Source of the DNA: a virus
Direction: 5' to 3' (one strand)
DNA: 64,000 bases
Virus record (IMG/VR): IMGVR_UViG_3300044981_000387
Coordinates: 1 to 64,000 of that record
The notes beneath the pieces were generated by a model. The model made no database searches and was not told the DNA's origin. It was given only the letters and a program-made list of their open reading frames with translations. The translations under genes and the position numbers were made by a program. Positions 1 through 64,000 of the stretch are shown here, piece by piece; positions within the stretch are counted from its first letter, which is position 1; the number at the start of each line of letters is the position of its first letter.

Positions 1-93
1 AGAGTTCTCGAATTGCTTCAACCAATGATCTTCGCTAATATGTTCGTCAGTGTTTCTAGAAACTACTGACTGATGTCTATTATATTTGGACAT
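1..93 (-). CDS. unknown protein, N-terminal part only
   Basis: Partial gene running off the left edge of the window. Its first 31 codons are visible, starting MSKYNRHQSVVSRNTDEH. The product is polar and has no recognisable motif. Its ATG lies 7 bases downstream of the stop codon of the endonuclease gene at 101-988, so the two are probably co-transcribed. The function is unknown. Confidence 0.55.
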   Translation of the reverse strand, partial: MSKYNRHQSVVSRNTDEHISEDHWLKQFENS

Positions 94-100
94 TTAATAT

Positions 101-988
101 TTACCCTTGAAAATTATTTTCCCAAATATATACAATATTATAGCCAGCCTTCTGTAATGTTTCTTGACGCCTCATAGTATGATTATATAGGTCTCCAAAT
201 GTCTTTTTATTCATTTGATTATAATCAGATGAATTATAGATATCTGGATTGCCGTGCCAATAGTCCCCATAAAACTCATAAATAGTATTAGAGGCTAAAT
301 CGAAACCATCTACCTTAAATATCTTACCTGCAATGTGAATGGTTTTGTTTCGTTCTTTAATATTGAGAGAATCTAACCATTTAGTTTCCATTTTAGAAAT
401 ACTTGAAGTGCATTTAGAACATCCGTGTCCAGCTAAATGATTATCTGGAGTTTGATGAAACTCCCCATGAGTTGGACACATTATGATTACATATTGTTTA
501 ATAGTTTGATAATCAATTAAAGAATAATCATATTTATTATTGTGGATAAGCGAAGCCCTATCTGCAAAATCTTGCCACGATAACTTTTGAGCTTCAGCCA
601 TTTTTGCTGGACCACATTGAGGGCATCCGTGCCCTTCAAGGTGCTTATTGGGCGTTTGCTCGAAAATTGAATGATGAATATTACAAATTAATTTAACCTT
701 AGTGGAATTATTTTTATATTCCACCAACGAATAATCATAAACATTGCCATGAATACCTTGCGCTCTTTCCACAAATATTGGGGTATCTAATTTTTTGTTT
801 CTAGTGCAGGAGGGGCACCTATCTCCACGCATATGATTTTGTGCTATTTGTGTAAATATTCCATGAATTGGACATACAATACTCACCTTATTTTTAGTTC
901 CAGTGAAAATAGACGCTGAATAATCATAAAAATTATTATTAGCAATATTAGATCTTTGTATGAAATCTTCTTGACTTATTTTTTTCAT
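101..988 (-). CDS. EDxHD (Vsr-like) homing endonuclease with three zinc-type repeats
   Basis: A 295-aa protein. Residues about 5-200 hold three copies of a repeat of the form F..RA..IH.N.YDYS..EY, then V.I.C..HG.F.Q....H, then GHGCP.C. This zinc-binding DNA-recognition unit is typical of phage homing endonucleases. The C-terminal third has VDGFD, the core YEFYGDYWHGNP and a distal W-E segment, matching the Vsr-like EDxHD nuclease fold (I-Bth0305I type). It should cut DNA at a recognition site to spread its own gene. It ends two bases before the next downstream block and sits beside a second, shorter relative at 1979-2503. The family call is confident; the target site is unknown. Confidence 0.85.
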   Translation of the reverse strand: MKKISQEDFIQRSNIANNNFYDYSASIFTGTKNKVSIVCPIHGIFTQIAQNHMRGDRCPSCTRNKKLDTPIFVERAQGIHGNVYDYSLVEYKNNSTKVKLICNIHHSIFEQTPNKHLEGHGCPQCGPAKMAEAQKLSWQDFADRASLIHNNKYDYSLIDYQTIKQYVIIMCPTHGEFHQTPDNHLAGHGCSKCTSSISKMETKWLDSLNIKERNKTIHIAGKIFKVDGFDLASNTIYEFYGDYWHGNPDIYNSSDYNQMNKKTFGDLYNHTMRRQETLQKAGYNIVYIWENNFQG

Positions 989-989
989 A

Positions 990-1949
990 TCATGACTTGA
1001 ATTGTTGCATCAATTCCAAATTATCTTCAGAACCTGGATCAAAATCTTCGTTGGCAATTACTGAACGATCGTAAGGCATTGGGAAACCAAAATCAAAAAG
1101 CAGCTGCCTTAATTCAAACTGTTCACGATCAGATAGTTTCCATTGTTTAACTTGTCTATTATATAGATCAGATATATCGTGTCCTGCCGAAACTGCTCCG
1201 TTAATACATATTCTGGCGATACCAGAAATCAATAATGGAGCTACGATAACCACGCCTGATACTCCTAAAATCTTTTGAGCATCTTTAACGAAACCCTCTA
1301 CTTGTACTTCAGAAGACTTCTTTCGTTTCTTGTATGGTTTTTTGCTTTCTTTAATTTTTTCTAAACGATCTTGTAAACGAGCAATACCGTCTTCTACATC
1401 TGCACGAACTTTTTCAATCTTATTAGCATCTAACTCGCCGTCCAAATCCATTCTCATAGCTCTGGAAATTTCATTATCCAACTTTTCTAAATAAGCTTGA
1501 GCTCTTTCGCATCCAGCCGTATCTTTACCGCTGTGCTTGGGCACACTATCAATCTTTTCTTTGATCCAAGTTACGAAACCATGGGGACCTCTAGCAGACC
1601 AATCCCACTTTTCATTCTTAAGCTTCTTGGCATCATTAGCATCATCAGGTTTCTCGTCAGTATGAATGGGTTCATCCATCACCTCTAACATAGGCTCTGG
1701 ATCCTTGGTACCAGCGGGGGCACCTGGTAACTCTTCCACTACGATCTCTACATCTACTGGTTCGGTAACTTCTAAGGCAGGAGTACCGCGCATATCACCA
1801 GGAGCCTCGTGCATGTGTTTGGCACCCATATCATGAATATGACCAGCCATATCGCCCTCTCCCATAGGGAGGGACACTTCCAGTGGCATGAGCGCAGATG
1901 GATCTACCACTAATAATTGTTGATCTTGTGCTAGGGATTGTAATGACAT
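990..1949 (-). CDS. unknown protein with coiled coil and hydrophobic segment
   Basis: About 319 aa. The start is taken at the internal ATG (MSLQSLAQ) because AGAGGT lies just upstream of it, inside the longer frame that begins at 1967. The N-terminal third is acidic and rich in Pro, Glu, His and Met. The middle is a charged helical or coiled-coil stretch ending in a Lys-rich patch (KKPYKKRKK). Around residue 230 a hydrophobic segment (VVIVAPLLISGIA) could be membrane-associated or buried. It lies between two homing endonuclease genes. I do not recognise the family; a virion role is possible but unproven. Confidence 0.6.
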   Translation of the reverse strand: MSLQSLAQDQQLLVVDPSALMPLEVSLPMGEGDMAGHIHDMGAKHMHEAPGDMRGTPALEVTEPVDVEIVVEELPGAPAGTKDPEPMLEVMDEPIHTDEKPDDANDAKKLKNEKWDWSARGPHGFVTWIKEKIDSVPKHSGKDTAGCERAQAYLEKLDNEISRAMRMDLDGELDANKIEKVRADVEDGIARLQDRLEKIKESKKPYKKRKKSSEVQVEGFVKDAQKILGVSGVVIVAPLLISGIARICINGAVSAGHDISDLYNRQVKQWKLSDREQFELRQLLFDFGFPMPYDRSVIANEDFDPGSEDNLELMQQFKS

Positions 1950-1978
1950 TGATATACCTCTAAACATTAGATATGCTC

Positions 1979-2503
1979 TTATATGCCATAATAACCATGT
2001 TTAACCACATTCCATTCACTTTCCCATATAGAAACAACATGATATCCCGTTTTTATTAAGTCCCTTTCTTTTTCTATGGTTCTTGCGTAAAGTTCTCCAA
2101 AAGTCGTTTTAGTAATACAATTAATTTCTTTTGAATCATATTTGTTTGGATTTCCATGCCAAAAATCACCATTAAACTCATAAACTGTATTGGTGGTTGG
2201 ATCATAGGCATCTACTTTGTATTTTTTGTTGCCAATTTCTATTATCTTTTGTCTATATTTTTCTTCAATATTAAGATCATTTAACCATTGTGTTTCTGGT
2301 TTCGATATTGTATTTACGCATTTGGGACAACCACATTTATTAAATAAGTGTGCGTCTGCCGTTTGAAAAAATGGACCGTGCTTCTTACAAATAATTTTTA
2401 TCTTTATTTTATTATTTACATATTCCACTAATGAATAATCATATCGATTATCATGAACTAATTTGGCTTTAATAATAAAATTATTTCCATTATATTTTGT
2501 CAT
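1979..2503 (-). CDS. EDxHD (Vsr-like) homing endonuclease, short form
   Basis: A 174-aa protein with one N-terminal repeat (NRYDYSLVEY, then C..HG.F.QT...H, then CGCPKC) followed by the same nuclease domain as the 101-988 gene: KVDAYD, YEFNGDFWHGNP, and a terminal VSIWESEW. It is a compact relative with one DNA-recognition repeat instead of three. The start overlaps the end of the gene at 2490-2954 by 14 bases, so the endonuclease has been inserted without breaking its neighbour. Family assignment is confident; the cleavage site is unknown. Confidence 0.85.
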   Translation of the reverse strand: MTKYNGNNFIIKAKLVHDNRYDYSLVEYVNNKIKIKIICKKHGPFFQTADAHLFNKCGCPKCVNTISKPETQWLNDLNIEEKYRQKIIEIGNKKYKVDAYDPTTNTVYEFNGDFWHGNPNKYDSKEINCITKTTFGELYARTIEKERDLIKTGYHVVSIWESEWNVVKHGYYGI

Positions 2504-2954
2504 TCAAAACACCAACTGCATAAGGTGAAGTCGTGTCTTGTTCCAGATTCGGCTCATCAGAAATAATCAAACTTTTTATTTTGTGATTGTTAAAGGGTAA
2601 AATTATGGTTTCGCCGGGCTCCCTTCCGTTTAATGGGGTAGATATGAAACAAGAATACATTTTTCCGTTTTTATCTTTAGCGCGAATAGTTATGGTTATG
2701 TGCTCATCAGTAAGAGTATCAATGGCCTCTATGGTAGCTGCCAAATTTTGTAATTGTTTTTCTCGAATAGACATTACTTTTTCTTCGCCTTCAAAAGGGC
2801 GACGAGCCGCTATTTCTTCGGGAGAGTCCGCAATCGCATACCATCCCTTATGAGTTTGCCCCAAAAAATCTGGCAAATTATTCTTGTTCTTAAATGTTTG
2901 ATCATGATCATAAATCTGATAATAATAACAAGTTGGTATATATATTTTTTTCAT
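2490..2954 (-). CDS. unknown 154-aa protein
   Basis: The start is placed at ATG 2954 (MKKIYIPTCYYYQIYDHD). The reading frame also extends upstream to a TTG at 2972. The protein looks globular, with a Tyr-rich N-terminus, a central helix around IREKQLQNLAATIEAID and a beta-rich C-terminal half. No catalytic motif is recognised. It follows the small DNA-binding-like gene at 2965 closely and its 3' end overlaps the endonuclease at 1979. Confidence 0.6.
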   Translation of the reverse strand: MKKIYIPTCYYYQIYDHDQTFKNKNNLPDFLGQTHKGWYAIADSPEEIAARRPFEGEEKVMSIREKQLQNLAATIEAIDTLTDEHITITIRAKDKNGKMYSCFISTPLNGREPGETIILPFNNHKIKSLIISDEPNLEQDTTSPYAVGVLNDKI

Positions 2955-2964
2955 AACAATACTT

Positions 2965-3177
2965 TCATTCAATTATGGTGAAGACGATCCCATTATCAAC
3001 AACTATTTTGCATTTGGATATTTGAGGCGGCTTACTCATACTGTTTAATCCAATATTCAATAATTTTCTAGATAAGGCAGAAAAAGAAGTATATTCTTCA
3101 TCTGACATCTTTTGAGCTAATTTTTCGATTTTTTCAACCGTTTTCGAATCCATTCTCAATAATTTTTTGATTAGCAT
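2965..3177 (-). CDS. small ribbon-helix-helix-like protein
   Basis: 70 aa. The start is well supported: GGAGGT sits six bases before ATG 3177. Residues 9-50 (VEKIEKLAQKMSDEEYTSFS, then ALSRKLLNIGL) resemble the two helices of CopG/Arc ribbon-helix-helix DNA-binding proteins, although the beta strand is not obvious. It could be a small transcription repressor. The assignment is tentative. Confidence 0.5.
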   Translation of the reverse strand: MLIKKLLRMDSKTVEKIEKLAQKMSDEEYTSFSALSRKLLNIGLNSMSKPPQISKCKIVVDNGIVFTIIE

Positions 3178-3224
3178 CTTACCTCCGCCATACTTTGTAT
3201 ATACCTTTATGCCCAGAATTCAAA

Positions 3225-4310
3225 TTATATATTCCACTTATCCTCGTACATTTGACGCCCTGAGTCAGTAATGCCATAGTCAGGATTTTCTGTTTGGATG
3301 GTTTGATCAGCATCCTTAGCTTCTGGGTCTACCCCATCGGGTAAGCCATAAATCTCGGTCTCGGCGGGACGAAGAACATATTTTTCCTCTAATTTGTCCA
3401 AATGATCTTCATCCATTGGGGCATCGCTGTCTTTACCATAAGGGCGACCCACTGGCGCATCATCATTAGTTAAATCATGACCAAAATCCAAAGAAGAGGC
3501 TGGTTTACCATCTTGATCGGCATCCGGTAAATACTTATCCAAGAAGCCCCCTAATTGTGCAGAATAAGGATAAGACTCGAACTCTCCCTCATTTTCGGTG
3601 CCTGGCATAATACCATCCAACTCTGGATCTCCGGCTGGGCCTAACTTAATAGGCTTCTCATAATGACCAGAGTCTCCAGTGATGGGACCAGTTTTTATTT
3701 GGTCGTCGATAGGAAAATCTATATTATTAGAATCGTGTTTTTTGGGAGATTTAGGTTTTCCTTGATAGGGACTATTTTTCCAGTCATATATTTTAGTTCC
3801 ATGTTCTTTGGGTGGTAACATATGATCTGCATTATCATCTGCAAAGAAAGCGCCTGGACCATGATTATCTTCTTCTCTAAACTCTTCTACACTATCAACT
3901 TTGCCATCATTCATTTCTTGATATAAACCTTTACCTAAATCATAATTAGGTCCGGCAGTCTTAAGAAGCTTTACGAAAATAGCAGCACGAGCCTTAATAT
4001 CAGGGTTCTTTTTAGTTTTCTTGCCATTATCTAAAATCCATGAATCATCAGCTATATAGCGAGGCCTGAGTCTTGCCCTACGTGCTTCTAAAAACTCTTG
4101 GACTGATTTATAATTTTGCAGAGCGTGCCAACCCGCGCCGGGCCCCACATCTTCCATGCCAGGAATCGTATACAAATCGTAATTGCGATAAAAGGGCTCC
4201 ACAAAACGAGGCTGTACCGTGATAGCGGTGTCCGACTTGTATTTCTTTTTACCAGGAGTGGGTTCATTGACACCACCGCCTCCTTGATAATAGGCTTTTT
4301 TATTTTCCAT
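3225..4310 (-). CDS. unknown acidic low-complexity protein
   Basis: 361 aa, strongly acidic, rich in Asp, Gly and Pro. It starts with a Gly run (YYQGGGG). A central region carries repeated short charged blocks such as DDNADHMLPPKEHG and PDADQDGK. No domain is recognised. It overlaps the upstream nucleotidyltransferase gene by 11 bases. The composition suggests a largely disordered protein. It lies at the edge of the 3-11 kb block of unknown large proteins. Confidence 0.6.
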   Translation of the reverse strand: MENKKAYYQGGGGVNEPTPGKKKYKSDTAITVQPRFVEPFYRNYDLYTIPGMEDVGPGAGWHALQNYKSVQEFLEARRARLRPRYIADDSWILDNGKKTKKNPDIKARAAIFVKLLKTAGPNYDLGKGLYQEMNDGKVDSVEEFREEDNHGPGAFFADDNADHMLPPKEHGTKIYDWKNSPYQGKPKSPKKHDSNNIDFPIDDQIKTGPITGDSGHYEKPIKLGPAGDPELDGIMPGTENEGEFESYPYSAQLGGFLDKYLPDADQDGKPASSLDFGHDLTNDDAPVGRPYGKDSDAPMDEDHLDKLEEKYVLRPAETEIYGLPDGVDPEAKDADQTIQTENPDYGITDSGRQMYEDKWNI

Positions 4311-5058
4311 TTTTAACCTTTAGGTAATATGGATATACTTTTTCAGTAATAGGAATGTACTGCCACAAACCCATTTGAGTAATGAGCTGAGCTGCTTTGT
4401 TTGGGTCTTTGGTAAAAGCCTGATTTACTTTTTCCGTCATAGCCTTTTCAGTAGACAGCTTGGATGTTTGCGGATTAGCACGCACAAACTCTATGATCGC
4501 TGGATCTATCTCAAAACCTAGTTTGCAAGCGAGATATATGGATCTGATCACTCTATTTCGATTAGAAGTAAGGGTGACTTCGGGAGCCAAACAAGTTTTG
4601 ATAACCTTGTTTTTAATATCAATGAAACCGCGTTTGGTAGGATCTAATATTTGTTTGAGGTCGATAGTTAGCAATAAAGAATTACAAGTAAAGTCTCGAG
4701 AGAACATTTCTCGTTGCATATTGTTAGGTTTGTTCATACCCAATTTATCTAAGTAAGTATCAATGTTGGGTACAATAAAGTTGGAGGAAAAATCCATTTT
4801 GAGATTACCAATAAAAATAGTTGAATGTCCGTCCTCCATCGTTTTTCGAGTGAGATCATACTTTTTACGTAGTTCAATAGCAAGCTCTTGCGACAAGTAG
4901 TCTACTGTTTTATCACCGGTAGTAATATCAATATCGGCGACGTTATCCAAACGTCCCATAAACTTATCACGCGGCGTTCCCCCACATATGAAAGGAGGTG
5001 AAACCCCAATCTTTTGTTGAACTTCTCGCATTTGTTGAAGCAATTCTCGTAGTTTCAT
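4300..5058 (-). CDS. CCA-adding-type tRNA nucleotidyltransferase
   Basis: 252 aa. The N-terminus has the hallmarks of the class II tRNA nucleotidyltransferase/poly(A) polymerase family: ICGGTPRDKFMGR (the GGxxRD nucleotide-binding motif), then VADIDITTGD (metal-binding DxD). Further in, MFSRDFTCNSLLL matches the RDFTINA motif, followed by a helical region with RNRVIRSIYLACKLGFE. It is shorter than most cellular CCA-adding enzymes (about 400 aa), so the C-terminal tRNA-binding part is reduced. The likely role is repairing or completing tRNA 3' ends. Both tRNAs in this window already encode CCA, which favours repair. Confidence 0.8.
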   Translation of the reverse strand: MKLRELLQQMREVQQKIGVSPPFICGGTPRDKFMGRLDNVADIDITTGDKTVDYLSQELAIELRKKYDLTRKTMEDGHSTIFIGNLKMDFSSNFIVPNIDTYLDKLGMNKPNNMQREMFSRDFTCNSLLLTIDLKQILDPTKRGFIDIKNKVIKTCLAPEVTLTSNRNRVIRSIYLACKLGFEIDPAIIEFVRANPQTSKLSTEKAMTEKVNQAFTKDPNKAAQLITQMGLWQYIPITEKVYPYYLKVKNGK

Positions 5059-5071
5059 TCATTTGCTTCCA

Positions 5072-6913
5072 TCAAACTGCGGGACGAGGTAGTGGTGGAT
5101 TGGCGGGAGCCTGAGCTGGTGTCGTTCTTGGGGCGGCAGGAGGGGCACCTAAATCCTCTCCGATTTCTACTTGAGGAGACTCTTTACCGGCACCTCCTTG
5201 TAGTTCGGCGTTTTCTTGCTCTTTTCTCATTTTCTTACTAGCCCGTTCTTTGTCGTTTTGGTTTTGTAAGTTTTGAGCTACACCACCGGCACGATCTGGA
5301 GTAGTTTCCCCTTTAAGATCTACAGCTCTACCACTAATGGCTCCACGTAATCTAGAAATAATATCTTCTATACGAGTGGCTACATAGTTATTGGATTCCA
5401 AAGACTTGTTAATAGCTTCAGATAAGGTGGGGAAATAAGAAGCTAAACCAAGACTATCCAACATCATATCGACCAAAGCCAATTGACGAGGAATCTCACG
5501 AGTCTTAAAAATCTTAGAGATGTCTTCTAATTTGGCTACCGTATCAGCTACTGTTACGTTGGCTAAAGCTGAATCAATGATACGATCAAAATCTTTAGCG
5601 CCAGATGGGGCATCCGTCACACCAGCCTCATTAGCTGGAGGAGTATCATTTGTCACATCTTTCGGAGCTTGTGGTTCTAATGATTTAGGTTTGCGAGGAT
5701 TGGTGGTCATCGGAACATCTTCAACTGGTGGTGCCATTTGAGCTTCCGTCACCAATAATTGTTCGTCTTGTACTTCTAAAGAATCTTCTTCCACATTCAA
5801 TTCATCTTCCACGCCTTGCTGATCTTCTGGCACTGTTTTACCAGCTGTTTCAGTGCCCTCTAAAAACTCTGTGATACCTTTGGGAGCATCCTCTGGCATA
5901 GGAGAAGGCGGACCTTGAGCAATAGATCCATCAGGCATTTTAGCAGGAGATTTGGGATCTACTGGTTGCGTTTCACTAGCCCCGGTAGGAGGGCTACCTG
6001 GCGATTGTGGCATACCTGGTCCTACAGAAGGTAATCCACCCGGAGCGCCGGGATGTCCAGCCCCTGAAGGATCGTCTGGAGAAACTGCAGCAGGAATTGC
6101 GTTAATGGGTCCTTTAACACCTGTACCCAATGGCGGTGGGTTATTAGCTTGAGCTATAGAATATAAAACTTCTGCCGCTTTAACAAAACCATTACGACGT
6201 AGTACATTGCCTTCTCGTACAATCATATCTTCATATAAACGGGTAGAGGTGCTTAGTTTATTAACTAGCTGTACCTTCTTTTTAAGACTATAAATGGCCT
6301 CCATCAAATTTTCTAATTCGGGACCAGCAAACAATTGTCCTTCTGGTGAGCGCAATAGTTTTTCTGCAGAATCTAAACGACCAATAATTTTTTGTCGTTG
6401 CTTTTCAATAATGCGCTTACGTTCATCAGAACGTTCAGAATCCTCACGAACATTATCAACAGCATTGTGATCTACGGTTGGTTCGGTTGGTTTAGGAGCA
6501 TCAGGTTTAATTTGTAAAAAATACCCTGGCTGACCATTTTCATACCAAAGTTGTGCTGTTTTATATTTCAAGTGAGTACCCTCTTGATAAAATCGTAACC
6601 AATTCAAGAAATCAAAAGTCTCCATTAGGTTCCAACCATTAGTAGCTTGACGAACTGCATTAACACGGGTTGTTCCACCTTTTTCGGCGGCAAAAATCTT
6701 TCTAACGGTCTCTAACCATTTATTAAGATTATGCTGACCAGGAACATACATATACTGATCATAGTTTGGATAAGCCCTTTTATCATCCAAGGCGGTAGCA
6801 AACTTATCATAATTGATACCATGTTCTCCCAAAAACTGAATCAAGTCTTGGACTTTATTTTCCAAGTCTGTAGCTGATTTGTCTGGGAGTGCTGTTTGAA
6901 TGATAGTAGCCAT
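5072..6913 (-). CDS. unknown 613-aa protein with Pro/Gly-rich centre
   Basis: Three parts are visible. An N-terminal globular region (1-150) is rich in aromatics and contains WNLMETFDFLNWLRFYQEG. A charged helical region (150-260) ends KAAEVLYSIAQANNP. A long Pro/Gly/Ala-rich linker (about 260-440) precedes another helical domain (440-560) and a Pro-rich tail. No enzymatic motif is seen. The size and modular linker suit a virion or scaffold protein, which is inference only. It is separated by 1 base from the 253-aa gene upstream. Confidence 0.6.
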   Translation of the reverse strand: MATIIQTALPDKSATDLENKVQDLIQFLGEHGINYDKFATALDDKRAYPNYDQYMYVPGQHNLNKWLETVRKIFAAEKGGTTRVNAVRQATNGWNLMETFDFLNWLRFYQEGTHLKYKTAQLWYENGQPGYFLQIKPDAPKPTEPTVDHNAVDNVREDSERSDERKRIIEKQRQKIIGRLDSAEKLLRSPEGQLFAGPELENLMEAIYSLKKKVQLVNKLSTSTRLYEDMIVREGNVLRRNGFVKAAEVLYSIAQANNPPPLGTGVKGPINAIPAAVSPDDPSGAGHPGAPGGLPSVGPGMPQSPGSPPTGASETQPVDPKSPAKMPDGSIAQGPPSPMPEDAPKGITEFLEGTETAGKTVPEDQQGVEDELNVEEDSLEVQDEQLLVTEAQMAPPVEDVPMTTNPRKPKSLEPQAPKDVTNDTPPANEAGVTDAPSGAKDFDRIIDSALANVTVADTVAKLEDISKIFKTREIPRQLALVDMMLDSLGLASYFPTLSEAINKSLESNNYVATRIEDIISRLRGAISGRAVDLKGETTPDRAGGVAQNLQNQNDKERASKKMRKEQENAELQGGAGKESPQVEIGEDLGAPPAAPRTTPAQAPANPPLPRPAV

Positions 6914-6914
6914 A

Positions 6915-7676
6915 TTATTCGTTTAACTTTTTGTTGATAGTTTCATTGAGAATCTTGGCTTCGGCTAATCTTACCTCCGTATTAGGCATGACTTCCTTTT
7001 CTGGAGCTTTCAATTTGGCCAATTTTTCATAAAGACGCTCCATAAATAGCATGGAACTCTCTAAATCTAGTTCAGACAAGGTTTCTCGAATTGCTTCCTG
7101 AAATACCAGAATATGCTGATCCATAAATTGGATGGTCATGTTATTCTGAACAAATTGAGCCTCAGTAGGGCCCTCAGTGAATTTGTAGTATTTTTCTAGA
7201 ATCCCGCCCAGCACTTCGGCATACTCGATTAAAATACGATCTAACTTAGTATTAATATTGCGAGGGTCTTCCTGCACTTCATCGAAAACTTGACCAAAAC
7301 GTGTTTCGATGGCCACGCACAAATGAGCTATCATCTGGCGCACATCAATTTCCTTACCAGCTAATTCCAACATTTTACTACGATAAGCAGAGTTGTTCCT
7401 AACGGATAACTCTAACTGCTCTTCCGTAGTGCCGGCAACCACTGCACGTTTAGTTTTCGTAATATCTTCTTGAATTAAAGAATAGACATCTAAATAGTTG
7501 TCCTTAAAAGTCTTAACAGACTTTTCCGCAATAACGAACTTGGACTCACTAACATTGGTATACTTGCTAGCCAACCACTCATAAATATCTTTGGGAGGAA
7601 CATCTAAAACTAATTTGGCTATAATCTCGTCTTTATCGGGATGATCTAAAATTTTCTTGAGTGCATTCTTATTCAT
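6915..7676 (-). CDS. unknown helical protein with HTH-like N-terminus
   Basis: 253 aa, almost entirely helical. The first 50 residues (DEIIAKLVLDVPPKDIYEWL, then ASKY) resemble a helix-turn-helix that would bind DNA, as found in some small terminase subunits. The rest is amphipathic helices. Its place beside the large unknown proteins makes a packaging or structural role conceivable. No specific family is recognised. Confidence 0.55.
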   Translation of the reverse strand: MNKNALKKILDHPDKDEIIAKLVLDVPPKDIYEWLASKYTNVSESKFVIAEKSVKTFKDNYLDVYSLIQEDITKTKRAVVAGTTEEQLELSVRNNSAYRSKMLELAGKEIDVRQMIAHLCVAIETRFGQVFDEVQEDPRNINTKLDRILIEYAEVLGGILEKYYKFTEGPTEAQFVQNNMTIQFMDQHILVFQEAIRETLSELDLESSMLFMERLYEKLAKLKAPEKEVMPNTEVRLAEAKILNETINKKLNE

Positions 7677-7693
7677 TCTTACACTCCGAGTGT

Positions 7694-8410
7694 TTATCTA
7701 TTGGTTCCGAGTCTACCTTCTCTGGAATCAAATATAGTTTGGAAGGGAGCACTGAAAGAATTGCTGGTTTGTAGAGAGACATCACCTCCCGGTACCTTAT
7801 CACCGTTTTGCATCTCAAAACCGGTCTCAAAATTGTATGTCTTCTTATCCAACTCACATTGCCAAACGTGCTCACCCACACGAGAGATTTGGGCACCGGC
7901 ATGATCTGGACAATAACGAGTGCTCAAAGGAGCTTCTAAAATCTTGTATTGCTTAGTCAAATTACTTTTATCGATAGCCTTGAGAGAGTCATCGGTCTTA
8001 TCGATAGCGTGCAATTCCTTACGAGGCGCCTCATATTTCTTACGAAGTTCTTCAATACGATAGTCATCAGCAGCTTTCTTATCCGCCATAGCGCCAGGAG
8101 GGGCAGCAATAGTTAATAATAGCTCGTCAATAACAGAGGCTTGTTTTTTTAGTTGTGGATCACCAGAAGCATCAAAGGCACTAGCGATATTAGCCAATTC
8201 CTGAATGGACTCTGGGGTAATTGTAGAGGGCTCGGCTAGCTCTAGACCATCCACTTCATCGGCAGCTTTTTTCAATAGAGCAGCAGCAAGTACGCATGAC
8301 TCGGCAACAACCTTCATACAATCTTCATTTTCTTCGGCAAGCAATAAGGCTTCGTTAGTCGGGCTCTCCAACCAGGCAGCCATGGCATTTAACATTTCAG
8401 AAATTCTCAT
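7694..8410 (-). CDS. unknown protein with C-terminal zinc-like motif
   Basis: 238 aa. The start has CGGGAGAAACT immediately upstream. The N-terminal half is helical and Ala-rich (SCVLAAALLKKAADEVDGLE) and contains QASVIDELLLTIAAPPG. The C-terminal part has CPDHAG followed 17 residues on by a further Cys, a possible zinc or metal knuckle. The family is not recognised. It belongs to the 3-11 kb block of unknown proteins. Confidence 0.6.
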   Translation of the reverse strand: MRISEMLNAMAAWLESPTNEALLLAEENEDCMKVVAESCVLAAALLKKAADEVDGLELAEPSTITPESIQELANIASAFDASGDPQLKKQASVIDELLLTIAAPPGAMADKKAADDYRIEELRKKYEAPRKELHAIDKTDDSLKAIDKSNLTKQYKILEAPLSTRYCPDHAGAQISRVGEHVWQCELDKKTYNFETGFEMQNGDKVPGGDVSLQTSNSFSAPFQTIFDSREGRLGTNR

Positions 8411-8440
8411 AGTTTCTCCCGTATAATTAAGGATACCAAA

Positions 8441-9250
8441 TTATTCCTCTAACTTTTCCGGTTCCGGATTAATGGGTGGAAGTTCAGCTTGCTCCAAAAC
8501 AGGCATATTGGTTTGTCCTTGCTGATCTAATTTCTTTTTGATTTCTTGAGCTATGGCACTGACCTCAGATCCATCTGCGGGAGTGTGTCCCCTCTTAACC
8601 GCATTAATTAGGGTCGTCAATTTAGATTTAAGCTCTGGGTCTTCCAAAAACTTTCCAATCACATCCAGAGAATTAAGGCCATAACTCTGGAAAATGGGAG
8701 TAAATAATACAAAATTAACCAATTCTTGCTTAGTTAAATCTCCTCGTTGACGAGACACTTCTCCACTATGTACCGCTACATCTGGAACCACTACTTGTAG
8801 TTTGGTGGCTGCTTTTTGCAAAGTAGAAAAAGCTCGGGCCAAAAATCCTTCAAATGTGGTCAGATAATGCTTAACGGTACGATCAGGATGGCCTCGCAAA
8901 CTATCACGAATGGCTTGGCGGGCCTTTTTCTCGGGGTCTGTCTTAATCTGATGAGCTACCGTAATGATATCATTAAGACTCTTAATTATCTTAACAGGAG
9001 ATAAAGTATCTAAGTCTCGAACCAACTTGTCCATTTTGTAGGTTAGCTCTACGGTCAAAGGATCTCCCGTATCCGCTACATACTGAAGCATGGAGTTTTT
9101 AGCAGAACGAGAAAAATAATTGCGATAAGAATCCAAAATATCTCTCTTAACCTCTGCAATAAGACGATCTTCAGAGACAGGAACTATAGCAGCTTCGGAC
9201 TGAAACCCGTACTTCAGCGATAGGAGCTGGGCCAGTCTGGCTACTTTCAT
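8441..9250 (-). CDS. unknown 269-aa helical protein
   Basis: Predominantly helical and charged, with an acidic Pro-rich C-terminal tail (PPINPEPEKLEE). No motif is recognised. It is spaced 3 bases from the 573-aa gene upstream, so the two are probably translated from one message. A structural or assembly role is a guess from context. Confidence 0.6.
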   Translation of the reverse strand: MKVARLAQLLSLKYGFQSEAAIVPVSEDRLIAEVKRDILDSYRNYFSRSAKNSMLQYVADTGDPLTVELTYKMDKLVRDLDTLSPVKIIKSLNDIITVAHQIKTDPEKKARQAIRDSLRGHPDRTVKHYLTTFEGFLARAFSTLQKAATKLQVVVPDVAVHSGEVSRQRGDLTKQELVNFVLFTPIFQSYGLNSLDVIGKFLEDPELKSKLTTLINAVKRGHTPADGSEVSAIAQEIKKKLDQQGQTNMPVLEQAELPPINPEPEKLEE

Positions 9251-9253
9251 AAA

Positions 9254-10975
9254 TTATCCGAAGATTTTAGAGTTATTGAAAACTGCGCCTTCGTAAGTTT
9301 CGTCCATACCTTTTCTAAACAATGGACGACAATGACCATCTTTGTCTTGGTATACCTTGTTGATAGGTAGACCGGTATGAGAGCATACTGGATGTTCACT
9401 AATAGCACTCTTAATCATCTTAGAGCATTGAGTAGCAACCATCTTATTACCTGCTAATCCATTCATATAAATCTGGAAAGCAGTGGCATAAGCCTTAGTA
9501 TCCCCTGAATGAGCTAACACATTAAGGGCATCTTCTGCCTTATCATAGTTGTTATCATCTAGGGCGGCACGTAAGTCGTCAATAACTTGGCTGGGCTTAA
9601 GGGCGGACATAGTAGAAGCGGCAGCCGCTACCTTGGTATCTACACGCTTATCAGCCACTAACTGATTAAGACCCGCTTGACTAAAGCTGGCAATAGAGCC
9701 GTTACACATTAACACGGTGGGTTTGGTTAATTTACCATTAACTACCTTAACTGGAACAGTAAAAGCTACTTTACCAGTATCTACAGAGACACCAAATAAA
9801 AGAGTTTGGTCTTTATGACCTAACACCACTACTTGTGGGTTGCGATGACCAAAAGAGGCTAATTCACGCACGATATGATTTCGAGCAGCGTTAACCTTAT
9901 CGGCACCAAACTCCCAAGCGGCTAATCCTTGAATAGTGTTAAAATTGTTCTCGAAGTCATTAGCTTGCTCAAACTTAGGCAACTCCACATCTTTCTGAGA
10001 AGCTTCAACTACTTTTTGACCAACCACTTGACCTTGGAAGAACTCCGATTTACCTTGACGCTTAGCAGTTAAACGAGTCAAAGCTAATTCGGCATCACTG
10101 ACTTCACGATTCTCAGAAGCAGCCTTAGTCAAAACACCTAAAATACTGGCGGCATCTACTTGTAGTTTGGAACCCGCTAGAATGGTGAGGTAAGATTTAA
10201 TATTAGTGTGATTAAGTTCTTGTGGACCAGCATTGCCCATAAAGACGGCTGCCTCTACCACATTAGCATTATGAACTTCCACTGGAACATAGAAACTAGT
10301 GATTCCCTTAGGGGTTTCATAGTCGGCTTTGATGACAAGGAACTTATCACTACCGGCACTAACGGTCAACGCAGTAGGACGAAGATTCCAAGCATCCAAG
10401 GTATCTCCAACAGATTTTAATGCTTTATTGGCCAAAGGCTGAGAATACATCTTCAATGGAATGTGTTTATCAAAAGCGCTCTCTAGAGCGTTGGCTAATA
10501 CCTGATCACCTACATGATAGGTATCTACAGCAGAAGACTCTTTTCTTTGCTCAGTGCAGTCATGGCATTTTGCATGTACTTCAGATTCAGCTATAGGCTC
10601 AACTTTTGCCCCATTTTTTTCATGCTCATCGGCGTGTTTTTTACAAGCAGCCCATCCATTATGAGGATACTTAACACTATACAAAGAAGAAGCAACTTTT
10701 TCACCCAATTCATCTTGGAACAATTCAGCAAACTTGCTGCCACGAGAATATAATTTTTGATAGAGAGCCTTGAACTCTCCCTTACGAATAAAAAAGGTCT
10801 TATTAGAAGCCATATCGCTAATAACTCTAGAGACCATACCAATAGTTTGATCGTGCGGATAGGCAGCCATACACTTGGTTAGTTTGACAGCCAAAACTGG
10901 AGTAGCCAATTTTTCATTGTTCTCCACCGTCTTTGCTAAAGAACTGACTAGTTGTTGTATTTTGTCGAGGCTCAT
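9254..10975 (-). CDS. unknown 573-aa protein
   Basis: A large protein with no recognised domain. Residues about 120-165 contain HADEHEKNGAK, then HAKCHDCTEQRK, a possible metal-binding knuckle. Near the C-terminus CSKMIKSAISEHPVCSHTG carries another His/Cys pair. The middle is beta-rich with repeated VPVEVHNANV / VPVKVVNGKL segments, suggesting an internal duplication: FYVPVEVHNANVVEAAVFMG compared with FTVPVKVVNGKLTKPTVLMC. A virion component is plausible. Confidence 0.6.
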   Translation of the reverse strand: MSLDKIQQLVSSLAKTVENNEKLATPVLAVKLTKCMAAYPHDQTIGMVSRVISDMASNKTFFIRKGEFKALYQKLYSRGSKFAELFQDELGEKVASSLYSVKYPHNGWAACKKHADEHEKNGAKVEPIAESEVHAKCHDCTEQRKESSAVDTYHVGDQVLANALESAFDKHIPLKMYSQPLANKALKSVGDTLDAWNLRPTALTVSAGSDKFLVIKADYETPKGITSFYVPVEVHNANVVEAAVFMGNAGPQELNHTNIKSYLTILAGSKLQVDAASILGVLTKAASENREVSDAELALTRLTAKRQGKSEFFQGQVVGQKVVEASQKDVELPKFEQANDFENNFNTIQGLAAWEFGADKVNAARNHIVRELASFGHRNPQVVVLGHKDQTLLFGVSVDTGKVAFTVPVKVVNGKLTKPTVLMCNGSIASFSQAGLNQLVADKRVDTKVAAAASTMSALKPSQVIDDLRAALDDNNYDKAEDALNVLAHSGDTKAYATAFQIYMNGLAGNKMVATQCSKMIKSAISEHPVCSHTGLPINKVYQDKDGHCRPLFRKGMDETYEGAVFNNSKIFG

Positions 10976-10991
10976 GTATACACCTATTCCG

Positions 10992-11444
10992 TTATGCTAA
11001 TTCCGGGTACTTTTTGAGTACCTCTTGCTTAGCTTCAGTAGTTAGCTCGTTGAGTAAAGCCTTGACCAGCTTCTTGTTAGAGGTTAATTTTTCTGGCAAG
11101 TATTGGGTAACTTGACCTAGCTCTTCGCGTGGAATACCCAATTTAGTAAAAGGTAGGCGTACCAAAGGATCGCCCTTATAAGCAACCTGGAGTACTCCAG
11201 CAGTCTTAGTAATCAAGACGCTCCAATCACAAGCAGTCTTGTTGTTTTCTTCCTCGTCACCATATAAAGCCACAATATAGTCACCATCATCAGCGCTTTG
11301 CACTTCCCATAGTTCAGCGCCCTTGTCGCCATCCTTGAAGCGTACCACATCGAAAGCCACAGTCTCTAATTCATCTTTTACATCAGAGAGTCGGTATGCC
11401 TTTTTAGTGAGCAAAGCCGTATAATCAACATTGAATTTGGACAT
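10992..11444 (-). CDS. unknown 150-aa protein
   Basis: The start is taken at the second of two adjacent ATGs (MSKFNVDYTALLTKKAY) because GGAG is spaced better for it. It is a mixed alpha/beta protein with an acidic loop (YGDEEENN) and a helical C-terminus. It is the first gene of the leftward 3-11 kb block; a divergent intergenic region with AATATT repeats lies upstream. No family is recognised. Confidence 0.6.
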   Translation of the reverse strand: MSKFNVDYTALLTKKAYRLSDVKDELETVAFDVVRFKDGDKGAELWEVQSADDGDYIVALYGDEEENNKTACDWSVLITKTAGVLQVAYKGDPLVRLPFTKLGIPREELGQVTQYLPEKLTSNKKLVKALLNELTTEAKQEVLKKYPELA

Positions 11445-11487
11445 CATATCTCCAGTAACGCAGAAGGAACCCTATCATAGATAGAGA

Positions 11488-11502
11488 AATATTGATAATA
11501 TT
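11488..11502. promoter_or_regulatory. inverted repeat AATATT-GAT-AATATT, operator candidate
   Basis: A perfect 6-bp inverted repeat with a 3-base spacer in the 140-base gap between divergent genes (minus at 11444, plus at 11590). Two further AATATT copies lie at 11542 and 11571, the second inside the palindrome CTAATATTAG. It could be an operator shared by both promoters. No clear sigma-70 promoter is visible here. Confidence 0.35.
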
Positions 11503-11589
11503 CCATACTTTTAGTAGATTCCCACTAATAGATAAATTGCAGAATATTACCAAAATATCCACCTCTAACTAATATTAGGGCATTTAAGC

Positions 11590-11847
11590 ATGAAAAAGAC
11601 CAACGATCTTATTATTCTTGCCGACTCAATGACAGAAAAATATGATATCGCCAAAACAGCTCAAGTAAAAGACGCACTAAGCATGGCTTTGATGGATTGC
11701 CTTATGGATATTCACAAATATCTTCAAGACCCTAGACTTTCCGCGCTATACGAAGAGCCTGCAATTAAACATAAAATTAAAGAAGTAATCTCTGTTATGC
11801 AGCAGCTAGTTATGCAACTAAACGGACCTACATTGCCAATAAAATAA
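11590..11847 (+). CDS. unknown 85-aa helical protein
   Basis: One of the few plus-strand genes. It is all-helical and contains KDALSMALMDCLMDIHKYLQ. It ends with TAA directly abutting the stop of the convergent endonuclease gene. AGGG lies upstream of the ATG. The function is unknown. Confidence 0.6.
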   Translation: MKKTNDLIILADSMTEKYDIAKTAQVKDALSMALMDCLMDIHKYLQDPRLSALYEEPAIKHKIKEVISVMQQLVMQLNGPTLPIK

Positions 11848-12735
11848 TCATTTTATTTTACGCCTTTCGCGTCGATACTCGTTGAAACATTCTTTGCAAT
11901 AGGTATCTAACCCAGATACCGTTTTCTTATTGGGACGAAATAACGCTCCATCCAGAATCTCATGACACAACCCACACTCTTTGGTATTGGTGACGGAATC
12001 GTAAAATAGTTCTTGTCTCTTGGGCGCAGCTTCTCGGGGAGCCGAATATTTGTCGTCTTGCTGCTCCACAATCGATTTTCTACGATGACATAGAGCGCAC
12101 AACACTTGGCACTTGGTTAGTTCGGCTTGCAGTATTTCTAGCTTACGACTTTTCAGATCACACACATCATATAGCTTAGTGGTGGGATCGATGTGGTCGA
12201 TCTGCATATTGAAAGACTCATATTGTTGCCCGCACATTGCACATGGCTTATTCTTAAACTCGTTAATAATGTCAATGTTTCTTATATTATGAGGACGATA
12301 TTTTCTATCATCACCCAAAACTTCATCAAAACGGACATGCGTTCGTCTATTATGACATAGCAAACAGACTAAATCGCACTTCGTAATTTCTAATAAAATA
12401 ATTTCTTTAGAGGTATTATCCAATACCATTCGAGAAACACCCTTAATTTTTTCACCACGTCCGGGCACATGATCGTAGTCCATACAATATGGTTCGTAAA
12501 TCTGACCACAATCTACACAAGGCGTGTTAGATTTTAGATCCTGAAACCATTGAATGCGAAGGGCTCGCTTATTGTTATTATAATCTCGGCTTGTTTGTAA
12601 GTCTTCATTATATTTATCTTTACGATATTGTCGATGACAATCTTCACACCATGGAAAAAGACCATCGGCTGACTTTGCCTGTTTGACAAAGCAGCCGATA
12701 TCTTTGGATTCACCACATTTAGAGCAAGTTTTCAT
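11848..12735 (-). CDS. tandem HNH endonuclease with flanking zinc knuckles
   Basis: 295 aa. Four Cys-rich modules occur in order: an N-terminal CSKCGES...CEDCHR knuckle, HNH unit one (CVDCGQIYEP, MDYDHVPG, then CLLCHNRR), HNH unit two (CAMCGQQYES, MQIDHIDP, then CALCHRRK), and a C-terminal CGLCHE...CKECFNEYRR knuckle. Each HNH unit keeps the DH pair and the final Cys-x2-Cys-H. It is probably a homing-type nuclease with duplicated catalytic units. The start codon lies only 7 bases after an imperfect palindrome (ACTGAT...ATCAGT), with no clear ribosome binding site. Confidence 0.8.
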   Translation of the reverse strand: MKTCSKCGESKDIGCFVKQAKSADGLFPWCEDCHRQYRKDKYNEDLQTSRDYNNNKRALRIQWFQDLKSNTPCVDCGQIYEPYCMDYDHVPGRGEKIKGVSRMVLDNTSKEIILLEITKCDLVCLLCHNRRTHVRFDEVLGDDRKYRPHNIRNIDIINEFKNKPCAMCGQQYESFNMQIDHIDPTTKLYDVCDLKSRKLEILQAELTKCQVLCALCHRRKSIVEQQDDKYSAPREAAPKRQELFYDSVTNTKECGLCHEILDGALFRPNKKTVSGLDTYCKECFNEYRRERRKIK

Positions 12736-12742
12736 ACTGATA

Positions 12743-12751
12743 CATATATCA
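12743..12751 (-). promoter_or_regulatory. TGATATATG motif before the tandem HNH gene
   Basis: Minus-strand TGATATATG lies within the inverted repeat ACTGAT-N6-ATCAGT (12736-12753), directly before the ATG. It is one of about ten such motifs near starts. It could be an extended -10 element, which would make the message leaderless, or an operator. Confidence 0.35.
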
Positions 12752-12779
12752 GTTTATTGCGTGTTTTTGATCAATTTTT

Positions 12780-13238
12780 TTACCATGAGTTTTCACGCAA
12801 TTCTGCCATCTCTTGCAGAATTCCCTTAATAACATCGTCTAACTCTATGATCTTCCTTATCTTTTTTCTGGCTCCACCATAAACTTTTTTGCCGTTCTTA
12901 TAATCAACATTACCATTTAAGCTCTTCGTAATGCTACTCTGATTGACATTCAGCATCTTAGCAATTTCCATTTGCGTATAACCATCAGCATACAAACGAA
13001 TCACTTCTCTTTGCCTTTCAGTCAATAAAGTATCTACCACTCTCCAGAACTCTTTCTTCAATCGATCCTCTAGTTCTAACATTCTTTCATCATACGCAAA
13101 ACCTCCAGATAGTCTAGCATAGATACTGTCGTCATTACAGAAAGCTTCCATCATATCATTGGAGCATGCTGTCTCCAAAAGTACCCACTGGTACGAGTCA
13201 GACCTGTTCTTTCTTCTATTATCGTAGTTATTAACCAT
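12780..13238 (-). CDS. sigma-region-4-like HTH protein
   Basis: 152 aa with a central segment, about residues 68-105, LTERQREVIRLYADGYTQME then IAKMLNVNQSSITKSLNG. This matches the sigma-70 region 4/LuxR-type helix-turn-helix. No region 2 is seen, so it is not a complete sigma factor. It may be a transcription activator or a small DNA-recognition subunit. AAGGCGG upstream supports the start. A hairpin at 13285 separates it from the gene upstream. Confidence 0.65.
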   Translation of the reverse strand: MVNNYDNRRKNRSDSYQWVLLETACSNDMMEAFCNDDSIYARLSGGFAYDERMLELEDRLKKEFWRVVDTLLTERQREVIRLYADGYTQMEIAKMLNVNQSSITKSLNGNVDYKNGKKVYGGARKKIRKIIELDDVIKGILQEMAELRENSW

Positions 13239-13284
13239 ATAGACCGCCTTATAGTTTAATTTTGTGTCTTAAAAGTAACTCTCT

Positions 13285-13305
13285 AATTGTAGTTTTACCA
13301 CAATT
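13285..13305 (-). terminator. hairpin between operons
   Basis: An 8-bp stem AATTGTGG/CTACAATT (one G-U pair) with a 5-base loop overlaps the stop codon of the 88-aa gene at 13304. No strong T run follows, so it may be a weak terminator or an RNA-processing signal. Confidence 0.35.
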
Positions 13306-13570
13306 AAGTTGTAGATATAGTATCTCCAGCCCAAATCCAAGTAGTTTCTTCATTACCCTTGTCTGTTAACTCAAAGCATCTATCTTTTGATCCTGGCCCC
13401 ATATGCTTTTCAGTAGTTTCTAATAACCAGCCACGAGCTATCAATTGATCGGCTACCTTATGATGTTCTAAATCACTAGTAGCAAATACGCCGCCCTCCT
13501 TTTGGACAATTTTTAGATATCCAAGCAGATCAACGAGCACCATTTTATCTATATATTCTTTTTGATCCAT
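13304..13570 (-). CDS. small winged-helix-like protein
   Basis: 88 aa from the internal ATG (MDQKEYIDK), chosen because GAGGTGG precedes it; the longer frame to 13612 has no such signal. The layout (helix, helix, KVADQLIARGWLLETTEK, then a beta wing with DRCFELTDKG) resembles winged-helix DNA-binding proteins. Function is unproven. Confidence 0.5.
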   Translation of the reverse strand: MDQKEYIDKMVLVDLLGYLKIVQKEGGVFATSDLEHHKVADQLIARGWLLETTEKHMGPGSKDRCFELTDKGNEETTWIWAGDTISTT

Positions 13571-13603
13571 AAACCACCTCTTCCAAATAAAGACACAATC
13601 ATA

Positions 13604-13611
13604 ATATATCA
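13604..13611 (-). promoter_or_regulatory. TGATATAT motif
   Basis: Minus-strand TGATATATTATGATTG lies about 33 bases before the ATG at 13570 and ahead of a good ribosome binding site. It reads as an extended -10 promoter element. Confidence 0.4.
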
Positions 13612-13642
13612 ATGAGAAAATTATGACAATTTAGATAAAAAA

Positions 13643-14410
13643 TCAATCTTTAACAACAAAAGACAAGTCCGCGTAATCACTAATTTGGTCTTTAGTGATG
13701 TACTCGTCAATATCCTTGAAGCTTTCTGGGACGTAAAAATTACGAATATTGGCCAATTGGCCAAACTTATCCAATGCGCGTTTCCTCCCTTTTTGGCCAG
13801 CTTCATCATTATCCAACAACAAAAATATGTTGTTGGTGTATCTGCTAATGACAGAAAATTGATAGGGAGTCATGATATTATTTCCTATAGCTACAATATT
13901 TCTGAATCCTATTTCTACCGCCTTAATAGTATCAAACTGTCCTTCTACGATATAAACGCTGTTTTGGTCTAAAATATGTTGTTTATTTTCATAGAGACCA
14001 AACAAACAATGCCCCTTCTCAAAACCCTTAGTATTCTTATACTTAGATATCTCTCTGGCTTTCCATTCGGCTTCCGGCAACAAAGTCCTACATACTAGAC
14101 CCATAATATTGCCATAAGGGTCACGAAAGGGCATCATTAAAGGATGATGCTCAAAATGACAGAACTTGAAACGTCGAGGAAAAAGGGAGTCCTCTACATA
14201 TTTGTGGTATAATAGTTCTTCTTTCAGTAACTGATCTTCCCCCACTAAATCCGATAACACCTGAATATTATCGGTATTTGGGAAGTATCCAAACTGAAAA
14301 AGATCCTGACTTTCTTGGTTTAGACGACTGTCTAAATAGGATTTAACACCTTGTGCTTCTGGATAATTCTTCAACAGAAACCGACAAGACTCTACAATTT
14401 TCTCAAACAT
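13643..14410 (-). CDS. DnaG-type primase catalytic core, zinc domain absent
   Basis: 255 aa corresponding to the RNA-polymerase domain of DnaG. The start resembles the DnaG linker region (YPEAQGVKSYLDSRLNQES then QDLFQFGYFPN), followed by MMPFRDPYGNIMGLVCRTL. The TOPRIM fold follows, with VYIVEGQFDTIKA (catalytic Glu) and IFLLLDNDEAGQKGRK (DxD). The N-terminal CHC2 zinc finger is missing here but is encoded alone at 36205-36837, about 22 kb away. The helicase-interaction domain is also missing. It makes RNA primers for replication. It overlaps none of its neighbours and follows the zinc-ribbon gene. Confidence 0.85.
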   Translation of the reverse strand: MFEKIVESCRFLLKNYPEAQGVKSYLDSRLNQESQDLFQFGYFPNTDNIQVLSDLVGEDQLLKEELLYHKYVEDSLFPRRFKFCHFEHHPLMMPFRDPYGNIMGLVCRTLLPEAEWKAREISKYKNTKGFEKGHCLFGLYENKQHILDQNSVYIVEGQFDTIKAVEIGFRNIVAIGNNIMTPYQFSVISRYTNNIFLLLDNDEAGQKGRKRALDKFGQLANIRNFYVPESFKDIDEYITKDQISDYADLSFVVKD

Positions 14411-14421
14411 AGCTTACTTTC

Positions 14422-14760
14422 TTATACGTCTTTTCCTACTGTTTTTAGCTTGTCTTTTAACATAATCTTGAATGGCTCACTTAAATGGTCCATTGTTTTT
14501 TGACAGGCTCGACATACTATATCGTCCTTCACCAGCTTGGGGCGCTCTTCCGCACCACACTTGGGACACTTGACGGCAAACGATGCAATCACTTTTTTCT
14601 TGAATTGCTTGGAAGCCTTCATCTGGGCTTTAGCAAAATAAGTTACATTAACTATTTCTTTATCACATTTAGAACAATATACTTTATCCGTTTGAGGATC
14701 CAAGTACGGCTCCATAGTATCTCCACAACCCTTATTCGTACAGCTCATAGAAAAAGCCAT
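14422..14760 (-). CDS. zinc-ribbon protein
   Basis: 112 aa with two zinc ribbons. The first is formed by CTNKGC near residue 8 and CSKC near residue 33. The second is formed by CPKC near residue 70 and CRAC near residue 90. It lies between DnaJ and the primase core in an operon with almost no spacing. A role in transcription or replication is possible; the specific function is unknown. Confidence 0.65.
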   Translation of the reverse strand: MAFSMSCTNKGCGDTMEPYLDPQTDKVYCSKCDKEIVNVTYFAKAQMKASKQFKKKVIASFAVKCPKCGAEERPKLVKDDIVCRACQKTMDHLSEPFKIMLKDKLKTVGKDV

Positions 14761-15714
14761 TTAGTTTCCTTCTTGTAAAATATCGATCAATCTAGCCTTG
14801 TCGTCAGGGTAATTTACCGTAAAGATAACGCGATGTCTGATATTATGGTCTCCTACTGATAGAACCATTTCTTCTTTATTTTTAATACCGCCATCTATCA
14901 CTATTTCTTTATCGCCATCAATAGTAGGAACGGTGCGGGTGCAGCCACGCAGAGCATCTAAAAGAGGTAAGGTTAAGTTAGAGACTACATCCTTACCTTC
15001 TAAACGCAATCCGGATTGCGGAGTCACTTTGACGCGGAGATGCACATCAGTGTATTGATCTTGCAAACCCATAAAGGTGCCAGCAAAGTTACCCATACCT
15101 TGCAAACGTAAAACATTACCATCCACCATTGCCGCAGGCACCGATACATGTACCGAAGCTTCTGTTTCTATTAAGCCTGTACTGCTACAGTTGGTGCAAG
15201 GATTGCTTTGACTACGACCTAAACATTCACTACACGTGCGTATAAATACATGGCTACCATTGCGAGAAACAACTTGACCTGCACCCCCACAAGTTTTACA
15301 ACCATTATTAGTTGGCTTATTACCACTGCCTTGACAATGTGGACATTTAATTTGTCTAGAATAGGTTATTTCAATTTTACATCCCTGTGCCGCATCCTTG
15401 AAAGAAATGGTAGTATATAAATCTATATTACTAGATAAATGTTGTTTGGTAGCTCGTCCAGGACCATTTCTATTAAAAATGTCATGGATATGCTGATTAG
15501 TAAAACCACCCCAATCAGCGACAGATGGTTCATCTTTTCCAGCCTGAATGGTTTGATAAGCTTCACTGATTTTCTTGAAGGTCGCTTCGGCATCGGGAGC
15601 CTTGTTAACATCAGGATGGAACTCTTTGGCCAATTTCTTATATTGTTTCTTAACCTCTTCGGGGGTAGCATCAGAAGATAGGTTGATAATTTTATAAGCT
15701 TCAGATAATTTCAT
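14761..15714 (-). CDS. dnaJ: DnaJ co-chaperone, class A
   Basis: 317 aa. The J domain (1-70) has YKKLAKEFHPDVNKAPDAE with the essential HPD. A Cys-rich zinc domain (about 125-195) contains CPHCQGSG, CKTCGGAG, CSECLGRS and CTNCSSTG, close to the four canonical CxxCxGxG repeats (the third and fourth are imperfect). C-terminal substrate-binding beta domains follow. The Gly/Phe linker is short. It would recruit host DnaK, since no DnaK is visible in the window. In lambda and T4-like systems, chaperones assist replication-complex or virion assembly. The 3' end of the gene abuts the zinc-ribbon gene. Confidence 0.9.
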   Translation of the reverse strand: MKLSEAYKIINLSSDATPEEVKKQYKKLAKEFHPDVNKAPDAEATFKKISEAYQTIQAGKDEPSVADWGGFTNQHIHDIFNRNGPGRATKQHLSSNIDLYTTISFKDAAQGCKIEITYSRQIKCPHCQGSGNKPTNNGCKTCGGAGQVVSRNGSHVFIRTCSECLGRSQSNPCTNCSSTGLIETEASVHVSVPAAMVDGNVLRLQGMGNFAGTFMGLQDQYTDVHLRVKVTPQSGLRLEGKDVVSNLTLPLLDALRGCTRTVPTIDGDKEIVIDGGIKNKEEMVLSVGDHNIRHRVIFTVNYPDDKARLIDILQEGN

Positions 15715-16265
15715 TTCTTTTTACTCTTACGTTGGATGCGCCCAGTTAATAGGAAGGCGTAGTACAAGGCTACTGCAGCCCCGTCTGCCATATCCATACT
15801 AATCTCATTAATTTTACCACTTTTTTTATAGATATATGGAAACTTAATATTTAAGTGATGTGCCACTAATTCAGGCATATCTTGTTTTTGAGGAAGAACT
15901 TTATCAGTTTTTAATCCATGACGGATAGATAACACATTAAATAATTCTGGTTGTCGTTGTAAATAATCGTGGGCTAACAAACATACCATACGATTAAACG
16001 TAGTTAATACAACGACAGTAGTTGCCGTACTTTTAGGCATAAACTTAATTAAATCTTCAATACCAATATAGTCGGGCTTCATTTCGTTTATTATAGCATT
16101 TAACTTATTTCTGGTATCTACAATGCGCTCCATTATCTTGCCTTTTTTAGAGGGCTTTAGATAATTCATACTAACATATTTAATGTTATTAGAAGCTTCA
16201 TCTATATCTAATACACAATATCCGATCGTTTGACTGGAAATATCGAATCCTAGTATTCTTTTCAT
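15711..16265 (-). CDS. RuvC-like Holliday junction resolvase
   Basis: 184 aa from ATG 16265 (MKRILGFDISSQTIGY). The longer frame upstream runs through a terminator and is rejected. RNase-H-fold residues are in place: first Asp in GFDISSQTIG, Glu in YIGIEDLI, and the final acidic pair in MDMADGAAVALYYA. It would resolve branched recombination or replication intermediates before packaging. It overlaps the DnaJ start by 4 bases. Confidence 0.8.
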   Translation of the reverse strand: MKRILGFDISSQTIGYCVLDIDEASNNIKYVSMNYLKPSKKGKIMERIVDTRNKLNAIINEMKPDYIGIEDLIKFMPKSTATTVVVLTTFNRMVCLLAHDYLQRQPELFNVLSIRHGLKTDKVLPQKQDMPELVAHHLNIKFPYIYKKSGKINEISMDMADGAAVALYYAFLLTGRIQRKSKKK

Positions 16266-16290
16266 ACTAGGTAATATAACATGAAAATAG

Positions 16291-16320
16291 AAAAGGCTCA
16301 AAGTGATTAGACCTTGAGCC
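16291..16320 (-). terminator. Rho-independent terminator after the SSB gene
   Basis: On the minus strand a 9-bp stem GGCTCAAGG/CTTTGAGCC (one G-U pair) with an 8-base loop is followed by TTTTCTATTTT. It lies 25 bases beyond the stop of the SSB gene and 26 bases before the RuvC-like start. It would limit read-through from the highly expressed SSB gene. Confidence 0.75.
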
Positions 16321-16344
16321 CTTTTGATTAAGGAACGAAACGAT

Positions 16345-17067
16345 TTATGCTTGATTTCCATCATAAGAAGGGAAGGAATTCTCCAACTCTTCATCGTCGG
16401 TCATGCTAACTGCAGGAGCAGTAGCAACTGGGGCAGCGGTTTTACCAGCCGTCTTCTTACCAGAAACGGTAGAAGTGGTATCAGTACTCACAACTCCATT
16501 GATCTTGTCCATTCTTCTCTGAACTACCTCGGCTTGAGGTGGAGTTACTCTACGCTTAAGATCATCCAAATCCACTTGCGTGTCTCTGATCTTTTGATCT
16601 TCAGCGGAAAGAGGTTCCTTGGAAATGGCCTGTACCGAGTAATAACCAGTAGCGCCGCCGTTCTTGTCGACCACGATATCGATATCATACTTGGTTGGAT
16701 CACCCCAACGATTAGTGTTTCTAGCATACTTACGAATCTGTCCAAAGACAGCGAAAGAAATATCCAACACCTTATAAGTTCCAGTCTTGCGACTAATCAC
16801 ACCTAGCAACCAACGTGGCTTGGCTTTATCGCCTAAATCACATAATGGGCATTCACCATGAATCTTGGAACAAGAAATCTTCTGTCCAAATCCAGTATCA
16901 CCTTCCTTCTTAAACTTGTGAACCAAGTATTGAAAAGGTTGAGTGATAATTCTCATCTCATTAGAACCTTCATCCAAACGGAGGAAGAGGTCTTTACTAT
17001 TTGTTTGTTTCTTGTTTTCGCCTGCGAAAACATCATCATTCCAGCTTACTTCTCCAAATGTAGTCAT
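16345..17067 (-). CDS. gp32-like single-stranded DNA-binding protein
   Basis: 240 aa. Features match T4 gp32-type SSBs: an OB-fold core with aromatic strands, a zinc site in CSKIHGECPLCD, LLGVISRKTGTYKVLDISF, and a flexible Ala/Thr-rich linker leading to an acidic tail (MTDDEELENSFPSYDG) that would recruit replication partners. TAGGAGATC lies before the ATG. Its position next to RecA, resolvase and primase fits a replication/recombination role. It is followed by its own terminator. Confidence 0.8.
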   Translation of the reverse strand: MTTFGEVSWNDDVFAGENKKQTNSKDLFLRLDEGSNEMRIITQPFQYLVHKFKKEGDTGFGQKISCSKIHGECPLCDLGDKAKPRWLLGVISRKTGTYKVLDISFAVFGQIRKYARNTNRWGDPTKYDIDIVVDKNGGATGYYSVQAISKEPLSAEDQKIRDTQVDLDDLKRRVTPPQAEVVQRRMDKINGVVSTDTTSTVSGKKTAGKTAAPVATAPAVSMTDDEELENSFPSYDGNQA

Positions 17068-17147
17068 TTGATCTCCTAACGTTATTCTTTCTTACTGTAC
17101 ACTAAGGTACTTATCTATTTAACAAAACAATCGATCGTGATTTCACA

Positions 17148-17459
17148 TTAGCGTGAGAATCTAACAAAGCGAGTGCGTGCATGGTCAGGCGTACGAGAAA
17201 ATCTGACGCTGACACTGCGTGAGCGTAGTCGGTTGACTACTCTATTAACAACCACTCTGAGAGCACCAGGGGAACCTGGTAGCACTGTAGAGCGTTTCTT
17301 ACCTAATACTCTGACGAGAACTGTTTGCAATTCGGTCATAGTACCTGACCAACTTCTAACATTACTTCTATCCAACACCGTTAGAATGCCCGTTAAAACG
17401 ACGTTATCCACGTTGGTTTGAGCATTGCTACGGATTGTTGACTTACTTTTAGATGACAT
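17148..17459 (-). CDS. small winged-helix protein like primase C-terminal domain
   Basis: 103 aa from MSSKSKSTIRS; the frame to 17489 overlaps the upstream gene by 11 bases. The pattern WSGTMTELQTVLVRVLGKK, then PGSPGALRVVVNRV then VNRLRSRSVSVRFSRTPDHA matches the winged-helix domain often found at the end of phage or plasmid primase-helicases (D5/VirE-like). Here it stands alone and is very basic, so it probably binds DNA near the replication machinery. Confidence 0.6.
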   Translation of the reverse strand: MSSKSKSTIRSNAQTNVDNVVLTGILTVLDRSNVRSWSGTMTELQTVLVRVLGKKRSTVLPGSPGALRVVVNRVVNRLRSRSVSVRFSRTPDHARTRFVRFSR

Positions 17460-17478
17460 AATTATTTCACTTTCTTGG

Positions 17479-17829
17479 TTATCTTGCAACCATTGTTGGT
17501 TTCACTGCATTGAAAATGAGGCTTCTAATATGTTTAACTCGATGAGTTGGAAACATCATTTCTAATACGGAGTCTTTGGGGGCTTGCGCCATAATATCTG
17601 AAAATCCTTTTACGATTACATCTTCGGCAAGAGCGGAGTAAATGCCTTTAGCACCTACAAAACCCTGCTCTAAAGTAGGACGATCTTGAGAAATGAAGAA
17701 GGTCTCCACCGATTTAACGCCTTTAGCAGTATGTACGACATCTGTTAAAGTAATTAGGTAGTAAGGTCGGGAACGAGTGGGAGTATTAGTTGGCACTCCA
17801 ATACTGGAGATTGCGATATCATTTGGCAT
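17479..17829 (-). CDS. unknown 116-aa protein next to RecA
   Basis: The start is placed at ATG 17829 (MPNDIAISSIGVP), with AGGATAAG in the end of recA as ribosome binding site. It is alpha/beta, with ISQDRPTLEQGFVGAKGIYS and a basic C-terminus. No family is recognised. Its position directly after RecA suggests a recombination accessory role, which is inference. Confidence 0.55.
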   Translation of the reverse strand: MPNDIAISSIGVPTNTPTRSRPYYLITLTDVVHTAKGVKSVETFFISQDRPTLEQGFVGAKGIYSALAEDVIVKGFSDIMAQAPKDSVLEMMFPTHRVKHIRSLIFNAVKPTMVAR

Positions 17830-17830
17830 A

Positions 17831-19021
17831 TTACTTATCCTTCTTATTCTTTTTCTTCTCAGAGAGAACTTCTGCTTGAGCTTCAAAGGCGGCTCTTTTG
17901 GCTGCCTGTTCTTGTCTTTTCTGCTCCATCTTGGCTTCGCGTGCCTGACTGACCTTCAATAAAAGCTCTTCAGCTAAAACAGGATCAGCCTTAATAGCTT
18001 CACAAAACTTAGGAAAACCCACCCACTTACGATCTCCGTATTCATGAGATACACTGTTAGGTTTGATAACTACGTCATAGTCTAAGGCAAGTTGTGCGAT
18101 TTCCTCGTGCTTATCTATAACACCAATTCCGAAGTTGACCTTGAATTCGCACTTACGTGGCCAAGGCCCAAATTTTGACTTTTCGATAGTGGCACGAAGT
18201 GGATGTCCAATTTTGTTTTCTTTTTCGTCCAAAATAACAGAATCTTTACGTGATACCGCCTCGAAATATACGTTAGCACTTAAAGTGTGTGCATAAGTAT
18301 TACCGCCCGAAAAAGTATGATCAGCACCGTATGGATCCATATTATCTCTCTTATGATTGATAATAATAAAAGGAACTTGCGCCTTATTAACCTCTAAAGT
18401 CAGCTTACGGAAAGTGGTAGTAAGAAACCTAGCTAATAAAGCCATATTCATCTTGCCTACTGCCGAAACGTCTTCTCCTGGCGGCATGATAGAGCCCAAA
18501 GAATCTAGCACAATTAAATTGATATTAAACTCTCCACTAACAATGTGATCCAACATGCCAGGTTTGCTCTTCCCTTTCAGAATATGAGTCTTGGCGTCTT
18601 CTTTAGGAACGCCTAACAATAATTCAAAACATTTGCGACCATTAGCAGCAGTATCACTATCAATGACTAATACCCTAGAGGTATCTACCCCTAATACTTC
18701 TGCCCAATTCGGATCGAAAGTTTGTTCGGCATCAATAAACACTTGTTGTGCTGCGGGATCTTGTCGTTGGGCCTCAACCATAGCGATCATAGCCATTAAG
18801 GTCTTACCACTGCCGGTAGGCCCATAATATTGGATAAGCCTGCCTTTAGGGAGACCGCCAGATGACAAAGCGTCATCTAGCGCATAGGAACCAGTAGAAA
18901 TAACTGGAACTTTTTCACCCACCGTTTCGTGGGCCATTCGATAATCTATTTGTTCTTCTGAATCAGCAAAGCTGGCGAAAAATGCACTAAACTTGTCTTT
19001 CTTCTTTTTATCTTCTGACAT
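17831..19021 (-). CDS. recA: RecA/UvsX-type recombinase
   Basis: 396 aa. The RecA core is clear: Walker A GPTGSGKTLMA, the FIDAEQTFDPNWAEVLGVD segment, Walker B NLIVLDSLGS, and loop L2 region VPFIIINHKRDN followed by FSGGNTYAHTLSAN. The C-terminal tail is Lys/Glu/Ala-rich coiled coil. It would drive strand exchange for recombination-dependent replication and repair. It clusters with SSB, the resolvase and a possible mediator gene 12 bases upstream. Confidence 0.92.
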   Translation of the reverse strand: MSEDKKKKDKFSAFFASFADSEEQIDYRMAHETVGEKVPVISTGSYALDDALSSGGLPKGRLIQYYGPTGSGKTLMAMIAMVEAQRQDPAAQQVFIDAEQTFDPNWAEVLGVDTSRVLVIDSDTAANGRKCFELLLGVPKEDAKTHILKGKSKPGMLDHIVSGEFNINLIVLDSLGSIMPPGEDVSAVGKMNMALLARFLTTTFRKLTLEVNKAQVPFIIINHKRDNMDPYGADHTFSGGNTYAHTLSANVYFEAVSRKDSVILDEKENKIGHPLRATIEKSKFGPWPRKCEFKVNFGIGVIDKHEEIAQLALDYDVVIKPNSVSHEYGDRKWVGFPKFCEAIKADPVLAEELLLKVSQAREAKMEQKRQEQAAKRAAFEAQAEVLSEKKKNKKDK

Positions 19022-19033
19022 TCTAACTCCAAT

Positions 19034-19546
19034 TTATTCGTAGCCTTCTGGCGTCTTTTCTTGTGAAGCACCTGAACTATATCCGAGGATTGTTCTTCTC
19101 ATGCCCCCAGCAATATCTTTATAATGATGGTGAGCTTTGATTAAAACATCGTATTTTCGTTCCAGGTATACTTTGCTTCCACGAGCGCTGGCTAACTTAA
19201 TTTGTACTGCATCTACTTCGGGCGATACGTCCGCTGCCCATTTTTTCATATCCAAAGTCGTTCTGGCCCCATCGGGAGCCAGATACTCTAAAGATACTTT
19301 ATTTCTTGTACTATTTACTTTAGTTTCTAAATATCCTACTGTTTTAACTATTTTGGCCAGATATTCAATTAATACGTCAGCACCTCTTAATGCTTGTTGT
19401 TGCAACAGTTCGGCGTGAGTCAAATCAATTGCATCGGTATTTTTAAGGCTATCTAATACGTCCTGGATTTCGGTGAGATCGAAATTATCAAAATCTGACT
19501 CTAATTCATGACCTAATACATCGCCAAGTCTTACTGATTGGTCCAT
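19034..19546 (-). CDS. possible UvsY-like recombination mediator
   Basis: 170 aa, helical. The second half (VGYLETKVNSTRNKVSLEYL then DMKKWAADVSPEVDAVQIKL, ending KYDVLIKAHHHYKDIAGGMR) has the length and the basic, aromatic helical ending seen in T4 UvsY, which loads UvsX onto SSB-coated DNA. It sits 12 bases upstream of recA. Sequence similarity to UvsY is not demonstrable by eye, so the role is inferred mainly from context. Confidence 0.4.
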   Translation of the reverse strand: MDQSVRLGDVLGHELESDFDNFDLTEIQDVLDSLKNTDAIDLTHAELLQQQALRGADVLIEYLAKIVKTVGYLETKVNSTRNKVSLEYLAPDGARTTLDMKKWAADVSPEVDAVQIKLASARGSKVYLERKYDVLIKAHHHYKDIAGGMRRTILGYSSGASQEKTPEGYE

Positions 19547-19602
19547 ATTGTCTTCCTATCTATAAATATATAATAACGAACTTTTTCTCGACAAACTAAT
19601 GT

Positions 19603-19914
19603 TTATTTTTTAGCTTTTAATGATTGTATTTCAGCTTTAATTTCCGCATGCATTTCATCTACTTGACGACGCATGATACGTAAATGTTGATGTTGCATCA
19701 GAGCCATTAAAAACATAAATATCTCAAAGCTGGTTTGGCGTTTGGAGGGCGGTTTCAGAAAAATAATGACTCCATCCTGATCCGTCTCAAACAAATCTAT
19801 AAATAGATCCTCGCCTTTATTAGAAATAGTAGTATAGGACTTGACAATCCTCTGATACAGCTGATGTTCATCGGGCGTCATTTCCACTTTTTTATTATCA
19901 ATAATTTGTATCAT
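19603..19914 (-). CDS. unknown 103-aa protein
   Basis: The start is at ATG 19914 with AAGG upstream. It has an alpha/beta N-terminus (FIDLFETDQDGVIIFLKPPS) and a C-terminal helix (MRRQVDEMHAEIKAEIQSLK). No function is recognised. Confidence 0.55.
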   Translation of the reverse strand: MIQIIDNKKVEMTPDEHQLYQRIVKSYTTISNKGEDLFIDLFETDQDGVIIFLKPPSKRQTSFEIFMFLMALMQHQHLRIMRRQVDEMHAEIKAEIQSLKAKK

Positions 19915-19922
19915 CACTTACC

Positions 19923-20810
19923 TTAAGAGCGGGAAAATCCACCACCCATGTTTTTGCCTTGTGCTTTATCCACTAAGTTTTGTAGGGCTTGAGCATCTTT
20001 TTGATTATACCCACCATCATGACCCTTAACACTATTACGGTTAGACGCCGACAAGTTCATAGACAATACACGATCAGCCATCCTATCTTCATCATCCAAC
20101 GGAGCGGGTAGCGCCGAGTTAATTATATCACCACTGCCGACAACAGACTGTAAAGCTGCCATGTCTTCCGGATCCATAGTCTCATTAGACGGATCAATCA
20201 TAGCAGCCAAACCTTCTTCACCAATAATCCCTTGTGAACTTTCGTGTTCAATCTTTTCTTTGAGTTTCTTAAGATATTTAGTTCTTTCTGCGGCAGTCTT
20301 GAAGGTTTTGGGTTTTTGCGGCTTGCTTGAGCCGAGCTGAATGCTCCCTGACTCGCCAGAATCCACATCTTCGTCTCTGTCATCATCTTCATTGGAGGCG
20401 TCTCTTTTGATGAGTTCGGCTCGCTCGAAAAAGCTGGCGGTTTTAGAATCGGAAGCCATTTTCTGCACTATCACCTCCTGTTCTCCTTTACCATCTTTTA
20501 CTTTGATAACTTTCCTCTTCATATCAAACTCTTCGTTATCCAATTCCTTCTTTACTTCTTTCAGAACTTCTTTAGGAACATATTCAATGAGAGTAGAACT
20601 ATCGGTCTTAATATAATTGTAATTGGATAATAACCAATCATTTAACTGATCTGGATAACCTTGTAATTTTTCCATAGTATCCTGCAAGGTAGAAAGCAAA
20701 CCTTTCAACAACTCTTCCATAATACTCTGACCACAGAAGGGACAAATATTCCGGTCAATAGCATGTTTCCATTTTGGATTAATTTCGATTTCACAACTTA
20801 TACACTTCAT
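19923..20810 (-). CDS. unknown protein with N-terminal zinc ribbon
   Basis: 295 aa. The N-terminus has a four-Cys ribbon (MKCISCEIEI ... ICPFCGQSIM). Coiled-coil and highly charged, probably disordered, regions follow, including an acidic block DASNEDDDRDEDVDSGESG. The C-terminus is polar with a Gly-rich end. Possibly a nucleic-acid-binding adaptor; the family is not recognised. Confidence 0.55.
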   Translation of the reverse strand: MKCISCEIEINPKWKHAIDRNICPFCGQSIMEELLKGLLSTLQDTMEKLQGYPDQLNDWLLSNYNYIKTDSSTLIEYVPKEVLKEVKKELDNEEFDMKRKVIKVKDGKGEQEVIVQKMASDSKTASFFERAELIKRDASNEDDDRDEDVDSGESGSIQLGSSKPQKPKTFKTAAERTKYLKKLKEKIEHESSQGIIGEEGLAAMIDPSNETMDPEDMAALQSVVGSGDIINSALPAPLDDEDRMADRVLSMNLSASNRNSVKGHDGGYNQKDAQALQNLVDKAQGKNMGGGFSRS

Positions 20811-20811
20811 G

Positions 20812-21273
20812 TTATCTTACTCTTCTAAAACTGCGAGTTTTTTGGCCAGAAGCGCCTGTTCCCGCAATCTTGATTAAGGTCCCACTAGATAAAACTGTCT
20901 GTCTAGCGATAACTTGTTTTAATTGAGCTATTCTAACTAAAGTTTTATCTGGAGCGTTAAAACAAGCTTCTAATTCTTTTTTAGTCTTTTCAATTTTGTC
21001 GGCTATCTTTTTGCTGAGAGAATTAACATATTCTCGATGTCGATACACGGTAATTGGGAAAGCGGATCGATCTCCTGCTTGAGGCATAACAATAAAACCC
21101 AAAGCGCTTTGCAAGCCCTCATCATTGGTTGCCTGGGCATGTTCGTATAAGTTTTTTAGTTTCAACTCTTCGTCCGTAGGAGCATAGCTGCTGTCATATA
21201 GAGAATCAATTTGATTAACTAAATCTTTGATGCTTCCTCGGTCTGAATGTTGTTTGGCGGTTCTAATGGGCAT
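20812..21273 (-). CDS. unknown 153-aa helical protein
   Basis: Helical, with a central coiled coil (SLSKKIADKIEKTKKELEAC) and a very basic C-terminus (QKTRSFRRVR). It is separated by 1 base from the zinc-ribbon gene downstream. Function is unknown. Confidence 0.55.
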   Translation of the reverse strand: MPIRTAKQHSDRGSIKDLVNQIDSLYDSSYAPTDEELKLKNLYEHAQATNDEGLQSALGFIVMPQAGDRSAFPITVYRHREYVNSLSKKIADKIEKTKKELEACFNAPDKTLVRIAQLKQVIARQTVLSSGTLIKIAGTGASGQKTRSFRRVR

Positions 21274-21296
21274 GGGTCCTCACAGTATATACCATT

Positions 21297-22181
21297 TTAA
21301 CGGCGGGATGTACGGGTAGGTGGACAGGTAAAACAGCCATCAAAGGTAGGTTTCTTATTCTTGGTTGCAGAATTGATAGTTGGGCGCTTTAATACTACTA
21401 TTTTAAGGGAGTCAAAAGCATCTCTGGGAAACTTTAATATCTCTTCAACCTGAAGCTTAATATCATCAACAGTATCCGCACACAAGCCACGAGATACCAT
21501 TTCCTGGGCTAATGTGAAGGCTTCAAGATGAGTAATGGGGGATTCAGAGGCCTTAACAGTTTCACCTACCCCTTTAATTGGACAGGCCTCTGGCTTGGGT
21601 TTACCATAAACCTTTTTTAACTCTTCCGTACGATCCATCAATTTCTTAACTTCTTCTATTGACAGTTCATCTCTAACAGCTTCTGCTGCCGCCCTAAAAC
21701 AATTATCAGATTCAGTCTCTAAATCTCTAGCAATCTGCTTTAATTTGCCTAATATTTCCTCTAGGCCATGAACATCATTAAATGTTTTTTCTAGATGTGC
21801 CTCTTCTAATTGTTCATCTCCCTCTTCTTCTAAGACCTTAGATAATATTTCTTTTAACTCTTCATTATCGGAATAATATATTTTAGTTTCCGTTTTGGGA
21901 GGCGGTGAAGTAGAATGGATACTTTGGTGTATTGGGGCAAAATCCTCTGCATCAAAATCATCATCATAAGATAGGGCGTGCTTTATATCGAAGACGGCTT
22001 TTAAGCCTGGTATAGCATCAAGGCTCAGATGTTGCACTTCAATTAAATGTTTAAGTAAATAATTGACAGGAACCACAGCTAATTTAGCGGCAGCTATCCC
22101 ATAATTAACATAAGCTTGTCGTTTGTCTGGGTTGTTGTCTAAATATTCTTGAAGATATTGAAGTGGTTTTCTTAATTGCAT
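21297..22181 (-). CDS. unknown 294-aa protein
   Basis: The N-terminal helical region contains YGIAAAKLAVVPVNYLLKHL, possibly membrane-associated. A long acidic coiled-coil centre follows (LSKVLEEEGDEQLEEAHLEK). A Cys pair (CPIKG) lies in the last third and a TFDGCFTCPP motif at the end. It sits next to a small membrane protein. No family is recognised. Confidence 0.55.
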   Translation of the reverse strand: MQLRKPLQYLQEYLDNNPDKRQAYVNYGIAAAKLAVVPVNYLLKHLIEVQHLSLDAIPGLKAVFDIKHALSYDDDFDAEDFAPIHQSIHSTSPPPKTETKIYYSDNEELKEILSKVLEEEGDEQLEEAHLEKTFNDVHGLEEILGKLKQIARDLETESDNCFRAAAEAVRDELSIEEVKKLMDRTEELKKVYGKPKPEACPIKGVGETVKASESPITHLEAFTLAQEMVSRGLCADTVDDIKLQVEEILKFPRDAFDSLKIVVLKRPTINSATKNKKPTFDGCFTCPPTRTSRR

Positions 22182-22200
22182 GTTGATCTCTTACTTATGA

Positions 22201-22701
22201 TTAGTGGATATCTAAAATGGAAGGGGAAACAGTTCCTGAAATTGTTTCAGACGACTCATTGTTAACTGGTTGTAGAGGTACAGAATGCCCCTCAATACCA
22301 ACAGATGCTTCTGATGAGGCTGGCACAGTGGCTGGCAAAGGTTCTTCTGGTTGCGGTCTTCTAACTATATATCCAGGATGTTTGGAAGGATCCTTGAGAG
22401 AGGCGCTGACCCATGAAGGCATATAGGGCAACATAAATTGCTTTCGGAGCGCATAATAAGAAGAACTGCCCCATACATCATCTATCGTAGGTTCTGGTAG
22501 AGATGGGTTTAGATCCAAACCTTTAAGTTGAATTACATGAACCACCAACTTATTTAATACATAAGCCACCAAAGAGGCTGTTAAAATAACGGTGGCCAAA
22601 TAGGCTCTGCTGAAAAGGCTCTTCATTCTATATGCAGAGGCAACTAAAAAGGCAGCACAGAAAGCGATAGTTAAACGAATATTATTAAAAAAGTTTTTCA
22701 T
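22201..22701 (-). CDS. membrane protein with two predicted TM segments
   Basis: 166 aa. The N-terminus carries two hydrophobic stretches (LTIAFCAAFLVASAY and AYLATVILTASLVAYVLNKL). A polar Pro/Ser-rich tail follows, probably facing away from the membrane. It overlaps the 3' end of the HTH-fusion gene by 4 bases. Possible roles are an envelope-modifying or virion membrane protein; unproven. Confidence 0.55.
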   Translation of the reverse strand: MKNFFNNIRLTIAFCAAFLVASAYRMKSLFSRAYLATVILTASLVAYVLNKLVVHVIQLKGLDLNPSLPEPTIDDVWGSSSYYALRKQFMLPYMPSWVSASLKDPSKHPGYIVRRPQPEEPLPATVPASSEASVGIEGHSVPLQPVNNESSETISGTVSPSILDIH

Positions 22702-23624
22702 TTCTTATTAGGTTTTCTACCACGCTTATTACGTGGTTGGTTAAGTCTAACTTCCGAAGAAGCTTTGACTGATTCTAATTCCTTCTGGGTTGGTTGAAAA
22801 GAACCGATAAAATCAGTAACTTGAATAGACCCCGAATAATCTTCTACCGTAGACATGCTATTAAAATATAGACTAGCAGGTTCGGCTCCGGTATAGTGTT
22901 GAGTGGTTACACTGAAAGTGCTATTTGGCATTAAACTATTCACATTAACTGTTAAAGGATTTAATACCGAAGTTGAAGGGCCACTGAAAGCAAGATTATT
23001 AGAGCCGGTATAGTTGATTGATTGTGGAGTTGAGTTCAGATCAACACTTTGAGTAACCATGCTTTCAGTAGGGCCCATAGCTCCAGCAACACTAGTGGAA
23101 GTGAAAGCTGAAGTAGAGGAATTAGATATGTAATTTTGTGGGTCTACCGCCAAACTAAACTCAACTGCCGATTGTAAGGGTGGGGTAGAATCTTTGGCGC
23201 CGGGGATTTCCTCAAAAGCTTCTGGCTCCATAATGAAGGAGTTGGGCTTGGGTTTTTCACCCTTAGGAATAAACTGTTGAAAGTGCTTTTGCACATCTTC
23301 TGACTTGGGCTTTTGTTTAGAGTATTTGGGGTTTTCAGAGACATTATTAATTTTCAATTGAAAATTGGAAATAACATAAGCTGCAAAATCTTCTACTGTA
23401 GAATTATTCTTACTAAACTCAACCGTCTTTTTTAGAAAAAGTGACATTGCATCATTAGATGAATTAACAGTCATGGCCTGCTCCGGAGAATCATCCTCTA
23501 CCAGAATAGTGCCCGAATCAAGCTGTGTAGCACCTGGCACCATGCCAGCATGAAAAAGCCTGTTCGCCGTAATATATGACAGCGAATTTTTGGCTGCCCA
23601 TTCCTTGAGTTTTATTTTCGACAT
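22698..23624 (-). CDS. MerR/IS607-like HTH fused to Ser/Asn-rich region
   Basis: 308 aa. The first 45 residues (IKLKEWAAKNSLSYITANRL then FHAGMVPGATQLDSGTILV) match the N-terminal MerR-like winged helix of IS607-family serine transposases, but no resolvase catalytic domain follows. Instead there is a helical region (60-110) and about 150 residues of low-complexity Ser/Thr/Asn-rich sequence. The tail is basic (NQPRNKRGRKPNKK). It may be a DNA-binding protein with a disordered tether. Confidence 0.6.
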   Translation of the reverse strand: MSKIKLKEWAAKNSLSYITANRLFHAGMVPGATQLDSGTILVEDDSPEQAMTVNSSNDAMSLFLKKTVEFSKNNSTVEDFAAYVISNFQLKINNVSENPKYSKQKPKSEDVQKHFQQFIPKGEKPKPNSFIMEPEAFEEIPGAKDSTPPLQSAVEFSLAVDPQNYISNSSTSAFTSTSVAGAMGPTESMVTQSVDLNSTPQSINYTGSNNLAFSGPSTSVLNPLTVNVNSLMPNSTFSVTTQHYTGAEPASLYFNSMSTVEDYSGSIQVTDFIGSFQPTQKELESVKASSEVRLNQPRNKRGRKPNKK

Positions 23625-23730
23625 AACTTCATTCCTTACTATGCCCAGATTATTTTATCTTTTGTTATCATCTACTATCAAAAACATCATTTTACTGACA
23701 ACAAGGCCATTTATATTACTATCTAATGTC

Positions 23731-23740
23731 ATATATATCA
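23731..23740 (-). promoter_or_regulatory. TGATATATAT motif overlapping the DnaE stop
   Basis: Minus-strand TGATATATATGAC begins with the TGA stop codon of the polymerase gene and lies about 110 bases before the next ATG (23624). It is a candidate extended -10 promoter for the genes downstream of the polymerase. Confidence 0.4.
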
Positions 23741-26700
23741 ATCATCTTCAGCTTCTACATCTAAATCAATTAATCCTTCATCATAAAGAATATCCTCTAT
23801 TTCTTGAAATAACTCCTCGGGATCATTGAAGTTTTTAGATTTTTCCTCTTCCACTGTTAATTTAGCTTTAGCTAATTTTAGGTTGATCTTCTTAGCTTTT
23901 AAGTCAGCCGGGATGCTAGGAGGAATGGCAATATTGAATAAAGTATCTAAGATGATACCCATATCATCTTCATAACTATTAGTATTACCGGCGAAATGTA
24001 AAGCGATACCCACTCCAAACTCCGCTTTCTTGTTAATCTGTTTAATACGCTCTTGCACATTTTCCCAACGATCTGGGAAAATAGTGCACGTTACTTGATC
24101 TCCATGCTTATCTTCTAGAGCCGCTTTAATCATAGCCTTACCATAATATTTACTGGTTTCCTTTTTTACTCTAAACTCAAAGAAACTTCTAACAATTCCC
24201 TTAAAAGAAGACATATTAGTCTTGTCTTTAGCTTTTCTAATATCAGCCACTGTTTTATGTTCATCCTTAAAAAAATCACCATAAGCCACCGCAGGTTTAC
24301 AGACAAAAGACTCGCCTAAATAATATTGTTCTAAAGCATATAACTCTGGCACCGACCACTCATCATCCGAAGTTTGGGGCCACGGATAGATAAAAGTTTC
24401 TTGTGTGGGATCGTGTTTTTTGCTCCATACCTGCAATTTCTTACGATAATCAGAGCAATACAAGAACATTAATTTACGAGGAATATGAAAAGAGTCTAAA
24501 GCTCCACAAGCTGCCAAAGCTTGAATGCTGTTAGCTCGCACAGCTTTAGAGCTGATGCGCACCATAAAATCGAAGAAGTTCTTGAAGGGCCTTTTAGCAA
24601 TGATGTCCTTGATGGCATCATCACCTACGAATTTGATGGCGTCCAAACCTGTAATTAATTTGTTCTCATCCTCGATAGTATACACTAACTTAGACTTATT
24701 AACATCAGGTGGAAAAATCTTAACCTTATGCTTACGCAACTCTTTTTTAATCTTTTCAATGTTAGCTCTAGCATCAGGAGCATTAGAGCCCACTTCAGCC
24801 ATTAAGTTAGCCAACAAAAACTCTATGGGATAGTGAGCTTTTAAGTAAGCTGTTTTATAGCTGGTCATGGAATATAAGATAGAGTGAGACATATTAAAGC
24901 CATAGCCCTGAAACTTATCTACTACTTCGTCCCAAATACGTTGTGCAATAGCTTCACTAACATTGTTTTTAACAGCATCTCGAACAAACTCCGATCTCCA
25001 TTCTTGAGCCTTTTTAGGATTCTTACCTTTTTCTTTGGTCAACTTACGCAAACGGTCTGCAGAGTGCAGGCTCCAACCAGCCACGTCTTGCGCCAAATAC
25101 ATCAAACTTTCTTCATATAGACCAAAACCAAAAGTATTGTTGAAGGCTCGACCCAAAGTAGGATGTAATAAGGCGAAAGGCTTCTTACCATCCTTGGTTA
25201 AAATAAAATCATTACGCATATCACGTGCAGACGGACGGGCGAGCGAATTAACATAACTAATATCGTTAATAGAGTTAGGCTTAATTCGACGACACAAATC
25301 AATGGTACCTCCACTAGTACCCAACTGAAAAACACAAAAAGTATCTCCATCCGAAATGGTTTTGTAAGTCAACTCATCATGCTCTTCATAATCCAAAACA
25401 GCCGGTGGCATAGGCTTGCCTGCCGCTTTGATTAATTGCATAGCTTGGCCAATGATGTCTAGGGTAGAAAGTCCTAAGGTATCCATCTTAACCAAACCAT
25501 TCTCTTCTGCCTTATCCTTATCATATTCGATGGCTAGCACACCATCCTTGTCTTTTCTTAACGGCACCAAACCAGTAAGTGGGCGAGCTGAGATAATAAT
25601 ACCACCAGCATGAGTACTCCAGGCACGATATTTACCACAAATTTCTTTGTATTGGATAAACTGCGGATACTTCTTACAATATTCAGCAAATAGTGGTACT
25701 TTCTCCAAAGCATCATCAATGTTATGGATTTCGGTGGGAATACAATCAGCCACCTCATTACCAATTTTAAGTGCTTCGTCTCTAGAGCCACCTAATTCGC
25801 AAGCACGAGCAATATCTTTAACATACACCTTAGGCGTAATAGTATTGACGTTGGATACGTGAGCCACATTATCTTCCCCATATTTCTGACGCAAATAGTT
25901 CTGCACCTTTTCGCGACCTGATGGGGCAAAGTCTGTATCAATATCAGGGAAGCTGGATTTTTCCTTATTATGGAAACGAGCAAAGATCAAATTATATTTA
26001 ATGGGATCTGCTTGATGAATGCCTAATAAAAAAGCCACCAAAGAACCACCCACCGAACCACGACCTTCACCTACCGCTATTTCTTGATGACGGGCCCATT
26101 CAATAAAATCTGCCACAATTAACATGTAACTAGAAAATCCGTGATACTCTAAAACATCTAACTCTTCGTCAATACGACTGAAATATTGGGCTCGTTGTTC
26201 GGAGGTTAGATTCTTGACTCGGGAATCAAATAACTTTTCACAACGATAACGTAAAAATAATTTATCCTCTTCTAGCTTCTGAAGATCGGGGACTTGTCGA
26301 CTTACCCACTCAACAAACTCGAGATAATCCACTTCATCTTTCACTGGAAAAACGGGCAATTCTTTACCAGTTGGATTAGAGAACTTAGGATCAATCCACT
26401 GCGGCACTTCGCATAAATTAGCAAAATACAAACTATTGTCGCATAAACTCTGTGCCGTTTCTTCTCCATAGTTTCTGGTAAAAAAAGTTTTAATTTCATC
26501 TCCTGTCTTAAGATAAAAATCGGGAACAGGATATTTAAGACGATAGTTAGAATAAACTGGTTGATGAGAACCAATAGCCAAAAAGACGTCATGGGTATCA
26601 TGATCTTCTTTTCTCAGATAATGAGCATTACATGCTGCCACTACTCGAATACCTAATTTTTTACCCAATAGAATAAGTTGTCGATTCAGAAAGTTCTGGT

Positions 26701-27268
26701 CAATTTCATCGTTGTAAATATTGGAACCGCGCTTCATATTATTGGGCTGTACTTCCAAACCCAAATTATCACCAAAAATCTTCTGCAAATGCAATAGGGT
26801 TTGCTCAGCTTCATCCGTCTTACGGTTCATTAATAATTGACTAACAATACCATTACCACATGCCGTTAAACAGATCAAACCCTCAGCATACTGTTCCAGT
26901 AATTTCCAATCAATAACTGAATACACACGTTTACCAATGAAAGAGTTTTGATCGAAACCCTTTTTGTTGAGTGTTAGGAGATTTCGATAACCAACAGCAT
27001 TCTTAGCTATCAACACCACATGACGAAACTTATCATCTACATTGTTAGCATCATTAGTAAAATAACATTCACAACCTATGATGAGTTTAATGCCGGTTTC
27101 TTTAGAGGCCTTCCAGGCATCCCAAGCTGACCCGATTGATCCGTGATCTGTAATAGCAATAGCCGATTGTCCTAATTCTTTAGCTCTCTTAAGAAGAGCT
27201 TTCGGTTCAATTAAACTGTCTAAAAGAGAATAAGAAGTTTGATTATGTAACGATATAAAATCAGTCAT
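23738..27268 (-). CDS. dnaE: DNA polymerase III alpha subunit (DnaE-type)
   Basis: 1176 aa, close to the full bacterial DnaE length. The PHP domain comes first (LHNQTSYSLLDSLIEP, ITDHGSIGSAW, IIGCECYF). Family C palm residues are in SFPDIDTDFAPSGREKV. The fingers follow, with the LVKMDTLGLSTLDIIG block, then tandem HhH and a C-terminal OB region with an acidic tail. The first PHP motif has H-N-Q where H-x-H is usual, so PHP exonuclease metal binding may be impaired. It is the replicative polymerase. A strong extended -10 element (27291-27307) lies upstream and a hairpin isolates it from the gene before. Confidence 0.95.
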   Translation of the reverse strand: MTDFISLHNQTSYSLLDSLIEPKALLKRAKELGQSAIAITDHGSIGSAWDAWKASKETGIKLIIGCECYFTNDANNVDDKFRHVVLIAKNAVGYRNLLTLNKKGFDQNSFIGKRVYSVIDWKLLEQYAEGLICLTACGNGIVSQLLMNRKTDEAEQTLLHLQKIFGDNLGLEVQPNNMKRGSNIYNDEIDQNFLNRQLILLGKKLGIRVVAACNAHYLRKEDHDTHDVFLAIGSHQPVYSNYRLKYPVPDFYLKTGDEIKTFFTRNYGEETAQSLCDNSLYFANLCEVPQWIDPKFSNPTGKELPVFPVKDEVDYLEFVEWVSRQVPDLQKLEEDKLFLRYRCEKLFDSRVKNLTSEQRAQYFSRIDEELDVLEYHGFSSYMLIVADFIEWARHQEIAVGEGRGSVGGSLVAFLLGIHQADPIKYNLIFARFHNKEKSSFPDIDTDFAPSGREKVQNYLRQKYGEDNVAHVSNVNTITPKVYVKDIARACELGGSRDEALKIGNEVADCIPTEIHNIDDALEKVPLFAEYCKKYPQFIQYKEICGKYRAWSTHAGGIIISARPLTGLVPLRKDKDGVLAIEYDKDKAEENGLVKMDTLGLSTLDIIGQAMQLIKAAGKPMPPAVLDYEEHDELTYKTISDGDTFCVFQLGTSGGTIDLCRRIKPNSINDISYVNSLARPSARDMRNDFILTKDGKKPFALLHPTLGRAFNNTFGFGLYEESLMYLAQDVAGWSLHSADRLRKLTKEKGKNPKKAQEWRSEFVRDAVKNNVSEAIAQRIWDEVVDKFQGYGFNMSHSILYSMTSYKTAYLKAHYPIEFLLANLMAEVGSNAPDARANIEKIKKELRKHKVKIFPPDVNKSKLVYTIEDENKLITGLDAIKFVGDDAIKDIIAKRPFKNFFDFMVRISSKAVRANSIQALAACGALDSFHIPRKLMFLYCSDYRKKLQVWSKKHDPTQETFIYPWPQTSDDEWSVPELYALEQYYLGESFVCKPAVAYGDFFKDEHKTVADIRKAKDKTNMSSFKGIVRSFFEFRVKKETSKYYGKAMIKAALEDKHGDQVTCTIFPDRWENVQERIKQINKKAEFGVGIALHFAGNTNSYEDDMGIILDTLFNIAIPPSIPADLKAKKINLKLAKAKLTVEEEKSKNFNDPEELFQEIEDILYDEGLIDLDVEAEDD

Positions 27269-27290
27269 AGCACACCTATATTGGGTTGTG

Positions 27291-27307
27291 TATTATAACA
27301 GTCGCAT
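27291..27307 (-). promoter_or_regulatory. extended -10 promoter of dnaE
   Basis: Minus strand ATGCGACTGTTATAATA, 23 bases before the ATG of dnaE. It holds TGTTATAAT, a perfect extended -10 (TGnTATAAT). The same 17-mer with a single change occurs on the plus strand at 57623, so it is probably a dedicated promoter class. There is no good -35. Confidence 0.7.
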
Positions 27308-27333
27308 ATCTGTCTCATATTTTCAGAGCGCTT

Positions 27334-27351
27334 CAACCTAAGGATAGGTTG
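27334..27351. terminator. hairpin CAACCTA-AGGA-TAGGTTG
   Basis: A perfect 7-bp stem with a 4-base loop between the end of the FtsH-like gene and the dnaE promoter. No T tract follows, so it may be a weak terminator or a protein-binding site. Confidence 0.45.
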
Positions 27352-27386
27352 CGTATGTGATGTCAGGGAATACGGTTAAAGGATTA

Positions 27387-27995
27387 TCAGATATTAAAGT
27401 TTTGACTGATAATCTTGAATTGCTCTTTCCAAAACTTTTTATTTTTGGACTTTTTGGTCAGCAAGTCACGCAAATCTTGATAAACTAATCTTTTATGCTT
27501 GAACAAACTGTGAGCTACTAGCTCTATAGCATCCCAGTGTTCGATTAGAATGTTCATTGTTTTTCTAGCTAATTTTTGTTTATAGGCATATCTTTTTTTG
27601 CCTGCGGGCACCGGATTATATTTCTGCAACATTTTGGTAATGGCAAAAATATCGTTAGAGGAGCCCTCTTTAATAAACATGGGTATTTGATCGGAACCTG
27701 AAATACTCTTGAAATGATGTTTTTCGGCGAGCAAACCTGCATAACTTAAACCAATTTCTTGTTCTAACTGTAACTCAAAAAGTAAATGGTCTTTATCAAT
27801 ATCGGGAGACTCATATTGAGTAAACCCATGGATTCTCTTTAGCATTTTGTGCTCAAAAATACAAACAGCACTCACTTTCATATAGCATAATAAAGCGAAT
27901 ACGGCATGTCCCGCTTCATGGTAAGAAGTCGTAATAAATTCATAGGTTTTGGTGACTTTCTTTCTGATTTCTCCGATAGATGCACCCTTTGCCAT
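27387..27995 (-). CDS. stand-alone FtsH-type (M41) zinc peptidase domain
   Basis: 202 aa. Residues about 18-35 carry SYHEAGHAVFALL, the HExxH zinc motif in the context typical of FtsH. A later SYAGLLAEKHHF corresponds to the AGxxAE helix of M41 peptidases, and DIFAITKMLQKY aligns with the third-ligand (SNDxxxA) region. The membrane anchor and AAA+ ATPase modules of FtsH are absent. It could work with a separate ATPase (one is at 43270) or degrade unfolded peptides without ATP. Last gene before the dnaE hairpin. Confidence 0.75.
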   Translation of the reverse strand: MAKGASIGEIRKKVTKTYEFITTSYHEAGHAVFALLCYMKVSAVCIFEHKMLKRIHGFTQYESPDIDKDHLLFELQLEQEIGLSYAGLLAEKHHFKSISGSDQIPMFIKEGSSNDIFAITKMLQKYNPVPAGKKRYAYKQKLARKTMNILIEHWDAIELVAHSLFKHKRLVYQDLRDLLTKKSKNKKFWKEQFKIISQNFNI

Positions 27996-27996
27996 A

Positions 27997-28278
27997 TTAC
28001 TCCATTTGGAGAAGTAAGTCCTCCAATTTATTGAGTTTTTGGTCGCAATCTTTTTCTAACTTGCATTTGGCCTGAAGTTTATCAGAACCTAAAGCGCCCG
28101 TTAATATGAAGTCCAAATTATCCACATATAGCATTCCGGCTTTGGTAAATTGGTTCCACTCGGTAAATCCATTACTAACTAGGGCGGCAAGTATAGCTTC
28201 TGTTAAAGGACGGTCTGTCTTAAAAACAATACTGGTTCTATTACAACAGGCTGGCACGATAAATTTCTCTACATTCAT
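27997..28278 (-). CDS. unknown 93-aa protein
   Basis: A small alpha/beta protein with four Cys (ACCNR and CKLEKDCDQK) and a C-terminal helix. It lies 1 base from both neighbours, between the trigger-factor cluster and the FtsH-like peptidase. Function is unknown. Confidence 0.55.
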   Translation of the reverse strand: MNVEKFIVPACCNRTSIVFKTDRPLTEAILAALVSNGFTEWNQFTKAGMLYVDNLDFILTGALGSDKLQAKCKLEKDCDQKLNKLEDLLLQME

Positions 28279-28279
28279 T

Positions 28280-28594
28280 TCAGTCCTTGTTGTTTAAGTC
28301 GACACCCTTACCCTCTAATAAAAGAAGTGCATACTGAATTTTGGCTTGTTGTGCCTTCTTACCATCTTTGTATGGCTCCATAGCTTCTTTTACCGCCTCT
28401 TTGTATCCAGCCAGTTTAGTGTCAGCCTCCATTTCCTTTTCGATAGTGTAAAGATTACCTTCACATTCCACGATGATTTTTTTAAGATCTTCTACGCTAG
28501 CAGCATCGGCTGCATCCTTAAACTCTGGCATTTTCTTAACGATATCATCCCACTTTTTAGCTAATCCCGTGGTGCTTAATTGAATTGTTCCCAT
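28280..28594 (-). CDS. unknown 104-aa helical protein
   Basis: All-helical and charged, with YTIEKEMEADTKLAGYKEAV and YALLLLEGKGVDL. It may form an antiparallel coiled coil. It is encoded 1 base after the trigger factor gene, so the two are probably co-expressed. Function is unknown. Confidence 0.55.
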   Translation of the reverse strand: MGTIQLSTTGLAKKWDDIVKKMPEFKDAADAASVEDLKKIIVECEGNLYTIEKEMEADTKLAGYKEAVKEAMEPYKDGKKAQQAKIQYALLLLEGKGVDLNNKD

Positions 28595-28595
28595 A

Positions 28596-29849
28596 TTATT
28601 CTCCTATTATTTTAACCGATTTAACTATGAAATCCATGGTATGTTCATCTCTAATGCGAGAGAACAAAATCTGCAAATATCCTGTTCTATTCATTTCTTG
28701 AATAACTTCATCCAATGATTTTTGTATTTTAGTTTGAGCTAGGTTCTTTTTAATAATCTCAAATACTTCTTGATCACTTAGCTGTGAATCAACTTCTTTT
28801 TCTCTAATGGCATCTAAAATCAAAGATAACTTAACATTTTTAGTAGCCATCTCCATAAACTTCTCTTTATCTGCATCAGCAATGGTGGTCCAATCTAACT
28901 GCGATTGATGGGCCAAATATCTAGCTTCAGACAACGACATCCAGTTGGGCACATTGATGGTATTATCAGCCACCAAGCGCTTAGCTACTGCATCTTGAAT
29001 GGCCATCTTGGCAGCACCTGCTACACGAGCGGTAGCCGCTAATTGTACTTGCTCACGCAATTCCACAAAATCTTTTTTTCCCATTTTAGTGGCCAATTCG
29101 TCATTAAGCGGACAAGGAGTATTTTTAGCTCCCGTTATTAAAATCACCTTGAAATGCACCGTTTTGCCAGCAATAGATGGTAAACTACCCTCTGGAACAT
29201 GAATGTCAAACTCACGAGCTTCTCCACTTAACATGCCTAACAAATTAGGATCAAAATCAGGAATCTGATTGCTGCCAATAGTGACCATTTCACCAGAGGC
29301 AGATAGATTATCTACCTTGACGCCATCAATGGAACCTTCATAATCAATAATGATATTATCACCATTTTGGACTACATCAGTATCACTATAAGGAGCCGCA
29401 TCACCTAAACGCACGCGCAATTCTTGCATCATTTGTTCGGCGACTTCATCTACCTTCGGCGTATTATGAGGTTTAACCACTTCCATATTTTGGAAAGGGG
29501 TCAACTCAAACTCTGGCTTAGTATACATCTCAAACTCACAGGTAAATTTACCGCCATCTAACAACAGAGAGTTAAACTTGGGAGCACCATGTGGGCGAAG
29601 TTTTTTCTCGAACAAAGTATTGTGAAAAGCATCTTCTGCCAAAGCTCTCTTCAAGGATTCTTCGATTTGTTGACGATAGTGCATTTTGATAGCATCCATC
29701 GGAATCGGCTTTCCAGGTCTAAACCCAGGGACCGGGGCTTTCTTAAACTGATTTTGCACCTCAGCTCTTTTGTCCATTATTTCTAAAGCATTAGCTTCAT
29801 AATGGACATTTAATTTGCATGATTCAATTTCATTAACTTCGATTTGCAT
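28596..29849 (-). CDS. tig: trigger factor chaperone
   Basis: 417 aa, near full length. The N-terminal ribosome-binding domain keeps the signature VPGFRPGKPIPMDAIKMHYR. The middle PPIase (FKBP-like) domain spans about 150-235 with VQNGDNIIIDYEGSIDGVKV then FDPNLLGMLSGEAREFDIHV. The C-terminal part is the long helical substrate cradle. Trigger factor binds uL23 at the ribosomal exit and shelters nascent chains. A complete copy in a phage would act on host ribosomes. It is followed by two small genes and an FtsH-type peptidase. Confidence 0.88.
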   Translation of the reverse strand: MQIEVNEIESCKLNVHYEANALEIMDKRAEVQNQFKKAPVPGFRPGKPIPMDAIKMHYRQQIEESLKRALAEDAFHNTLFEKKLRPHGAPKFNSLLLDGGKFTCEFEMYTKPEFELTPFQNMEVVKPHNTPKVDEVAEQMMQELRVRLGDAAPYSDTDVVQNGDNIIIDYEGSIDGVKVDNLSASGEMVTIGSNQIPDFDPNLLGMLSGEAREFDIHVPEGSLPSIAGKTVHFKVILITGAKNTPCPLNDELATKMGKKDFVELREQVQLAATARVAGAAKMAIQDAVAKRLVADNTINVPNWMSLSEARYLAHQSQLDWTTIADADKEKFMEMATKNVKLSLILDAIREKEVDSQLSDQEVFEIIKKNLAQTKIQKSLDEVIQEMNRTGYLQILFSRIRDEHTMDFIVKSVKIIGE

Positions 29850-29851
29850 AA

Positions 29852-30028
29852 TTATTCCTTATTTTGTTTAGCTTTAACTTCATCTATTTTTTTTGCTATA
29901 GAAAGCATAAAATCATCTACTTCAATCAATTTATCTTTTGCCTCATCATCCAAATGCTTGGATGCCGGAGATTTTAACCATTTGAGTAGGGCGCGAGATT
30001 TTTTCATAAACTTTTTTGCAAGACTCAT
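29852..30028 (-). CDS. small 58-aa basic/helical protein
   Basis: A short gene filling the gap between trigger factor and the RecB-like nuclease. The product starts MSLAKKFMKKSRALLKWLKS and continues as an amphipathic helix (DKLIEVDDFMLSIAKKIDEV), ending in TAA. It is very Lys-rich. Spacing of 2-3 bases on both sides supports that it is real. Function is unknown. Confidence 0.55.
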   Translation of the reverse strand: MSLAKKFMKKSRALLKWLKSPASKHLDDEAKDKLIEVDDFMLSIAKKIDEVKAKQNKE

Positions 30029-30031
30029 ATT

Positions 30032-30814
30032 TCACCAGTTGACCTCTCCATATACCGACTGACCAAAAGCTTTACTCTTACCCGCAGGACAATGTTCCAA
30101 GAAGTCGCAATAGTTGCAGAGTGCCGAAGGAGTTGGCTTAAAATCTTTCTCCGCCATAATCTGTTCAGCATATTCTATATATTTATTCGGCACTTTCACA
30201 ATCTCTTTCTTTGTGAACTCAGTAGTAATATACTCAAAATCATGTCGAAGAAGAATGTAAGAGGCGCGCACCTTCTTGATAGAAAGATCTTCCGATAAAA
30301 TCACGTAAGCATATGTTAGAAGCTGAAACCAATCATTTTTCAGATATTTTTTATTTTTGACCGTTTTATAGTCGCATACGTGGATCACATTATCGGCATC
30401 CAATTGAATCCTGTCAATCGCCCCATTTAAGATAATATTATCAAAGGGTAACTCAAATCTTTTTTCGCAAGCAATGACGTTTGCCGGTAAATTATTTTGT
30501 TTATCTTTGGTGATAAGGCGTAGATATTTGTCAACAATAGCCCAGCAATCTTTTTTCATTTCCGGACTCATCTTGTCTTTATACTCGGACCAAGCTACCT
30601 TAAAGGCGTCGGTCATAGAGACATTATAAGGCAGCAAGCAACCTTCTAGATAATAATTATGAAATACTTCTAGCACACGATGGCAGAACTTGCCAAAGAT
30701 ATGATGTGCCCAATCTTTTTTGGGCAACCTAAGAATATAATTAAACTCATACTGTTTCCTGCATTGGTCGAAACATTTTGTTTTGCTGACCGAAAGGCGC
30801 AAATCTTCTGACAT
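30032..30814 (-). CDS. RecB/Cas4-like PD-(D/E)XK nuclease
   Basis: 260 aa. The N-terminus LSVSKTKCFDQCRKQYEFNY is typical of the RecB/Cas4 PDDEXK_1 family. The active site is GAIDRIQLDADNVIHVCDYK (D...D-x-K). The C-terminus CNYCDFLEHCPAG provides three Cys which, with the N-terminal Cys, could hold an iron-sulfur cluster as in Cas4 and AddB. It is a DNA exonuclease in recombination or host DNA breakdown. A TGATATATA element lies 33 bases upstream. Confidence 0.8.
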   Translation of the reverse strand: MSEDLRLSVSKTKCFDQCRKQYEFNYILRLPKKDWAHHIFGKFCHRVLEVFHNYYLEGCLLPYNVSMTDAFKVAWSEYKDKMSPEMKKDCWAIVDKYLRLITKDKQNNLPANVIACEKRFELPFDNIILNGAIDRIQLDADNVIHVCDYKTVKNKKYLKNDWFQLLTYAYVILSEDLSIKKVRASYILLRHDFEYITTEFTKKEIVKVPNKYIEYAEQIMAEKDFKPTPSALCNYCDFLEHCPAGKSKAFGQSVYGEVNW

Positions 30815-30846
30815 AATAACAATCTTTTCTTTTAATGTGTAATGTT

Positions 30847-30855
30847 TATATATCA
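30847..30855 (-). promoter_or_regulatory. TGATATATA motif before the RecB-like gene
   Basis: Minus-strand TGATATATA, 33 bases before the ATG and directly after a hairpin (30861-30875). This is a terminator-then-promoter arrangement at an operon boundary. Confidence 0.45.
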
Positions 30856-30860
30856 GAGAA

Positions 30861-30875
30861 GGCGGCTAGCCTGCC
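30861..30875 (-). terminator. short GC-rich hairpin at operon boundary
   Basis: Minus strand GGCAG-GCTAG-CCGCC: a 5-bp stem with one G-U pair and a 5-base loop, followed by TTCTCT. It is placed just after the stop of the virion-like gene at 30884. A weak terminator candidate. Confidence 0.35.
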
Positions 30876-30883
30876 GATCCTAA

Positions 30884-31876
30884 TTAAAATAAAACTCGAC
30901 GTTGAAAAGGGATCCACTCGATTACCTTGCCGCCCCAAGCTACTGGCATATAAGATAGGTTGCCATCAAAATTACCATTGGGCACAAAAGGTGTAGTAGC
31001 AATAATCCACTGATTACTAGCAGAATCTCGATAATAATAAGTCATTTCATTAGTACGTGGATTATAATGTGATCTTAGGAATGCGCCAGTAGGTGTAGGG
31101 GCACCATCAGGGCCACTATTGAAATAAGCTACACCATCTCTAGCCCTCTCTTGATTTTCTAAGGTAAAATACTGACGATTGATTTGAGGCGGATCATCAG
31201 GATTTTCCAGACTAAAGTTTTGGAAGATAACTAGCGCGCGAGGATTAAAAGTGGTAGTAAATTGCTCCGTTTGCTCACCATCATAAGCATCATTATAATT
31301 GGGATTATAATAAGTTTGAGCCGGTAAAGTGCCAATGCCGGGACCGGTTTCACCTTCCGCGTTAGTAGTAGAATAAGGTATTTGATAATTCTGAATGTTC
31401 CAAGGTTGGTTAGTATAACCGGTAGGATAACCATCTGCACCATATCCAGTAGGAGTGGCTGGTAAAGCTGGATTAAAGACGGTTACACCAGAGTCAGCTG
31501 GATTCAGATACTTACCCTGGGGTTCGTGGGGTGGTGTACCGAAAGGATATCGATCTGGACTGATACCATTGACAGGTGCCGTGGTAGTAGAATGTGGCAA
31601 ACGAACATTACTATTTACTATATCGGTTTGATAGGTCTCACAAATTATTGGAGAGGAATCAGTGCCATTAGTAGCTAAAATCTTTAGAGTAACAGCAAAT
31701 TGAGCATAAGGCAAAAAGAGGGGGCTAACATAAATATCAGAGAATAAAGTGGGGTCAGTCCCATCCAAAGTATAAAAAATAGTGGATGGCACATTAGTAC
31801 TAATAGATATGGTACGAGGAATACCAGAAACTATTTGCTCTGAAGAAGCGATAACTGTCACACAAATAACTGCCAT
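30884..31876 (-). CDS. virion-like protein with chitobiase C-terminal-type domain
   Basis: 330 aa. Residues 1-90 match the CHB_HEX_C beta-sandwich (ISTNVPSTIFYTLDGTDPTL, then VTLKILATNGTDSSPIICET). Such domains occur in phage tail or capsid decoration proteins and extracellular enzymes. The rest is rich in Tyr, Asn, Pro and Gly with no enzyme motif, and includes DGAPTPTGAFLRSHYNPRTN. It is probably exposed on the particle; the exact role is unknown. Confidence 0.6.
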   Translation of the reverse strand: MAVICVTVIASSEQIVSGIPRTISISTNVPSTIFYTLDGTDPTLFSDIYVSPLFLPYAQFAVTLKILATNGTDSSPIICETYQTDIVNSNVRLPHSTTTAPVNGISPDRYPFGTPPHEPQGKYLNPADSGVTVFNPALPATPTGYGADGYPTGYTNQPWNIQNYQIPYSTTNAEGETGPGIGTLPAQTYYNPNYNDAYDGEQTEQFTTTFNPRALVIFQNFSLENPDDPPQINRQYFTLENQERARDGVAYFNSGPDGAPTPTGAFLRSHYNPRTNEMTYYYRDSASNQWIIATTPFVPNGNFDGNLSYMPVAWGGKVIEWIPFQRRVLF

Positions 31877-31877
31877 T

Positions 31878-32195
31878 TTATACCAGGTTAAGAAATCTTG
31901 GGTTATAGGCGGTCATTTTTTTTCTTAATAATGTTCTGTATATTTTATGCGCCGCCCTACGAAAAGCACGAGCTATCTCTAGATAATGCTCTTCCCCTTC
32001 CCTCCTATACAAAATTATGAACTGGTCATGACAATCTAGAAAAGCCATATCAGGAGAGATCTCTTTAAGAAATCCTTGTTCAATTAATACCATTTTGTTA
32101 AGAGCATAAAAAAGTAAGAAACGATAGAACTTATTAGGTTCTCCTGCCTCCATATATTTTGGAACAAATTTCTCTTTCAATAGCTCTGCACTCAT
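31878..32195 (-). CDS. unknown 105-aa protein
   Basis: A helical, basic protein; the C-terminal half contains YLEIARAFRRAAHKIYRTLL. It ends 1 base before the virion-like gene. A TGATATAC motif lies about 7 bases before the ATG and no ribosome binding site is obvious. Function is unknown. Confidence 0.55.
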   Translation of the reverse strand: MSAELLKEKFVPKYMEAGEPNKFYRFLLFYALNKMVLIEQGFLKEISPDMAFLDCHDQFIILYRREGEEHYLEIARAFRRAAHKIYRTLLRKKMTAYNPRFLNLV

Positions 32196-32202
32196 TGTAT
32201 CT

Positions 32203-32210
32203 GTATATCA
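32203..32210 (-). promoter_or_regulatory. TGATATAC motif
   Basis: Minus-strand TGATATACAG lies immediately upstream of ATG 32195. It belongs to the recurrent TGATATA motif set. Confidence 0.35.
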
Positions 32211-32219
32211 AAATATACA

Positions 32220-32813
32220 TTATTTATCGTATAAATGTGGAATGATCCGATTATAAACCTCAAACTTCAAGTCTTTGATAGGATTATTATTAAATAATAC
32301 ATAATCAAATTCTTCATCCAGAATAGCCGCTTGACCCGTCTCACTTATATGTTCTATTTTAGACTGACCAGTATCACGATACAAACGAATTAAATAAAAA
32401 CCCTTACCACGCAGATAGTCAAACTCATTACGAAAACGCATGTCGGGCACCACCACAATACTTTTCTCATCAGTACTAGTGAAGCGTTGATTAAAATTAT
32501 CAATCCATATATTGGGATTATAGCTTCTGCCTAACGTACCTATATCAATAAGCAGTTGACGCACCGTAAGAGGCACTCCGTTCTTAAAAGCTCCCGGTAC
32601 TATTTCATTACGAAATCTAGAAGAGCCATATAAAAACTTCCTAGGTGTAGCTGGATACATATGACGAATCATTTCTTTCATAGGATCAGCAAAAGCCAAA
32701 TAATAAGCAGACTTGTATTTAGTACCATAATACTCACGCAGTTGTCTTACCAACATCTTACCTAGTGTATTTTTGCCAGTATTAGCCTTTCCCATTATAC
32801 CTATTTTATACAT
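32220..32813 (-). CDS. deoxynucleoside monophosphate kinase
   Basis: 197 aa. The P-loop GIMGKANTGKNTLGKML at the N-terminus, followed by AFADPMKEMIRHMYP and RQLLIDIGTLGR, resembles T4 gene 1-type dNMP kinases. VVVPDMRFRNEFDYL is the usual strand-loop bearing the Asp and Arg of this family. It would phosphorylate dNMPs to feed DNA synthesis. It lies just downstream of sbcC. Confidence 0.75.
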   Translation of the reverse strand: MYKIGIMGKANTGKNTLGKMLVRQLREYYGTKYKSAYYLAFADPMKEMIRHMYPATPRKFLYGSSRFRNEIVPGAFKNGVPLTVRQLLIDIGTLGRSYNPNIWIDNFNQRFTSTDEKSIVVVPDMRFRNEFDYLRGKGFYLIRLYRDTGQSKIEHISETGQAAILDEEFDYVLFNNNPIKDLKFEVYNRIIPHLYDK

Positions 32814-32822
32814 TAACTCTCC

Positions 32823-35030
32823 TCACCACGAAGACACTACCTTTGCCTGGGATACCATATTTATATCTTGCTCCACTAAGATAGCATGTGAAAATTTATC
32901 TTTTAACTGATCATTGTGAGTAATAACTAACACTGTAAAATCTTTTTGTAAAAACTTGATTATCTCGACGAAGGCGTCCACTCTACCCTTACTTAAGGAC
33001 TGATCTAACTCATCAAGCAGCAAAAACTTAATATCAATACCCAATAGGTTCTGCAATAGAAAAGAGATGCCTAATTTAAGACTAAACAATACCATTAACT
33101 GCATGGCTCCCGAAAGCTGTTCATAATAGCGTTTTTTACCACCCACTTGATACTGAATATCTAAAGTATCTGCCTCTGTTCCATCTCCTTTGGTCTTTTC
33201 AACAAAGAAAGAAAGTTGCAGGTTAGGTCTAAATTGAGTTAGTAATTTATTGACTTCTACTTGTAAGTCATCTAAAATATTATGAATAATAAGGTTAGGA
33301 ATACCGGTGCTAGAGAAGGCTTGGGCCACCAAAGGATATACGCCCAACTTGTTTTCTAAATCTAGAAACAGTTTAGATAGATCTTCTTTCTTTTGCTTAT
33401 CTAAGCCTCTTTGCGTAATACTGTGCTCTAATACGGCTTTGTTGCTGGTGAAATGAGTAACTTCTTTGTTAGCAATACCTATTTTATTAGCTACTTGGAC
33501 TATATTTTTCTTTTCAAGTTCAATTTGTTTCTGCAATATTTTAGCCTCTTCTAGAGAGGAGTTTTTTAACTCCTCTTGCGCTTTCAACAATTCTTGCTCT
33601 TTTTCCTTTAATTCATTAGAGTTTCTCTCTAAAGTGGCAGAATATTCATTATGTAAGTTACGCTTATCCGCTAATTCTTTTTTCTTGGTGACAATTTTAT
33701 TCATCACGCTCTCTAAATGTTGTTTAGAAAGGGTCGTACTATTAATAGCTTGTTGGTGAGCTTGAATTTCTAAGTTTAGCTTTTGCACGGCAATCTTGAT
33801 ATTTTTAATGTTAACCTGCAATTCCGTCATTCTAGTACGATCCTTAATCAAATGCTCTTGTCGGTGTTGATCGGTCATAGGCTGACGACAATGCTTGCAC
33901 ATACTATCAGTTGGCATAGGGATCTTTAGCTCCTCATATTCTTCCATATCAGTCTTAATGCTAACATTATGTTGTGTCACCAACACCTTTTTGTTTTCTA
34001 TTTTTTCGGAAAGAATATCTATTTGAGCGTAATCAATGGTTAAAAGTTGCGTTTGTGTTTCTTCTAATTGTTTAACCTCTATCACTAATTCGCGAGCTTC
34101 CTTAACGATGTTAGATTTCTTAGTTTGATATTCTTTAACAGTAGTTTCTAATCTGCTTTTAGCTTGTATAATAGTTTGTTCGATGGCTAATGAAGCAGAA
34201 AACTTACTTTCCAAACCATTATAGTCGTTAGTGAGCTGACTCACCTTATTGTTGAGCCGCTCTATTTCCTCTTGATAAGTAGACATCAACAATAGACTAG
34301 AGGCTAAGTTCTTTTCCACCTCTATCATTTGAGTACGCATTTTTAGTAAATCGACTTCAGGATCTCCCAGCCCCTCAATCAGAGCGCGAACACGATCTAA
34401 CTCTCTGGAAAGGGCAGCAGACTTATCCTTAGTTAGTTTTTCTAGTTTAGCATAGATAACTAGATTCAGGGCATCTTTGAGAATAGCTTTTCGTTTTTCT
34501 GGAGTGGCAGTCGCTAGACTGGTAAAATCATGTTGTACAAAATGCACAAAGGTTCTGAATGACTTATAGTTAATCTTAAGAAGCTTATTTAAGTCCTTCT
34601 CAGTATCTGCTGCGCGTCTGCCTGAAATGTCTTCCCAATACTTTTTATCAAACAATGTTTCATAGGTATCGGTATGCAAAACTTGTTCTATGGTGCCTAT
34701 TTCTGCCGTTCTTTCATATAAAGACAGATCAGTAGAGCCTTTAATCGTACGTGTGCGCGCGAGCCTATATTCTTTATCACCCATAATAAAATCGAATACC
34801 ACTTTACAAGAGGTCGCATCATCTCTGATAATGCTTTCTAAATTGAAATTGGATTGATTGAATAACACATATTCAATAGACTTAAAAATGGTAGTTTTGC
34901 CTACACCATTAGCCTCAGCATCATTGCCTTCTGCCCTACCTACCAATATAGCTGAACTAAATTGAGTGAAATCTATGTAGGCCCAATCATAGCACATAAA
35001 ATCATTTATGTATAAACGCAAAGGTCTCAT
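32823..35030 (-). CDS. sbcC: SbcC/Rad50-type ATPase (T4 gp46-like)
   Basis: 735 aa. The N-terminal Walker A is in EANGVGKTTIFKSIEYVLF. Two long coiled-coil arms flank a zinc hook SMCKHCRQPM near residue 380. The C-terminal lobe has the ABC signature as QLSGAMQLMVLFSLKLG and Walker B FLLLDELDQSLSKG. It is shorter than E. coli SbcC and nearer phage gp46 in scale. With the SbcD partner, whose gene overlaps by 4 bases, it processes DNA ends for recombination. Confidence 0.9.
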   Translation of the reverse strand: MRPLRLYINDFMCYDWAYIDFTQFSSAILVGRAEGNDAEANGVGKTTIFKSIEYVLFNQSNFNLESIIRDDATSCKVVFDFIMGDKEYRLARTRTIKGSTDLSLYERTAEIGTIEQVLHTDTYETLFDKKYWEDISGRRAADTEKDLNKLLKINYKSFRTFVHFVQHDFTSLATATPEKRKAILKDALNLVIYAKLEKLTKDKSAALSRELDRVRALIEGLGDPEVDLLKMRTQMIEVEKNLASSLLLMSTYQEEIERLNNKVSQLTNDYNGLESKFSASLAIEQTIIQAKSRLETTVKEYQTKKSNIVKEARELVIEVKQLEETQTQLLTIDYAQIDILSEKIENKKVLVTQHNVSIKTDMEEYEELKIPMPTDSMCKHCRQPMTDQHRQEHLIKDRTRMTELQVNIKNIKIAVQKLNLEIQAHQQAINSTTLSKQHLESVMNKIVTKKKELADKRNLHNEYSATLERNSNELKEKEQELLKAQEELKNSSLEEAKILQKQIELEKKNIVQVANKIGIANKEVTHFTSNKAVLEHSITQRGLDKQKKEDLSKLFLDLENKLGVYPLVAQAFSSTGIPNLIIHNILDDLQVEVNKLLTQFRPNLQLSFFVEKTKGDGTEADTLDIQYQVGGKKRYYEQLSGAMQLMVLFSLKLGISFLLQNLLGIDIKFLLLDELDQSLSKGRVDAFVEIIKFLQKDFTVLVITHNDQLKDKFSHAILVEQDINMVSQAKVVSSW

Positions 35031-36217
35031 TCTTTGGCCTCTAGTTTATTAAGAACCACTATTTCCATAGCCAATTCAGTAAAAGCAGGACGCAATTTAT
35101 CCTCAATATATTTATCGGCATATGTTTTAATGGAAGTAGATACGTCCATCTTGGTATCGATAGTATTATTACTATCTTTTTTGATTAGCGATATTTTTTT
35201 GGATTCAGTAATGCCAGTAATATTAAAAGCCCCTTGAGACGATAAATATTTTTCAATAGTCGCTTTGTTAACTGATTTAAGCTCGGGTGCCGCTAAAGAT
35301 ACTTCTACTCGCACAATAGATTTATCCCAGGTTTTTTCCTGTTTTAATTGTTCTAACACATATTCTGTTGGATCTTCAGTATCTTTGGGGACCACTACAC
35401 TGAACTTCTTTAAGGCACGAGTAGGAAGATATTCGGTGTCCCATTGTCCAGTCATACAATCAAAAATAACGATATGCTTCTTTTGATCAGTTTCACTAAA
35501 ATTAGAAATATCCATACTGCCAATGTGAGCAATATGAGGAGATTTTTGCATTACCTGTGGTGCATGCACATGGCCCATCCATGTGTAATTATAGCCTTGA
35601 AACATATCTAAAGGACAAAATAATTCATTAGTAATATCATCGATTTCATCGCCTACCGGAATGGATCCTTCGATAGCTAAATGACCTACCAGCACTTTTT
35701 GATAGGTAACGGGAATGCTAGCCAACTCATACACTAAACTATCTCGTAACAAAGAAATGGCTTCTGCATTAGAACTTACACTAAAAGCCTTTCTATCACG
35801 ATAAGGCATAAAAGTGAAAGCAGTTCTATCTATTAGAATAGTATCAATATCTCGATACACACTGACATTATCTAGATCCACTTCACTAATAACATCTAGC
35901 GGAGAGGCATATACGAAGCCACTACGCAAAATATCATGATTGCCTAAAATGATATGAACATTAACTCCATGCACTTGACACTTTTTAAGCCAAGCAACAA
36001 AAATAGCTAGCAACGAAGGATGTGGTTTAGGGTCCTCAAACACATCTCCAGTGATGATGATATGTTCTGAATGATGCTCTAAAGCCCTATCCAGCGTCCA
36101 CTCTAACAAATTGATCTGATCAACGATGCGACTATTGAGATTAGCACCTAATACAATTTTACCAATTGAGGTACCTTTTCCAAGGTGCGGATCGCCTAAA
36201 AGTATTACATTTGACAT
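35027..36217 (-). CDS. sbcD: SbcD/Mre11-type nuclease (T4 gp47-like)
   Basis: 396 aa. All phosphoesterase motifs are present in order: LLGDPHLGKG, IITGDVFEDP, ILGNHDILRS, VGHLAIEGS and WMGHVHAPQ. The C-terminal capping region is present (SIVRVEVSLAAPELKSVNKA). It pairs with the SbcC-like ATPase encoded immediately downstream. The 5' end overlaps the primase zinc-domain gene by 13 bases, linking recombination and priming in one transcript. Confidence 0.9.
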   Translation of the reverse strand: MSNVILLGDPHLGKGTSIGKIVLGANLNSRIVDQINLLEWTLDRALEHHSEHIIITGDVFEDPKPHPSLLAIFVAWLKKCQVHGVNVHIILGNHDILRSGFVYASPLDVISEVDLDNVSVYRDIDTILIDRTAFTFMPYRDRKAFSVSSNAEAISLLRDSLVYELASIPVTYQKVLVGHLAIEGSIPVGDEIDDITNELFCPLDMFQGYNYTWMGHVHAPQVMQKSPHIAHIGSMDISNFSETDQKKHIVIFDCMTGQWDTEYLPTRALKKFSVVVPKDTEDPTEYVLEQLKQEKTWDKSIVRVEVSLAAPELKSVNKATIEKYLSSQGAFNITGITESKKISLIKKDSNNTIDTKMDVSTSIKTYADKYIEDKLRPAFTELAMEIVVLNKLEAKE

Positions 36218-36837
36218 GTGTAAAAAGTTATCTGGTCCTTTATACGCTCTACTATACGACGTAAGGCGTCGTTATCGTGATCGCGTGTGAGGTTGTGCTG
36301 ATCATATACCCAGCACATTCCTTCGATAAACTTTTGTGATTTTTCATCATTATGAGATTGACGAAATTCTCGAACAGTATTGGAGAGGTCTAGCATAATT
36401 TCTAGGCGCTCAGAAAAGTCTTGCTTACTAACAATACTATCGCTATCCACATCGGTAGCAAATATTTCCAAAATCTTTTTAGCAGCTTTGTCCCAAGAAA
36501 CTCCCTCTAAAGCTGCAATAAATTGACACCCATGTGCGAATGGGCTACCAATTCCACAACCAAAACACTTAAAACTATTGGTATCTGGATAATACCAAAA
36601 GGAAGGTGAGTTCTCGCGACCACCCTTATGAGACTTAAAGGGGCAGGTAATTTTGCGATTGTGCGCATCTATGCGCAAACGATAGTGCTTGAATATATTA
36701 ATAAGTGGAACCGTATTAGCTAGATTAATTAGGTCTTGATCAGGATCTTGTCCAACAAAAGCTGCTGCAATATCTCTAGCCTCCCCTGATGCCTGGCTGT
36801 AGCTATTGGATCCGGTTGAATTTGATATTGGGCGCAT
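36205..36837 (-). CDS. DnaG-type CHC2 zinc-binding domain protein
   Basis: 210 aa. The DnaG zinc domain is present (HYRLRIDAHNRKITCPFKSH, then SPSFWYYPDTNSFKCFGCG), with the C-H-C-C ligands and the typical KCFGCG turn. About 100 helical residues follow without a TOPRIM domain. The catalytic core is encoded separately at 13643, so primase is split. The only ATG in frame makes it overlap the 61-aa gene by 109 bases; the true start may lie further in. Confidence 0.8.
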   Translation of the reverse strand: MRPISNSTGSNSYSQASGEARDIAAAFVGQDPDQDLINLANTVPLINIFKHYRLRIDAHNRKITCPFKSHKGGRENSPSFWYYPDTNSFKCFGCGIGSPFAHGCQFIAALEGVSWDKAAKKILEIFATDVDSDSIVSKQDFSERLEIMLDLSNTVREFRQSHNDEKSQKFIEGMCWVYDQHNLTRDHDNDALRRIVERIKDQITFYTCQM

Positions 36838-36914
36838 GACTGGGTATACTTTCCAAAATTTTCTTTTTCTTCCGAAATAAGTGCCAATAGCACCTCTTTG
36901 GGCGTCATAGTCAT
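36729..36914 (-). CDS. unknown 61-aa helical protein, overlapping
   Basis: Starts MTMTPKEVLLALISEEKE at ATG 36914, 1 base after the stop of the gene upstream. The C-terminal helix (ATARHQGRLEILQQLLLDKI) looks like real protein, whereas the overlapping primase N-terminus looks like filler. Probably genuine, but the heavy overlap lowers confidence. Confidence 0.45.
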   Translation of the reverse strand: MTMTPKEVLLALISEEKENFGKYTQSCAQYQIQPDPIATARHQGRLEILQQLLLDKILIKT

Positions 36915-36915
36915 A

Positions 36916-37425
36916 TTATCCACTAACTTTTTTAGTGTCAAGTATCCTAGCAATTTCTTTAGTTACAAAATCAGTAAGAACGTTACCATCAATCTTTTTG
37001 TTTGTTTGAGTAAGAGCATATTCTAATTGATTAATACGATCTCGTTGATCAAAACAAGTATTGAAAAGCACAATAATCCAAATTAAAGAACCATCACTTT
37101 CTTCTTCATTAATGTCATTATTAATGTCTTTAGCTAATTGTACCATATTTTGTAATAGCTCGCGCTTAGTTTCCAAAGCGAAAACATTCTTATTTTGCGG
37201 AAGCGTTTTATCCGCCATCATCTTAGCAAATTGCATTGCTAGATCAGAGGCGCGCACTTTATAAGAAGAAGCACGTTCTTGCGAAGAATGTACTTGTTGC
37301 TGAAAATCCTGTGGCGTTGGTTTCTTAGCCGAACCATCAAACATAGACTTCTGCGAACTAACATTCTTTAAGGTAACTTTATTTTCTCTAGGCCCCTTGG
37401 GCTCTTCGTCAAATGGACCTGGCAT
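36916..37425 (-). CDS. unknown 169-aa protein
   Basis: A polar N-terminus (PFDEEPKGPRENKVTLKNVS) then helices. The hydrophobic-charged stretch SDGSLIWIIVLFNTCFDQRD and a C-terminal helix (VTKEIARILDTKKVSG) suggest an oligomerising adaptor. No family is recognised. It is encoded between the 109-aa and 61-aa genes with minimal spacing. Confidence 0.55.
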   Translation of the reverse strand: MPGPFDEEPKGPRENKVTLKNVSSQKSMFDGSAKKPTPQDFQQQVHSSQERASSYKVRASDLAMQFAKMMADKTLPQNKNVFALETKRELLQNMVQLAKDINNDINEEESDGSLIWIIVLFNTCFDQRDRINQLEYALTQTNKKIDGNVLTDFVTKEIARILDTKKVSG

Positions 37426-37431
37426 AATACC

Positions 37432-37761
37432 TCAAAACTTTTTTGGAACTGGAAGTGGGGCAGGAGCACGAGAAATAACAACAAACCTATCTACTAACTC
37501 TACCACAAACTTATTGCCCACGGCTGCCTCTAAAGATGGCAAAGTAGCCGTAGAACGAACCGTAGCATAGAGTTTAGTTGGGTCAATTCGAGATTCTGGA
37601 CTAACATGATCTGCTACCGTTTGATTAGGTAAAGCAAACATATTAATGGGTAACAGCTTAATTTCATCCCAGATTTTTTCGGCATCAGTCTTTACTACTG
37701 GAAGAGGAGCAACCACTGGAGCAGCTACCTTTGGTTGGGATTTCTTGGTTTTCTTTGGCAT
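37432..37761 (-). CDS. unknown 109-aa protein
   Basis: The Lys-rich N-terminus (MPKKTKKSQPKVAAPVVAPL) and Pro/Ala linker precede a compact alpha/beta domain with WDEIKLLPINMFALPNQTVA and NKFVVELVDRFVVISRAPAP. Function is unknown. A TGATATATG motif lies about 31 bases upstream. Confidence 0.55.
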   Translation of the reverse strand: MPKKTKKSQPKVAAPVVAPLPVVKTDAEKIWDEIKLLPINMFALPNQTVADHVSPESRIDPTKLYATVRSTATLPSLEAAVGNKFVVELVDRFVVISRAPAPLPVPKKF

Positions 37762-37781
37762 ATTTTTCTCCGTTTATGAAC

Positions 37782-38090
37782 TCACAAAATACATATATCA
37801 GCAAAAGCGTCGTTAAAATCCTGCTTTTTGATAGATCCCTCTAATCTCTTTACCTCTCGACCCTCTTTTAGAAGTAGTAGGGTTGGAACAGACAATACAG
37901 CAAATCTAATACATTGAGTATGAAAGTGGTCAGCATCAATAGCTAAGTAGCTGACATCTTTGTATTTTTCTTCTATTTGGGAAATAACATAAACCAATTT
38001 ACTATGAAATGGCATCCAGGTAGTATAAAAATATAATGCCTGGAGAGACTTATCTAATTTAATTTCTTCTTCTTGAGTAATAAATAGCAT
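37782..38090 (-). CDS. thioredoxin-fold protein lacking the CxxC site
   Basis: 102 aa with the thioredoxin pattern: a YFYTTWMPFHSKLVYVIS helix start, DVSYLAIDAD, then FAVLSVPTLLLLKEG with the cis-Pro loop. The active site reads W-M-P-F-H where W-C-x-x-C is usual, so it cannot do disulfide exchange. It may be a binding or scaffold module (compare T7 DNA polymerase using thioredoxin as a clamp), which is analogy only. It shares an end-to-start junction with the 83-aa gene. Confidence 0.65.
   Translation of the reverse strand: MLFITQEEEIKLDKSLQALYFYTTWMPFHSKLVYVISQIEEKYKDVSYLAIDADHFHTQCIRFAVLSVPTLLLLKEGREVKRLEGSIKKQDFNDAFADICIL
37792..37800 (-). promoter_or_regulatory. TGATATATG motif
   Basis: Minus-strand TGATATATGTATTTT at the 3' end of the thioredoxin-like gene, about 31 bases before the next ATG (37761). 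One of the recurrent TGATATA elements. Confidence 0.35.
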
Positions 38091-38341
38091 TAATTTTTGA
38101 GTTCTTTTTTAACATCTCTGCCTAAAGAATCCACAAAATCATCTAAATCTTTGGAAGAATTAACTTTATCCATAATAACTTTGGTTACTTTTTCTACCAA
38201 AGCCTCTGTTATATTACTTAACTCATCGGTAGTGATTAGACCTTTCTCTAAAAGCACTCGTTCTAAGGCAGTCAGCCTCAACATAGTATCAGCCAACAAA
38301 TTATCGTAAGTAAAGTCGGCTGGGCTCTTTTTATCAGTCAT
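38090..38341 (-). CDS. unknown 83-aa protein
   Basis: The start is placed at ATG 38341 (MTDKKSPADFTYDNL), with GGGAGGC ahead of it inside the deformylase end; the two genes overlap by 8 bases. It is an acidic coiled coil (MLRLTALERVLLEKGLITTD). Function is unknown. Translational coupling with the deformylase is likely. Confidence 0.55.
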   Translation of the reverse strand: MTDKKSPADFTYDNLLADTMLRLTALERVLLEKGLITTDELSNITEALVEKVTKVIMDKVNSSKDLDDFVDSLGRDVKKELKN

Positions 38342-38870
38342 ATTGCCTCCCACAGCATTTCTTATATTTTTTTCCAGAATTACAGGGACAGGCATCATTA
38401 GGGCCCGTCCTCAATTTCTTCGATACTACTACCGGCTTAGGAATCATACGATCCATAAAGAGAGTAGAATTGAGGTGATCCAACTCATGCTGACAAATAA
38501 CTGCTAGCAATCCAGTCGTAGTAAAACTATGAGGCGCTACCAAATTATCAATAATGTAAACCTCTTGAAAACGAATAGTGTCTTCCACGCGACCCGGAAA
38601 AGACAGGCACCCCTCTTCTTGAAAAGTGGCAGGATCGAACCCTTGCTTAATTTGACAATTAACTAAATCCAACTTGACATTATCTATACGCACAATAGCA
38701 ATTTTTTTAGCAATACCGATTTGTGGAGCAGCTAAACCGATACCCCCTTTACCTAATCGATTGGCATATTCCAATTCTTTTTCTAGAGTTTCTATTAAAG
38801 TGCCCACCTCGTTTGGTAAAACCTCTTCGCACTTAACTCTTAATAGTTCTTCATTATTAGTGATGATCAT
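38334..38870 (-). CDS. def: peptide deformylase with C-terminal SEC-C zinc motif
   Basis: 178 aa. The three deformylase motifs are intact: GIGLAAPQIG, EEGCLSFPG and CQHELDHLNSTLF (Cys plus HExxH ligands). The last 25 residues add a SEC-C zinc knuckle, NDACPCNSGKKYKKCCGR, like the SecA tail that contacts SecB and the ribosome. It removes the formyl group from nascent N-termini. The extra SEC-C could tether it to ribosomes, which is inference. It clusters with small zinc-ribbon genes. Confidence 0.9.
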   Translation of the reverse strand: MIITNNEELLRVKCEEVLPNEVGTLIETLEKELEYANRLGKGGIGLAAPQIGIAKKIAIVRIDNVKLDLVNCQIKQGFDPATFQEEGCLSFPGRVEDTIRFQEVYIIDNLVAPHSFTTTGLLAVICQHELDHLNSTLFMDRMIPKPVVVSKKLRTGPNDACPCNSGKKYKKCCGRQYD

Positions 38871-38890
38871 TACTTACCTATATAACTAAC

Positions 38891-39091
38891 TTATTTACCA
38901 CCGCAACCACAGCCTTTGTTAAAAACGGGCGGATTGGGATTTACTTTCTTAAGACACGCCGAACAAATCTTATCAGTTAATGAACAATATTCGCATATAA
39001 CTGCCACGGTCACTAGCACCTCGCCTTGACAACGAATGCATTTCTTCTTAGTATATAAAAAGGCAAGTTTGCTGCAGCTGCTACACATCAT
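38891..39091 (-). CDS. small zinc-ribbon protein
   Basis: 66 aa with many Cys pairs: CSSC, CIRC, CEYC and CSAC, plus a terminal CGCGGK. At least two zinc sites are expected. Such proteins often bind nucleic acid or another protein; the function is unknown. It is encoded directly upstream of the deformylase gene. Confidence 0.6.
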   Translation of the reverse strand: MMCSSCSKLAFLYTKKKCIRCQGEVLVTVAVICEYCSLTDKICSACLKKVNPNPPVFNKGCGCGGK

Positions 39092-39130
39092 CTTACCAAT
39101 ATTCTAATATATACATACAACGGAGGACAC

Positions 39131-39292
39131 ATGGATCTTTTCTTCCCATTTATCTACGAACCCGAGCAAGATAAAAAGAAAGAGTTTGAGCCCGAACCGC
39201 TTTACATAGAGTTGTATCCACCACCTCTTAAAAAGGTAGAAGAAGAGTCAGATAAAGAAGATGACCATGGGATCATCATCATTCAATTATGA
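39131..39292 (+). CDS. small 53-aa acidic protein
   Basis: A plus-strand gene preceded by a strong GGAGG six bases before the ATG. The product begins MDLFFPFIYEPEQDKKKEFE and is Pro/Glu/Lys-rich, ending in four Ile in a row. It converges with, and overlaps by 6 bases, the 84-aa gene. Function is unknown. Confidence 0.6.
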   Translation: MDLFFPFIYEPEQDKKKEFEPEPLYIELYPPPLKKVEEESDKEDDHGIIIIQL

Positions 39293-39541
39293 ATTCTTTT
39301 TAACGACAGTTTCCAGAATATCAGAAGCTTCCTTGAAATTAGCCATAGCTGCGGCGGACCATAAATAAGAATTAATAATTTCACGCGCTTGACGATAGTC
39401 TTCCGCAGGATCGCATTGATCTAGACAGGCTTGGCAAATCTTAAAACGGGTCACGTTAATTTTGGACAAAGCTACGCTCTGGAGTTCTTCGGAATCAAAC
39501 TCATGGGAACAGATCATGCAATTTGCGGCTCTTGTCGTCAT
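39287..39541 (-). CDS. small zinc-finger protein
   Basis: 84 aa. The N-terminus has CMICSHEFD and CQACLDQC as a four-Cys zinc module, followed by two helices (EIINSYLWSAAAMANFKEAS). Function is unknown. GGGG precedes the start and a TGATATAG motif lies just upstream. Confidence 0.6.
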   Translation of the reverse strand: MTTRAANCMICSHEFDSEELQSVALSKINVTRFKICQACLDQCDPAEDYRQAREIINSYLWSAAAMANFKEASDILETVVKKNS

Positions 39542-39551
39542 AGCAATACCC

Positions 39552-39559
39552 CTATATCA
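39552..39559 (-). promoter_or_regulatory. TGATATAG motif
   Basis: Minus-strand TTTTGATATAGGGG directly upstream of the zinc-finger gene start at 39541. The GGGG may act as ribosome binding site. Confidence 0.35.
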
Positions 39560-39616
39560 AAAGGTATAGATATGCCTCATTATTCATTTATTTCCTTTAT
39601 TCATATCTTGTTCGAT

Positions 39617-40126
39617 TTACGCCGTCAAAAAGTTGTCCCACTCTGGATGCCAATGCTCCTGAGGGTCTGCCACATAATATTGAGCACTAAATGACGGATG
39701 GGTTGGCTTACGTAATAAGATCATGTCAGCTTGTTCGGGCGTTCTATCTGCCTTTTTGTTATTACAAATCTGACAACAGGCCACACAATTAACGAAAGAG
39801 GTAACACCTCCCTGAGCTCTGGGAAGCACGTGATCGATGGTAATTTGTGAGGCAGTTAGTTTCTTACCACAATACTGGCAAGTGCTCCTATCTCTTTTAA
39901 CTAAAGCTTTACGAGAAAAGTTAGAATTAAAATAATTACGTTTGACGTGGTTCTTCAACCTTAGAATAGAAGGCTGCTTAATCCTACCTGAACCCCAAGT
40001 GATAACATCTTCCCAGGTGGAAATAACCTCCACTTTATCCTTGAATAGGAGCTTGAACATTTTGCGCTCAGGTATGAAACTCAATACTTCATACGACGCG
40101 TTAAGTAGTAACGCCTTTTTTGACAT
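39617..40126 (-). CDS. HNH endonuclease
   Basis: 169 aa. The HNH core is CQYCGKKLTASQITIDHVLP, then N...C.ICNNKKADRTPEQ, with paired CxxC and the DH catalytic pair. The N-terminal segment (MSKKALLLNASYEVLSFIPE) is the usual start of this bacterial HNH group. It may be a free-standing homing nuclease or a packaging-associated HNH. It ends shortly before the zinc-finger gene. Confidence 0.8.
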   Translation of the reverse strand: MSKKALLLNASYEVLSFIPERKMFKLLFKDKVEVISTWEDVITWGSGRIKQPSILRLKNHVKRNYFNSNFSRKALVKRDRSTCQYCGKKLTASQITIDHVLPRAQGGVTSFVNCVACCQICNNKKADRTPEQADMILLRKPTHPSFSAQYYVADPQEHWHPEWDNFLTA

Positions 40127-40147
40127 GATAATCTCGAATAACCTCCG

Positions 40148-40876
40148 TTACTTTAATTGATCTAAAGCATCTCTAATATCTAATCCATCTATTTCGTTTC
40201 CCAAACAAGTCCAACCGGGACGAATGCGCCTGGCAAATAATTCAATTTTTTTGGAATCTGGAAACATAATTTCTAATGAATCTTGCAAAGCTTCAGGTTT
40301 AGCGGAATGTTTCAGGTTTTCCGCAAAACAAACTGAACGCCGTGACTTGTTCTGTAGTTGCTTATACACCGCATTACTGCTGGTGCCTACCAAACAAATT
40401 TCATGAGTCTGTCTAAATAAACGACCCATACCGAAAGCGAGTATATCACTAAAATCTAAAAATCCTAATTTGCCTGCAATCGTCATTGCCACAGATTCAA
40501 TTTCTGATTTGAGATCCTTCGGAGTAAACTGATGTTCAAGAAGATACTTGATCATAAGAATACCCCTTTTCTTTAAGGACTTATACTCATCTTCATATGG
40601 ATTCTTCTTGGTTTTGACCCAGATATAGGTTTGCTTGTGCTTGAAGCCCCAGGCCTTCATGGTATCCAGTCCCTCTTGCAATAAAGAGCTGGGCACCCAT
40701 AAACATAACACAGCTCCAATGGGATTGCAAATGTCTTTTATTGGCAGCTGCTGAATATCAGAAATTGTCATGGTAGAGTAGTTGGCTTGTGCCCCACGCT
40801 TGATATCTGACATTCGTAGTTTATCAGAAAATGACCAGGGACAGTCTGCAACTATCACATCAAACTTCTTACTCAT
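40148..40876 (-). CDS. MT-A70-type adenine methyltransferase
   Basis: 242 aa. FDVIVADCPWSFSDKLRMSD carries the catalytic motif as DCPW instead of the usual DPPW. NYSTMTISDIQQLPIKDI and TYIWVKTKKN are typical of the MT-A70 family, and the C-terminus FARRIRPGWTCLGNEIDGLD is the end of the Rossmann domain. It would methylate adenine N6 in DNA (or RNA), perhaps protecting phage DNA. The Cys change near the active site is unusual. Confidence 0.75.
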   Translation of the reverse strand: MSKKFDVIVADCPWSFSDKLRMSDIKRGAQANYSTMTISDIQQLPIKDICNPIGAVLCLWVPSSLLQEGLDTMKAWGFKHKQTYIWVKTKKNPYEDEYKSLKKRGILMIKYLLEHQFTPKDLKSEIESVAMTIAGKLGFLDFSDILAFGMGRLFRQTHEICLVGTSSNAVYKQLQNKSRRSVCFAENLKHSAKPEALQDSLEIMFPDSKKIELFARRIRPGWTCLGNEIDGLDIRDALDQLK

Positions 40877-41154
40877 ACTTGCTTCTCCTGTTTCGACTTC
40901 ATTAAAAATAATATGGCACGGGCCTCTTCTAAATCAAAAGGGGAGCCTTCATCACCACAAAATCTTCCAGCTCGTTGAAGCAAAAATAAACAAGCCCTTA
41001 ATTCATCTATTGTAGCATTATCGGGATCCAATACGGTCTTGGCCCAAAGGGCGTCCAATTCAACAGGACCACCTTTAACAAACTTATACCCATTAAACGA
41101 TAAAGCAAATTGTGCAATAGTTTCCCAATTAGAATCAATATCTAGTATATTCAT
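40873..41154 (-). CDS. unknown 93-aa protein
   Basis: Helical, with LRACLFLLQRAGRFCGDEGS and LEEARAILFLMKSKQEKQ. It overlaps the methyltransferase gene by 4 bases, so the two are co-translated. Function is unknown. Confidence 0.55.
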   Translation of the reverse strand: MNILDIDSNWETIAQFALSFNGYKFVKGGPVELDALWAKTVLDPDNATIDELRACLFLLQRAGRFCGDEGSPFDLEEARAILFLMKSKQEKQV

Positions 41155-41159
41155 TTGTT

Positions 41160-41342
41160 TTATAGTTTGCGAACCTCAATAGAATATTTACTACCCTGAC
41201 CATCATCCACAATGATGGTTTGAGCATTCTCAGTTGGGGGCTGGATTGTTAAACTTTTAATAAGAGTATCTTTATAATGCTCCTCCGACAACGATAAACA
41301 AATTAATTCAATTATTAGATCAATAAACATACGAACCACCAA
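41160..41342 (-). CDS. unknown 60-aa protein
   Basis: A helical N-terminus (FIDLIIELICLSLSEEHYKD) and a short beta C-terminus (IIVDDGQGSKYSIEVRKL). It abuts its upstream neighbour. Function is unknown. Confidence 0.5.
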   Translation of the reverse strand: MVVRMFIDLIIELICLSLSEEHYKDTLIKSLTIQPPTENAQTIIVDDGQGSKYSIEVRKL

Positions 41343-42155
41343 TTACTTAATAATAACTATCGGTAACCTTAAGGGAACTTCGCTTCCATCTACTTTAATA
41401 GTCTGAATGGATTCTAACTTGTCTCTAGTTATTGATTCTAATTTACGAATAATAACTCGATAATTGCCCAAAGGTAAAGCCGCCATCCATTTACCAGTAG
41501 CATGAGTTCTAGACTTGGAAACCTGTTCGCTCGTGGCGATATCAATAATTTCTACATCTGCCAAGAAAATAGATTTACTATTACGATCTACCACGCGCTG
41601 CTCAACAGGAACTATACCATGAGTATCTGCTTCCGTAGCAACCTTTGTGGTAGAAGGTGGGGCAGGGGCAGCTTTAGTCTTGGGTTGGATTTGTGCTGTT
41701 ACCACTTCGCCTACACTTCTACCAGGTGGCGGCTTATTAGCTTGAGGGGTTTCCGAAGGAATGGCCACGGGTGGGGGTGGTAAAACCTCTCTACTTCGAT
41801 AAGATTTCTCATCTGAATAACTTTCAGGACGAGAGGTTCGACGAAAACCTTTGGGACCTTCTTCCACAGGAAGTTTAGATTCGGCAGTCACCACCACATT
41901 TCGACTAGGATCGACTGGAGGTAGTTGGGTAAACAAATGAGCCGCTTGATTGGGAACAGGAGTATTTTGTACCGCCTCCACAATAATTTTGTGTGGAGCA
42001 GCATTTTGTTTTTCTAAACCCTTCATTACCTCATTAAGTTTGTTAGATATGACCTTGATATTCAATTCTTGAGATCGAACTGTATTTAATAAAGTTTCGA
42101 TTTTGGACTCTAAATCTAATAAAATGTCGGTAGCTTTCCTTGGTTCCTGTGCCAT
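41343..42155 (-). CDS. coiled coil plus Ig-like domain protein
   Basis: 270 aa. An N-terminal coiled coil (LLDLESKIETLLNTVRSQEL) is followed by a long Pro-rich linker (VLPPPPVAIPSETPQANKPP). The C-terminal beta domain has LADVEIIDIATSEQVSKSRT then THATGKWMAALPLGNYRVII, the pattern of carboxypeptidase-regulatory/Ig-like folds common in surface-exposed virion proteins. It is probably a trimeric or fibrous virion accessory protein; unproven. Confidence 0.55.
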   Translation of the reverse strand: MAQEPRKATDILLDLESKIETLLNTVRSQELNIKVISNKLNEVMKGLEKQNAAPHKIIVEAVQNTPVPNQAAHLFTQLPPVDPSRNVVVTAESKLPVEEGPKGFRRTSRPESYSDEKSYRSREVLPPPPVAIPSETPQANKPPPGRSVGEVVTAQIQPKTKAAPAPPSTTKVATEADTHGIVPVEQRVVDRNSKSIFLADVEIIDIATSEQVSKSRTHATGKWMAALPLGNYRVIIRKLESITRDKLESIQTIKVDGSEVPLRLPIVIIK

Positions 42156-42167
42156 GCATAATCCTTA

Positions 42168-42881
42168 TTATTCTAGGAATAATCCAATTTTAATAGGTAC
42201 TCTTTTAATAATAATTATGTCGTCATCTGGAATGGGATTTCCTTCACACATTTCATGTTCACCAAATACTAGAGCTCTAGCCTGCTCTTGGATTTCTTCC
42301 ATGGGACCCGAACATACTGGAACGCCGCTCACTATTAATAAGTAGGCACCTTCTTCTAAATCGTTCACAACAGGGAATAAATCGTTCTCCGGAGCAGGAG
42401 TGGTGGTAGTTTGTGGTACCGCAAATTGTTTAGCTGGAGGGGTTTTAACTTCATCTAACAACATCGGCAACTCCTCAGGTAAACCCATATTTCTAGATAA
42501 TGGAGTAACATAATCATTATTATCAATCATGGGGCGGTCAGGATCGACTGGCAACTCACTAGACAAATCATCTACGATATCACCATCCACACTAGACCAA
42601 GTGTGTTCCACATTATTACCAACATTAGGAATAGGTCCTCTACCCCTACCGACGGGTGAAGTAACAGCTTCAGCATATGGCTGTCGTATAGCCGCTTTAC
42701 GCACACGTGGATTATTATCAGAAGCTTTGGGTGTAGCTACTTTGGTGTTTTCAGGTACCACCGCACTCTTAAACTCACCTGGCTCCTTGCCCAAAATCTG
42801 CCATTGTGGGACGTATGGTTTAGTTTGTTCTGGCGAACCACGATCACGACTTGTATAGGTTTTTACTTTATTATCAGACAT
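42168..42881 (-). CDS. unknown 237-aa protein
   Basis: The start is placed at ATG 42881 (MSDNKVKTYTSRDRGSPEQ), with GGAAT upstream. Residues 1-170 are polar and Pro-rich, probably disordered. The C-terminus is a small alpha/beta domain (EEGAYLLIVSGVPVCSGPME then IIIIKRVPIKIG). It lies between the Ig-like protein and bS21. Function is unknown. Confidence 0.55.
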   Translation of the reverse strand: MSDNKVKTYTSRDRGSPEQTKPYVPQWQILGKEPGEFKSAVVPENTKVATPKASDNNPRVRKAAIRQPYAEAVTSPVGRGRGPIPNVGNNVEHTWSSVDGDIVDDLSSELPVDPDRPMIDNNDYVTPLSRNMGLPEELPMLLDEVKTPPAKQFAVPQTTTTPAPENDLFPVVNDLEEGAYLLIVSGVPVCSGPMEEIQEQARALVFGEHEMCEGNPIPDDDIIIIKRVPIKIGLFLE

Positions 42882-42894
42882 GTATATTCCAAAA

Positions 42895-43242
42895 TTATTC
42901 TGGAGAAGTGTCGCGTCTACTCTTCTTGAAGTCATGATTATTCTGGACTTCTAGTAACTTTCTTTTAGACTCGTTACGCTTTCTCCTACGTTTATCAGAT
43001 GGTTTTTCGTACGATTGTTTTTCTTTGTACGTTGAGAGAATGCGCTCTTTCTGAACGAGCGCTCGAAAAGCTCGAAGAGCTTTATCGAAATTATTTCCAT
43101 ACACCTTAACTTCAAGTGGTTGCGCTTGAATGGACTCTCCCGGTCCAACAGTTTTTGTGTCGCTGACTACGACTGCCTTATTTTCACCCTCCCTTCGCGG
43201 CTGTTTAGATCTATAATTATTTCTTTTATTATTTTCTCTCAT
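42895..43242 (-). CDS. rpsU: ribosomal protein bS21 homologue
   Basis: 115 aa. The central section LEVKVYGNNFDKALRAFRAL then VQKERILSTYKEKQSYEKPS then DKRRRKRNESKRK matches bS21 well: acidic/beta start, basic helix, YEKP, and the Arg/Lys-rich tail. Extra basic residues lie at the N-terminus (NNKRNNYRSKQPRRE) and 20 more at the C-terminus. bS21 sits near the 16S anti-Shine-Dalgarno and affects initiation. A phage copy could replace host bS21 on ribosomes to favour phage messages. It is the only ribosomal protein in the window. Confidence 0.82.
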   Translation of the reverse strand: MRENNKRNNYRSKQPRREGENKAVVVSDTKTVGPGESIQAQPLEVKVYGNNFDKALRAFRALVQKERILSTYKEKQSYEKPSDKRRRKRNESKRKLLEVQNNHDFKKSRRDTSPE

Positions 43243-43269
43243 TACTCAATAACCCGTTTTAACCTTGTA

Positions 43270-44604
43270 TCACTGAAAGTATTTTTCCGTACTAATTCTA
43301 CCACTATTTAGGATATTTTTATCCTTGACTAATCTATTTAGTGCATTCTGAACGTCTTTCTCTGTAGGAGTCTTGCGATTATGGGCAAGAGCCTCGAACA
43401 TAGCAGAAATATACAATTCTTTTAAGTAAGCATAAGAGAATTCGTATTTCTCGGCGTATTTGGCTAACTCTCTACACTTTTTACTAGTGATCAAATTACC
43501 AAACCATCTCTGTAGATATATATAAGCCATTTCTTGATTTGGTAAGGAAATCTCAAACTTTCTATCAAATCTTGATGGCCTATCTGTAATATTGGATTTT
43601 AGCTTTTTAATATCATTGGCAGTAGCAATAACTAATAGTCCATTTTTGGTAGAAATACCATCCATTAAGTTAAGAAAGGAAGAAATATCCACATTCTTCT
43701 CCAAAAGAGAATCCAAATCCTCAAAATATAACAAAGCTGGACTTTGTTCTTCGGCATAGCTAAAAGCTTCACGCACAGCCTCATCATTCACTCCTGGGGC
43801 AATAGTAACGGGCTTGAAATTGTAAGCCGACATAATAGTACGGATAATAGATGTCTTTCCATTACCTGGCTTACCATACAATAAAATACCGCGTTTCCAA
43901 GGAATACGGTTCTTAACATAGAACTCTTGAGAGGCCAAAAAGTTCTCTACCAAACCCTTTATTTCATCTTTGGTTTCTTGGGGCAAGAATAATTCTTCCC
44001 AAGTATGATCTTTAGTATAAGGAATATCTTCACCTTCAATCACACGAATATGAAGATTACTACGATCTCGCTCTTGAACCCACTTATCAAAGTCGTTACG
44101 CAGAGCAAGATAACCCTCGTAATTCTTGTCAGAGACTAGAATAAAAAAGCTAATTTCATCTTCGTGTTGATTACCCTTGTGAAAGAGGGCGGCATGTAAA
44201 AACTCTACATTTCCACTCTTGATTAGGAAAACGCCCTGAGCAAAGTGTTTCTCAAAATCATGGTCGGTGTTCCATGAAATAATGGAATCCTTGAATAGAC
44301 ATTTGACCGTAACTTTCTTTTCTGCACAGAAGTGAAGAAATTGTCCGTCTATAATGACACGATTATGAACGAACTTGTTTAGTTTAGAGGCCTTAAGAAT
44401 GGGACCAAAGACTTCCACGGTCCAATTCATTAAATCAATAAAATTAGCGGATGGACGATTGTTTAATGGATCAGTAACGCTGATTCCATGCGCCATGTTA
44501 AAATTATCATCTACTACTAATCTGGCCAATTGCTCTGAGGATAAATGTTCTTGACGCTCCATATCTTCTGGAGTCAAGTAATTTTCTTTGACGGCTGTAT
44601 TCAT
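43270..44604 (-). CDS. AAA+ ATPase, BCS1-like
   Basis: 444 aa. Residues about 235-370 form one AAA+ module: Walker A GILLYGKPGNGKTSIIRTIM, Walker B PALLYFEDLDSLLEK, sensor GLLVIATANDIKKL, and arginine region ITDRPSRFDRKFEISLPN. The N-terminal 200 residues are unique. The architecture resembles BCS1/proteasome-activator-type ATPases. It may be a protein unfoldase; a partner for the FtsH-type peptidase is speculative since they are 16 kb apart. Confidence 0.8.
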   Translation of the reverse strand: MNTAVKENYLTPEDMERQEHLSSEQLARLVVDDNFNMAHGISVTDPLNNRPSANFIDLMNWTVEVFGPILKASKLNKFVHNRVIIDGQFLHFCAEKKVTVKCLFKDSIISWNTDHDFEKHFAQGVFLIKSGNVEFLHAALFHKGNQHEDEISFFILVSDKNYEGYLALRNDFDKWVQERDRSNLHIRVIEGEDIPYTKDHTWEELFLPQETKDEIKGLVENFLASQEFYVKNRIPWKRGILLYGKPGNGKTSIIRTIMSAYNFKPVTIAPGVNDEAVREAFSYAEEQSPALLYFEDLDSLLEKNVDISSFLNLMDGISTKNGLLVIATANDIKKLKSNITDRPSRFDRKFEISLPNQEMAYIYLQRWFGNLITSKKCRELAKYAEKYEFSYAYLKELYISAMFEALAHNRKTPTEKDVQNALNRLVKDKNILNSGRISTEKYFQ

Positions 44605-44635
44605 ATTTTATGATCTCGTTCTTTCTACAAGAAAG

Positions 44636-46444
44636 TTAGGCGACATTTTTAATCGGTTTAGTATTACGACACTTAGGAAAAGCGGTGCAAGCAAAAAAAG
44701 TGGAACCATCTACTTTATTAGTTCGGAGGGCCATCGGACTATCGCACTGGTTGCACAGCGCGGCTCCATGTTGTGTATATGCCCGGTTCAATTGCAGTTT
44801 GTATTCTGGATAAAACTTTTTTAACATATCAACGTGATCTACCTTGCCGCTTTCAATTTCATCTAATTGTTGTTCCAGCTTGGCTGTGTAATCGTAATCC
44901 ATAAAAGTAAAGTATTGTAATAATTCCTGAGTGATACGCTTACCTAACTCGGTAGCGTGATACACATTACCCTTCTTTTCCACATAATTACGAGTAGTAA
45001 TTTTGCTTAATAAGTCTGCGTAGGTAGCCGGGCGCCCAATACTCTTATTAACCAACTCTTTGATGAGCTTATCTTCCGAATATCTGGGCGATGGTTGCGT
45101 CTGTTTCTTTTCCATCTTAACTGGCGCCTTACCCCAATGATGTAGGATATCTCCCTTGTGTAAATTAGGAATGTCAATTTTAGTTATATCATCCACTGCA
45201 ACACCAGTAAAAATATTTAGATAACCTTCACTTTTTAGAGCTTTACCAGAAGCTTTAACTTCGGCGGATGGATCACCTTGCACATGAGCCGTCACTTTGA
45301 GAGTATCATAAACGGCTGGCATCATTTGACTAGCTACAAAGTTTTGCCAAATAACTTGATATACTAACTTTTCATCAGGATCGATAATAGCAAAATTATG
45401 ATCTGGCAACAAAGTAATATCGGTTGGATGAATACACTCGTGAGCGTCCTGTGCTGCATCTCTATTTTTATAGAGATTGGGCTTGTTAGGAACTGCATAT
45501 TTATGCTCTTTTAACCAATCACGCAGCTCTTTGATGCTATTATCATCGATACGAACTGAATCAGTTCTAATATAAGTGACATACCCGCCTTCATAAAGAG
45601 ATTGTGCCGCTTTCATAGTACGGTCGGCACCAAAACCATACTCTTTAGACATAATTTGCTGTAAAGTGGAGGTAACTAATGGAGCATATGGGTTTTTCTT
45701 TTCTTCTTCAGATATCACTTCGGTTACCACAAACTTGGCATCTGTAGCCGCTAATTTAGCGCGCATTGTCTCAGCAGCAACTAAATCGGTAGGACGACCA
45801 GAGTATTTAGTAGTAAAACCGTGTTTGGTGTCCTTGGATAAAGTCACTTGAATAGTCCAGAACTCTTCAGGAATAAAAGTCTCAATTTCTCTCTCACGAT
45901 CAATCACCAAGCGAGTGACCACTGATTGCACTCGACCTGCCGATAATTTGGAACCAAAAAAGTTCATCAAAAATGGAGAGGCAGTAAACCCAACTAAACG
46001 ATCTAGAATGCGACGAGCTTCTTGAGAATGAAATAGGTTCATATCAATATCGCGTACTTCTTTGACTGCCTTTAAGAGAGCGTCTTTTTTAATCTTGTTA
46101 AAGACCATACGCTTGATAGGCTTGCCCATATCCTCTAAACGTTGAGCTAAATGCCAAGCAATAGCTTCACCTTCACGATCAGGGTCGGAAGCTACAAAAA
46201 TCTGATCCACCTTTTTGGCTGCTGCCATCAACTCATTTAATACATCTACTTTATCATCAATTAAGACATAGTGTGGCTTGAAATCTTTGTCCACATCTAC
46301 GCCCAACCCATGTTTTCCACCTTTAGCTAAATCAGTAATATGGCCCTTGCTAGCCATAACAATATAATCTTTTCCTAGGTATCCTTGAATGGTGGCGGCT
46401 TTATGGGGCGATTCTACGATAACTAACGTTTTAAGATTATTCAT
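44636..46444 (-). CDS. topA: DNA topoisomerase I (type IA)
   Basis: 602 aa. TOPRIM: TLVIVESPHKAATIQGYLGK and VASDPDREGEAIAWHLAQ. The catalytic tyrosine lies in GGYVTYIRTDSVRI, and the core ends with IGRPATYADLLSKIT. A single C-terminal zinc finger (CNQCDSPMALR...CTAFPKC) replaces the several of cellular enzymes. It relaxes negative supercoils during replication and transcription. Its start overlaps the small 61-aa gene by 8 bases; that gene repeats its first residues. Confidence 0.92.
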   Translation of the reverse strand: MNNLKTLVIVESPHKAATIQGYLGKDYIVMASKGHITDLAKGGKHGLGVDVDKDFKPHYVLIDDKVDVLNELMAAAKKVDQIFVASDPDREGEAIAWHLAQRLEDMGKPIKRMVFNKIKKDALLKAVKEVRDIDMNLFHSQEARRILDRLVGFTASPFLMNFFGSKLSAGRVQSVVTRLVIDREREIETFIPEEFWTIQVTLSKDTKHGFTTKYSGRPTDLVAAETMRAKLAATDAKFVVTEVISEEEKKNPYAPLVTSTLQQIMSKEYGFGADRTMKAAQSLYEGGYVTYIRTDSVRIDDNSIKELRDWLKEHKYAVPNKPNLYKNRDAAQDAHECIHPTDITLLPDHNFAIIDPDEKLVYQVIWQNFVASQMMPAVYDTLKVTAHVQGDPSAEVKASGKALKSEGYLNIFTGVAVDDITKIDIPNLHKGDILHHWGKAPVKMEKKQTQPSPRYSEDKLIKELVNKSIGRPATYADLLSKITTRNYVEKKGNVYHATELGKRITQELLQYFTFMDYDYTAKLEQQLDEIESGKVDHVDMLKKFYPEYKLQLNRAYTQHGAALCNQCDSPMALRTNKVDGSTFFACTAFPKCRNTKPIKNVA

Positions 46445-46622
46445 TCACATCATCCTCATAGGAACATTTTCCAGTTCCACTACATTTTTTGCACGGAGAA
46501 CCATCTCCATAATCTTGGCCATAACCTTGACAATCTATGCACCAACCCAAACGCCGTAACTCTTTCTCATACTCTCCATTATCAATGTATTCTGTTATCA
46601 CTAATGTTTTCAAGTTACTCAT
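46437..46622 (-). CDS. 61-aa protein: TopA-like start fused to DnaJ-type zinc knuckle
   Basis: The first 11 residues, MSNLKTLVITE, nearly copy the TopA start (MNNLKTLVIVE). The second half is a DnaJ-type zinc module, CIDCQGYGQDYGDGSPCKKC then SGTGKC. It seems to be a partial duplicate of the adjacent topA 5' end joined to a zinc finger. It overlaps topA by 8 bases. Function is unknown; it could be a regulatory decoy or adaptor. Confidence 0.6.
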   Translation of the reverse strand: MSNLKTLVITEYIDNGEYEKELRRLGWCIDCQGYGQDYGDGSPCKKCSGTGKCSYEDDVNE

Positions 46623-46634
46623 AGTCGATCTTTC

Positions 46635-46922
46635 TTAATAGTGCCACTCAACAGTTAGTTGATCTTTATTCACATTATATCTACACTCTGTTGGCATGGA
46701 CGAGTGAGTTAAAATATGCAATAGCACCTTATTCCTACATGTTCTTTGGAAGGGCAAATCAATTTTGATGGTATAATAATCAACTATCTCAACAGTAGCA
46801 TTAAACTTTTCTAACTTTTTGATATAAGCCCTAATATTAATGTCTATATTATGACCAAAAGAACCATCAGTTTTTTCTAACACAGTCTTTAGTTTTTCTT
46901 GCCAGCTCAAATTACTTTTCAT
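46635..46922 (-). CDS. unknown 95-aa protein
   Basis: An alpha/beta protein (KLKTVLEKTDGSFGHNIDIN, then VLLHILTHSSMPTECRYNVN). No motif is recognised. It is encoded between the TopA cluster and the Cys-rich 83-aa gene. Confidence 0.5.
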   Translation of the reverse strand: MKSNLSWQEKLKTVLEKTDGSFGHNIDINIRAYIKKLEKFNATVEIVDYYTIKIDLPFQRTCRNKVLLHILTHSSMPTECRYNVNKDQLTVEWHY

Positions 46923-46960
46923 TTTACCAATCCTTTCAATATTTCAACAATCGTTATCTA

Positions 46961-47212
46961 TCAACTTATCGATCTAAATACAACCGTTTCTATTGACATA
47001 GTCCACATTCTCTGGTTAGAGTTACAATTACAGAACGCGATCCATTTCTGATAAAAACTTCCCGGATCATGGATTTCCCAATCTAAGTCAGCAAAACAGT
47101 CTGCACAATAAGCAGATTGACAAACACCCGATCCAGGAAAACACTCTTTACCTTCACATACTTTACGATCGTCTTCAATCATATTTTCCAATCTTTCATC
47201 ATCAATAAACAT
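46961..47212 (-). CDS. Cys-rich 83-aa protein
   Basis: The start at ATG 47212 (MFIDDERLENMIEDD) is chosen for GAGAG upstream; the frame to 47239 would collide with the divergent gene. Cys residues in CEGKECFPGSGVCQSAYCAD then C, and CNCN, suggest a zinc site or disulfides. Function is unknown. Confidence 0.5.
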   Translation of the reverse strand: MFIDDERLENMIEDDRKVCEGKECFPGSGVCQSAYCADCFADLDWEIHDPGSFYQKWIAFCNCNSNQRMWTMSIETVVFRSIS

Positions 47213-47242
47213 AATTTCTCTCAATATTTTAACATACATTAA

Positions 47243-47692
47243 ATGGATACCCTACATCTCAATATCACTGATTTTTTTGAGGAACTGTTAAGTGATGTCA
47301 AATGCCATCAAGATACTCGGGCTTATATCGTCAGCATTTATGGAAAATATAAGAGCGCCCAATTCGATCTGTCTAAAGATAGCATCACTACACTGTTTGC
47401 GCAAGGGCGTGATAAACAAGATTTTTTAACTTACCAAAACTTGGGAGATTGGATCTTCTTCACCCAAACTATGGTGCCCAATCATTTACAGTGGGCTAGC
47501 AAAGATTATTACGATACAGTAGCTCGCCTTTCTTATTATTCTTGCTATAAACTTATCAATCGCCAATGGAAACTTTTTGAGGAGCTAGCCGATAATTTTT
47601 TACTTCTAGAGAGACAGGTAAAAGAAAAATTGAGCGATCTTAAAATGTCTCAAACTTCTGCGGATATCTATATCGTGCCTTTCGGTTCTTGA
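47243..47692 (+). CDS. unknown 149-aa protein
   Basis: A plus-strand gene. The product is helical and aromatic (YYDTVARLSYYSCYKLINRQ). It overlaps the convergent gene (47640-48101) by 53 bases at the 3' ends. No family is recognised and the ribosome binding site is poor. Confidence 0.55.
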   Translation: MDTLHLNITDFFEELLSDVKCHQDTRAYIVSIYGKYKSAQFDLSKDSITTLFAQGRDKQDFLTYQNLGDWIFFTQTMVPNHLQWASKDYYDTVARLSYYSCYKLINRQWKLFEELADNFLLLERQVKEKLSDLKMSQTSADIYIVPFGS

Positions 47693-48101
47693 TTTCCGGA
47701 CGATGCTCTGCCATTATAGAATTAAAAGCCCACACCGTCCTACCACAGGGACAAGATAAATATTCAGTAATATTGCCGTCATATTTGACGTCCCTGTGTT
47801 GATGTAAAGTTGGCTTATAGGATTGTTCAGGCCATCGCACAGTAAAAGCTTTCATGTTATGAAAAATGCGGGGCTGATGTCTTTTATACCAATAGCCTAC
47901 GATGTTGCTAATGTATTTCTTAAACCAATCAAAAACTTTAGAGGCTGAACGCGGATCGCTAAAATACAAAGCATGATTGACATAATAATAATCATCGGGA
48001 GGCAAACCACATTCTCTACATTTGGTTCTAGCTATAAAAGAAGAAGATAAGTTAACTCTGATCGATTTCGGTGCCCCATAAATGATTTGAGAGTTACTCA
48101 T
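47640..48101 (-). CDS. unknown zinc-knuckle protein
   Basis: 153 aa. CRECGLPPDDYYYVNH in the N-terminal third and CPCGR near residue 118 could bind zinc. The middle contains VFDWFKKYISNIVGYWYKRH. AAGGAT precedes the ATG. It overlaps the 449-aa gene by 8 bases. Function is unknown. Confidence 0.6.
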   Translation of the reverse strand: MSNSQIIYGAPKSIRVNLSSSFIARTKCRECGLPPDDYYYVNHALYFSDPRSASKVFDWFKKYISNIVGYWYKRHQPRIFHNMKAFTVRWPEQSYKPTLHQHRDVKYDGNITEYLSCPCGRTVWAFNSIMAEHRPEIKNRKARYRYPQKFETF

Positions 48102-49443
48102 TATGATCCTTTTTTAATAAAAAATGTGCGCGTTCCACAATTTTCTTACGAACCCTGTTAACATAAACCATACCACCCATTTGATAATGCGGCGGAATGC
48201 GTAAATGAGTAATAGAAACCGGAGTTCCAGGCCTAATATCATTAAACTTAATGCGAGAAAAACTATACTCTTTTACCAAATGCAATAAGGGCGCTTTAGT
48301 TTGAGTATGCAAAACATTCAATAATTTTCCAATATAATACGGCTGAGTATAAGAAGCCTTCCTCCCTCCAATATAAAACTCGGTAGTTCCATTTTTAATA
48401 TCCAACCTGTCAGTTATTATACTATCAAAATGACTAATCCCATCAAAAATGCATAAATGCTCACTTAATAAATTATCCACACGATATCTTTTAGCACCCT
48501 TCTTAATAAAGAAGGGGAGTGAACTGTCTAGCAACCTAATATACTCTTGAAATACTTTATGTTGAAATCCGCCAGAACGTGTGCCCTCTAACAAATAACC
48601 TATCATTTCTTCTGGTTGCTGTTGTAAAAGAATGCCAAAAGCTTCATATACTAATTGTTTATGCTTGATAGTAAAATCCGAACTACTATAAGAAACATGG
48701 CTAATTTGACTGCTAATTATTTCTTTTATTAGGTTAATCTTAACCTGTAATTCTTCTTTAATTTCTAAACGAGTTTGAGCATCTATTTCTTTAGAAATAA
48801 TGCTATCCTTGAAAAACCTATCGCCATCATTAGTAATATCCAATACCAATTTTTCTGGATTAGTCTGAGAGGTAGTGTGATGCATACCCGATAAATCCTT
48901 ATACTCCCCTACAAAGGAACAATCAAAATAGGGGCAAGCTACTATCGAAGTGTTTTCTAAAGGATGAGGTATAAAACGATGGCAATTAGCACAGCGATAA
49001 CCGCGCTTGTTATGCACCGCAAAAGTTTTGTAGAAAACCACTTGTTTAGGATCGGTAGTTTGCCTTAGTTGATAATGGCACTCTTCGCACTGAAAGGTTT
49101 TATCAAACACCACCAAAGTAGCCATACCTAGAAATAAACAGCCAGGACAAATATGCTCTGATTTCTTTTTGTGGGGCGAGGCGGCTAATTTGCGACAAAA
49201 AGCGTTAGCAATGTAAAATAGATAGACAGACAACTCTTCTAAAGGAGACCCTTTATTAATAAAGGTAACGCAACCAGTTCTCAATTCATCTTTCAATAAT
49301 TCTAAGAGAGCATACAAAGATAATTGATTATCGGTCTGAAAATACATATGATGTATGTTTGCAATACCAGAACAATGCTCTTGTAAAAACCTCTCCACCA
49401 TCATATCTGCGTCGATAAGGTTGAGGGTGCGTGCCGCTTGCAT
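48094..49443 (-). CDS. unknown Cys-rich 449-aa protein
   Basis: The N-terminal 90 residues are helical. Residues about 95-185 carry two zinc ribbons (CPGC/CEEC and CANC/CPYFDC). The rest is mixed, with a C-terminal segment ITHLRIPPHYQMGGMVYVNR then VRKKIVERA. It starts at the stop codon of the FtsK-like gene, so the two are coupled. It could be a DNA-handling partner; the family is not recognised. Confidence 0.55.
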   Translation of the reverse strand: MQAARTLNLIDADMMVERFLQEHCSGIANIHHMYFQTDNQLSLYALLELLKDELRTGCVTFINKGSPLEELSVYLFYIANAFCRKLAASPHKKKSEHICPGCLFLGMATLVVFDKTFQCEECHYQLRQTTDPKQVVFYKTFAVHNKRGYRCANCHRFIPHPLENTSIVACPYFDCSFVGEYKDLSGMHHTTSQTNPEKLVLDITNDGDRFFKDSIISKEIDAQTRLEIKEELQVKINLIKEIISSQISHVSYSSSDFTIKHKQLVYEAFGILLQQQPEEMIGYLLEGTRSGGFQHKVFQEYIRLLDSSLPFFIKKGAKRYRVDNLLSEHLCIFDGISHFDSIITDRLDIKNGTTEFYIGGRKASYTQPYYIGKLLNVLHTQTKAPLLHLVKEYSFSRIKFNDIRPGTPVSITHLRIPPHYQMGGMVYVNRVRKKIVERAHFLLKKDHNE

Positions 49444-50432
49444 TAGACTCCAAAATTATGACAAACTTCCGATGCTGTAATATATGCCACTTGAAATCGC
49501 TCTAGAAAACGAAAATTATCTCTAACTAAAGCATCGCCTTTACCTAATAGATTTTCGGCGCCCGTCACATCTAAAATGACCTTACTGTCTACATGGCTGG
49601 CCACACGACAAGCAATACGAGCCGGAAAATTGGCTTTAATGGCACCATTGATAATATTAACGGAAGGTCGTTGGGTGCCTAACACTAAACATATGTGAGC
49701 GGCACGGGATTTTTGTGCTAAACGACATAGTTTGTTAAAAAACTGATCTTCCTTATCTTGCATAATCAAATCAGCAAACTCATCTATAATCATCACTACA
49801 TAAGGAAGCTCTCCTGGAAGAAGACCCTCCCGCATTAAAGAATATCTTTGTTCCATCAATTCCAATAATGAATCCAATAATATAATTGTTTCATCATAAG
49901 TGTAGAAAACCTTGCTATTATGTAAACGATCTTCATAAGGACCAAACTCAATTCTCTTAGGGTCCACTAAACACACCACACAATCACTATAATTATATAG
50001 ATTAGCTATCAAATTATGCAATAAGGTGCTCTTACCAGAGCCAGTGGTGCCAGCGACAATCATATGAGGATTCAACGACAAGTCCATCCACAATCTTTTG
50101 CCATCCACCGTTTGGCCCAATAAGCATGGAAGACCACCTTCAGGCACATCTTGGTTGGTGAAATAATCCATCAACATCAAAGACTTTTCACGAGGGGAAG
50201 CGAACTCTAAACGGACCACCCCTTGTTCGTGCAACACTTTAATACTGGGACGACATGGAGTCTTGAGCGCCAAAGAAATCTCATCACCATATCGATGGAT
50301 ATCTTTAACCTTAGCGTGCGGATCTAATTTGAGATCATAGAAGAAATAGTTGTCTACTATTTGACTATTAACGCAATTAGCTTGAATATTAAATGCATGA
50401 AGAATCTTGTTAAAATGCTGAATACTTTCCAT
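49443..50432 (-). CDS. FtsK/SpoIIIE-type DNA translocase ATPase
   Basis: 329 aa. MIVAGTTGSGKSTLLHNLIA is the FtsK Walker A, VCLVDPKRIEFGPYEDRLHN matches the FtsK LIDPKxxEF block, YVVMIIDEFADLIMQ is Walker B, and CLVLGTQRPSVNIINGAIKA is the canonical ATQRPS motif with Ala-to-Gly. The N-terminal membrane part and the gamma DNA-recognition domain are absent. It probably pumps or segregates phage DNA. It is followed by a Cys-rich protein whose start coincides with its stop. Confidence 0.85.
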   Translation of the reverse strand: MESIQHFNKILHAFNIQANCVNSQIVDNYFFYDLKLDPHAKVKDIHRYGDEISLALKTPCRPSIKVLHEQGVVRLEFASPREKSLMLMDYFTNQDVPEGGLPCLLGQTVDGKRLWMDLSLNPHMIVAGTTGSGKSTLLHNLIANLYNYSDCVVCLVDPKRIEFGPYEDRLHNSKVFYTYDETIILLDSLLELMEQRYSLMREGLLPGELPYVVMIIDEFADLIMQDKEDQFFNKLCRLAQKSRAAHICLVLGTQRPSVNIINGAIKANFPARIACRVASHVDSKVILDVTGAENLLGKGDALVRDNFRFLERFQVAYITASEVCHNFGV

Positions 50433-50481
50433 GTTTTCTATACATTCATAGTAAGCATAAAAAATTGGGAGCGCAAGGGCG

Positions 50482-50889
50482 TTAAAATTTTATAAATAAA
50501 TGATATTTCTCGGCAACAATTTTGCGCAATTCTTCCGGGGTCGGTTTTACTAAGCCGACCAAATGTCCAATTTTAATACCACTTTTATCTACCGTGCCAT
50601 ATGGCAATTCTATAATTAGATCACTAAACTTGTTATCACCAATCATCTCCGTAGAGAGCGGCTGCCCTACATGCAATTGAGATACTTTACCTTGATAACA
50701 AAAAACAATATCTAATGGACTAATAGTTTGATGCATCCAGAACTTATTGATTCTTGGCTCCGTATAAATAAAAGACATAGTGGGCGGAGGCCAGGATTGA
50801 CCCATAAGACCTCGCTGCTGCTCTGCCTCTGAAATTGCTATCAAAGTATCAAATATATTTAATCCTATATATACTATACCTTGTTCCAT
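50482..50889 (-). CDS. DUF192 family protein
   Basis: 135 aa. The pattern ISEAEQQRGLMGQSW...MSFIYTEP, then NKFWMHQTISPLDIVFCYQG, matches DUF192 (short beta-barrel proteins of unknown activity, found in some phages). Its gene meets the 490-aa gene end to start. Function is unknown. Confidence 0.7.
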   Translation of the reverse strand: MEQGIVYIGLNIFDTLIAISEAEQQRGLMGQSWPPPTMSFIYTEPRINKFWMHQTISPLDIVFCYQGKVSQLHVGQPLSTEMIGDNKFSDLIIELPYGTVDKSGIKIGHLVGLVKPTPEELRKIVAEKYHLFIKF

Positions 50890-52361
50890 TAAAAGAATCC
50901 TTCTAATGTAGGTTGACCTTTCATTGGCTTTTCCATATTATGTAAAGATCGCGTCAAAGAGCGGATAGTATTCATTTGACCAGATACTTCCGAAATTTTG
51001 GAACCCAAATCTTCTATAGATAAACCCTTCTCTAACAAGTCCATCACCGCATTGATATTGGTTCTAGTCTTGGTGGCCAACTCAAAAAGTTGCAATCTCA
51101 AACCAGAACTTTTACCTGGTAGTAGTTGGTGTCGTTTCTTACCCAACCACTTTTGCAAAAAAGCCTGAGCTACCACCTCTAACTGGTCGGAGGCTGAATT
51201 AACTTGTGGCGAAACAGTAGGGGTAGGCTCAACCACAACTTCTTGTTTTTTTGTTGATGGCTGCTTTTTAATTTCTTTCTGTAGTAAAACTGGTCGTAAT
51301 GGAGTTTGCGCTTTTCCACCAGTTCGTTCTCCAGTATAAGATGAAAACTCAGCTATAGTTTCATACATTACATGACCATCTGGAACTTGAGCTAAAATCT
51401 TTTTTAATGCTTCCAAAGTTGAATTGGATTGAAAAACAACCTCTACATCCGGAATAGGAACTTTTGCACCTTCATTAGTGATAGTTTGTGGTTCTATTTT
51501 TAGATTTGATATCTGAACTCCCGAAATCTTTGCCATTTGCAAAAAGCGTGTCACATCAATTGGAGCTTCAGCTCTAAACTTATATTTAATTAAAGAATTA
51601 GGCAACTCTTGTTCTGCACCAGGCGCCAATTCATCTTTCATCTCCTCAGGACGTGGAGTTTGTCCCGGTATACTATTAACATACTGATTAAAATAACGAG
51701 AAACAGTGGACCACTCATTCCAAGCTTGCTGTTGATCTTTATAAGCAGATATTACGCTATCTTTGGAGGACTTGGAAATTTGCACCTGAAATCTACCTAA
51801 AGCTCGATAAGACTTAAGGGCAGCCTTCAATAAATCCATGCGCATCCTTCTTTTTTGTGCCCCTGCGCCCACTCCAACTCGTGGAGTTCGCATCTTAGTT
51901 AAGAGACGACTAAAAGGATTAGATCCCTCAGATACTAACTCATATTTATGTTCCCAAGCCGCGCCCAACTGTTTAGTCAACTCACTACCAGTAGGGGCTG
52001 GGGTAGCCGCTATAGGAGAAGCAACTTCAGGTCCAGTAGGACCATATTTTTCATCCAACTTGTTAAGTGTTTGAGTGGCTTGGTCGGTTCTTTTTTGACG
52101 ACGAGTTTGTGAATATTGCGCTTGTTGTTGAGATATAGCGGCGCCCTGTTGAGCTAAATCCTGAAAATGACTGGCTAATGAATTAACAATAGAGGCAGGA
52201 TCGGCTGGAATAGGTAGGGTAATTTTAGAGCGTTCCTTAAAATATTTACTTGGCCAACCATTCATTAGTTTCTTAAAATGGATCACATCATTCAGGAATG
52301 ACGAAACTTCCTTATTCCAGGCAGCCTTAGTCTGTCGGAGTTTTTCCTGCGCCGGGTCCAT
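50889..52361 (-). CDS. unknown 490-aa protein
   Basis: The start is uncertain: ATG 52361 (MDPAQEKLRQTKAAWNKEV) looks most natural, while ATG 52391 and GTG 52433 are also in frame. It has an N-terminal helical region, a Gln-rich stretch, a central domain (LGRFQVQISKSSKDSVISAY), a beta domain around VEVVFQSNSTLEALKKILAQ, and a C-terminal helical domain with QAFLQKWLGKKRHQLLPGKS. No family is recognised; a structural role is possible. Confidence 0.6.
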   Translation of the reverse strand: MDPAQEKLRQTKAAWNKEVSSFLNDVIHFKKLMNGWPSKYFKERSKITLPIPADPASIVNSLASHFQDLAQQGAAISQQQAQYSQTRRQKRTDQATQTLNKLDEKYGPTGPEVASPIAATPAPTGSELTKQLGAAWEHKYELVSEGSNPFSRLLTKMRTPRVGVGAGAQKRRMRMDLLKAALKSYRALGRFQVQISKSSKDSVISAYKDQQQAWNEWSTVSRYFNQYVNSIPGQTPRPEEMKDELAPGAEQELPNSLIKYKFRAEAPIDVTRFLQMAKISGVQISNLKIEPQTITNEGAKVPIPDVEVVFQSNSTLEALKKILAQVPDGHVMYETIAEFSSYTGERTGGKAQTPLRPVLLQKEIKKQPSTKKQEVVVEPTPTVSPQVNSASDQLEVVAQAFLQKWLGKKRHQLLPGKSSGLRLQLFELATKTRTNINAVMDLLEKGLSIEDLGSKISEVSGQMNTIRSLTRSLHNMEKPMKGQPTLEGFF

Positions 52362-52437
52362 AGATGTTTTTCTAGCCTCTTTAGAGGTCATGAAAAGATA
52401 TGGAATTATTGCTATTTTATAATAGCAGCACACTCAT

Positions 52438-53031
52438 TTAGATAATATGGTCAATTAGGCCATACTGATAGGCAGACTCAGCGTCCATCCATTTTTCAGT
52501 TTGACAATCTGCCTTAACCTTCTCAAATGTTTGATTAGTGTGTTTGGCCATCACTCTTAGCATAGCGTCATTTTCCGCATCAACGAACTCCAAATAGTTT
52601 TTACTATTAGTAAAATCAAATCCAGGAATGGGAAAAACAAATTGACTACCATGAATCATGACCTTAGAACTTCGCAAAGCGAAACGCATTCCCTTGGTAC
52701 CAGTAGCTAATACCCAAGCACCAGCCGAATAAGCTTTACCTAATAAAATTGTTTTAACAGGAGCATGGATCATTTGCATAACGTCATAGATATTGGCCAT
52801 ACCAGTAGCTGCACCACCATTAGTATGGATATATACATTGATTTCGGTATCAGGATCCTGATGATCGTAATACAACATAAGAGCAGACATTTCGGCTCCC
52901 ATTTTGTCGCTAACATCTTCTGAAAGGAAGATGGCTCGATCTTTGGTCATCTTAACATAACTTTCAGAATAACCTAATACTAAAGGAGCGCGTAATGGTT
53001 CATGCTCATGCTTGTTATAATTCTTATTCAT
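52438..53031 (-). CDS. clpP: ClpP serine protease, catalytically complete
   Basis: 197 aa. The ClpP fold is clear: INVYIHTNGGAATGMANIYD (oxyanion loop), LGKAYSAGAWVLATGTKGMR with catalytic Ser, SSKVMIHGSQ with catalytic His, and KVKADCQTEKWMDAESAYQY with Asp in the expected place. It cleaves proteins as a barrel fed by a ClpX/ClpA ATPase, which must come from the host because none is in the window. Its gene lies 2 bases after a second ClpP gene that lacks Ser and His. Confidence 0.88.
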   Translation of the reverse strand: MNKNYNKHEHEPLRAPLVLGYSESYVKMTKDRAIFLSEDVSDKMGAEMSALMLYYDHQDPDTEINVYIHTNGGAATGMANIYDVMQMIHAPVKTILLGKAYSAGAWVLATGTKGMRFALRSSKVMIHGSQFVFPIPGFDFTNSKNYLEFVDAENDAMLRVMAKHTNQTFEKVKADCQTEKWMDAESAYQYGLIDHII

Positions 53032-53033
53032 AA

Positions 53034-53621
53034 TTAGGCCTTATTGTAATTAACAATTCCATCAATAAATCCATACTTCATAGCTTGCTTTGCATTAAAA
53101 AAGACTCGACGATCGAAATCTTTTCTTACCTGGCTGATGGTCTTTCCAGACGTACCAGCCAAAATATCCATTAAACGATCGTTATCCATTTTATGTTGCT
53201 GCATTATAGCAGCAGCGCCTGGTAAATCGGTATGCATATGCAAACCTGGTAATAATTGGGTAGCTGCAATAATAGCATGCTTAGTAGCAAAACGCATCCC
53301 AGGCGCACCACCCGTCAATAAAATTAAGGCCTCATCCATAGCCGCACCAATACAAACCGTTTCAATGGGAGCCTGAATCATTGTCATGACATCGTAAATC
53401 ATAAAAGCATTACGAATATCACCACCATGAGAATTGATGAAAAGCGTAATTTTTTTATCAGGATCTTCACTATCCTTTAGGAGCAAAGTAGCTACCATAT
53501 CAGTGGCTAATTCGTCATGCAGCTCTTCACTCAAAAATAAAATACGGTCCTGTGCCAGCTTCTGATAAACATCCATTGCCACATCGCCATTTTCTGTTTG
53601 CTCTAAAACTAGTGTATTCAA
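53034..53621 (-). CDS. catalytically dead ClpP paralogue (ClpR-like)
   Basis: 195 aa with the ClpP scaffold: ITLFINSHGGDIRNAFMIYD, CIGAAMDEALILLTGGAPGM, and FNAKQAMKYGFIDGIV. At the catalytic Ser the sequence reads AAMDEAL (Asp), and at the catalytic His it reads IIAATQLLP (Thr). The Asp remains (KDFDRR). It should form rings with the active partner encoded 2 bases downstream, much as ClpR subunits do in cyanobacteria and plastids. The mixed-ring idea is inference. Confidence 0.82.
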   Translation of the reverse strand: MNTLVLEQTENGDVAMDVYQKLAQDRILFLSEELHDELATDMVATLLLKDSEDPDKKITLFINSHGGDIRNAFMIYDVMTMIQAPIETVCIGAAMDEALILLTGGAPGMRFATKHAIIAATQLLPGLHMHTDLPGAAAIMQQHKMDNDRLMDILAGTSGKTISQVRKDFDRRVFFNAKQAMKYGFIDGIVNYNKA

Positions 53622-53623
53622 GA

Positions 53624-53977
53624 TTATAACCTCTTTCGTTGTTTTTCTTCAGTTTCTCGGTCTTCTGCACAAGAGACACAGGTTTGGAAGTGTGGATTAA
53701 GAATCAGTCTTTTTTCTGGAATAGACTCCTCGCAATCTTGACATAAACCATAAGTTTGTTTATCAATGCGTTGAAGGGCATCGTCAATTTGCTTGAGCTT
53801 AAAAGTAGCACGAGAAGTGAGACGATTATTCATTTCCGCAATCATGGTGCCTTGGATTAAATCCGTCTCGTCTCCCTCTGTGTCTATATCTCGTTCCTGC
53901 TGAACCTGCGCCAAAATCTCTTTCTTTTGTGATAATAACAGCTCTTTCATTTTAGTTAAAAAACTTTTGTTTAACAT
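53624..53977 (-). CDS. DksA/TraR-type zinc-finger protein
   Basis: 117 aa. A coiled-coil N-terminus (LLLSQKKEILAQVQQERDID) is followed by CQDCEESIPEKRLILNPHFQ then TCVSCAE, the four-Cys finger of DksA/TraR. DksA family proteins enter the RNA polymerase secondary channel and change promoter choice. It could reprogram host transcription. It starts the dead-ClpP/ClpP run, with only 2 bases to the next gene. Confidence 0.82.
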   Translation of the reverse strand: MLNKSFLTKMKELLLSQKKEILAQVQQERDIDTEGDETDLIQGTMIAEMNNRLTSRATFKLKQIDDALQRIDKQTYGLCQDCEESIPEKRLILNPHFQTCVSCAEDRETEEKQRKRL

Positions 53978-53978
53978 T

Positions 53979-54371
53979 TTATATAAACCTCAAATCAGAA
54001 ATGGGCACCGTAATAGTCCCCTTGGGTGATGGTAGATTTTTATCATCTATCCTTTTGATAAAGACCAAATATGCATGGTTTTCCGGTTCCTGCAACAAAA
54101 AAGCATCTACTAACCAGTCATTGTAGGTAGCTCGTTTGGTTTGATTGGAAAACTTGAGAACACGATTATTCTCAATTATTTGCCTTTTCTTTTTGTAAAA
54201 TGGGCCCAATACTTCTTTAGGTTGAAAAGCAATTTGTTCTACAAATAAATCAGCAGCTTCTTTAGGAGTTTCCGCTGCAATTACTCGTGTCATTAGCTCA
54301 TTATTACTAGAAATACCAACACAAACAAACACAGTTTGGCGGGCGCCCCTTCTTCCACTCATTTTATTCAC
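53979..54371 (-). CDS. unknown 130-aa protein
   Basis: A basic N-terminus (MNKMSGRRGARQTVFVCVGI), then a compact alpha/beta domain with ETPKEAADLFVEQIAFQPKE. One base separates it from the DksA-like gene. No family is recognised. Confidence 0.55.
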   Translation of the reverse strand: MNKMSGRRGARQTVFVCVGISSNNELMTRVIAAETPKEAADLFVEQIAFQPKEVLGPFYKKKRQIIENNRVLKFSNQTKRATYNDWLVDAFLLQEPENHAYLVFIKRIDDKNLPSPKGTITVPISDLRFI

Positions 54372-54385
54372 CTATGTTAAAATTG

Positions 54386-55138
54386 TCAAGACGACAATTT
54401 TTCTAAAATTTTAGTTTGATGCCTAATTCTCATTGTCCCATCTAAAATATTCTGTTTAGCTGAATAGGGGCGTAAGTTCTCTAATGCCCAACATTTTTGG
54501 AAATTATCGTCATTCATAGAAGAATAAGGTAAATCAGATTGAGGAACTATATGATCAATATTCCACTTCCAAGTTAAAGGGTTATTATCGTCCCACGTCT
54601 TAGGATCATACTTTCCCTGATTATCCCAAGTCATCCATAGCTCGAATTGTGCTTCTAAATGTTCTTTTAATTCTTGAATTGAATATAATAAATGTTGAAG
54701 GCACGATCCCTTCTTCTTACTATTAGCTCTTTTAATTGCCGCTCTTATAGAGGCGGAAACAATAGTTCGCAACCTAAATGCTGGATCATTTTGAGCGCGC
54801 ACTTTAAGATATTCTTTATCATAAGTTTTATGATATTCTTTGTTATATTCTTTTTTAGCTATTTTGGCATCTTCATTTTCTTGAAGATAGAGTTTTTGAC
54901 ATTCTAAAAGGTGATCTTTATTTTCTTGATAATAATTTTTATGTTGAATATCTAATTGTTCTTTATTTTCTTGATAATATTTTTTACCATATTCTGATAT
55001 ATGTTCTTTATATTTTTGACGATTTTCTTTTTGACAAGACTTACACTTACCATTTTTTCTTACTAATTGTGATTTAACAAATTCTGATATTGACTTTTCT
55101 GTTTTACATTTTCTACAAATTTTAGTATTTGCGTTCAT
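54386..55138 (-). CDS. HNH endonuclease with Lys/Tyr-rich repeat arm
   Basis: 250 aa. The N-terminus has a CRKCKTEK...CKSCQKENR knuckle. Residues 45-105 are a repetitive YYQENKE.L/H.K.Y arm. The C-terminus holds the HNH core WKWNIDHIVPQSD, then CWALENLRPYSAKQN. It is a homing-type nuclease inserted between the 130-aa and HU-like genes. GGAGGCACG precedes the ATG and a TGATATATA element lies just upstream. Confidence 0.8.
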   Translation of the reverse strand: MNANTKICRKCKTEKSISEFVKSQLVRKNGKCKSCQKENRQKYKEHISEYGKKYYQENKEQLDIQHKNYYQENKDHLLECQKLYLQENEDAKIAKKEYNKEYHKTYDKEYLKVRAQNDPAFRLRTIVSASIRAAIKRANSKKKGSCLQHLLYSIQELKEHLEAQFELWMTWDNQGKYDPKTWDDNNPLTWKWNIDHIVPQSDLPYSSMNDDNFQKCWALENLRPYSAKQNILDGTMRIRHQTKILEKLSS

Positions 55139-55152
55139 CGTGCCTCCTATAC

Positions 55153-55485
55153 TTATATATCACTTGGAGGCAAAGTTTTGTCAAGATCCAAAAATGAAAC
55201 CAATTTTTTATGAATTGAAGGTGCTAATAAAAATCGCATTATGCGATGTCCTGGCGACAATACCATTTGTCGTAATCGAACATTATGATACCATCGTGGC
55301 TTGGTTGGTTGAAGGGTAATGTTTCCTAAATTAACTATCTTAATTGATTTCCCTTGACGCAAATCTTTCAATATTTCCTCAAACAAAATATTGATAACAG
55401 CCAATACATGATAACGGTGTAATAATCGTTTAATTTTACGATTAACATAGCGCCATAAATCTCGTTTACTAATGCTAGATGACAT
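55153..55485 (-). CDS. HU/IHF-like DNA-binding protein
   Basis: 110 aa. The HU pattern is visible: INILFEEILKDLRQGKSIKI, VNLGNITLQPTKPRW, a beta arm of about 20 residues, then RFLLAPSIHKKLVSFL. The N-terminal helix pair is longer than in HU and more basic. It would bend or coat phage DNA. A second distant relative is at 57141. Confidence 0.65.
   Translation of the reverse strand: MSSSISKRDLWRYVNRKIKRLLHRYHVLAVINILFEEILKDLRQGKSIKIVNLGNITLQPTKPRWYHNVRLRQMVLSPGHRIMRFLLAPSIHKKLVSFLDLDKTLPPSDI
55154..55162 (-). promoter_or_regulatory. TGATATATA motif before the HNH gene
   Basis: Minus-strand TGATATATAAGTATAGGAGG: the motif is followed by a strong ribosome binding site and the ATG at 55138. It overlaps the 3' end of the HU-like gene. 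Confidence 0.4.
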
Positions 55486-55487
55486 GC

Positions 55488-55859
55488 TTACTTTTCATAA
55501 ATTGATGACTTACGATTACCCTTCATTCTTCTTAACTTGGGCCAATATCGATATTTGAGGACATCAGAATATATATCCTTGGTGGTATCAAGTTCCATCT
55601 GGATACCTTTATACTTCGTTACACTATTATCTATTAGACTACCATGAATACTTCTAACGCGTCCATCATCATCCGCAAAGGAGATAACGGCGGCACGACA
55701 ATTAGAACAAGCTTCGGTAATAGAGTTATCAATTGAATATGTATTCAACCTATCTTTTCTATGAAAAGATTTGCCACACATAGTGTGATAATAACCGCGC
55801 GCTGTTAGCCAATTAATATAATGTATCTCGCCTTTACGAGTTTGTAAACAAGCAATCAT
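55488..55859 (-). CDS. unknown 123-aa protein
   Basis: Cys/His residues (YYHTMCGKSFHRKDR, then EACSNCRAAVISF) suggest a zinc site. The C-terminus is basic (YWPKLRRMKGNRKS). It overlaps the 150-aa gene by 4 bases and precedes the HU-like gene by 2. Function is unknown. Confidence 0.55.
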   Translation of the reverse strand: MIACLQTRKGEIHYINWLTARGYYHTMCGKSFHRKDRLNTYSIDNSITEACSNCRAAVISFADDDGRVRSIHGSLIDNSVTKYKGIQMELDTTKDIYSDVLKYRYWPKLRRMKGNRKSSIYEK

Positions 55860-56308
55860 AACATTATTCCTAATAAAAACTGCATATATTCATCAAACTT
55901 TTCGCCCCTAATTAAATCGCTACCAGATTTAGTTATTATCTTGGCTTCCATTAACTGTTTGTGGCAAAACTTAAGTTCCGAAGGATCTACGGAAAACAAA
56001 CCCTCTAAAATATAATTATTACCTACACTTTGACAAATTAATTTACAAGTTTGCGGATACTGAAGATTAAAAAAAGAAAGCAGTTTAACTTCTTCTGTTT
56101 TAGGCTTGGGTTTGTCAAAAGTAGCAATGACATCTAATAACTTAGAACGATTAATTTTTATTGCTTCTACTGCCCTAATTTGATCGTCAATTTTTTGCAA
56201 TTCAATTTTAGCCTCCTTAACTATTTCTTCCGGCGTAAGAACTCCACGCCCTACACATTGAGAAATAAAAGAACTAACAAACTCAGGATCAGCTTTCTTG
56301 CCCCTCAT
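55856..56308 (-). CDS. unknown 150-aa protein
   Basis: Helical, with EEIVKEAKIELQKIDDQIRA and a C-terminal HTH-like segment (LEGLFSVDPSELKFCHKQLM) that resembles small winged-helix folds. Function is unknown. It overlaps the 181-aa gene by 20 bases. Confidence 0.5.
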   Translation of the reverse strand: MRGKKADPEFVSSFISQCVGRGVLTPEEIVKEAKIELQKIDDQIRAVEAIKINRSKLLDVIATFDKPKPKTEEVKLLSFFNLQYPQTCKLICQSVGNNYILEGLFSVDPSELKFCHKQLMEAKIITKSGSDLIRGEKFDEYMQFLLGIML

Positions 56309-56834
56309 TGTCTACCTCACAGTAAGCATTATGAAAATTAATCATAGTTAATAGCGTCTCATAGTTTTTTTGATAATCAGTGCATTTACTCCAACCCAAA
56401 CCAATATCTTTGAGTTGCTCCATAGCCGCTAAAAAGGTAGCCTGCAAAAAAGTATTACATGGCATCCAATCCTTTTCATTAATGGAAACGGCAATCAAAG
56501 CTTCACTATCGACGGAGGGATCGCAGACTAAATAAACTCCATAACTAGGGTTATCGGTAAATTGTACGATAAGACAAAACTCCGGTATCTCTGAATCTTG
56601 GGAACAATCTCCCAATAAAATCTTGAACTCTTTTTGATCTACTGCGACTTGGCATCCATAAACAGGATTTCTAATAATATCACCACTCTCACCTCTAAAT
56701 AGCAATTTCTGTTCTAACATAAACTCTTTGCTATGCAGAGAACGAGTTTGAGTATAATCAATAAAAGAAGAGGGAACGACTCCAAAATTGGATAAAATAT
56801 GACGAACAATATGCTCCATTAATATTACGTTCAT
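56289..56834 (-). CDS. unknown 181-aa protein
   Basis: A mixed alpha/beta protein (PEFCLIVQFTDNPSYGVYLV, then LVCDPSVDSEALIAVSINEK, ending in an acidic tail). It shares a 1-base overlap with the 105-aa gene. No family is recognised. Confidence 0.55.
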   Translation of the reverse strand: MNVILMEHIVRHILSNFGVVPSSFIDYTQTRSLHSKEFMLEQKLLFRGESGDIIRNPVYGCQVAVDQKEFKILLGDCSQDSEIPEFCLIVQFTDNPSYGVYLVCDPSVDSEALIAVSINEKDWMPCNTFLQATFLAAMEQLKDIGLGWSKCTDYQKNYETLLTMINFHNAYCEVDNEGQES

Positions 56835-57151
56835 TACTTTTTACCAGCTTTTATCACCTGACTTAAAATAACTCTTAAATCGGGCATGCTAAAATCAAGA
56901 GGTGGCAATTTGCTATGAGCCTCTTCAATATATTTCTCAAAAGCAAAATCATTGCCAGCAATTCGTCGAGTAGCTAACTCTTGCATACACATCACACTAA
57001 TTTGTTTGTCGATACTAAAATAACGATCACACACTACCATTTCACATAACTTTTCTGAAGAATATTGTGGAAGATTAGCGCGAACCTTATCTATGTCCAA
57101 TTGAACTGCTTCTTCATCCGAAGGCAACTCTTCTGTTTCTTTATTTGTCAT
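56834..57151 (-). CDS. unknown 105-aa acidic protein
   Basis: The first 25 residues are acidic (ETEELPSDEEAVQLDIDKVR), then helices with MQELATRRIAGNDFAFEKYI. It overlaps the HU-like gene by 11 bases. Function is unknown. Confidence 0.55.
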   Translation of the reverse strand: MTNKETEELPSDEEAVQLDIDKVRANLPQYSSEKLCEMVVCDRYFSIDKQISVMCMQELATRRIAGNDFAFEKYIEEAHSKLPPLDFSMPDLRVILSQVIKAGKK

Positions 57152-57491
57152 AATTCCTCAAAGACGGCGGAGTGGAAACACATGCCTTTAAGGCAGGGAA
57201 TATAACTCCTTTTTTGCGATGGGTAAAAAAAGATAATTTGCAATCAAAAAATAATTTGTTAAAGTTTAACACTTTGCCTAAAATTAACAGGTCCCTAATA
57301 CTAGAAAATACAGCTTTAACAATAATGCCAACTTCTGACTTGTCAATCAACGGATACCTTTGATATACTCGTTCTACTAAATCTTGATTATTCTTAAGAC
57401 TAATGGGATAATTGATATTCATATAATCAACTACTTGTTGATGTGATAGATCCTTAAAGTAAAAGGATCTGGCGATCTTAACCTTCTTCAT
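57141..57491 (-). CDS. distant HU-like protein
   Basis: 116 aa. VGIIVKAVFSSIRDLLILGK then VLNFNKLFFDCKLSFFTHRK has the spacing of the HU core (helix pair, Gly, beta strands), with a Lys-rich arm. Similarity is weaker than for the 55153 gene. First gene of a leftward operon starting at the divergent region near 57.5 kb. Confidence 0.45.
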   Translation of the reverse strand: MKKVKIARSFYFKDLSHQQVVDYMNINYPISLKNNQDLVERVYQRYPLIDKSEVGIIVKAVFSSIRDLLILGKVLNFNKLFFDCKLSFFTHRKKGVIFPALKACVSTPPSLRNYDK

Positions 57492-57622
57492 ACCACTAAA
57501 TATACCCCGACAGAACAGGTTGTGTTGCCCTATATAGACATTCCCCCTACAAGATCCCCCACAGGTTTGTCGAGAAAAAGGTCGCCAATGATGGGTGCAT
57601 ATTATATTAAAATTGTTGAGTG

Positions 57623-57639
57623 ATGCGGCTGTTATAATA
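57623..57639 (+). promoter_or_regulatory. extended -10 promoter of the Dps-like operon
   Basis: ATGCGGCTGTTATAATA; 16 of 17 bases equal the dnaE promoter element (27291-27307). TGTTATAAT is a perfect extended -10. Transcription would start near 57646, leaving about 90 bases of leader before the ATG at 57739. Confidence 0.7.
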
Positions 57640-57654
57640 ACTACACTTACCTAA

Positions 57655-57666
57655 ACCACTGGTGGT
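57655..57666. promoter_or_regulatory. inverted repeat ACCAC-TG-GTGGT, operator candidate
   Basis: A perfect 5-bp inverted repeat 15 bases after the -10 hexamer of the 57623 promoter. Its position suits a repressor site or an early-leader hairpin. Confidence 0.35.
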
Positions 57667-57738
57667 AGTACACTATTTTGATCTAGGATGCTAATAAAAC
57701 TATATATTTATGCCATCCCCATTTCAGAGGACTTTTCT

Positions 57739-58194
57739 ATGGATCAAAGCTGTAAAATAGCTGCACTTTATATAGCTACATTAAAGACTATAGCCCTAAT
57801 CCATCAGCAAAATCATTGGACTACAAAAGGCGATAGCTTTTATGGTGATCATTTATTATTCGAGAGAATATATAATTCTGCTTTAGAAAACCTAGACTTA
57901 GCAGCTGAAAAGTTTATGGGACTATTGGGGCCCGATTGTCTGGACTACACTTTACAGGCAGAATTGCTCCATAAAGTTCTATTGAAGTATAAGAGTCTGG
58001 AGGGCGAACCGCTGTCCATGTCCCTTTCCATTGAGAAAGATTTTCTTAAATTATCTCAGCAGGCCTACGATAGCTTTAAGGAAGACGAGGGCAAGCTGAC
58101 TTTGGGACTTGACGACATGCTAATGGCTATCGCCAGCAAACGTGAAGAAGCCGTCTATTTACTACAACAACCTCTTAGGGGCCACCATGAATAA
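57739..58194 (+). CDS. Dps/ferritin-like protein
   Basis: 151 aa from ATG 57739 (MDQSCKIAALYIATLKTIAL), chosen because AGAGGA lies 8 bases upstream. The Dps pattern is visible: HQQNHWTTKGDSFYGDHLLF then ERIYNSALENLDLAAEKFMG, with the His, Asp and Glu residues of the ferroxidase site. The C-terminal half is helical. It could store iron or shield DNA from oxidants. First gene of the plus-strand block. Confidence 0.75.
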   Translation: MDQSCKIAALYIATLKTIALIHQQNHWTTKGDSFYGDHLLFERIYNSALENLDLAAEKFMGLLGPDCLDYTLQAELLHKVLLKYKSLEGEPLSMSLSIEKDFLKLSQQAYDSFKEDEGKLTLGLDDMLMAIASKREEAVYLLQQPLRGHHE

Positions 58195-58585
58195 AGAAGA
58201 TCTCATTTTACGCCAACTAGTTAAGATAGCTGATAAACAACAAAAAATTATTCAGAAACTAGCTCAAACAGTGGCTGAAAACCCATCTGGCGATATGAAT
58301 ATTACACCTCCTGCTCCTATGCAGGATCCTAATATTGAATATCTAATGGGTGCTATTCCAGTAGCAGCCGCCAATGTAGGTATCAATAATGTGGTAGTTA
58401 TAAGTGTAGATAAACAGCCGAGTGCCCAACCTAACTCGGGAGCTACCATGGATGATACCTATATAGCTCAAATTAAAGGCATTCCAACTAAACAAGGTAA
58501 TACTTTTAAGCAAGTATGGGATAAACAATTAGCCACCCAAAAACCCGATCTAGTGGGACGTGTTGGTTTCGCTTTCGTAAATTAA
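58187..58585 (+). CDS. coiled-coil protein, paralogue A
   Basis: 132 aa from ATG 58187, overlapping the Dps-like stop by 8 bases (ATGAATAA). The N-terminal coiled coil DKQQKIIQKLAQTVAEN is nearly repeated in the next gene (AKQQKIIEKLAQAV). A Pro-rich linker and a beta/alpha domain (VPVAAANVGINNVVVISVDK-like) follow. Function is unknown; a partner of the Dps-like protein by operon. Confidence 0.6.
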   Translation: MNKEDLILRQLVKIADKQQKIIQKLAQTVAENPSGDMNITPPAPMQDPNIEYLMGAIPVAAANVGINNVVVISVDKQPSAQPNSGATMDDTYIAQIKGIPTKQGNTFKQVWDKQLATQKPDLVGRVGFAFVN

Positions 58586-58598
58586 TAGGAGTAGAGTT

Positions 58599-58997
58599 AT
58601 GGATTCTAAAAAAGTTATTGAAAAGTTAGCTGGCATTGTTGCCAAACAACAAAAAATTATTGAAAAGTTGGCTCAAGCCGTACAGCTTCCAGGTAGCGGC
58701 GATCCAGTTTTAAGCGGTGGTAAAGATCCTACCCCTCCGGTACATCCAGCTGCTCCACAAAACTTTCAGCCAAAAACCCCCAATTTGCGTGATGCGGATA
58801 TTATTTTGGCTGCTTTACCCCCAGCTGTTAAACCAGCCGTAGCTAAATTAGAAGTGCATGATAATGATATCTTAGTCAGATTTCATTCTAATAAGGATAG
58901 CGACCAAGCTTTTAATACGGTAATTCAGACTGTTCATAGCTTGCAGGCTGCCAATAAACTATCGGGCCACACCTATCAAGTCAAGCAGGTAGCTTAA
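58599..58997 (+). CDS. coiled-coil protein, paralogue B
   Basis: 132 aa. It has the same layout as paralogue A: a coiled coil with KQQKIIEKLAQAVQ, a Pro/Gly linker, then a domain with LRDADIILAALPPAVKPAVA and VRFHSNKDSDQAFNTVIQTV. Nine bases separate its ribosome-binding region from the end of A. It converges with the gene at 58981. Function is unknown. Confidence 0.6.
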   Translation: MDSKKVIEKLAGIVAKQQKIIEKLAQAVQLPGSGDPVLSGGKDPTPPVHPAAPQNFQPKTPNLRDADIILAALPPAVKPAVAKLEVHDNDILVRFHSNKDSDQAFNTVIQTVHSLQAANKLSGHTYQVKQVA

Positions 58998-59289
58998 TAC
59001 GATATTGTAGTGTCATATTTAGTGCCTCAAAAACATTGATATTGTCAATGAGAGAAATGTGCGTCAAAGTTAATAGAACCTCGCCCAAAGTGCGGGACTT
59101 TATATTTTGACGATCCTCTTCTGACATTTCAGTTCTGGCATCTAGTGCTTTATATAAATTAATTTTTAATAGTAATTCTTCCATCAAAACAGCGGTATTA
59201 GTCTGATTATCTTGATCAGTTTCTTGATGTAGTTGTTCGCATGCATTCCACAGATCATCAAAAGTCTTGAACGTACTATGTTCTGTCAT
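58981..59289 (-). CDS. unknown 102-aa protein
   Basis: An acidic helical protein (MEELLLKINLYKALDARTEM). It overlaps the convergent plus-strand gene by 17 bases and the upstream 62-aa gene by 4. Function is unknown. Confidence 0.55.
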   Translation of the reverse strand: MTEHSTFKTFDDLWNACEQLHQETDQDNQTNTAVLMEELLLKINLYKALDARTEMSEEDRQNIKSRTLGEVLLTLTHISLIDNINVFEALNMTLQYRIKLPA

Positions 59290-59474
59290 TGATCGGAATC
59301 ATCCATCAAAGCAATTTGCATCTCTTCTGTGCCTATTTCAGAAGTATAGATAAGAAACACTACTCCTTGCGAGCAGTCAATGGATACGGGTGCTTTCAGC
59401 TTCCCCACATAAAAGACTTGGTGATTTTTATCTTCTCTTGCACGCAATTCAATAACTAAGTTCTTATTAGACAT
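59286..59474 (-). CDS. unknown 62-aa protein
   Basis: A beta-rich, compact protein (VFYVGKLKAPVSIDCSQGVV, then FLIYTSEIGTEEMQIALMDD). GGAGACAAC lies before the ATG. Function is unknown. Confidence 0.5.
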   Translation of the reverse strand: MSNKNLVIELRAREDKNHQVFYVGKLKAPVSIDCSQGVVFLIYTSEIGTEEMQIALMDDSDQ

Positions 59475-59502
59475 GTTGTCTCCAAATATTCAATAACAGA
59501 TA

Positions 59503-59976
59503 TTATCTTTTGTAAAAATTAATCACATCATTAGAGAGCTTAATGACGTTTAGTTTCTTCCAATGATGACTGAGAAGAGTGGAATATTGGGTATTCAATA
59601 ATTCAGAAACAACGGGTGGATCAAAACTAATACCATTATCTAGAATCTGAAACTCGCGCCCTCGTTCAATTAACGCCTGAGAGGCTAAAGCATATAATGT
59701 GGCGCCCTCTACTAACACTTCAGTAAAGGTCTCTACAAATAGACTATCTTCCAAAGAATAATAGGTAAAAGTAGGTATTTGATTAAACTCCGAAATAGAT
59801 AAGTCAATAAAGCTTTCTAATACCTCTTTAGTATAAATATCACAATCTACATAAATAGTATTACCCTCTGTATCAGAGGACTTGGTTTTACCACTACTAC
59901 GCAGCCTATCTTGAAGAAAAGATACTAAGGTGTCAGAGTTAGTTTGGGCGGTGTCAGAAAGTTTCTTGTTTCTCAT
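59503..59976 (-). CDS. unknown 157-aa protein
   Basis: An alpha/beta protein with YVDCDIYTKEVLESFIDLSI and a helical C-terminus. A TGATATATA motif lies just upstream of the start, with no clear ribosome binding site. A basic C-terminal tail ends NFYKR. Function is unknown. Confidence 0.55.
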   Translation of the reverse strand: MRNKKLSDTAQTNSDTLVSFLQDRLRSSGKTKSSDTEGNTIYVDCDIYTKEVLESFIDLSISEFNQIPTFTYYSLEDSLFVETFTEVLVEGATLYALASQALIERGREFQILDNGISFDPPVVSELLNTQYSTLLSHHWKKLNVIKLSNDVINFYKR

Positions 59977-59983
59977 ATCGACT

Positions 59984-59992
59984 TATATATCA
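59984..59992 (-). promoter_or_regulatory. TGATATATA motif
   Basis: Minus-strand CTGATATATAAGTCGAT directly upstream of ATG 59976; a leaderless transcript or an operator would fit. It lies downstream of the tRNA-Arg gene. Confidence 0.35.
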
Positions 59993-60006
59993 GCAGCTTA
60001 TATTAG

Positions 60007-60082
60007 TGGTGCCCTCAGCAAGAATTGCACCTGCGACATTCGCCTTAGGAGAGCGACGTTCTATCTGCTGAACTATGAGGGC
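60007..60082 (-). tRNA. tRNA-Arg (anticodon CCU)
   Basis: A 76-nt cloverleaf with a perfect 7-bp acceptor GCCCTCA/TGAGGGC, D arm, anticodon stem TCGCT/GGCGA with loop CTCCTAA (anticodon CCU, reads AGG), and T arm GCAGG/CTTGC. The discriminator is A and CCA is encoded. AGG is a rare Arg codon in many hosts, so it may supplement phage translation. Confidence 0.9.
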
Positions 60083-60089
60083 GTTCTAT

Positions 60090-60638
60090 TTATGCCTTAC
60101 TTTTAGTAGGAGACACGATAAGCCACATAAACTTACCTTCAAGGGAAATCTGTGGATTTGGTTGAATTAGTCCATCTAATTCTTTAACGATAAAATCTAA
60201 TTTTTCTTTACCAATATTAGAATGAGTTATTTCGCGACCCCTAAACCTAACCGTAAACTTGACCCTATTGCCATCTTCCAAAAACCCTTTAGCTTGTTCT
60301 AGCTTGTGGTTTAAGTCGTTTTCGTCAGTTGAAGGTCTAAAAGTAAGCTCCTTTAATTCCTGCACCGTTTGGTTCTTTTTGGCAGCTTGTTGCTTTTTCT
60401 TTTCTTCATATTTCATCTTGCCAAAATCGGCGATGCGACACACTGGGGGCACGGCTTTTGGATTAATTTCAATTAAATCTAGACCTTCATCTTGAGCTAG
60501 CTTGAGGGCCTCTCGGGTGCCCATGATGCCACCGTTCTTACCATCACTTAAGATAACTTGAACTTGGGGCACTCTTATATGGTGATTAATACGAGTCCTA
60601 TATTGTTGCTGTTGTTGATTATTGGCGGTGGTCTGCAT
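60090..60638 (-). CDS. infC: translation initiation factor IF-3
   Basis: 182 aa, full length. The N-terminal domain is present (TRINHHIRVPQVQVILSDGK, REALKLAQDEGLDLIEINPK, PPVCRIADFGKMKYEEKK). A Lys-rich linker follows, then the C-terminal domain (LKELTFRPSTDENDLNHKLE, VKFTVRFRGREITHSNIGKE). A short poly-Gln start (NNQQQQQYR) is unusual. It binds 30S and influences start selection and subunit splitting; a phage copy could bias initiation. It overlaps the gene upstream by 20 bases, with a tRNA directly downstream. Confidence 0.92.
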   Translation of the reverse strand: MQTTANNQQQQQYRTRINHHIRVPQVQVILSDGKNGGIMGTREALKLAQDEGLDLIEINPKAVPPVCRIADFGKMKYEEKKKQQAAKKNQTVQELKELTFRPSTDENDLNHKLEQAKGFLEDGNRVKFTVRFRGREITHSNIGKEKLDFIVKELDGLIQPNPQISLEGKFMWLIVSPTKSKA

Positions 60639-61131
60639 TTATTGCGAGTTTCTCCTGTAATACTTCTTGGGCTGCTTGTAGTAAATCTTCTTTGCGATTA
60701 GTAGTATAAAATTGACCGATAATATTTCGGGTATTATAAACCTCATAACCCATATCTGTCAAGAGTTGAAAGACTTTGTCGTGAGTGGGCTCTACCACAA
60801 TTTTATCTAATTCTAGAGCCACAGCTAATGGACAAAAATTACCGTTTTCATAGTTAAATGAATCTAACACCATTTCACCTGGATAATCAATGACTCTTTG
60901 TAATTGTTCAGTAGTTAATTGTCGCAAGCCGTTTTTAAGGCCAGTTTTGCGTGGGTCTTCAAGAGGGTGAAGATTTTTTACCGAGCATGGAGCACTATAG
61001 CCTTTGTCAAACTTAACCATTACAGTCTCATAAGGCGTTCCTTCACCATCGTGAGCGCCCTCGACGAAACCATTTTCTCCATCCAGTCCAGTTTTCATAC
61101 CTTTATATTTGACGTATGATCCTATTTTCAT
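60619..61131 (-). CDS. KOW/SH3-like start plus unknown domain
   Basis: 170 aa. Residues 1-55 (MKIGSYVKYKGMKTGLDGEN, then ETVMVKFDKGYSAPCSVKNL) form an SH3-like beta domain. Residues 65-150 contain LRQLTTEQLQRVIDYPGEMV and YENGNFCPLAVALELDK. It overlaps IF-3 by 20 bases, so it is co-translated with it. It could be an RNA-binding partner; unproven. Confidence 0.55.
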   Translation of the reverse strand: MKIGSYVKYKGMKTGLDGENGFVEGAHDGEGTPYETVMVKFDKGYSAPCSVKNLHPLEDPRKTGLKNGLRQLTTEQLQRVIDYPGEMVLDSFNYENGNFCPLAVALELDKIVVEPTHDKVFQLLTDMGYEVYNTRNIIGQFYTTNRKEDLLQAAQEVLQEKLAINADHRQ

Positions 61132-61299
61132 TTATTCCATCTTGCTCAATTTATAAATCAAAGAATACATTTCAGCTTGAAGTTTTTCAGCAGAAATGCT
61201 TTTACCATCGGCGCCAGTTTTTACAACGCCTGTTTTATGACGAGTTTCTAGCTCTTCGCGTAAAGCTTTAATTTGGCTTTGTAATTCTAATCTGGTCAT
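61132..61299 (-). CDS. small 55-aa coiled-coil protein
   Basis: Begins MTRLELQSQIKALREELETR, then SAEKLQAEMYSLIYKLSK; probably a dimeric helix pair. It abuts the SH3-like gene. A TGATATATA motif lies a few bases upstream, with no clear ribosome binding site. Function is unknown. Confidence 0.5.
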   Translation of the reverse strand: MTRLELQSQIKALREELETRHKTGVVKTGADGKSISAEKLQAEMYSLIYKLSKME

Positions 61300-61304
61300 G
61301 GTAA

Positions 61305-61314
61305 ATTATATATC
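61305..61314 (-). promoter_or_regulatory. TGATATATAAT motif before the IF-3 operon
   Basis: Minus-strand TGATATATAAT lies 6 bases before the ATG at 61299. It is the likely promoter or control element of the coiled-coil, SH3-like, IF-3 run. Confidence 0.4.
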
Positions 61315-61320
61315 ATTCTA

Positions 61321-61566
61321 TTAGCTATCATTTTTAGCAAAAGACTTGCCTAAATAATATAATCCAATAAAGGGACTAGCAGCACACATAACCAGCAAAA
61401 CAAGAGGCCAGGCAGCAGCTATAATAAATGTTATCATTAACATAGCGTCGCTATCATCATAAAATGCATTAGGATCTTTAGGGGCTTTCTTACCTGCTAT
61501 GAAGGCTCCAATACCCATAATTATAATTGACACCATTATCCAAATAACTACATATACGCTTATCAT
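61321..61566 (-). CDS. small membrane protein, twin A
   Basis: 81 aa with TM segments VVIWIMVSIIIMGIGAFIAG and a second around FIIAAAWPLVLLVMCAASPF. The C-terminal LYYLGKSFAKN is also found in twin B (LYHMGRFLA). It is encoded 3 bases after twin B. Possible envelope or lysis-timing role; unproven. Confidence 0.6.
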   Translation of the reverse strand: MISVYVVIWIMVSIIIMGIGAFIAGKKAPKDPNAFYDDSDAMLMITFIIAAAWPLVLLVMCAASPFIGLYYLGKSFAKNDS

Positions 61567-61569
61567 ATT

Positions 61570-61803
61570 TTATTTCCTTGTGGCTAAAAAACGACCCATA
61601 TGATACAGGGCTACAAAAGGTGCCATCGCACAAGCTAGCGCCAATACTCCGGGCCAGGTGGCAGCCAACCAAAAAGCAGGCACCATTATGCTTTCAGCTT
61701 CTTTAATTTTGCCACTAGCTTTTTGATAACCAGCTACCACAGCTCCAATGGCAATAATCACTGGCATCATACCAAAATATATAGTAAAATACAAATCAAT
61801 CAT
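61570..61803 (-). CDS. small membrane protein, twin B
   Basis: 77 aa, the same plan as twin A: M-I-x-x-Y start, a TM with IIAIGAVVAGY, then LAATWPGVLALACAMAPFVA, ending LYHMGRFLATRK. A tandem duplication with A is likely. It lies directly downstream of the amber tRNA gene. Confidence 0.6.
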   Translation of the reverse strand: MIDLYFTIYFGMMPVIIAIGAVVAGYQKASGKIKEAESIMVPAFWLAATWPGVLALACAMAPFVALYHMGRFLATRK

Positions 61804-61821
61804 ACATTTCCTTAATTAAGT

Positions 61822-61896
61822 TGGAGGGCCTTCCGGGAGTTAAACCCAGCTCTGCGAGTTTAGAGTTCGCGGCACAATCGCTATACCAAAAGCCCC
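61822..61896 (-). tRNA. tRNA with CUA anticodon (amber suppressor-type)
   Basis: 75 nt including an encoded CCA. Acceptor GGGGCTT/AAGGCCC has one G-G mismatch at pair 4-69. D stem is GGTA/TGCC. Anticodon stem is GCGAA/CTCGC with A-C at the closing pair, and loop CTCTAAA, so the anticodon is CUA, which pairs with UAG. The T arm is CTGGG/CCCGG. It is consistent with a suppressor tRNA. The amino acid is not readable by eye. The discriminator is U. Confidence 0.8.
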
Positions 61897-61903
61897 TTTA
61901 TCT

Positions 61904-62116
61904 TCAGTTCAAGTTGGTAAATTGTTTAATCGGAGGGTTTTTGACTTCATCCAATGTGGGCAATTCTTCTTTATTTAATTCTGCCTCAAACTCTTGTCTT
62001 TGACGATCGGCTCTCTTCTCAAACCAATCTTCCGCAAAACGCCATACAACACCCAAAACTGCACCCGCCAATACTACCAAACCCATTAGTTCTACTAACC
62101 ACATGACTTGCCTCAA
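61904..62116 (-). CDS. small single-pass membrane protein
   Basis: 70 aa. The N-terminal TM is VELMGLVVLAGAVLGVVW, followed by a charged coiled coil (DWFEKRADRQRQEFEAELNK) and an acidic tail. It overlaps nadA by 4 bases. It could be an inner-membrane spanin-like or accessory protein; unproven. Confidence 0.55.
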   Translation of the reverse strand: MRQVMWLVELMGLVVLAGAVLGVVWRFAEDWFEKRADRQRQEFEAELNKEELPTLDEVKNPPIKQFTNLN

Positions 62117-63078
62117 CTTAATGCCATCATTCGATTGATGGACAACCTAGCACCATTCATCAATTCCTCTGACATTATTATCTGAGGATCCAAATCTCTT
62201 AAAGAGAGATATACCTTCTCCAAAGTATTCTTCTTCATGTAAGGGCACTCATTGCAAGCGCAGCTGGCTTCCGGAGGAGCTGGAATAAAAATTTTATCAG
62301 GGCAAGCTTTACGCATCTGATGTAGGATACCCGATTCTGTGGCCACAATAAACTCGGAAGCGGAACTGGATACCGCATATTTGAGTAGTCCAGTGGTGGA
62401 TGAAATATGATCTGCCATATTAAGAATGGCTTCCTCGCATTCCGGATGAGCAATAATGAGGGCTTGCGGATGTCGAGTTTTGAGAGCAATCAACTTTCTT
62501 TGACTGAAAGTCTCATGCACCACACAGGTGCCTTGCCACAAAACCATGGGAATGTCGGTCTTTTTGATAATATAGGCTCCCAGGTGCTTATCGGGAGCAA
62601 ACAGCAGTTGTGAGCCATTCTGGGCGGCATGTCTAACAATTTTTTCGGCATTGGAAGAGGTGCAAATATAATCGGATAAGGCCTTGACTTCCGCCGAACA
62701 GTTGATGTAGCTAATAACAATGGAATCGGGATATTGAGCTTTCCAATGGGCAAACTGATCGGCAGGACAACCGTCAGCTAAAGAACAGCCAGCCGTTAAG
62801 TCGGGAAGCACCACTATTTTATTGGGACTAAGAATCTTGGCGGTTTCAGCCATAAAATGGACACCGCAAAAACATATAGTGTCAGCGTTAGTAGCGGCAG
62901 CTTGTTGCGACAGTTGCAAAGAATCACCAATAAAGTCGGCTACATCTTGAATGTCGGAATCTTGATAATAATGGGCCAAGATAACGGCATTACGACTTTT
63001 CTTCAGCTTATCAATCTCTGCTTCCAAATCGAGAGAAGGATCGACATACGGCTGATTGAGAATCGGTAGATTATTCAT
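62113..63078 (-). CDS. nadA: quinolinate synthase NadA
   Basis: 321 aa, full length. Motifs: AVILAHYYQDSDIQDVADFI then GDSLQLSQ; TICFCGVHFMAETAKIL (first Fe-S Cys); PDLTAGCSLADGCPADQF; IINCSAEVKALSDYICTSSN-like substrate loop; HPECEEAI; and CACNECPYMKKNTLEKVYLSL. These supply the Cys for the 4Fe-4S cluster. It condenses iminoaspartate and DHAP to quinolinate, the second step of NAD synthesis. NadB and NadC are not in the window, so it relies on the host or on genes elsewhere. Confidence 0.93.
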   Translation of the reverse strand: MNNLPILNQPYVDPSLDLEAEIDKLKKSRNAVILAHYYQDSDIQDVADFIGDSLQLSQQAAATNADTICFCGVHFMAETAKILSPNKIVVLPDLTAGCSLADGCPADQFAHWKAQYPDSIVISYINCSAEVKALSDYICTSSNAEKIVRHAAQNGSQLLFAPDKHLGAYIIKKTDIPMVLWQGTCVVHETFSQRKLIALKTRHPQALIIAHPECEEAILNMADHISSTTGLLKYAVSSSASEFIVATESGILHQMRKACPDKIFIPAPPEASCACNECPYMKKNTLEKVYLSLRDLDPQIIMSEELMNGARLSINRMMALS

Positions 63079-63280
63079 TTATCACAGCCAATTCATCAGA
63101 AATGAAACGAACACTGACATCAAAATATTCTTTTCCATTATCTACCACTGGATTATCAAGAAGAACTTTGATGGTACCCGCGCCTTCCCAACCCTCATCG
63201 ATCAAGACAATTTTACCCATACGATTATGAAAGCGCTCTTCGTTAGGAGTATTTACTTTAACACGATCATTAACTTTCAT
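63071..63280 (-). CDS. small KOW/SH3-like protein
   Basis: 69 aa, beta-rich, beginning MKVNDRVKVNTPNEERFHNR, with GWEGAGTIKVLLDNPVVDNG. It resembles the SH3-like start of the 60619 protein. It overlaps the nadA start by 8 bases and the next gene by 4. Function is unknown. Confidence 0.5.
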   Translation of the reverse strand: MKVNDRVKVNTPNEERFHNRMGKIVLIDEGWEGAGTIKVLLDNPVVDNGKEYFDVSVRFISDELAVINE

Positions 63281-63489
63281 CTGATACTCCTATAGCCTTT
63301 ATTGAAACACTCATCCATATCCAAATCGTGATGAATTAGTCTCAGCTTACAACCATAATGTAGTTGAAGCCAAGTATAGATAGTTTCATCTTTGTCTAAC
63401 AAATAAGCATGCGTGCATTCCACACTATCAACGAAAATATCCAACATTTCTTTGTGCTCATCGCACACAGCTTTATACCAAGTCTTCAT
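63277..63489 (-). CDS. unknown 70-aa protein
   Basis: The start at ATG 63489 (MKTWYKAVCDEHKEMLDIF) is chosen for AAGGAAA upstream. An alpha/beta protein with CTHAYLLDKDETIYTWLQLH and a Cys/His-rich end. It overlaps the 104-aa gene by 17 bases. Function is unknown. Confidence 0.5.
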   Translation of the reverse strand: MKTWYKAVCDEHKEMLDIFVDSVECTHAYLLDKDETIYTWLQLHYGCKLRLIHHDLDMDECFNKGYRSIR

Positions 63490-63787
63490 TTTCCTTAACA
63501 AGCTCCAAATCGGCACCCTCATGACCGTTGCCACCCGACCAATTAGAAAGAACAATTTTACTTCCCAATTCTTGTTCTACTTGTCCAATGGCCCAATCAA
63601 GATCTAAGTCCCAAATCCAAATATTAAGATACACTGGCACGCCATCTAAAAAAATAATAGTGGCAGAACCTTCTTTACCTTTGCCGCCAGTAAACGATAT
63701 ATCTGTATATGTAATTCGTGGATCTGGCTCGGGATCTGGAAAACCATCTATTTTGTTGATCATTTTATAATATTCAGATAGTTTCAT
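63473..63787 (-). CDS. unknown 104-aa protein
   Basis: From ATG 63787 (MKLSEYYKMINKIDGFPDPE); the longer frame to 63940 overlaps the zinc-finger gene and lacks a start signal. Beta-rich, with GKEGSATIIFLDGVPVYLNI then WIWDLDLDWAIGQVEQELGS. Function is unknown. Confidence 0.5.
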   Translation of the reverse strand: MKLSEYYKMINKIDGFPDPEPDPRITYTDISFTGGKGKEGSATIIFLDGVPVYLNIWIWDLDLDWAIGQVEQELGSKIVLSNWSGGNGHEGADLELVKENEDLV

Positions 63788-63983
63788 TTTCCAATTCTTC
63801 TTTCCATTTTTCATTGCAGGAATCTTTATGACATAATTCATGGGGCCAACCCATAGTGGCAAAATCCCATTTACCTTCCAATAAGAGCAAAACATCTCGT
63901 GGCAAAACATATCCCATGCTTTCATAAATGGGTGTGCCACAATATATGCATTGTCGTTGAGCCATAAAAGGTAATTGAATCAT
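63774..63983 (-). CDS. small zinc-finger protein
   Basis: 69 aa from ATG 63983, with QCIYCGTPIYESM and LCHKDSC supplying four Cys/His ligands. Acidic-basic C-terminus (NEKWKEELENETI). It overlaps the next gene by 14 bases. Function is unknown. Confidence 0.5.
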   Translation of the reverse strand: MIQLPFMAQRQCIYCGTPIYESMGYVLPRDVLLLLEGKWDFATMGWPHELCHKDSCNEKWKEELENETI

Positions 63984-64000
63984 AAATCCCGATAATCCTT

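Follow-up and report, generated by a model that had tools for sequence, protein, structure and literature searches.

A conserved tandem of a triad-less and a predicted active ClpP homologue in a clade of huge phages

The DNA analysed here (the window, 64,000 nucleotides) comprises bases 1-64000 of a 120,727-bp IMG/VR virus record carrying a phage-type DNA polymerase, SbcCD, a UvsX-like recombinase and topoisomerase. Two genes on its minus strand, designated D and A, were found to encode proteins of the ClpP family, with A located 2 bp downstream of D; this is the tandem reported in the preliminary description of the locus, and the two are the only ClpP genes of the 120,727-bp record. IMG/VR was scanned using A, D and their alignments as queries, and the same tandem in the same order was observed in 39 further contigs of up to 480 kb. 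D lies directly upstream of A on one strand in all 40 records (window included), which collapse to 33 distinct pairs, the window again being counted. The pair and the genes around it are as follows:

55153..55485, minus strand: HU/IHF-like DNA-binding protein, in the block in 32 of the 33 distinct pairs
53624..53977, minus strand: DksA/TraR-type zinc-finger gene, the immediate upstream neighbour of D in all 33 distinct pairs
53622..53640, minus strand: Shine-Dalgarno-like sequence GAAAGAGG ahead of the TTG start of D, recognised by sequence inspection and kept in many relatives
53034..53621, minus strand: D, clpR-like gene for a ClpP homologue that appears catalytically dead (195 aa, TTG start)
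52438..53031, minus strand: A, clpP gene for a predicted active ClpP homologue (197 aa, ATG start)
50889..52433, minus strand: long protein of unknown function following A, conserved in the block, with translation possibly beginning inside the ORF
50482..50889, minus strand: DUF192 protein, conserved in the block
49443..50432, minus strand: FtsK/SpoIIIE-like ATPase, in the block in 32 of 33

Pfam CLP_protease (PF00574) matched the two ORFs far over the cut-off (E values of 1.6e-44 and 1.3e-45), and both D and A belong to the ClpP family (PF00574, MEROPS S14) by sequence as well as by fold. The start codon of D (window 53619-53621) was TTG in 28 of the 33 distinct pairs, ATG in 3 and GTG in 2, and that of A was mostly ATG; the TTG and ATG starts possibly represent a conserved setting of the D:A ratio. 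A scan for promoters and terminators gave signal near background.

Order and strand of the block (HU-like, DksA-like, D, A, unknown long protein, DUF192 and FtsK-like) were kept in nearly all 33, indicating that the pair belongs to the core genes of this phage clade and is no sporadic accessory. Such conserved synteny fits a core function better than it fits a sporadic counter-defence gene, the degradation of defence proteins being one use suggested earlier. The block is interrupted in the window, where the HU-like gene is separated from its next conserved neighbour by a gene at 54386-55138 (minus strand) that looks like a homing gene of the HNH/endonuclease-VII type, and no shared family was seen for it in the blocks of relatives. 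Elsewhere, at 62113-63078 (minus strand), the window encodes quinolinate synthase NadA (Pfam E value 2.8e-119), which points to NAD metabolism.

The catalytic positions were located using S97/H122/D171 of E. coli ClpP as the ruler (Ec numbering). They are, all on the minus strand:

Codon 53336-53334: Asp96 of D at Ec97, Ser lost
Codon 53261-53259: Thr121 of D at Ec122, His lost
Codon 53108-53106: Arg172 of D at Ec171, Asp lost
Codon 52728-52726: Ser102 of A
Codon 52653-52651: His127 of A
Codon 52497-52495: Glu179 of A, at the catalytic acid position

Alignment with E. coli ClpP confirmed that D is a ClpP scaffold with Asp for Ser and Thr for His, as described previously, and added the loss of the acid, which had passed unremarked. 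A had been credited with a Ser-His-Asp triad; Ser and His were found as claimed, but the Asp that had been pointed to sits at Ec167 and the catalytic acid is Glu179, so that A in the window is Ser-His-Glu. In the survey of phage clpP pairs that the preliminary description had called for, none of the three triad residues was retained by D in any of the 33 distinct pairs, though the replacements varied: Asp (n = 19), Asn (n = 7), Phe (n = 2), Lys (n = 2), Tyr, Gly and Arg (n = 1 each) at Ec97; Ser (n = 17), Thr (n = 6), Gly (n = 6), Asn (n = 3) and Asp (n = 1) at Ec122; and Arg (n = 16), Lys (n = 9), Gln (n = 3), Thr (n = 2), Leu (n = 2) and Ile (n = 1) at Ec171. This variety at Ec97 looks like released constraint on catalysis rather than a new active site. 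Ser and His were present in A in 33 of 33, with the acid being Asp in 24 and Glu in 9, the window among the latter. A displaced but intact triad in D, the outcome named beforehand as fatal to the claim, was ruled out, as 18 homologues had zero invariant Ser or His columns. Among about 100 other bacterial and phage ClpPs compared, Ser and His were kept in all. The pattern is not chance, because 33 of 33 distinct pairs repeat it and 0 of the about 100 other ClpPs are without Ser or His. At the level of sequence, these results show that D is unable to act as a Ser-His-Asp protease and that the triad retained by A is usable, A being predicted to be active.

D and A always co-occurred in relatives, which was the other point on which the earlier claim hung. 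Exactly two ClpP genes were present in 17 of the 18 large records of the clade; the 434,688-bp record G015 (behind L103) has a third, more distant ClpP-family gene at 330385-330786 (minus strand), away from the pair. Both genes are under purifying selection. For D, pN/pS was 0.10 (L005/L006) and about 0.19-0.25 (window versus nearest), values that are upper estimates since pS was near saturation. A sequencing artefact or a lone pseudogene was ruled out by the 33 distinct conserved pairs and the purifying selection.

A tree was constructed from which the three catalytic columns were removed and long rows left out, with 30 bacterial and 12 other phage ClpPs included. D formed one clade (98) and A formed one clade (98), and the two together were split from the 30 bacterial and 12 phage ClpPs with SH-aLRT support of 96.7; the same branch had support of 88 in a first tree. 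Pairwise distances of D and A were correlated (r 0.83). These results show that D and A were inherited jointly and without change of order throughout a diverse huge-phage clade, and one duplication in the phage lineage followed by co-inheritance would be the simplest reading of the sequences. The tree took in sampled bacterial and phage ClpPs, and a shared origin with cyanobacterial ClpR is possible. A genome scan for cyanobacterial ClpR candidates using an approximate plastid ClpP1 query gave 80 loci, none of them cyanobacterial, and a plasmid search listed no such candidates. One scan of genome contigs with the D alignment revealed no bacterial homes of D. UniProt A0A6J5RS39, named ClpP, is 60% identical to D and likely is an already deposited member of the D group. 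In the part of 113 GenBank matches examined, similar pairs were not seen in phages: three huge phages had 2-3 ClpPs, with every copy intact and none adjacent.

Beyond the triad, D and A differed in the regions relevant to docking. In the axial loop (Ec1-20), the part of ClpP that contacts the unfoldase pore, mean column entropy was 1.22 bits for D, 1.42 for bacteria and 2.25 for A. D kept E8 (33/33), G13 (31/33) and D18 (32/33) in this loop and did not retain the bacterial R12/R15. For the pocket that receives the unfoldase IGF loop, with a residue list assumed for E. coli ClpP, the hydropathy was 2.63 for D, 2.12 for bacteria and 1.72 for A. The pocket of D deviates from the consensus of bacteria at two positions, Ec60 (Thr/Ser) and Ec114 (Thr in 33/33), and these changes, with the lost R12/R15, may give it an unusual choice of partner. 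The pocket of A is not destroyed, with Leu48, Tyr49, Tyr62, Met82 and others left, and A may still be able to bind an unfoldase. The beta9/handle region is better conserved in A (entropy 1.35 versus 1.77 for D), where it has a motif of its own, HG.Q..FP; the handle region of D is unlike that of bacterial ClpPs.

AlphaFold2 predicted an N-terminal hairpin in D (strands 4-9 and 12-17; mean pLDDT 86.9), a modest prediction with pLDDT of 58-84 over the first 30 residues, so that its weight comes mainly from sequence conservation. In the model of A (pLDDT 83.7), residues 1-15 were disordered and no axial hairpin was formed. Both models matched solved ClpP chains along almost the whole fold, D with a Z of 28.9 (rmsd 1.4, 187 aligned) and A with a Z of 28.3 (rmsd 2.2, 181 aligned). 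D begins at the N-terminus of mature E. coli ClpP and thus has no propeptide; A bears an extra unaligned N-terminus. Contacts between ClpP rings include salt bridges, and the acidic residue at Ec169 is kept in D and mostly missing in A. The losses are thus complementary: D keeps the hairpin and the hydrophobic pocket, and A keeps the degradation chamber and triad without the hairpin.

A motor for the pair was sought in the 18 large records. The ClpX zinc finger (0/18), ClpS (0/18) and ClpA/C were not found in any of them. The single PF10431 (ClpB_D2-small) match among them was in G013, a 472,749-bp record with a ClpB-like AAA+ protein (L191, 1468-3177, minus strand; open frame 748 aa). As an unfoldase of the phage's own, this AAA_2 protein was ruled out, being ClpB-like by inspection and having a D2 region without an IGF/IGL loop. 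A 368-aa AAA protein in G000 (L196), without ClpB_D2-small and MoxR-like in look, was also ruled out. All 18 large records are possibly incomplete and an unfoldase could therefore be missed, but 18 misses are unlikely all to be gaps; with no ClpX, ClpA/C or ClpS of the phages' own, the motor is most likely that of the host. Of the earlier suggestion that the pair redirects a host unfoldase, it is the reliance on this unfoldase that is supported, and indirectly; the results gave no sign of defence proteins being degraded or of phage proteins being spared.

A candidate functional associate is encoded further along the window:

28596..29849, minus strand: full-length trigger factor homologue (Trigger_N, FKBP_C and Trigger_C; GFRPGK motif kept)

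All 18 large records had the trigger factor, at a distance of about 16-28 kb from the ClpP pair; co-inheritance and the shared trigger factor come from one clade, making the 18/18 one observation rather than eighteen. In E. coli, trigger factor binds to ClpX and accelerates the breakdown of certain substrates, and the cluster tig-clpP-clpX is common in bacteria (PMC7804408). No description of a trigger factor in jumbo or huge phages was found in the literature searched. Among the top GenBank matches to D and A were short gut records named 'Bacteriophage sp.' (MT839581, MT839725, MT835986, MT838389 and similar) with a trigger factor gene beside clpP; since this is the ordinary bacterial order, they are probably bacterial fragments.

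We consider it somewhat probable that D and A are two halves of one asymmetric ClpP-type protease, with D docking a host unfoldase and A cutting. The two would assemble into one barrel, in the simplest case with one D7 ring on top of one A7 ring, though the rings might be mixed. On its face, D would receive IGF loops from the AAA+ unfoldase of the host, which would be ClpX in some hosts and ClpA/ClpC in others, and D would gate entry and allosterically order the active sites of A, which would perform all the cutting. The A end would be unable to dock productively, resulting in a one-sided machine. In Mycobacterium tuberculosis, ClpP2 docks the ATPases and ClpP1 supplies the essential cutting (PMC9067928), showing that such a division of roles can work. 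As the phage supplies the peptidase and not the motor, the fate of proteins unfolded by the host Clp machine might be changed during infection, a weaker step in which the phage trigger factor perhaps joins. A broader scenario, rather doubtful at present, is that this huge-phage clade provides a substitute for the peptidase half of the Clp machine of the host, in which a dead docking ring and an active cutting ring would clamp host ClpX or ClpA/C. The phage trigger factor would help to choose substrates, and the host motor would feed a protease that is under phage control and has gating and specificity of its own.

A docking face kept and catalysis lost is also the look expected of a dominant-negative ClpP. 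D alone might thus be a decoy or poison, with D rings, or D in host ClpP rings, occupying ClpX and blocking host degradation, and A doing a separate job. This is unlikely, as D was never without A immediately downstream in the 33 distinct pairs, the axial hairpin has been lost from A in the same lineage, as expected if A relies on D, and the handle region of D differs from that of bacterial ClpPs. It is similarly improbable that the pair is a prohead protease for head maturation, working without an unfoldase and with one of its subunits structural and non-catalytic; S14-type enzymes are head-maturation proteases in many phages. Most PHROG matches were indeed to head maturation protease families, yet these were modest (best E values 1.5e-18 for A and 3.2e-14 for D), and canonical ClpP is a far nearer match to both D and A (Pfam about 1e-45). 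In favour of this reading, the block consists of conserved core genes, but no head gene was recognised in the block flanking the pair, capsid and portal genes were not located, and weak terminase matches lay about 44-57 kb away in the ten records in which both were placed. A T4-type S77 prohead protease, whose absence would favour this reading, was not found in the 18 records in a search without a positive control, and a search for a T4-type portal, with no positive control registered, gave no match. The axial loop and docking pocket kept by D are relevant to AAA+ docking, not to prohead proteases.

Apicoplast ClpP and ClpR form homoheptameric rings and are hard to isolate together (PMC7966870), a precedent for D and A being separate homo-oligomers, in which case A would be a phage ClpP of the ordinary kind and D would moonlight as a scaffold or binding protein with an unrelated function. 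We regard this as very improbable in view of the adjacency and correlated evolution of D and A, the complementary loss of features, and the acid at Ec169 mostly missing from A, which argues against a canonical A-A interface if the ring-ring salt bridges of ClpP apply. Taken overall, the preliminary interpretation is partly supported, and the asymmetric protease of D and A is the reading carried forward below.

Dead subunits of the ClpR type occur in photosynthetic organisms and in apicoplasts, and dead/active ClpP pairs as such are already known from cells. D resembles a ClpR in being a ClpP homologue without the triad and in its genetic partnership with an active ClpP (40 records). The parallel with ClpP/ClpR drawn in the preliminary description therefore holds in form: active and dead members are adjacent and co-inherited, and the dead one is under purifying selection. 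No description of a dead phage ClpP, or of such a pair, was found in the literature searched; if the proposal is true, this would be the first two-subunit ClpP described from viruses, as far as that literature shows, and would point to a takeover of host proteolysis by huge phages. The function of ClpR-type dead subunits was still called poorly understood in 2022 (PMC9067928). D and A would represent docking and cutting features naturally separated in two small genes, which are easy to express, making the role of a dead ring directly testable.

Single ClpPs and ClpS have been reported in jumbo phages by Iyer et al., possibly aimed at host proteins (PMC7824862). The single ClpPs of Lak phages, Salmonella phage Munch and other jumbo phages are jumbo-phage-encoded, as here, but all of those compared keep the triad, and none of these lies beside a second, dead copy. 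The cyanobacterial ClpP3/ClpR and plastid ClpP/ClpR cores likewise combine an active ClpP with a triad-less homologue (PMC7966870); unlike these, D and A occur in phages without a ClpC of their own, and the likeness is one of form. In the apicoplast of Plasmodium, the inactive ClpR is without a prodomain and the active ClpP has one (PMC7966870), and the N-termini of D and A are similar in this respect; however, that apicoplast has its own ClpC and ClpS, and the N-terminal extension of A is known from sequence, with no sign of its removal. Nocardia asteroides, Streptomyces coelicolor and Leptospira interrogans have one ClpP allele without the triad residues (PMC9067928), and thus dead and active alleles in one genome, as with D and A, but these are cellular and are likened by description.

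The closest functional model of D and A may, by analogy, be the asymmetric ClpP1P2 of M. tuberculosis. A strain with 'forced asymmetry', which carried mutations in the ClpP1 patch as well as in the ClpP2 active site, showed growth like that of controls (PMC9067928). The division of labour, in which one subunit docks and the other cuts, would be shared with the roles proposed here for D and A. Triads are kept in both mycobacterial subunits, whereas the asymmetry of the phage pair has been fixed by the loss of all three residues from D.

Follow-up and report, generated by a model that had tools for sequence, protein, structure and literature searches.

The window and its amber tRNA

The window, a stretch of 64,000 nucleotides, opens a linear IMG/VR contig (IMGVR_UViG_3300044981_000387) of 120,727 bases and carries, close to its end, a tRNA gene with anticodon CUA (Table 1). 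The initial annotation had placed a tRNA with this anticodon at the site. ARAGORN recovered it on the minus strand (61895-61822, anticodon CTA), and the Rfam tRNA model agreed, scoring it at 35.7 bits (gathering score 29) under permissive filters (fast filters miss this tRNA) and placing CUA at positions 34-36. The Rfam alignment shows an ordinary cloverleaf whose variable region has 4 bases, an acceptor stem GGGCUUU/AAGGCCC, an encoded 3' end U73-CCA and a seven-base anticodon loop CUCUAAA (C32 U33 C34 U35 A36 A37 A38). The anticodon stem has an A-C mismatch at 31-39 (A31-C39) and, in our own reading of the alignments, the tertiary pair G19-C56 is replaced by A19-U56.

Table 1. Features around the CUA tRNA (window coordinates)
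Feature	Position	Strand	Evidence and context
tRNA CUA, predicted amber suppressor	61822..61895	-	ARAGORN; Rfam 35.7 bits; positional counterparts in relatives
tRNA-Arg (CCU)	60007..60082	-	ARAGORN; Rfam 60.8 bits; synteny; next to the CUA tRNA in most relatives
Translation initiation factor IF-3	60090..60638	-	Pfam IF3_N 97 bits, IF3_C 91 bits; orthologues in G001, G003, G004, G009, G010
Quinolinate synthase NadA	62113..63078	-	Pfam PF02445, 398 bits; adjoins the tRNA

ARAGORN labels the gene 'tRNA-Pyl'. We rejected a pyrrolysine tRNA, as this label merely repeats the anticodon and we found neither the tRNA-Pyl architecture nor a pyrrolysyl-tRNA synthetase: the sole strong PF01409 match in the record is a PheRS-like gene (pheS_mito, 251 bits vs a cut-off of 258). 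This gene, at the contig end (record 119743-120642), thus scores as the mitochondrial single-chain type slightly under cut-off, and it also matches 'PheS-related mystery ligase'. No GlnRS-like partner gene was found in the record; a gene resembling GluRS or GlnRS occurs in two relatives, G005 and G007.

The neighbourhood is related to translation, with an IF-3 gene that lies beside the amber tRNA and is also kept in relatives. The adjoining nadA served as the anchor for positional counterparts of the tRNA site. Its best matches, up to 67% identical, are scattered over Myxococcota, Bacteroidota and Cyanobacteria and point to no single host. Elsewhere the record encodes a DNA polymerase III alpha subunit, SbcC, NAD-dependent DNA ligase, an HslV-type peptidase, RIIA, a topoisomerase, RecA and a trigger factor. 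The latter, a ribosome-bound chaperone encoded here by the phage, has its N, FKBP and C domains (window 28596-29849). Two stretches of ~870-880 bases (window 47213-48093 and record 64827-65696) hold no confident gene call in a genome that is otherwise packed. Very large structural genes, a tape measure among them, are missing from the record, which looks like part of a larger genome with its late half unseen.

A lineage of huge phages with amber tRNAs

A DNA-level search of the phage collection returned no near relatives, and the relatives used here come from DNA polymerase searches, which led to huge phages on contigs of up to 481 kb. Seven records read whole have 11 to 65 tRNAs each. For several other relatives, coverage was limited to 20-100 kb.

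CUA tRNAs were found in 14 relatives (G001, G002, G003, G004, G005, G007, G009, G012, G016, G017, G020, G021, G029 and G030) and also in the more distant G040. Seven of them (G003, G004, G009, G012, G016, G020 and G021) have two each, sometimes an unlike pair in tandem. In most full records the site is the same, between tRNA-Thr and tRNA-Arg (CCU) and close to IF-3; G010 has this syntenic site with the CUA tRNA missing. The tRNA bodies are of several types, not close to one another, whereas 13 of the 15 CUA tRNA sequences compared have the loop CUCUAAA, that of strong suppressors. Altered loops are CCCUAAA, which lacks U33 (G005 and one of the two tRNAs of G021), UUCUAAC (G007 and the second tRNA of G016) and UUCUAAA (G030 and the other tRNA of G021). 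One end of the anticodon stem is mismatched in 11/15 CUA tRNAs vs 75/332 other tRNAs (p 7e-5), and the particular mismatch G27-A43 occurs in 5/15 vs 10/332 (p 2e-4), with p values that overstate independence since the CUA tRNAs are partly interrelated. G27-A43 is reported to improve readthrough of UAG (work cited in PMC13092985). The discriminator base varies among U, G and A73, so the inserted amino acid is not fixed.

Further features of the relatives deserve mention. G003, which is rich in tRNAs, has a predicted tRNA with anticodon UUA (50073-50149), matching the stop codon UAA. The 452-kb contig of G007 bears the same tRNA-Arg gene pair at both ends, which would suit a circular genome or one with terminal repeats. 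Genes for a structural protein, a polymerase and a ligase (L266:10001-19947, L228:10001-15117 and L349:10001-12675) are ~0.8 to 2.8 kb longer than expected, which suggests introns or inteins.

A predicted release factor 2 in long relatives

RF2 terminates at UAA and UGA, not at UAG. A phage RF2, the search for which the initial annotation had suggested, turned up in the relatives: eight long ones (G003, G005, G006, G007, G011, G016, G021 and G023) encode a class-I release factor. The two tested reach 379 and 410 bits with prfB (NCBIfam; cut-off 370) and 208-249 bits with RF1 models; SPF and GGQ motifs are present in the sequences read, whose closest solved structures among PDB matches are those of RF2. 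By prfB score, SPF and GGQ, the relatives' factor is thus a predicted member of the RF2 family.

The 120,727-base record itself lacks RF2, which in relatives maps to the part of the genome beyond the record. RF2 was likewise not found in G022 (473 kb, 66% polymerase identity), in G020 (359 kb), or in 13 other records, almost all from more distant relatives. G010 is uninformative on this point, its contig ending ~8 kb short of the expected site, and RF2-bearing contigs from the samples of G004 and G009 are tied to those phages by sample name only. With the patterns used, a genome scan for the cellular origin of RF2 gave no relative.

TAG is rare as a stop codon

The absence of TAG stops, to which the initial annotation had drawn attention for about 95 genes, was confirmed for the 87 genes called here, which end in 59 TAA, 28 TGA and 0 TAG. 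Extending the count beyond the window, as had been proposed, TAG is still rare: the whole record has 114 TAA, 54 TGA and 3 TAG in 171 genes. Gene calls come from our own codon-score method, whose low-scoring calls are noisy; the high-scoring subset gives the same result. A count of 0/87 has a probability of 9e-5 at the 10.1% TAG of a relative without the tRNA and of 0.15 at the 2.2% of the lineage. The window is therefore typical of its lineage, and it is the lineage itself that is unusual.

Across relatives, the TAG share follows the state of the tRNA. It is 2.2% with the CUCUAAA tRNA (34/1581, five records pooled), 4.3% with the UUCUAAC loop (21/485, G007), 8.9% with the CCCUAAA loop (45/508, G005), 10.1% without the CUA tRNA (41/404, G010) and 19.7% in outgroup loci without either CUA tRNA or RF2 (27/137), an association that rests on few independent lineages. 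In paired orthologues of G010 and G003, discordant TAG stops number 19 against 0 (p 4e-6); few branches carry these shifts, and since RF2 and the tRNA co-vary and phylogeny confounds, their effects are not fully separable. The loci read in the fragments G025 and G027 have no TAG stops, yet neither CUA tRNA nor RF2 was found there. Composition does not explain the loss, because TAG accounts for 22-29% of the stop trinucleotides in these genomes; low-GC members have higher TAG use, not lower.

TAG is not read as sense in the genes examined

The initial annotation had stated that no gene in the window needs TAG as a sense codon, and this holds for the record, where coding coverage is 89% under the standard code. 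Neither in the record nor in seven relatives read to their contig ends (G001, G003, G004, G005, G007, G009 and G010; 252-481 kb) did the proposed search for reading frames opened by TAG as sense yield a gene that is full length only in this way. Five of these seven include structural genes, of up to ~2,400 residues. In all seven, large genes, late structural ones included, are free of in-frame TAG, and gene calling with TAG as sense brought no gain. In eight records, a homologue continued across none of the 3,134 in-frame TAGs that have open frames on either side, against 2 cases across TGA and 2 across TAA in the same test, which is blind to genes without homologues.

Genes that do end in TAG terminate at the same place as their TAA- or TGA-ending orthologues, and no conserved extensions were found behind these rare stops. 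TAG is a genuine but rare stop in this lineage. The NAD-dependent DNA ligase (record 115274-117979) is a case in point: it closes with two TAG codons in tandem (TAGTAG), and the following gene, for a calcineurin-like phosphoesterase, lies in the same frame. We considered programmed readthrough and rejected it; as the orthologues stop at the same residue with TAA or TGA, the arrangement is taken as chance.

Possible roles of the tRNA and RF2

Judged from their sequences, the CUA tRNA and the predicted RF2 are the kit of TAG recoding, present in this lineage of huge phages without recoding. Phage suppressor tRNAs and RF2 have so far mostly been explained as readers of the phage's own recoded genes. 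This lineage retains both tools at the cost of avoiding TAG, with nothing recoded to read, which implies that the tools are separable from recoding.

We propose that these phages take over termination, a reading to which we give an even chance. If charged and active, the CUA tRNA would decode UAG as an amino acid, and the lineage's RF2, encoded outside our record, may support it by terminating at UAA and UGA but not at UAG. UAG would then turn leaky or sense during infection. Phage proteins would end normally, TAG having been purged from the phage's own gene ends, whereas UAG-terminated genes of the host and of rival phages would be read through and acquire C-terminal extensions. The benefit to the phage may lie in damage to host or defence proteins; readthrough of host proteins has been raised as an anti-defence idea for recoded crAss-like phages (PMC7886860). 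That the lineage attacks through the genetic code, making UAG unsafe for the host and staying safe by avoiding it, all with its own code unchanged, seems to us nearly as probable as not.

The main competing explanation is that codon capture stalled midway or left a relic: suppressor tRNA and RF2 were gained and TAG was lost as a stop but has not become sense; in a variant, code 15 was once used and later lost. No effect on the host would then be necessary. We regard this as possible though rather doubtful. TAG-recoded phages are known to have the same parts (PMC10746230, PMC13037316), and the emergence of a suppressor ahead of recoding has been described for crAss-like phages (PMC7886860). A neutral stage, however, should gain some sense TAG, and none was found in eight records. 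In addition, many lineages have retained the tRNA or exchanged it for another, mostly preserving CUCUAAA, which points to present use. Alternatively, RF2 alone may account for the purge: termination at UAG would be slowed by a phage-encoded RF2 or by scarce RF1 in the host, and TAG would be selected against, leaving the tRNA to cover occasional UAG stalls or, for example, to decoy tRNA nucleases. Some long RF2-bearing records are indeed low in TAG with the CUA tRNA undetected (3/97 in G006), although the search in these records was pattern-based and variants can escape it; and up to 65 tRNAs per phage are consistent with replacement of host tRNAs. But G005 has RF2 and still 8.9% TAG with an altered tRNA loop, and the loop and stem features of the CUA tRNAs match those of tRNAs that read UAG, so that we hold this explanation to be unlikely.

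Two further readings would have UAG decoded as sense, in the phage or in its host. The initial annotation had favoured TAG reassignment of the Lak type, with the recoded genes probably among late genes outside the window. The late half of this phage is indeed outside the record, which lacks very large structural genes, and for this phage the conclusion that nothing is recoded rests on relatives whose DNA polymerase is 71-82% identical. In these relatives, however, the late genes are open with TAG as a stop, no TAG is crossed by homology and none of the seven long records shows a recoded gene; as far as tested, reassignment finds no support, and sense TAG in the unseen late genes would be very surprising. 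A host that itself decodes UAG as sense would account for the purge together with a matching tRNA. Under such a host, phage genes would be expected to drift to sense TAG, which none do, and we know of no bacterial lineage in which UAG is generally reassigned, pyrrolysine users excepted; we consider this, too, highly improbable. Whether the tools act against the host, as termination takeover would have it, or the lineage is midway through codon capture in nature, a stage of code evolution debated but seldom observed, the relatives with a lost or altered tRNA are ready-made contrasts.

Comparison with known systems

We found no description of such a lineage-wide kit with a stop-codon purge and no recoded genes in the open-access papers searched, which covered part of the literature on recoding. 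The closest parallel is with phages that have recoded TAG (code 15; Lak and crAss Beta/Delta/Zeta), which share the CUA suppressor tRNA, RF2 in some cases and the depletion of TAG as a stop. Our lineage differs from them in that no sense-TAG gene was found, with a normal coding density under the standard code and TAG still in use as a rare but real stop. The crAss-like phages in which a suppressor precedes recoding (PMC7886860) similarly combine a suppressor tRNA with no apparent recoding; that case concerns one genome and a suppressor of TAA, whereas here there are 15 carriers, RF2 and a measurable purge of TAG. The takeover of translation described for huge phages (PMC7162821) involves many tRNAs, synthetases, IF3 and release factors, matched here by up to 65 tRNAs, IF-3 next to the amber tRNA, a PheRS-like synthetase and RF2, although the main text of that study does not use the word 'suppressor' and links no such kit to avoidance of TAG. 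Finally, the laboratory amber suppressors of E. coli also have CUA in a CUCUAAA loop, and disturbed ends of the anticodon stem reportedly aid readthrough (PMC13092985); unlike them, the suppressors predicted here from sequence are natural and encoded by a phage.
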